Below are positions 1 to 11,297 of a DNA stretch of 11,297 nucleotides, piece after piece. The number at the start of each line of letters is the position of its first letter. Positions within the stretch are counted from its first letter, which is position 1. Under the pieces are notes generated by a model that worked only from the letters and a program-made list of their open reading frames with translations, made no database searches and was not told the DNA's origin. Origin of the DNA: Psychrobacter sp. P2G3 (GTDB lineage: Bacteria; Pseudomonadota; Gammaproteobacteria; Pseudomonadales; Moraxellaceae). Made by a program: the position numbers and the translations under genes. The DNA is taken from assembly GCF_001593285.1 (NCBI RefSeq), contig NZ_CP012531.1, positions 1 to 11,297 on the forward strand, written 5' to 3'.

Positions 1-223
1 TAGGTTCGCTACAGAGCTTACCAGTAAAGGACTTTGGAGCTGATAAAGCTACCTTTTACGACCCATAAAGCTACCTTTTACGACCCATAAAGCTACCTTT
101 TACGACCCATAAAGCTACCTTTTACGACCTTATAGATACTTTTTGGTTGCTATTGTAGCGATATCTATTTAATGTTATGGTTATGCTTAATTTATACATT
201 GTTCAATTACAGGCAAGGCAGCC
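1..223. other. Iteron-type replication origin (oriV) region
   Basis: This stretch lies upstream of the Rep_3 initiator gene and holds four tandem iterons (43-130), followed by an AT-rich leader to the repM start. An inverted repeat with 7-bp arms (ATAGATA at 132-138, TATCTAT at 162-168) flanks the likely repM promoter area and may be a Rep operator. The promoter itself is unclear; TTGGTT (143-148) or TTGTAG (153-158) could be -35 elements, but no convincing -10 partner is seen. I found no good DnaA box. In this plasmid class the Rep protein binds the iterons and melts adjacent AT-rich DNA; here that DNA could be the T-tract repeat at the other end of the window if the plasmid is circular. Confidence 0.75.
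43..130 (+). repeat. Four tandem 22-bp iterons
   Basis: Four head-to-tail copies of a 22-bp unit beginning ATAAAGCTACCTTTTACGAC start at 43, 65, 87 and 109. The first three are identical; the last differs only in its final base. The period equals two helical turns, so every copy faces the same side of the DNA, as expected for binding sites of a Rep_3 initiator and for copy-number control by handcuffing. The sequence just after (131-150) looks like a decayed fifth unit, but too weakly to count. Confidence 0.95.
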
Positions 224-1213
224 ATGACCAAAAAACAAATAGTTTCTAAAGATAACGATTTGATGGGCGCAAGTTATAGTTTAGGAGTGGCAGAGCAGCG
301 GCTTATATTCCTAGCAATCATTGAAGCAAGAGAGCAAAACAAGCTGATTGATGTCGGTAAACCTTTGCGTCTTTACGCTAAAAGCTATGAACAGCAATTC
401 AGTGTAGAAAAACATACTGCATACGAAGCCATGAAACGTGCAGTTAACGGGCTGTATGAAGCAGGATTTAGTTACGATAAAATAGAAGAGGCGAGCGGTA
501 AGAACATACATTATAAAAGCCGTTGGGTAGAGAAGATTGCTTATGCTGATGAATTGGGCTGTGTTGAGCTAACTTTTGCAAGTGATGTTATACCGCTAAT
601 AACACGCCTTGATAGCTGCTATACCGAATATGAGTTAAGGCAAGTAAGTAGCTTACAAAGTGAATATGCCATTAGATTATATGAATTAATGATACGTTGG
701 CGCTCAGTGGGCAAAACCAATAAGATAATGATTGATAGTTTACGCTCGATGCTAGGGGTTGAGCCTAATAAATACAAACAGATGAATAACTTTAAAGCAA
801 AAGTATTAGACCATGCTATAAAGCAGATTAACAATCATACGGACATTACAGCTACTTATGAGCAGCATAAGCAAGGGCGTCAGATTGCAGGCTTTACCTT
901 TAGGTTTAAAATTAAGGAAAAAGATACGAAACCTCTTGGCATAGTAAGAGATCCTCATAATATCGATTGGATAAACGGTGTTACAGATGAAGAGGTTAAA
1001 GGTATGACTCCAGCGCAAGCAGATAAGTATGCGGAGCTACTACACCAAGAACCATCAATCGTAGGCAACTGGTCAGATTGTGATAGCTACTTTAAAGCTA
1101 AGATGAAGCTGAAAAAACAACTACAAGAGCCTAGGTATGTTAGAGAGTACATGACTCATTTGCTGAGTTGCAGTGACCCTTTCAGCCCTAAACTCATAGG
1201 ATTACAAAAATGA
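224..1213 (+). CDS. repM: RepM/RepB-type plasmid replication initiator (Rep_3 family)
   Basis: This 329-aa protein is the replication initiator that binds the iterons just upstream. It has the Rep_3 layout: an N-terminal winged helix with the family-typical opening (residues 12-31, including YSLGVAEQRLIF), and a second winged helix at about residues 130-230 containing the SEYAIRLYELMIRW segment. Length is normal for Moraxellaceae RepM proteins (about 300-330 aa). ATG at 224 is preceded by AGGCAAGG at a workable distance. The stop overlaps the next ORF by ATGA, so the two are probably co-translated. The family is clear; host range and incompatibility group cannot be read from the sequence. Confidence 0.95.
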   Translation: MTKKQIVSKDNDLMGASYSLGVAEQRLIFLAIIEAREQNKLIDVGKPLRLYAKSYEQQFSVEKHTAYEAMKRAVNGLYEAGFSYDKIEEASGKNIHYKSRWVEKIAYADELGCVELTFASDVIPLITRLDSCYTEYELRQVSSLQSEYAIRLYELMIRWRSVGKTNKIMIDSLRSMLGVEPNKYKQMNNFKAKVLDHAIKQINNHTDITATYEQHKQGRQIAGFTFRFKIKEKDTKPLGIVRDPHNIDWINGVTDEEVKGMTPAQADKYAELLHQEPSIVGNWSDCDSYFKAKMKLKKQLQEPRYVREYMTHLLSCSDPFSPKLIGLQK

Positions 1214-1566
1214 TTAATTATTTTGAAAAGTTAACGAAGCAACAAGAAGCAATTCGGACTACATTGATAGATTTTTTTCCACATTTACCTATTCAATTTT
1301 ATCCATATGTTGTTTATAAATACGATAAAAAACAGCTAGTAAGCTTTTGCAGATTTTTCAACGACTGGTGGTCACTACACAAGATGTTTTACCCAGATGA
1401 CTCGAATGATGAAGGTTTTTTCCATAACATGATAGATAAAAAGTATGTAGATTACAGCACTGCAATGGATATAAGTTTTCTACAACAGCAGTCAGACGTC
1501 ATATCTGATGCTGATTTATTGGATGAATGTATTGATGAATTTTGGGATAAATTTAGAAGTAAATAA
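1210..1566 (+). CDS. Unknown 118-aa protein translationally coupled to repM
   Basis: The gene is not recognised. Its ATG overlaps the repM stop codon (ATGA at 1210-1213), and AGGA lies about 8 nt upstream inside repM, so it is most likely expressed with the initiator. The product is acidic and rich in aromatic residues (for example FFNDWWSLHKMF near residues 48-60) and ends in an acidic amphipathic stretch. There is no signal peptide, membrane segment or metal motif. In Moraxellaceae plasmids the slot after repM is often filled by an HTH DNA-binding protein; this is not that protein, whose likely counterpart lies at 7434-7943. A role in replication or copy control is inferred only from position. 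Confidence 0.7.
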   Translation: MINYFEKLTKQQEAIRTTLIDFFPHLPIQFYPYVVYKYDKKQLVSFCRFFNDWWSLHKMFYPDDSNDEGFFHNMIDKKYVDYSTAMDISFLQQQSDVISDADLLDECIDEFWDKFRSK

Positions 1567-1641
1567 GAATTAAGCTTCAAACAGTCAAAATGATGAGTAT
1601 TATTAGCAGCAATTCTATCAAACAAAACAGTAAGGCTACCA

Positions 1642-4443
1642 ATGAGTTTAGACTATCAGCATATCCGTGAGCAGCTACACCGTATTATCCATGACTATAA
1701 AGACGCTGAAGGGTATGAGAGAGGTCAAAGCCAGAACTTTTGGACGCAGATCTTCAATGCTTACGGTGTATCTGGGCAAGTACAGTCAAAAGCATTTGAG
1801 CATCGTCTAAAAGACGATAAGTCTCAAAAGTATGTTGATGCTTTTATTCCTAAACTGGTGATGATTGAACAAAAAAGCCGTGGTCTTGATCTCAATAAAG
1901 CCTATAACCAAGTCAGCAAATACTACGAGCGCCTAAGCGCAGCAGATAAGCCAAGATATATCGTGTTATCCAACTTTGATGAACTATGGCTATTCGATAT
2001 TGAAAACCCTCTGAACATCAAAGAATATAAATGTCCTATTGCTGACCTACCTAAAAATGCTGAATGGTTGGACTTCTTAGCACCAAATGCGGCAATGGCT
2101 GAGATAGTTGAAGAAAACCCGATTAACCGTCAGGCAACTGAAATGGTCGCTAAGCTACATCAAGCGTTTATCTCCGATGGGGTTAATGCGGATGAATTAG
2201 CATTATTTCTAACCCGTCTAATCTTTTGTTTCTTTGCCGATGACACTGGCATCTTTGGACAAAAAAACCTGTTAGATGGGTTACTCACGAATGAGGCAAG
2301 GAGTGACGGTAGCAACCTCAACGAGGTATTTACCACGCTGTTTGATACTTTAAACACTAAAGATCGCTCAAGTCGCCTGCCTGAAAGCTATGCTGCCTTT
2401 GCTTACATCAACGGTGATCTGTTCTCTCAGTCAATCCGCATCCCTTACTTTGATAAAAACCTCTATAACCTAGTCGTTCAGTGCAATAACCTTGATTGGA
2501 GCGAGATTAGCCCTGCTATTTTTGGCTCAATGTTTCAAAGCGTACTCGATATAGATGACACAGCAGACAGCGACGATAAGCGTCGTGAGTTTGGTGCTCA
2601 CTACACTAGTGAAAAGAACATTTTAAAGGTCATCAATTCTTTATTCTTGCAAGACCTACGTGACGAGTTCTCAAAATGCGCTAAAGATAAGCCAAGAGCG
2701 TTAAAGCTCTATGAAAAACTTCCTACATTAAAATTCTTTGATCCTGCTTGTGGCTGTGGCAACTTCCTGATTATTGCTTATCGCGAATTGCGTCTGTTAG
2801 AAAATCAGCTGATCGCACAGATTTACGGTGACCAAAGAGGTTTACTTGATATTAGTAGTATGTGCCAGGTTACGGTAGAACAATTCTATGGCATTGAGAT
2901 TGAACCACACGCGGCTCATATCGCAAGGGTAGCCATGTGGATTACCGATCATCAACTGAACCAAGCCACTGCTGAGCGCTTTGGTACAACACGCCCTACA
3001 ACGCCCATTGTGTACAGTCCACACATTACAGAGGGTAATGCCCTACAAATTGACTGGGAGGACGTTCTAGCGGCAAATGAGTGCGATTTTGTGATGGGCA
3101 ATCCACCCTTCATTGGTGCTAAATATCAAACTAAAGAGCAAAAGGCAGACCTGGAAAATGTAGCGAAGCAAGTAAAAAACTACAAAACCTTAGACTATGT
3201 TGCAGGTTGGTACATAAGAGCTATGCAATATATGCAAGGAGTTAGTAAACAAAATCATCAAGTTGAAACTGCATTTGTTTCTACTAACTCTATTTCTCAA
3301 GGTGAGCAGGTAGCTATTTTATGGAAATACCTCTTAGTGGAATGTGGTGGTTATATTAACTTCGCCCATCAGACATTTAGCTGGACTAATGAAGGTAAGG
3401 GCGTGGCAGCAGTGCATTGCGTAATTATTGGCTATGGTTTGAATGAACGTAGTGACAAAATATTATTTAGCTATACAGATATCAAAGGTGAACCAATACC
3501 GAATAAAGCTAAAACGATTAACGGTTATCTTATAAATGGTGAAGTAATATTCTTTGATAAGACAAGAAACCAAATATCAAATGAGATAAAAATGGAAAAA
3601 GGTAGTTACTCTACCTGTAGTGGCAACTTGGTCATGTCTCCCGATGAAAAGAATAATTTAATTGCAACTGAACCGTTAGCAGAGCAGTATATTCGCCCTT
3701 TTATGGGCGCAGAAGAATTCCTGAACGATAAAGAAAGGTTTTGCCTATGGTTTGATGGTATCGACGTAATCAAATTAAATAAAGATTTAGCCCAAATGCC
3801 ACAAGTCAGGCAACGTATTGACAATGTGAAAACATTTCGATTAGCTAGCACTAAAAAAGCGACACAAAAAAAAGCTGAGCAACCGCATTTGTTTGATGAA
3901 AATCGTCAACCCCCTAAAGGACAGAATCTACTTATAATCCCTGTAGTGAGTTCCGAGAATAGAAAGTACCTACCAGTTGGATTCGTCTCATCAGATATAG
4001 TAAATTATTATGCAAACCTGATGCTTGCTAACGCGACGCTTTATCACTTTGGAGTATTAAACTCAGCAATGCATAATGCTTTTATGCGTCTAACAGCTGG
4101 TCGCCTAAAAAGTGATTACCGCTACTCAAATACTATCGTTTATAACAACTTCTTATATCCTTTTGATGCCGAAGATGTAGATAATAAAACATTGAAAACT
4201 AAAGATGTTATTGGATCGGCTGCTCAAGTCGTTTTAGATGCTCGTAAGCACTACCAAGACGGTAGCGAGAATGCACCAACGCTCGCTAAGCTTTACAATA
4301 CTTACATGATTGATCCTTATCCTGAGCTAACCAAAGCTCATAATGCACTTGATAAGGCAGTAGATAAAGCTTACGGCTACAAGGGTAAGGGCGACGATGC
4401 TAGTCGTGTAGAGTTTTTACTTAAACGCATAGCAGACATGTAA
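1642..4443 (+). CDS. MmeI-like type IIL restriction-modification enzyme
   Basis: This 933-aa single-chain enzyme would both cut and N6-adenine-methylate DNA. The N-terminal nuclease has the MmeI-type PD-(D/E)XK pattern D66-x9-E76-x-K78. A helical spacer spans about 150-310. The gamma-class methyltransferase follows: motif X region GAHYTS (318-323), SAM-binding motif I DPACGCGNF (367-375), motif II GIEIEP (417-422) and catalytic NPPF (487-490). The target-recognition domain covers about 620-860, with the conserved GRLKSDYRYSNTIVYNNF element near its end, and a C-terminal helical domain closes the protein. MmeI itself is about 919 aa, so this is full length. GTAAGG lies 6 nt before the ATG; TTCAAA (1576) and TATTAT (1598) may form a promoter. 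Members methylate one strand and cut about 20 nt away; the recognition sequence here is unknown. The gene stands alone, needing no separate S or R subunit. Confidence 0.93.
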   Translation: MSLDYQHIREQLHRIIHDYKDAEGYERGQSQNFWTQIFNAYGVSGQVQSKAFEHRLKDDKSQKYVDAFIPKLVMIEQKSRGLDLNKAYNQVSKYYERLSAADKPRYIVLSNFDELWLFDIENPLNIKEYKCPIADLPKNAEWLDFLAPNAAMAEIVEENPINRQATEMVAKLHQAFISDGVNADELALFLTRLIFCFFADDTGIFGQKNLLDGLLTNEARSDGSNLNEVFTTLFDTLNTKDRSSRLPESYAAFAYINGDLFSQSIRIPYFDKNLYNLVVQCNNLDWSEISPAIFGSMFQSVLDIDDTADSDDKRREFGAHYTSEKNILKVINSLFLQDLRDEFSKCAKDKPRALKLYEKLPTLKFFDPACGCGNFLIIAYRELRLLENQLIAQIYGDQRGLLDISSMCQVTVEQFYGIEIEPHAAHIARVAMWITDHQLNQATAERFGTTRPTTPIVYSPHITEGNALQIDWEDVLAANECDFVMGNPPFIGAKYQTKEQKADLENVAKQVKNYKTLDYVAGWYIRAMQYMQGVSKQNHQVETAFVSTNSISQGEQVAILWKYLLVECGGYINFAHQTFSWTNEGKGVAAVHCVIIGYGLNERSDKILFSYTDIKGEPIPNKAKTINGYLINGEVIFFDKTRNQISNEIKMEKGSYSTCSGNLVMSPDEKNNLIATEPLAEQYIRPFMGAEEFLNDKERFCLWFDGIDVIKLNKDLAQMPQVRQRIDNVKTFRLASTKKATQKKAEQPHLFDENRQPPKGQNLLIIPVVSSENRKYLPVGFVSSDIVNYYANLMLANATLYHFGVLNSAMHNAFMRLTAGRLKSDYRYSNTIVYNNFLYPFDAEDVDNKTLKTKDVIGSAAQVVLDARKHYQDGSENAPTLAKLYNTYMIDPYPELTKAHNALDKAVDKAYGYKGKGDDASRVEFLLKRIADM

Positions 4444-4464
4444 ATGCACAGCCTAAAAACCCTA

Positions 4465-4498
4465 TTAAGCTCCTGACTTTTAAAAGTCAGGAGCTTAA
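4465..4498. terminator. Perfect 34-bp palindrome, bidirectional terminator
   Basis: Two 17-nt arms (left TTAAGCTCCTGACTTTT) form an uninterrupted palindrome between the converging restriction-modification gene (stop 4443) and the minus-strand gene ending at 4504. The GC-rich part AGCTCCTGAC gives a stable stem with a TTTTAAAA apex. The classical U-run is weak on the plus side but present as AGGGTTTTT on the minus side. Position and symmetry make a shared terminator the best reading. Confidence 0.75.
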
Positions 4499-4503
4499 AA
4501 TCT

Positions 4504-4899
4504 TTAGTGGGCAAAATCTGTTAAATTAACAGTAAATGTTGGGATAACCCTAAACTGGTCAGAAGTTTCAAATAAAAAGCATATATCAGTTTTATACTTT
4601 TCTGCTACTTTTTTAGCTATATCTAGGGCTTCGGAAAAGTCCTCAAACCTTAATCCCAAATCTGGTATTTTTGCATAAGCTATATTTGTTTGATCAGGTG
4701 TATCTTCAAATTTAGCTACAAACTCATCAGATTCTACGATATTTATAATATAGCCTAGAAACTCACTATTATCAGGAAGATCAAATTCTTTGTAGATTTC
4801 TTCAATAGGTCTTTCGCTAATATTAAGCTGTTCTAACCTTCTCTTCTTAGCTCCTGCTTCACGCTGTTCTTTAGTACCTCTACTCTTTGCTTGTCCCAT
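4504..4899 (-). CDS. Unknown 131-aa protein with MGQAKSRGT N-terminus
   Basis: Function is not recognised. The first 25 residues are very basic and begin MGQAKSRGTKEQREA, a leader I associate with several otherwise unrelated small bacterial proteins of unknown function. The rest is acidic, with a predicted alpha/beta pattern (helix around 82-97, strands near 102-110 and 114-125). There is no transmembrane segment or cysteine pattern. The start is well supported: GAGAGG lies 7 nt before the ATG on the minus strand. TATACT (4937 down to 4932) could be the -10 box, with only a poor -35. It has its own upstream gap of about 80 bp, so it may be transcribed apart from the RHH gene. Confidence 0.75.
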   Translation of the reverse strand: MGQAKSRGTKEQREAGAKKRRLEQLNISERPIEEIYKEFDLPDNSEFLGYIINIVESDEFVAKFEDTPDQTNIAYAKIPDLGLRFEDFSEALDIAKKVAEKYKTDICFLFETSDQFRVIPTFTVNLTDFAH

Positions 4900-4981
4900 A
4901 CCATTACCTCTCGAATTAAATATTAGTCATTAGTATATTCATAGCAAATTGAAGAATAAAATTGTTTAGTTAAAGCAATTA

Positions 4982-5356
4982 TCATTCCAAACTATTGTAT
5001 GCCATTATTCCTGCTTTATCGACCAATCTTTGAGCGTTGCCAACTTTGTTAGGTGCTGCTACCTCTCTTAATATTAATAACGATTCTAGCACTATCGGCA
5101 TCAAAACATTTACCATATCATTCTGATTTGATGTGCTCTCTACCGTTTTTGATCCTTCGTCGTTCGACTGTAATAAGTGCAGAATTTCACTAATATCTCC
5201 TTTCATAAATTGAAGGTCTTCAAGAAAGTTATTGGTATCTGACTCCAGTTTTTTCTTCAAGTAGCCACCAGGCGTTTGCCCTGCCTCTGCTGCTATCGCT
5301 TCTAGTTTTAGGTAGATTTCTGGCTTTAATCTAAATGATACAGTAGGGGTACTCAT
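4982..5356 (-). CDS. Ribbon-helix-helix protein, probable relaxosome/mobilisation accessory
   Basis: This 124-aa protein begins with a likely RHH domain (residues 4-38: a strand TVSFRL, then two helices around EIYLKLEAIAAEAG and TPGGYLKKKLE), the fold used by MobC-, TraY- and TrwA-like proteins that bind oriT. The C-terminal half is helical (about 85-123) and may mediate oligomerisation. I chose ATG at 5356 because AAGGA lies 6 nt upstream; the reading frame also extends to a TTG at 5374, but that includes the Shine-Dalgarno and is unlikely. It lies divergent to the HTH gene at 5817, with the oriT candidate between them. A chromosomal-style transcription repressor or the antitoxin of a lost toxin are alternatives. 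No relaxase gene is present. Confidence 0.6.
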   Translation of the reverse strand: MSTPTVSFRLKPEIYLKLEAIAAEAGQTPGGYLKKKLESDTNNFLEDLQFMKGDISEILHLLQSNDEGSKTVESTSNQNDMVNVLMPIVLESLLILREVAAPNKVGNAQRLVDKAGIMAYNSLE

Positions 5357-5360
5357 AATT

Positions 5361-5440
5361 ATCCTTGTTTGCAATTTGTAGACAGTAATATATCATATAA
5401 ACCAGCTACTTAAATTAATTTTGTTTGCACTTTGCATGCA
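5361..5440 (-). promoter_or_regulatory. Promoter/operator region of the RHH gene
   Basis: Since a strong bidirectional terminator lies at 5442-5489, the promoter of the minus-strand RHH gene must fall here. On the minus strand TATGAT (5397 down to 5392) or TATATT (5392 down to 5387) could be the -10; no good -35 is seen. Three TGCAAA-like elements occur (two adjacent near 5425-5438, one at the Shine-Dalgarno near 5368-5374) and could be RHH operators. This is inference from position and repetition. Confidence 0.35.
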
Positions 5441-5441
5441 G

Positions 5442-5489
5442 AAAAAAGCATCTTAAATCAGGTAAGTTACTGATTTAAGATGCTTTTTT
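5442..5489. terminator. Strong bidirectional hairpin terminator (20-bp arms)
   Basis: The left arm AAAAAAGCATCTTAAATCAG (5442-5461) and its exact reverse complement (5470-5489) surround an 8-nt loop, GTAAGTTA. The stem ends in a run of seven T on the plus strand and six T on the minus strand, so it can stop transcription in both directions. It has no upstream gene in its own direction and lies between the oriT candidate and the RHH gene, so it would insulate that gene from transcription out of the oriT/stb region. A structural role in plasmid transfer is an alternative. Confidence 0.75.
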
Positions 5490-5490
5490 T

Positions 5491-5542
5491 CATCCCGATA
5501 GGGTGCGTAAGGTGTAGTCATTAAATTGGATAATTTAATGAC
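5491..5542 (-). other. Candidate origin of transfer (IncQ/MOBQ-like oriT)
   Basis: Read on the minus strand, an inverted repeat with 11-nt arms (GTCATTAAATT and AATTTAATGAC, 4-nt loop, 5517-5542) is followed by TACACC and then TTACGCACCCTATCGGGAT (5510 down to 5492). IncQ-type origins have an inverted repeat directly 5' of a nick region with core TAAGTGCGC/CCT; related Gram-positive origins continue with a TACGGGAT-like tail, as I recall. The similarity is GC(A/G)CCCT then CGGGAT. By analogy the nick would fall on the minus strand between 5503 and 5502. The neighbouring RHH gene fits. The match is imperfect and from memory, and no relaxase is encoded here. Confidence 0.5.
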
Positions 5543-5549
5543 CAAAAAG

Positions 5550-5579
5550 CAGGTAGAGAAATCGGTTATTTTCTACCTG
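5550..5579. repeat. Inverted repeat, CAGGTAGA arms
   Basis: CAGGTAGA (5550-5557) and TCTACCTG (5572-5579) are perfect inverted copies; G-T and A-T pairs extend the stem inward by three, leaving a loop of about 8 nt. It lies directly between the oriT candidate and the next palindrome. Function unknown; an accessory-protein site or a short RNA hairpin are possible. Confidence 0.55.
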
Positions 5580-5582
5580 TCG

Positions 5583-5608
5583 TAAGCCTTTTTAGCTAAA
5601 AAGGCTTA
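5583..5608. repeat. Perfect 26-bp palindrome
   Basis: Two 13-nt halves (left half TAAGCCTTTTTAG) form an uninterrupted palindrome just upstream of the phased repeats. With its internal T and A runs it might act as a terminator or as a protein-binding site bounding the repeat array. It is the last of four inverted repeats packed between 5442 and 5608. Confidence 0.65.
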
Positions 5609-5620
5609 TAAGAGCGTTAC

Positions 5621-5759
5621 ACAAGCAAAAACTAAGCAAACTACGAGCATTTCGCTAGCAAATTATGAGCAAATATAATAAGAAAGCTGTATTATGAGCA
5701 AAATACAAGCAAAAACTAAGCAAACTACAAGCATTTCACTAGCAAATTATGAGCAAATA
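5621..5759 (+). repeat. Eleven AGCA-core 11-bp phased repeats in two blocks (5 + 6)
   Basis: AGCA (mostly AGCAAA) begins at 5624, 5635, 5646, 5657 and 5668, then at 5697, 5708, 5719, 5730, 5741 and 5752: exactly 11 bp apart within each block, with a 29-bp step between blocks. As units, the 11-mers run 5621-5675 and 5694-5759. The array also reads as a 57-bp direct repeat (5621-5677 and 5705-5761) with two G-to-A differences at 5645 and 5654. Phasing near one helical turn implies cooperative binding along one face. This matches partition-type sites; R388 stbS has two sets of five 9-bp repeats with 2-bp spacers, and its unit TTGCATCAT resembles TTTGCTCAT, the reverse complement of one copy here. 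The gene at 5817 is the likely binder. Confidence 0.9.
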
Positions 5760-5816
5760 TATTTAACACCTTGTACTCATATTAGTGACCGCTAAAAAGC
5801 AGATAGAGAGCAATTT

Positions 5817-6218
5817 ATGGCTAAGAGAACAAAGTTTTCCAAGTTTCGTGATCTTTATGAAGTGATCGAAGAGCTGGCTGTTTCATATACCTATGAAGGC
5901 GTGGTTGAGATATTAGCTGAGCGCCATGACCTCATTCTAACGACTGGCACACTGACCAATTATCTTTATCGCTATAGAAAAGAATCAAAGGAATTGTCTG
6001 CCGCTACAGATAATTCTAGCAGTAATGTTGAGGTTAAACCTGAGGCAAGAAAACAAATTTTTGTTGACTTATATTCTAATGACTCAATCCAAGAAAGTAA
6101 TACAGATGCTAGTGATGAGCCATATGTACAGCCCACGCATGAAGAATTAGATACGGCTATGAAGAGATTTGAAGCGAAGCTAGCAAATAAAAGAAATAGA
6201 TCTCTTCTTGATAGGTAA
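5817..6218 (+). CDS. Small HTH DNA-binding protein, StbA-like (or TraK-like)
   Basis: This 133-aa protein has a basic N-terminus (MAKRTKFSKF) and a helical segment at about 12-55 that reads as a helix-turn-helix: YEGVVEILAERHDL followed by the likely recognition helix in TTGTLTNYLYRYRKE. A polar, acidic, probably disordered linker spans about 57-110, and a short basic helix ends the chain (about 108-130, RFEAKLANKRNR). That is the plan of R388 StbA: an N-terminal HTH that binds 11-bp-spaced repeats in front of its own gene, plus a flexible C-terminal half. RP4 TraK, which wraps oriT, is similar in size and is the main alternative. The phased repeats directly upstream support self-regulation. 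AGAG about 8 nt before the ATG is a weak Shine-Dalgarno. Family assignment is by architecture and context, not by alignment. Confidence 0.6.
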   Translation: MAKRTKFSKFRDLYEVIEELAVSYTYEGVVEILAERHDLILTTGTLTNYLYRYRKESKELSAATDNSSSNVEVKPEARKQIFVDLYSNDSIQESNTDASDEPYVQPTHEELDTAMKRFEAKLANKRNRSLLDR

Positions 6219-6285
6219 GCTATTGATGATAAATAAATAAAAATTTCATAAAGGGACATTTTCCGAGTGTGAAAAGGAGTAATTT

Positions 6286-6546
6286 ATGAGTATTGAAGGT
6301 ATATCAGTAGCAAGTAACCATTTCATGATGTTTGAAGAGGCGCAACGAGAATACTACCGTCAAATGGGTCGTCTTAACACCTTTGGTTTAGAAAACGAGA
6401 CTCATAGCGATAGTATACGTAAAAAAATGTTTGAATTAAAAGATGAGGAACGTTTGCTGAGAGAATATAGCGCGAGCGAACTCTACGTCATACAAAAAGA
6501 GCTAAAACTGAAAATTAATGATTTTCTGCGTGAATTGGATGGGTAG
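6286..6546 (+). CDS. Unknown 86-aa protein downstream of the StbA-like gene
   Basis: Not recognised. A strong Shine-Dalgarno (AAAGGAG, 7 nt before the ATG) shows it is translated. The product is charged and almost wholly helical, with a probable coiled coil or helical hairpin from about residue 42 (SIRKKMFELKDEERLL) to 84. There are no cysteines, membrane segments or signal peptide. It follows the StbA-like gene by 67 bp with no terminator between, so an operon is likely. A partner in segregation or mobilisation is inferred only from position. Confidence 0.65.
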   Translation: MSIEGISVASNHFMMFEEAQREYYRQMGRLNTFGLENETHSDSIRKKMFELKDEERLLREYSASELYVIQKELKLKINDFLRELDG

Positions 6547-6590
6547 CGCGTTACTGTCACTATTTGTGAAAGACCAAAGCCCCAAAATTA

Positions 6591-6648
6591 TTGAATTGAC
6601 AGTACTTATCGCTTATATTAAGGGTACATGAATAAGCGATAAGTACTG
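6591..6648 (+). promoter_or_regulatory. Promoter and palindromic operator of the toxin-antitoxin operon
   Basis: TTGAAT (6591-6596), a 17-bp spacer and TATATT (6614-6619) make a good sigma-70 promoter ahead of the antitoxin gene. The 17-nt arm CAGTACTTATCGCTTAT (6600-6616) covers the spacer and half the -10, and its exact inverted copy lies at 6632-6648, separated by 15 nt. Such palindromes are typical autoregulatory operators for RHH antitoxins. In RNA the start at about 6626 would leave only the right arm in the transcript, so a DNA operator is a better reading than a hairpin. There is no clear Shine-Dalgarno before the ATG at 6651. Confidence 0.7.
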
Positions 6649-6650
6649 CT

Positions 6651-6851
6651 ATGAGCACAACCAATTATAATATCCGTCTGGATCAAGAATTAAAAGACAA
6701 GGCATTTTCGGTGCTTGAGGGCTATGGTTTAACGCCTTCGCAAGCGATTAAGTTATTTTTGCATCAGGTAGCAGAAACCAATAGCATACCGCTGTCTTTT
6801 GATTATCAGACAATGCCTAGCACCAATATGCTTGAAGACGGTGATCAATGA
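6651..6851 (+). CDS. relB: RelB/DinJ-family RHH antitoxin, short
   Basis: The 66-aa product has the RelB/DinJ N-terminus: strand YNIRLD (6-11), then helices with ELKDKAFSVLEGYGLTPSQA and IKLFLHQVAETNSIPLSFD, which dimerises and binds the operator. RelB/DinJ proteins usually run 80-95 aa; this one stops shortly after the DNA-binding domain, so most of the usual toxin-binding tail is missing. The stop overlaps the brnT start by ATGA (6848-6851), showing translational coupling to a BrnT toxin rather than a RelE/YafQ toxin. It could be a repressor borrowed by the brn module or a decayed antitoxin. Confidence 0.85.
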   Translation: MSTTNYNIRLDQELKDKAFSVLEGYGLTPSQAIKLFLHQVAETNSIPLSFDYQTMPSTNMLEDGDQ

Positions 6852-7132
6852 TTGAATTTGAATGGGATGAACAGAAAGATAGCAGTAATCAACGCAAACA
6901 TGGCTTATCCTTTGAAGAAGCAGCTCGGGTATTTTTTGATCCTTTGTGTTTGCGTCAGCAAGACCGCTATGAAAATGGTGAAGAACGGTGGCAAGCGCTT
7001 GGTGCAGTGAATGGGGTAGCCGTATTGCTGGTCGCTCATACTCAAAGAGATAGTGAGGGTGGTGAGGTTATTCGTATCATATCAGCACGACCTGCCACCA
7101 AGGCTGAAAGGAGATTTTATGAACAAGGTTAG
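6848..7132 (+). CDS. brnT: BrnT-family toxin (ribonuclease, DUF497)
   Basis: The 94-aa protein matches BrnT from end to end: the opening FEWDEQKDSSNQRKHGLSFE (4-23), the central FFDP segment, and the closing IRIISARPATKAERRFYE (75-92) whose arginines and aromatic residue belong to the RelE-like active surface. BrnT cleaves RNA and halts translation until bound by BrnA. It is intact and full length. It overlaps the upstream relB by ATGA and the downstream brnA by 14 nt. Order toxin then antitoxin is normal for brnTA; a RelB-like gene ahead of it is not. Confidence 0.93.
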   Translation: MIEFEWDEQKDSSNQRKHGLSFEEAARVFFDPLCLRQQDRYENGEERWQALGAVNGVAVLLVAHTQRDSEGGEVIRIISARPATKAERRFYEQG

Positions 7133-7415
7133 CTATAAAGCAAATGAGTTACCGTCTTTAAGCGCTGAGCAAGAAGCCAATTTGCAACGATTGGCAATGC
7201 TTTCAGATGATGATATAGATTTGTCTGATATGCCTGAAGTCACAGACTGGTCGAGTGCGACTCGTGGTAGTGTGGTGGCAGATGATCCTATGGTCGGTGC
7301 CAGTATAGTGAGTCCTAGTATCATTGCTAGATTCCAGGATAAGGCGAAGAAGACCGGCGGAAACTATCAAGATATGATTAATGATGCGCTAGAAGAGTAT
7401 TTGTTAGATCATTAG
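7119..7415 (+). CDS. brnA: BrnA-family antitoxin
   Basis: The 98-aa antitoxin pairs with BrnT. The N-terminal half, with LSDMPEVTDWSSATRGS (about 32-48), is the toxin-contacting region of BrnA, and the C-terminal part (about 63-98, with a GGNYQDMINDALEEYL element) is the RHH DNA-binding domain. ATG at 7119 is chosen because AAAGGAGA precedes it by about 5 nt; an in-frame start at 7053 would lie deep inside brnT and lacks a Shine-Dalgarno. The 14-nt overlap with brnT makes the pair translationally coupled. Two RHH proteins could therefore compete for or share the 6600-6648 operator. Confidence 0.92.
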   Translation: MNKVSYKANELPSLSAEQEANLQRLAMLSDDDIDLSDMPEVTDWSSATRGSVVADDPMVGASIVSPSIIARFQDKAKKTGGNYQDMINDALEEYLLDH

Positions 7416-7433
7416 TCGATAAGCTTACAACGT

Positions 7434-7943
7434 CTAAAATGCCCACCACCTTTTTTTCTTCTCAACCGTAGCTACGGTTGAGTTGTCTGTTTTTTCTTTC
7501 TCTTTTTCAAGTGGCGGCTCATAGCTCTGCTCAGACTTTTTAAACTCTAACAGTCTCACTTGTGCGAAATCTTGGATACTGGCATTGGCTTTATCCAGCG
7601 TTTTGTTTAACTGTCCTATCTGCTGCTGATAATTTTCAATTAACTTTTTTTGATCGCTTACTTGTTGGCTGAGGTGTTCATTCTTGAGCTTTTCAAGCGC
7701 TAATAGGTGTTCAATGTCCGTATTGTGCTGAACACTTTGGCTGTTCAGAGGTGTACTTTGAACAGTGTCCACTGAACGTTCAGTACGTTTTTTAGAAATT
7801 GGCTCACCGAACACTCGCAACATTTCTGAAACGTCTATTTTCTTGTCTGCGGTTCTAGAAAGCTCACCATCACTGACTTTCTGATAGATCGTGGTTCTTG
7901 ATATACCCCATTCTTTTGCCGCTTTCGTCACCGATATGTTCAT
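7434..7943 (-). CDS. HTH plus coiled-coil plasmid DNA-binding protein
   Basis: This 169-aa protein starts with a MerR/excisionase-like helix-turn-helix (residues 2-45: ISVTKAAKEWGISRTTIYQK then KIDVSEMLRVFG), followed by a basic linker, a glutamine-rich coiled coil (about 76-135) and a lysine-rich tail ending KKKRWWAF. Proteins with this plan sit beside repM in many Moraxellaceae plasmids and are annotated as plasmid replication DNA-binding proteins; their function is not firmly known. Here it is about 6 kb from repM. AGGTGA lies 4 nt before the ATG. TGGACA and GTTCA motifs are repeated in its upstream region and also inside its own gene, suggesting autoregulation. Its 3' end contains the terminator of the converging brn operon. 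Confidence 0.8.
   Translation of the reverse strand: MNISVTKAAKEWGISRTTIYQKVSDGELSRTADKKIDVSEMLRVFGEPISKKRTERSVDTVQSTPLNSQSVQHNTDIEHLLALEKLKNEHLSQQVSDQKKLIENYQQQIGQLNKTLDKANASIQDFAQVRLLEFKKSEQSYEPPLEKEKEKTDNSTVATVEKKKRWWAF
7461..7482 (+). terminator. Palindromic terminator of the relB-brnT-brnA operon
   Basis: A perfect 22-bp palindrome (each half CTCAACCGTAG or its complement) is followed on the plus strand by TTGTCTG and a T6 run (7490-7495). It lies 46 bp after the brnA stop and within the last codons of the converging minus-strand gene, so it terminates the plus-strand operon while also encoding part of that protein's tail. On the minus strand the flank is A-rich, so it is directional. 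Confidence 0.7.
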
Positions 7944-7952
7944 TGCTCACCT

Positions 7953-8011
7953 AGTGTCCAAGTACGTTTTTAGCAAGTGTCCAGTACAACTGTCCAGAAC
8001 GTTCAGTGAAC
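7953..8011 (-). promoter_or_regulatory. Operator-like repeats upstream of the HTH gene
   Basis: Plus-strand AGTGTCCA occurs at 7953-7960 and 7976-7983, the variant ACTGTCCA at 7989-7996, and the palindrome GTTCAGTGAAC at 8001-8011, all within 70 bp of the HTH gene start. The first lies across the leader next to the Shine-Dalgarno, placed to block expression. No clear -10/-35 pair was found among them. Autoregulation by the HTH protein is inferred. Confidence 0.55.
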
Positions 8012-8112
8012 AACTATGGCATTAACTTGTCTGTGAGGCAAATTACAAATAATTTGATGTATAGTTCCAGCAATTAGAAAACTTGCTTTAGTTTTAATCA
8101 ACAAATATAGGA

Positions 8113-8118
8113 TATAAT
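8113..8118 (+). promoter_or_regulatory. Consensus -10 box for the zinc-ribbon/secreted protein pair
   Basis: A perfect TATAAT lies 29 bp before the ATG at 8148. There is no good -35 at 16-18 bp (AGTTTT at 8090 is the best placed), so the promoter may be weak or activator-dependent. Confidence 0.5.
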
Positions 8119-8147
8119 TGTTGATTATTTTAATTGAGGCTCTAACT

Positions 8148-8480
8148 ATGGCACTAGTGAATTGTCCAGAATGTTCAAATCAAGTGAGTGATACAGCCCT
8201 TGATTGCCCATCTTGTGGGACATCCTTAAATAAACTCAAAAGAAGTTTTATGGGAAATATTTTTAAGTGGTTGTTTATTTTATTTAACATTCTTATGGTC
8301 ATTGCGTCATTTAAAGCTTGTGGAGGAGTTTCTGAAGTCTATACATCTTCACAAAATGAATATGAACAAGCAGGCGCAGCAATTGGATCAACGATTGGAA
8401 TGGGGCTAATTTTAACGCTTTGGGTCTTTGTAGATATTATTTTAGGTTTGTTTGTCTTATTTACTAGACCGAAGAGATAA
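8148..8480 (+). CDS. Zinc-ribbon membrane protein of unknown function
   Basis: The 110-aa product begins with a zinc ribbon, C6-x2-C9 and C20-x2-C23, of the CPxCx(n)CPxCG kind. Two hydrophobic segments follow, at about 38-56 and 79-105, separated by a polar loop with YEQAG; the chain ends TRPKR. The ribbon would lie in the cytoplasm with both termini inside. ATG at 8148 is preferred since GAGG lies 8 nt before it; the frame also offers ATG 8118, which overlaps the -10 box and adds a hydrophobic stub that is unlikely to be translated. The secreted-protein gene follows by 31 bp, probably as an operon. Function unknown; a small membrane stress or cargo protein is only a guess. Confidence 0.8.
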   Translation: MALVNCPECSNQVSDTALDCPSCGTSLNKLKRSFMGNIFKWLFILFNILMVIASFKACGGVSEVYTSSQNEYEQAGAAIGSTIGMGLILTLWVFVDIILGLFVLFTRPKR

Positions 8481-8511
8481 CTAAATACTAATTTTTAAGG
8501 AGAGAGCAGCG

Positions 8512-8994
8512 ATGCAATCACTGAAAAAGTCTTTTGCTTATATATTAATGCTATTTGCATTTCTGTCTAGCATTAACGTATCAGTAGCATCCAGCACTAA
8601 AGCAGCCGTTGTTTATGGCACACCTTTTTACCCTTCTGACTATACCCCTGAAATGATGGTTTATGCTAGAAATGTAGAAACAGGGGAGACTTATAGCTTA
8701 AAAGTAGCTCAAGATGCCGAAAAATATAAAATGACTTTACCTGCACCTGCTACTTATATCTTCTTTTCATGGACGACCGATAAAATCGGCTCCTTTAACG
8801 ATTTAGATATAAAAATGGGCGCCGTTTTAAGTGAATGTGATGGTAGCTCAAACGCTATATGTGACCATGATGATTCTAATAAGCACTTTCCTCGCCCAAT
8901 TAAATTAACGCCAGGACAGGTAGTTAATAATTTGGAAATATCGAACTACTATTACCCTCGTGAAAAAACATATCTTTTTGTGCCAACGCCTTAA
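8512..8994 (+). CDS. Secreted protein of unknown function
   Basis: This 160-aa precursor has a clear Sec signal peptide: KK at 5-6, a hydrophobic core at about 8-22, and a probable signal peptidase I site after SVA at residue 26. There is no lipobox cysteine. The mature part is mainly beta, with YARNVETGETYSL (51-63) and a YKMTLPAPATYIFFSW stretch (72-87) that reads like a small beta-sandwich of the carboxypeptidase-regulatory or Ig-like type. C109 and C117 flank a polar loop and may form a disulphide. AAGGAGAG lies 8 nt before the ATG, giving strong translation. It follows the zinc-ribbon membrane gene closely. I do not recognise a function. Confidence 0.8.
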   Translation: MQSLKKSFAYILMLFAFLSSINVSVASSTKAAVVYGTPFYPSDYTPEMMVYARNVETGETYSLKVAQDAEKYKMTLPAPATYIFFSWTTDKIGSFNDLDIKMGAVLSECDGSSNAICDHDDSNKHFPRPIKLTPGQVVNNLEISNYYYPREKTYLFVPTP

Positions 8995-9000
8995 TTTTTG

Positions 9001-9105
9001 ATGCGTTTAACGGGTAATAGGGTGGTTCCGATTGGGTATACCTACTGGAATCTTGAGCTAGAACCTAAAGAGTTAAGCCCTCAAAAGGAAGCCATATCTA
9101 CCTAG
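9001..9105 (+). pseudogene. Possible gene remnant, 34-codon ORF
   Basis: An ATG-to-TAG reading frame of 34 codons contains GNRVVPIGYTYWNLELEP, which looks like ordinary folded-protein sequence rather than random translation. It has no Shine-Dalgarno and begins 6 bp after the secreted-protein stop. A degraded 3' end of a former cargo gene is the best guess; chance is also possible. Confidence 0.25.
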
Positions 9106-9139
9106 TAAGCTTATGAACGCTAATATTCAAGATATGGCT
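9090..9139. repeat. Inverted repeat at the convergent cargo/RloB junction
   Basis: AGCCATATCT (9090-9099) and AGATATGGCT (9130-9139) are exact inverted copies separated by 30 nt. The right arm enters the last codons of the rloB-like gene. The long loop makes a classic terminator unlikely; it could mark an insertion junction of the defence cassette or be coincidental. Confidence 0.4.
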
Positions 9140-9759
9140 ATCTTATGGTCTTCAAAAATTTCTTCTACAATCTTATATACATTAGTATAAGGGTTTTTAA
9201 TTCCTCTACTCTCCATTTGCTTTGCATTACTAATTGCTGTCCCAAGATTTTGATGCAATATTGAAAGATGATTTTCGTTTTTAGCGTATTGTTTAAGAAG
9301 CTTAGTCGTTTCAGACTTAACTTGTTGACTTGCAGTTTTTGAACCTTTCTTGTGAAAAGGCTTACTGGATTGGGTAAAGTGGAGTAGATACCATACTTCA
9401 AAGCAAGGGTCAGATAGAATAGCCTCGAAGTTTTTTTTCTGTCTTATACTTTCAACAGCTGCTTGATAAGTAGGATGTTGATCTTTGTCAAAGACACAAT
9501 AAACTTTGTCATACTCTACCTCACCTTTAAGTTTGCTAACTCTATATAGTTCCACTGCTGTTGAATAAACAGACATAGGTGCTGATCCACACTTACCTAT
9601 TATCTGAACATTAGCTGCATTGATCTTATATTTATGTATTAGGCTTTTAAAGTAATTAGGCTCAGTGACTTCGCCTTCACACACAATCAGTATATTCTTG
9701 TATTGTCTAAGAAGTTTTGACTTGCGAGATAAATTATTCTTGGGCTGCCTCTTTGACAT
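9127..9759 (-). CDS. rloB: RloB-family TOPRIM nuclease (AbiLii-like effector)
   Basis: The 210-aa protein has the RloB-type TOPRIM fold: a basic N-terminus, then ILIVCEGEVTEPNYF with catalytic Glu at E28 (23-37), the DxD motif FDKDQH (D91, D93), and the family signature SDPCFEVWYLLHF (116-128). TOPRIM domains of this group are metal-dependent nucleases. Its start overlaps the stop of the ATPase gene by one base (TAATG), so the two are translated together. ATPase-TOPRIM pairs of this sort are anti-phage abortive-infection systems: AbiL (AbiLi plus AbiLii), RloAB, and the related PARIS (AriA plus AriB) and OLD/Gabija groups. The RloB signature favours AbiL/RloAB over PARIS, whose AriB carries a different (DUF4435) domain. 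Confidence 0.9.
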   Translation of the reverse strand: MSKRQPKNNLSRKSKLLRQYKNILIVCEGEVTEPNYFKSLIHKYKINAANVQIIGKCGSAPMSVYSTAVELYRVSKLKGEVEYDKVYCVFDKDQHPTYQAAVESIRQKKNFEAILSDPCFEVWYLLHFTQSSKPFHKKGSKTASQQVKSETTKLLKQYAKNENHLSILHQNLGTAISNAKQMESRGIKNPYTNVYKIVEEIFEDHKIAIS

Positions 9760-11111
9760 TATTGTTCCGTTTTTAAAAAATTAGATTGGGAGTCAATAAA
9801 TGGAACAGCTCCAAATAAACCTTTCAAGTACTGAGCTTCATAGCTTTCACCACGATCCTTTCTCACGCTAAAATCATGCAAAGAGTAAATACGCGAAGCA
9901 TAATTCTCATCTTTTTCGACAAACCAAATCTGGTCTCGTCTAAAAAGATCTTTTTTCATTAAATGTGTGTCGTGAGTAGTAAATATTAACTGAGCGTTTG
10001 TTTTATTAGCATCATTGTCATGAAATTTTTCTATAAGGAATCTAACTAATTTAGGATGTAGATGATTATGCAACTCATCCAAGACCAAAATACTACCTTC
10101 GTTTAATGTGTCAATAATAGGGCCTGCAAGGGAAAATAGTTTTTTAGTACCCTCTGATTCTTCCTCAAAATCAATTACCTTATTCTGTCCATCAATCTCT
10201 CTAACAGACTGAAGATCAATAATTCCGCCCTCTTTAAAATCTTTGATTATTTGTGATTTTATCTCTTCAGGAATGCCAACAGGGAAAGAAAGTTTATCAA
10301 TGTCTATTTCTTCTTTTTTAACCAGAAAATCGTCGATACCAATGTCGGCGTATTTAAGAAAATCCAGTATCTGTTTTTTATATGTATTTTCACTGCAAAT
10401 AGATTTGGTATACCCCTCACCAAAATGGGAGTTAGTATCTGTTGTAATATGTAATTTTTGATCAAACCAGTCATATAACGGTTTTAATTGCTCGCTATTT
10501 AGGTTAACTGCATTAGATAAAAATAGGACGTTAGGTCGCGTATTACTCTCCCAATCGCTTTTATTGCCCTTGAATAGACTACTGAAAGTGTAATCATATC
10601 CATTTTTTTTATTTTGATCATATTTTCGATAAAACCATTCTTGAACACGACCTTTAGGATAAGCATGTAGCCATTCCTCAATAATATGTTCTTTATTAAA
10701 AATTACTCCATAATCATACCTAATAAGCTTCTGATTATCAGAATTTGTAGCAGTTTCAGATGTTTCGACATGATTAGCTACACTAGCAATGATCGAAATG
10801 CTAATTTCAATTGGTGAATCCTTTGATTCGCTATCAAAACTAAATAGATCGGTAGGTATTTTTTGATTAGGTTTGAAGTTAGTAGAGTTGATAACTAGAA
10901 ACTTCATATATTTTAAAGCTTTAATCAAATTAGATTTACCTGATGAGTTGGCACCGTAAATAACACTTGTTCTTAATAGATCAGGTGTCTTAGGAACATG
11001 AGGATCGAAAGTATTTGTTGATAGAAGTTCCTCGCCTTGAGATTTAACCATAGTAAAAGTAGCTTGTTCTTTGAACGAACGATAGTTCTTCACTGTAAAT
11101 TCAATGAGCAT
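9759..11111 (-). CDS. rloA: RloA/AbiLi-type AAA (ABC-like) ATPase
   Basis: This 450-aa ATPase has the OLD/RecF-like ABC fold: N-terminal strand MLIEFTVKNYRSF (1-13), Walker A GANSSGKS (53-60), an insertion and helical arm region at about 100-310, signature-like ESEGTKKLFSLAG (318-330), Walker B ILVLDELHNHLHP (341-353, with D345 and E346), and switch histidine in FTTHD (H380). All catalytic motifs are intact. It would sense infection and control the RloB nuclease encoded directly downstream. The start is set by the conserved N-terminal strand; Shine-Dalgarno is poor (GAG only), and the -10 box lies just 11 bp upstream, so translation may be almost leaderless. Confidence 0.92.
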   Translation of the reverse strand: MLIEFTVKNYRSFKEQATFTMVKSQGEELLSTNTFDPHVPKTPDLLRTSVIYGANSSGKSNLIKALKYMKFLVINSTNFKPNQKIPTDLFSFDSESKDSPIEISISIIASVANHVETSETATNSDNQKLIRYDYGVIFNKEHIIEEWLHAYPKGRVQEWFYRKYDQNKKNGYDYTFSSLFKGNKSDWESNTRPNVLFLSNAVNLNSEQLKPLYDWFDQKLHITTDTNSHFGEGYTKSICSENTYKKQILDFLKYADIGIDDFLVKKEEIDIDKLSFPVGIPEEIKSQIIKDFKEGGIIDLQSVREIDGQNKVIDFEEESEGTKKLFSLAGPIIDTLNEGSILVLDELHNHLHPKLVRFLIEKFHDNDANKTNAQLIFTTHDTHLMKKDLFRRDQIWFVEKDENYASRIYSLHDFSVRKDRGESYEAQYLKGLFGAVPFIDSQSNFLKTEQ

Positions 11112-11122
11112 ATAGGGACTCT

Positions 11123-11162
11123 ATTATATTTTGCAAGGTTTTTTTGGTCTAATTAACCAAAA
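11123..11162 (-). promoter_or_regulatory. Promoter and possible operator of the rloA-rloB operon
   Basis: On the minus strand a perfect TATAAT lies at 11128 down to 11123; the expected start would be near 11116, only about 5 nt before the ATG. No good -35 is found at 16-18 bp. An inverted repeat, TTTTGGT (11142-11148) and ACCAAAA (11156-11162) with a 7-nt loop, covers the -35 position and could be an operator holding the system silent. Confidence 0.5.
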
Positions 11163-11262
11163 TACTATTTTAAAATACTATATAACAGTTCTTAGCTTAT
11201 GTATATGTTTAATTCTAACTATGAGCTTTATAGAGATAAAATTACTCAAATCTTATTTCAAT

Positions 11263-11290
11263 GTTTTTAATAGTTTTTAATAGTTTTTAA
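11263..11290. repeat. Phased AT-rich repeat, possible DNA-unwinding element
   Basis: GTTTTTAATA is repeated with a 10-bp period (11263, 11273 and a partial copy at 11283). T-tracts spaced one helical turn apart give bent, easily melted DNA. The window ends 7 bp later. If the molecule is circular, this lies about 50 bp from the first iteron, exactly where an iteron origin has its AT-rich melting region. Confidence 0.6.
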
Positions 11291-11297
11291 AAGCTTT

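Follow-up and report, generated by a model that had tools for sequence, protein, structure and literature searches.

We analysed a stretch of 11,297 bp (from here on, the window), which is contig C3 of a four-contig genome and represents a Psychrobacter-type RepM plasmid, and consider it likely to be a relaxase-less plasmid of the pOriT type that combines ATPase-free segregation by StbA with mobilisation by a foreign MOBF helper. Such a plasmid would probably be kept stable by StbA alone and leave the cell only with the machinery of another element. The evidence is that of sequence, namely StbA and TrwA homology, an oriT core, the arrangement of the region, the missing trwB, trwC, and stbB genes, and purifying selection on both proteins; the binding of StbA, its effect on stability, and mobilisation are what we infer from it. 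The preliminary description of this DNA had proposed a segregation locus consisting of one protein and its repeats. StbA and the repeats stand, but they belong to a larger trwA-oriT-stbA region of the MOBF type that the description had missed and, because the repeats lie inside this region, our reading becomes that of a relaxase-less transfer-origin and segregation cassette.

The candidate StbA sites form two blocks of direct repeats with an 11-bp period, one of five units (5618-5678, forward strand) and one of six (5691-5762, forward strand), which StbA is predicted to bind. The AGCA cores of the first block lie at 5624, 5635, 5646, 5657, and 5668 and those of the second at 5697, 5708, 5719, 5730, 5741, and 5752, in both cases in exact 11-bp steps, which confirms the eleven cores, in blocks of five and six, that had been noticed before. 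When 500 sequences were generated from the whole window by a first-order Markov model and spacings of 7-39 were all allowed, no run of at least five AGCA was seen, and the longest run, of four, occurred in 1 of the 500. The blocks are one 69-bp segment repeated at 84 bp with 90% identity, and hence the eleven units do not represent eleven independent events. The last core precedes the stbA start by 65 bp. Just before stbA lies one more AGCA pair 11 bp apart (5798 and 5809; 5798-5812, forward strand), possibly a weak operator, and AGCA pairs at this distance are confined in the window to the array and this leader. When the stretch between oriT and stbA was compared across 33 loci, many of which are close relatives and thus not independent cases, the best period among 8-20 was 11 in 31 of them, and the observed period-11 value was reached by at most 3 of 200 shuffles in 30 (all except L007, L014, and L035).

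Blocks of 11-bp direct repeats between oriT and stbA, as expected for an StbA of the type found in the IncW plasmid R388, are therefore present in the window. The units in the R388 record (L017) have the same strand sense as those in the window and a ATGATGCA-type core, and the R388 unit TTGCATCAT, as given in the preliminary description, agrees with the printed one (PMC3098194). The claimed similarity of the units is there, but only after a shift of one base: the repeat core is AGCAAA in the window, where the cores include ATGAGCAAA and ACTAGCAAA, and ATGATGCAA in R388. For this reason, we give more weight to period, place, and strand sense than to the letters.

The gene that follows the array (5817-6218, forward strand) is an open reading frame for a protein of 133 amino acids, which we call an stbA homologue on the basis of profile matches, hhalign, and selection. 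As a single sequence, the protein has no match in Pfam; in NCBIfam, StbA_2 is the top but sub-threshold match (E 0.0045; 17.6 bits against a cut-off of 100), and among PDB sequences R388 StbA (PDB 7PC1) is found at E 0.11, ranked below a chance match to ubiquitin. It shares 23 of 74 aligned positions with R388 StbA. The profiles, which were built with R388 left out and are thus not circular, gave a clearer answer: with nine Psychrobacter-type sequences, 7PC1 was the best match at 4.7e-4, and with 12 Moraxellaceae sequences, it was the best match in the PDB at 8e-10. Together with an hhalign probability of 92.3%, this argues for an N-terminal helix-turn-helix (HTH) domain of the StbA type. The AlphaFold2 model (mean pLDDT 68.4; 25-sequence alignment) has four helices in residues 6-63, with mean pLDDT values, in blocks of 10 residues, of 90-92 for residues 11-50 and 77 for residues 51-60, followed by a stretch below 50 (residues 63-94) and a helix of middling confidence at 108-126. 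Thus, the small HTH protein with a disordered tail that had been described holds in the model, with the addition of a possible small C-terminal helix. 7PC1 was not among the rows of the Foldseek list for this model, also at a second look.

The neighbours of related genes point the same way. A tblastn search with StbA against 72,556 plasmid records found 34, of which 13 loci were inspected, and relatives in other genera have about 30-45% identity. A StbB-family gene directly follows the homologue in plasmids of Pseudomonas mendocina, Acinetobacter pittii (called by BLASTP), and Moraxella bovis; in Pandoraea, a transposase gene stands between the two, and in P. hunanensis, the gene in the StbB place is annotated as hypothetical. 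A coupling protein and/or MobF is annotated near the homologue in P. mendocina, Pandoraea, A. pittii, and M. bovis, and the A. tibetensis locus has no StbB, coupling-protein, or MobF neighbours. A Pseudomonas protein annotated as TraD is also among the tblastn matches; according to Guynet 2011 (PMC3098194), NAH7 TraD is significantly homologous to StbA and RP4 TraK is reached by iterated search, and both, unlike the window protein, are part of complete conjugation systems with a StbB-type partner. Profiles and gene order of the relatives support the repeats-stbA layout that had been compared with R388, and the assignment of the window protein as a StbA homologue of the R388 type is thereby supported at the level of sequence. 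We note that a Shewanella electrodiphila draft contig (L114, 184-585) encodes a StbA 95% identical to that of the window, by transfer or by contamination of the assembly.

Upstream of the array, and divergent from stbA, lies a trwA homologue (4982-5356, reverse strand; 124 amino acids from the ATG at 5356), which would encode a ribbon-helix-helix (RHH) accessory protein of the relaxosome and a likely repressor. In Pfam, nothing matched this protein; by pairwise BLASTP, it has 43% identity to the protein that occupies the trwA position on the M. bovis MOBF plasmid (E 4e-23) and 26% to R388 TrwA (E 3e-11), and hhalign gave a probability of 98.7% for the homology to TrwA. Two palindromes resembling TrwA operators stand in front of it: TGTTTGCAATTTGTAGACA at 5366-5384, 10-28 bp upstream of the trwA start, and TGTTTGCACTTTGCATGCA at 5422-5440. 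Relative to the oriT core of the window, these palindromes, of the form TGTTTGCANNTTGCANACA, stand at -136 and -80. Of 43 oriT loci examined, 32 have such a pair with a spacing of 55-56 bp, among them the MOBF loci L015 and L087 (at -134 and -78), two have a single palindrome, and R388 and eight others (Pseudomonas, Pandoraea, Sphingomonas, and Acinetobacter) have none; the pattern was drawn by eye from the same loci, and no locus matched it in more than 4 of 100 shuffles. TrwA presumably binds these palindromes.

The adjoining MOBF-type oriT (5489-5545, forward strand) consists of a bulged inverted repeat CATCCC/GGGTG, seen by eye, the core GGTGCGTAAGGTGTA at 5502-5516, and a further inverted repeat at 5517-5542. 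Two more inverted repeats (5550-5579 and 5583-5608, the second a perfect 13+13) fill the interval between oriT and the array (5550-5608). The core stands 315 bp upstream of stbA and aligns with the oriT core of R388; with nic placed as we take it to lie in R388, nic in the window is expected between 5515 and 5516. In the first 16 loci, R388 included, GGTGCGT[AG] was found 229-404 bp upstream of stbA without exception, and the alignment of oriT sequences with R388 has 13 invariant columns, nine of them in the core. A 15-bp core that is one base off that of the window, GGTGCGTATGGTGTA, stands beside trwB, trwC, and stbB in M. bovis (L015/L086), in L087 from the same family, and in Sphingomonas citri (L139). 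The window thus contains a MOBF-type oriT core with an RHH accessory protein and, in the leading region of that transfer origin, an stbA gene divergent from trwA. The bases at nic are AAGGTGT/AG here and ATTGTCT/AT in R388, and R388 TrwC itself may therefore not cut this oriT. For mobilisation of R388, 17 bp (14+3) around nic suffice (PMC3264647).

The enzymes that would act on this origin are missing. The 11.3-kb contig has no trwB, trwC, stbB, stbC, or other conjugation genes; none of the 15 window ORFs scanned belongs to a coupling-protein family, and PF08751, the TrwC family, is absent from the plasmid's own genome. Because neither the MOBF relaxase TrwC nor the coupling protein TrwB was found, we describe the region as a carrier of a MOBF-type oriT and TrwA and do not file it as a MOBF module. 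Moraxella StbB, as a query against the same genome, found no match at E 0.001, and no stbB lies downstream of stbA; a downstream stbB defines the stbABC operon and not the StbA protein. The same 15 ORFs include no ParA, ParM, or TubZ family member by Pfam and/or NCBIfam that could be the cognate NTPase of a ParABS, ParMRC, or TubZRC partition system, and the earlier statement that the window has no such gene stands (of 26 ORFs of at least 60 amino acids, the other 11 overlap the scanned ones in other frames). The ATPase at 9759-11111 is of the AAA_21/AbiLi type.

We found the window StbA matched in 16 of 105 Psychrobacter genomes, and the core GGTGCGTAWGGTGTA in 24 of them (35 sites) compared with none for the reversed control. 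In the genome of the window, all three small contigs carry the core: C2, which encodes TrwA and StbA; C3, which is the window; and C4, which encodes a MobV relaxase but lacks StbA. Residues 1-61 of the C2 paralogue of StbA are identical to those of the window protein, its tail is different, and the C2 array differs in letters from that of the window. Neither TrwB nor TrwC was seen at any of 21 loci of the genus (window itself excluded) with flanks of about 1.5 kb, several of them cut by contig ends, or at any of 17 Psychrobacter-type loci, a set overlapping the first, with flanks of up to 6 kb, among which L114, L116, and L123 offer less than 0.7 kb on the side where these genes would lie. The gene beside oriT was trwA at 13, mobV at four, and neither at three of the 21 loci, with that side lost at the contig edge in one (L036); for the 17 loci, the figures were 11, two, three, and one (L114). 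In L036 and L114, oriT falls outside the visible contig, and in the mobV loci L032 and L037, the StbA match is a fragment only. A StbB-like ATPase occurs in 7 of the 105 genomes and, in 2 of the 17 loci (L115 and L128), 4-5 kb away on the same contig, which indicates that StbB-type help is not always absent. In P. cryohalolentis K5, such an ATPase (L084, 7462-8271; NC_007968, 19461-20270), annotated as hypothetical, lies about 5 kb from stbA, close to but separate from the annotated ParA-ParG pair.

PF08751 and VirB4 (PF03135) were each absent from all 105 Psychrobacter genomes, with the control positive in 1 of 14 named genomes in either case. Within the family, PF08751 was present in 7 of 348 genomes, among which L087 alone has the oriT type of the window in the stretch taken. 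That a MOBF helper was not seen among the 105 genomes is the main weakness of the reading we favour. Outside the family, Sphingomonas albertensis has the trwA-oriT-stbA set with no trwB, trwC, or stbB within 6 kb, and PF08751 is absent from its genome, the completeness of which is not told; S. citri has the complete set, and the two pair in the tree with support of 81/81, not starred. Comparison of these sequences suggests that the same reduction may have happened twice, in S. albertensis as against S. citri and in the Psychrobacter type. Among papers readable without subscription, none was found that describes a MOBF-type oriT, TrwA, or StbA for plasmids of Psychrobacter. Most of the arctic Psychrobacter plasmids studied in a 2013 survey are said to be without stabilisation systems (PMC3632715), a 2023 survey lists MOBQ, MOBP, and MOBV (PMC10457243), and StbABC genes receive mention in an Acinetobacter plasmid study (PMC5958079). 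MOB-suite types related plasmids of Psychrobacter as non-mobilizable or MOBV; because these plasmids carry a MOBF-type oriT, the mobility of Psychrobacter plasmids may be under-called.

The ratio of mean dN to mean dS was 0.15 for trwA (36 pairs, 9 genes), 0.25 for stbA (55 pairs, 11 genes), and 0.34 for the ORF that follows stbA (15 pairs, 6 genes), as calculated by NG86 from pairs that are not independent and of which some have dS above 1. Thus, trwA and stbA are under purifying selection. Mean dN was 0.111 in the DNA-binding half of StbA compared with 0.289 in the tail (54 of 55 pairs usable), and the highest dN/dS of StbA in a pair with the window protein was that of the C2/window pair, at 0.51. 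The ORF after stbA (6286-6546, forward strand; 86 amino acids, uncharacterised) belongs to a family of 86-91 amino acids that also stands directly after oriT in MobV plasmids without stbA (e.g. L085, 8042-8314, reverse strand), and by its place would be a leading-region gene.

Compared with R388, the window has the same divergent arrangement of trwA and stbA, homologous TrwA and StbA DNA-binding domain, an oriT core (GGTGCGTATTGTCTA in R388) at nearly the same distance from stbA (311 bp in R388 and 315 in the window), and a two-block array of 11-bp repeats that runs in the same direction. It differs in that trwB, trwC, stbB, stbC, and the other conjugation genes are gone, in the bases next to nic, in the StbA tails, which are not alike, and in having operator palindromes, which R388 does not. 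Also similar is the MOBF region of the M. bovis plasmid NZ_CP087861 (L086), with the TrwA at 43% mentioned above, an oriT core one base different, 11-bp repeats of the AGCAAA type, and palindromes 56 bp apart at -134 and -78; unlike the window, L086 has a coupling protein, a MobF relaxase, StbB, and several T4SS genes. The window also resembles the pOriT or relaxase-less hitcher plasmids (PMC11389934), which have an oriT but no relaxase and depend on a helper in trans, but, unlike them, it has kept two more genes of that region, one for a relaxosome accessory protein and one for segregation. The nearest case with an accessory gene is that of plasmids keeping only the accessory protein NikA, known to us from a title in the reference list of the same paper (PMC11389934).

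We therefore propose, with R388 as a guide, that the locus belongs to a MOBF transfer region of the R388 type that lacks its enzymes. In R388, both stability and even positioning depend on StbA and its repeats, StbB is dispensable for stability and needed for transfer, and transfer is abolished, by way of the repeats, if StbA is supplied and StbB is not (PMC3098194); StbA also lowers PstbA transcription 50-fold and represses several promoters (PMC3937220). By analogy, StbA of the window would bind the array, repress its own promoter, and tie the plasmid to the nucleoid or otherwise spread its copies without a dedicated motor ATPase, in the way of R388 StbA when StbB is absent. TrwA would repress itself and dress oriT for a MOBF relaxase arriving on another element, and the plasmid would be a hitch-hiker that brings its own accessory protein. 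Because StbA without StbB blocks transfer in R388, mobilisation here may need the StbB of the helper, and would be low unless the helper supplies it or StbA levels drop. In R388, tests of how StbA segregates plasmids without a motor ATPase are complicated by StbB and the full conjugation system; these small plasmids, in which trwA, oriT, and the array take up less than 1.3 kb, would be a natural StbA-only system. An extension of this model, which we offer tentatively and hold to be possible but doubtful, is that StbA without StbB acts as a gate that only a MOBF helper with StbB lifts: array-bound StbA would keep the plasmid in a "stay" mode, with exit only in the company of a fully equipped helper. 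The identity of C2 and C3 StbA over residues 1-61 predicts that each binds the array of the other and, in this extension, they would do so without partition incompatibility. If true, this would be unlike ParABS, with StbA tying plasmids to the host chromosome and not to each other.

Among the other explanations, we think it unlikely that oriT and trwA are a remnant of lost transfer, retained because StbA, which does the useful work, needs the array and TrwA is its self-regulating neighbour. The absence of a MOBF relaxase and VirB4 from the 105 Psychrobacter genomes would agree with this, as would R388 logic, by which StbA without StbB shuts transfer off; against it, dN/dS is lower for trwA (0.15) than for stbA or the ORF that follows it, MobV plasmids that have no stbA still show the oriT core and operator spacing, and the S. 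albertensis trwA-oriT-stbA set recurs without trwB, trwC, or stbB within 6 kb. That StbA is mainly a local transcription repressor, an auto-regulator and transfer brake with no real part in segregation, also seems improbable to us. Eleven sites would exceed the needs of a simple operator, and a like layout in R388 is required for stability and even positioning (PMC3098194), even if R388 StbA represses several promoters (PMC3937220) and the array sits just upstream of stbA, with AGCA pairs at 11 bp nowhere in the window outside the array and the leader. We regard it as very improbable that the protein comes from a HTH family unrelated to StbA, with repeats that serve as ordinary operators or iterons: this could appeal to the sub-threshold single-sequence matches and the structure search without 7PC1, but profile matches, gene order, and oriT context agree on StbA, and iteron-like repeats already stand before repM at 43-129.

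A further alternative, which we judge distinctly unlikely, is that the helper is already in the cell, i.e. that the MobV relaxase of co-resident small plasmids of the C4 type cuts the window oriT. C4 carries mobV and an exact 29-bp stretch in common with the window oriT; both kinds of plasmid occur together in G057, G088, G103, and strain P11G5 (a co-occurrence that may be due to chance), and in some MobV plasmids (e.g. L009), TATGGTGTAGT is common to MobV's own oriT and the second site, as seen by eye. However, a pBBR1-like oriT that belongs to MobV itself lies shortly before the mobV start, at about 45 bp in Psychrobacter plasmids, and such an oriT is reported in the 2013 survey for two MobV plasmids of strain DAB_AL43B (PMC3632715). 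Seven MobV genes of other lineages or a sister plasmid have the pBBR1-like site by eye, and six of them lack the GGTGCGT site in the 420 bp examined, the seventh (L107) having only 262 bp to examine. Moreover, in non-Psychrobacter loci, the GGTGCGT site stands mostly with TrwC, and the window core shares only the 8 bases GGTGTAGT with the C4 MobV site. Mobilisation by a foreign MOBF helper is the reading we favour. As a separate observation, MobV plasmids of Psychrobacter have two transfer-origin-like sites (in C4, L085, 8495-8773), their own just before mobV and, about 270-299 bp upstream, that of the MOBF type, with the 11 bases TATGGTGTAGT common to both in some. L112 (NZ_CP116244), a plasmid recorded under Escherichia coli, has the Psychrobacter-type oriT together with a mobV match broken into three pieces, and seems to be a Psychrobacter plasmid that was filed with E. 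coli.

Among the 24 plasmid records with a match to the window, 22 are from Psychrobacter. Four 22-bp repeats (43-129, forward strand), iterons by their place, precede the replication initiator gene repM (224-1213, forward strand; NCBIfam repM_Acin, 348.5 bits against a cut-off of 250). At 1642-4443 (forward strand) lies a gene for a MmeI-type IIG restriction enzyme-methyltransferase (PADLOC REase_MTase_IIG, 1004 bits), and at 9127-11111 (reverse strand) a two-gene unit that matches AbiLi (AAA_21) and AbiLii (RloB), a candidate phage-defence pair. Further, a RelB-like antitoxin, a BrnT toxin, and a third ORF follow one another, in an unusual order, at 6651-7415 (forward strand). The third ORF has a weak, sub-threshold similarity to the BrnA antitoxin and is annotated, like BrnT, in sister plasmids too.
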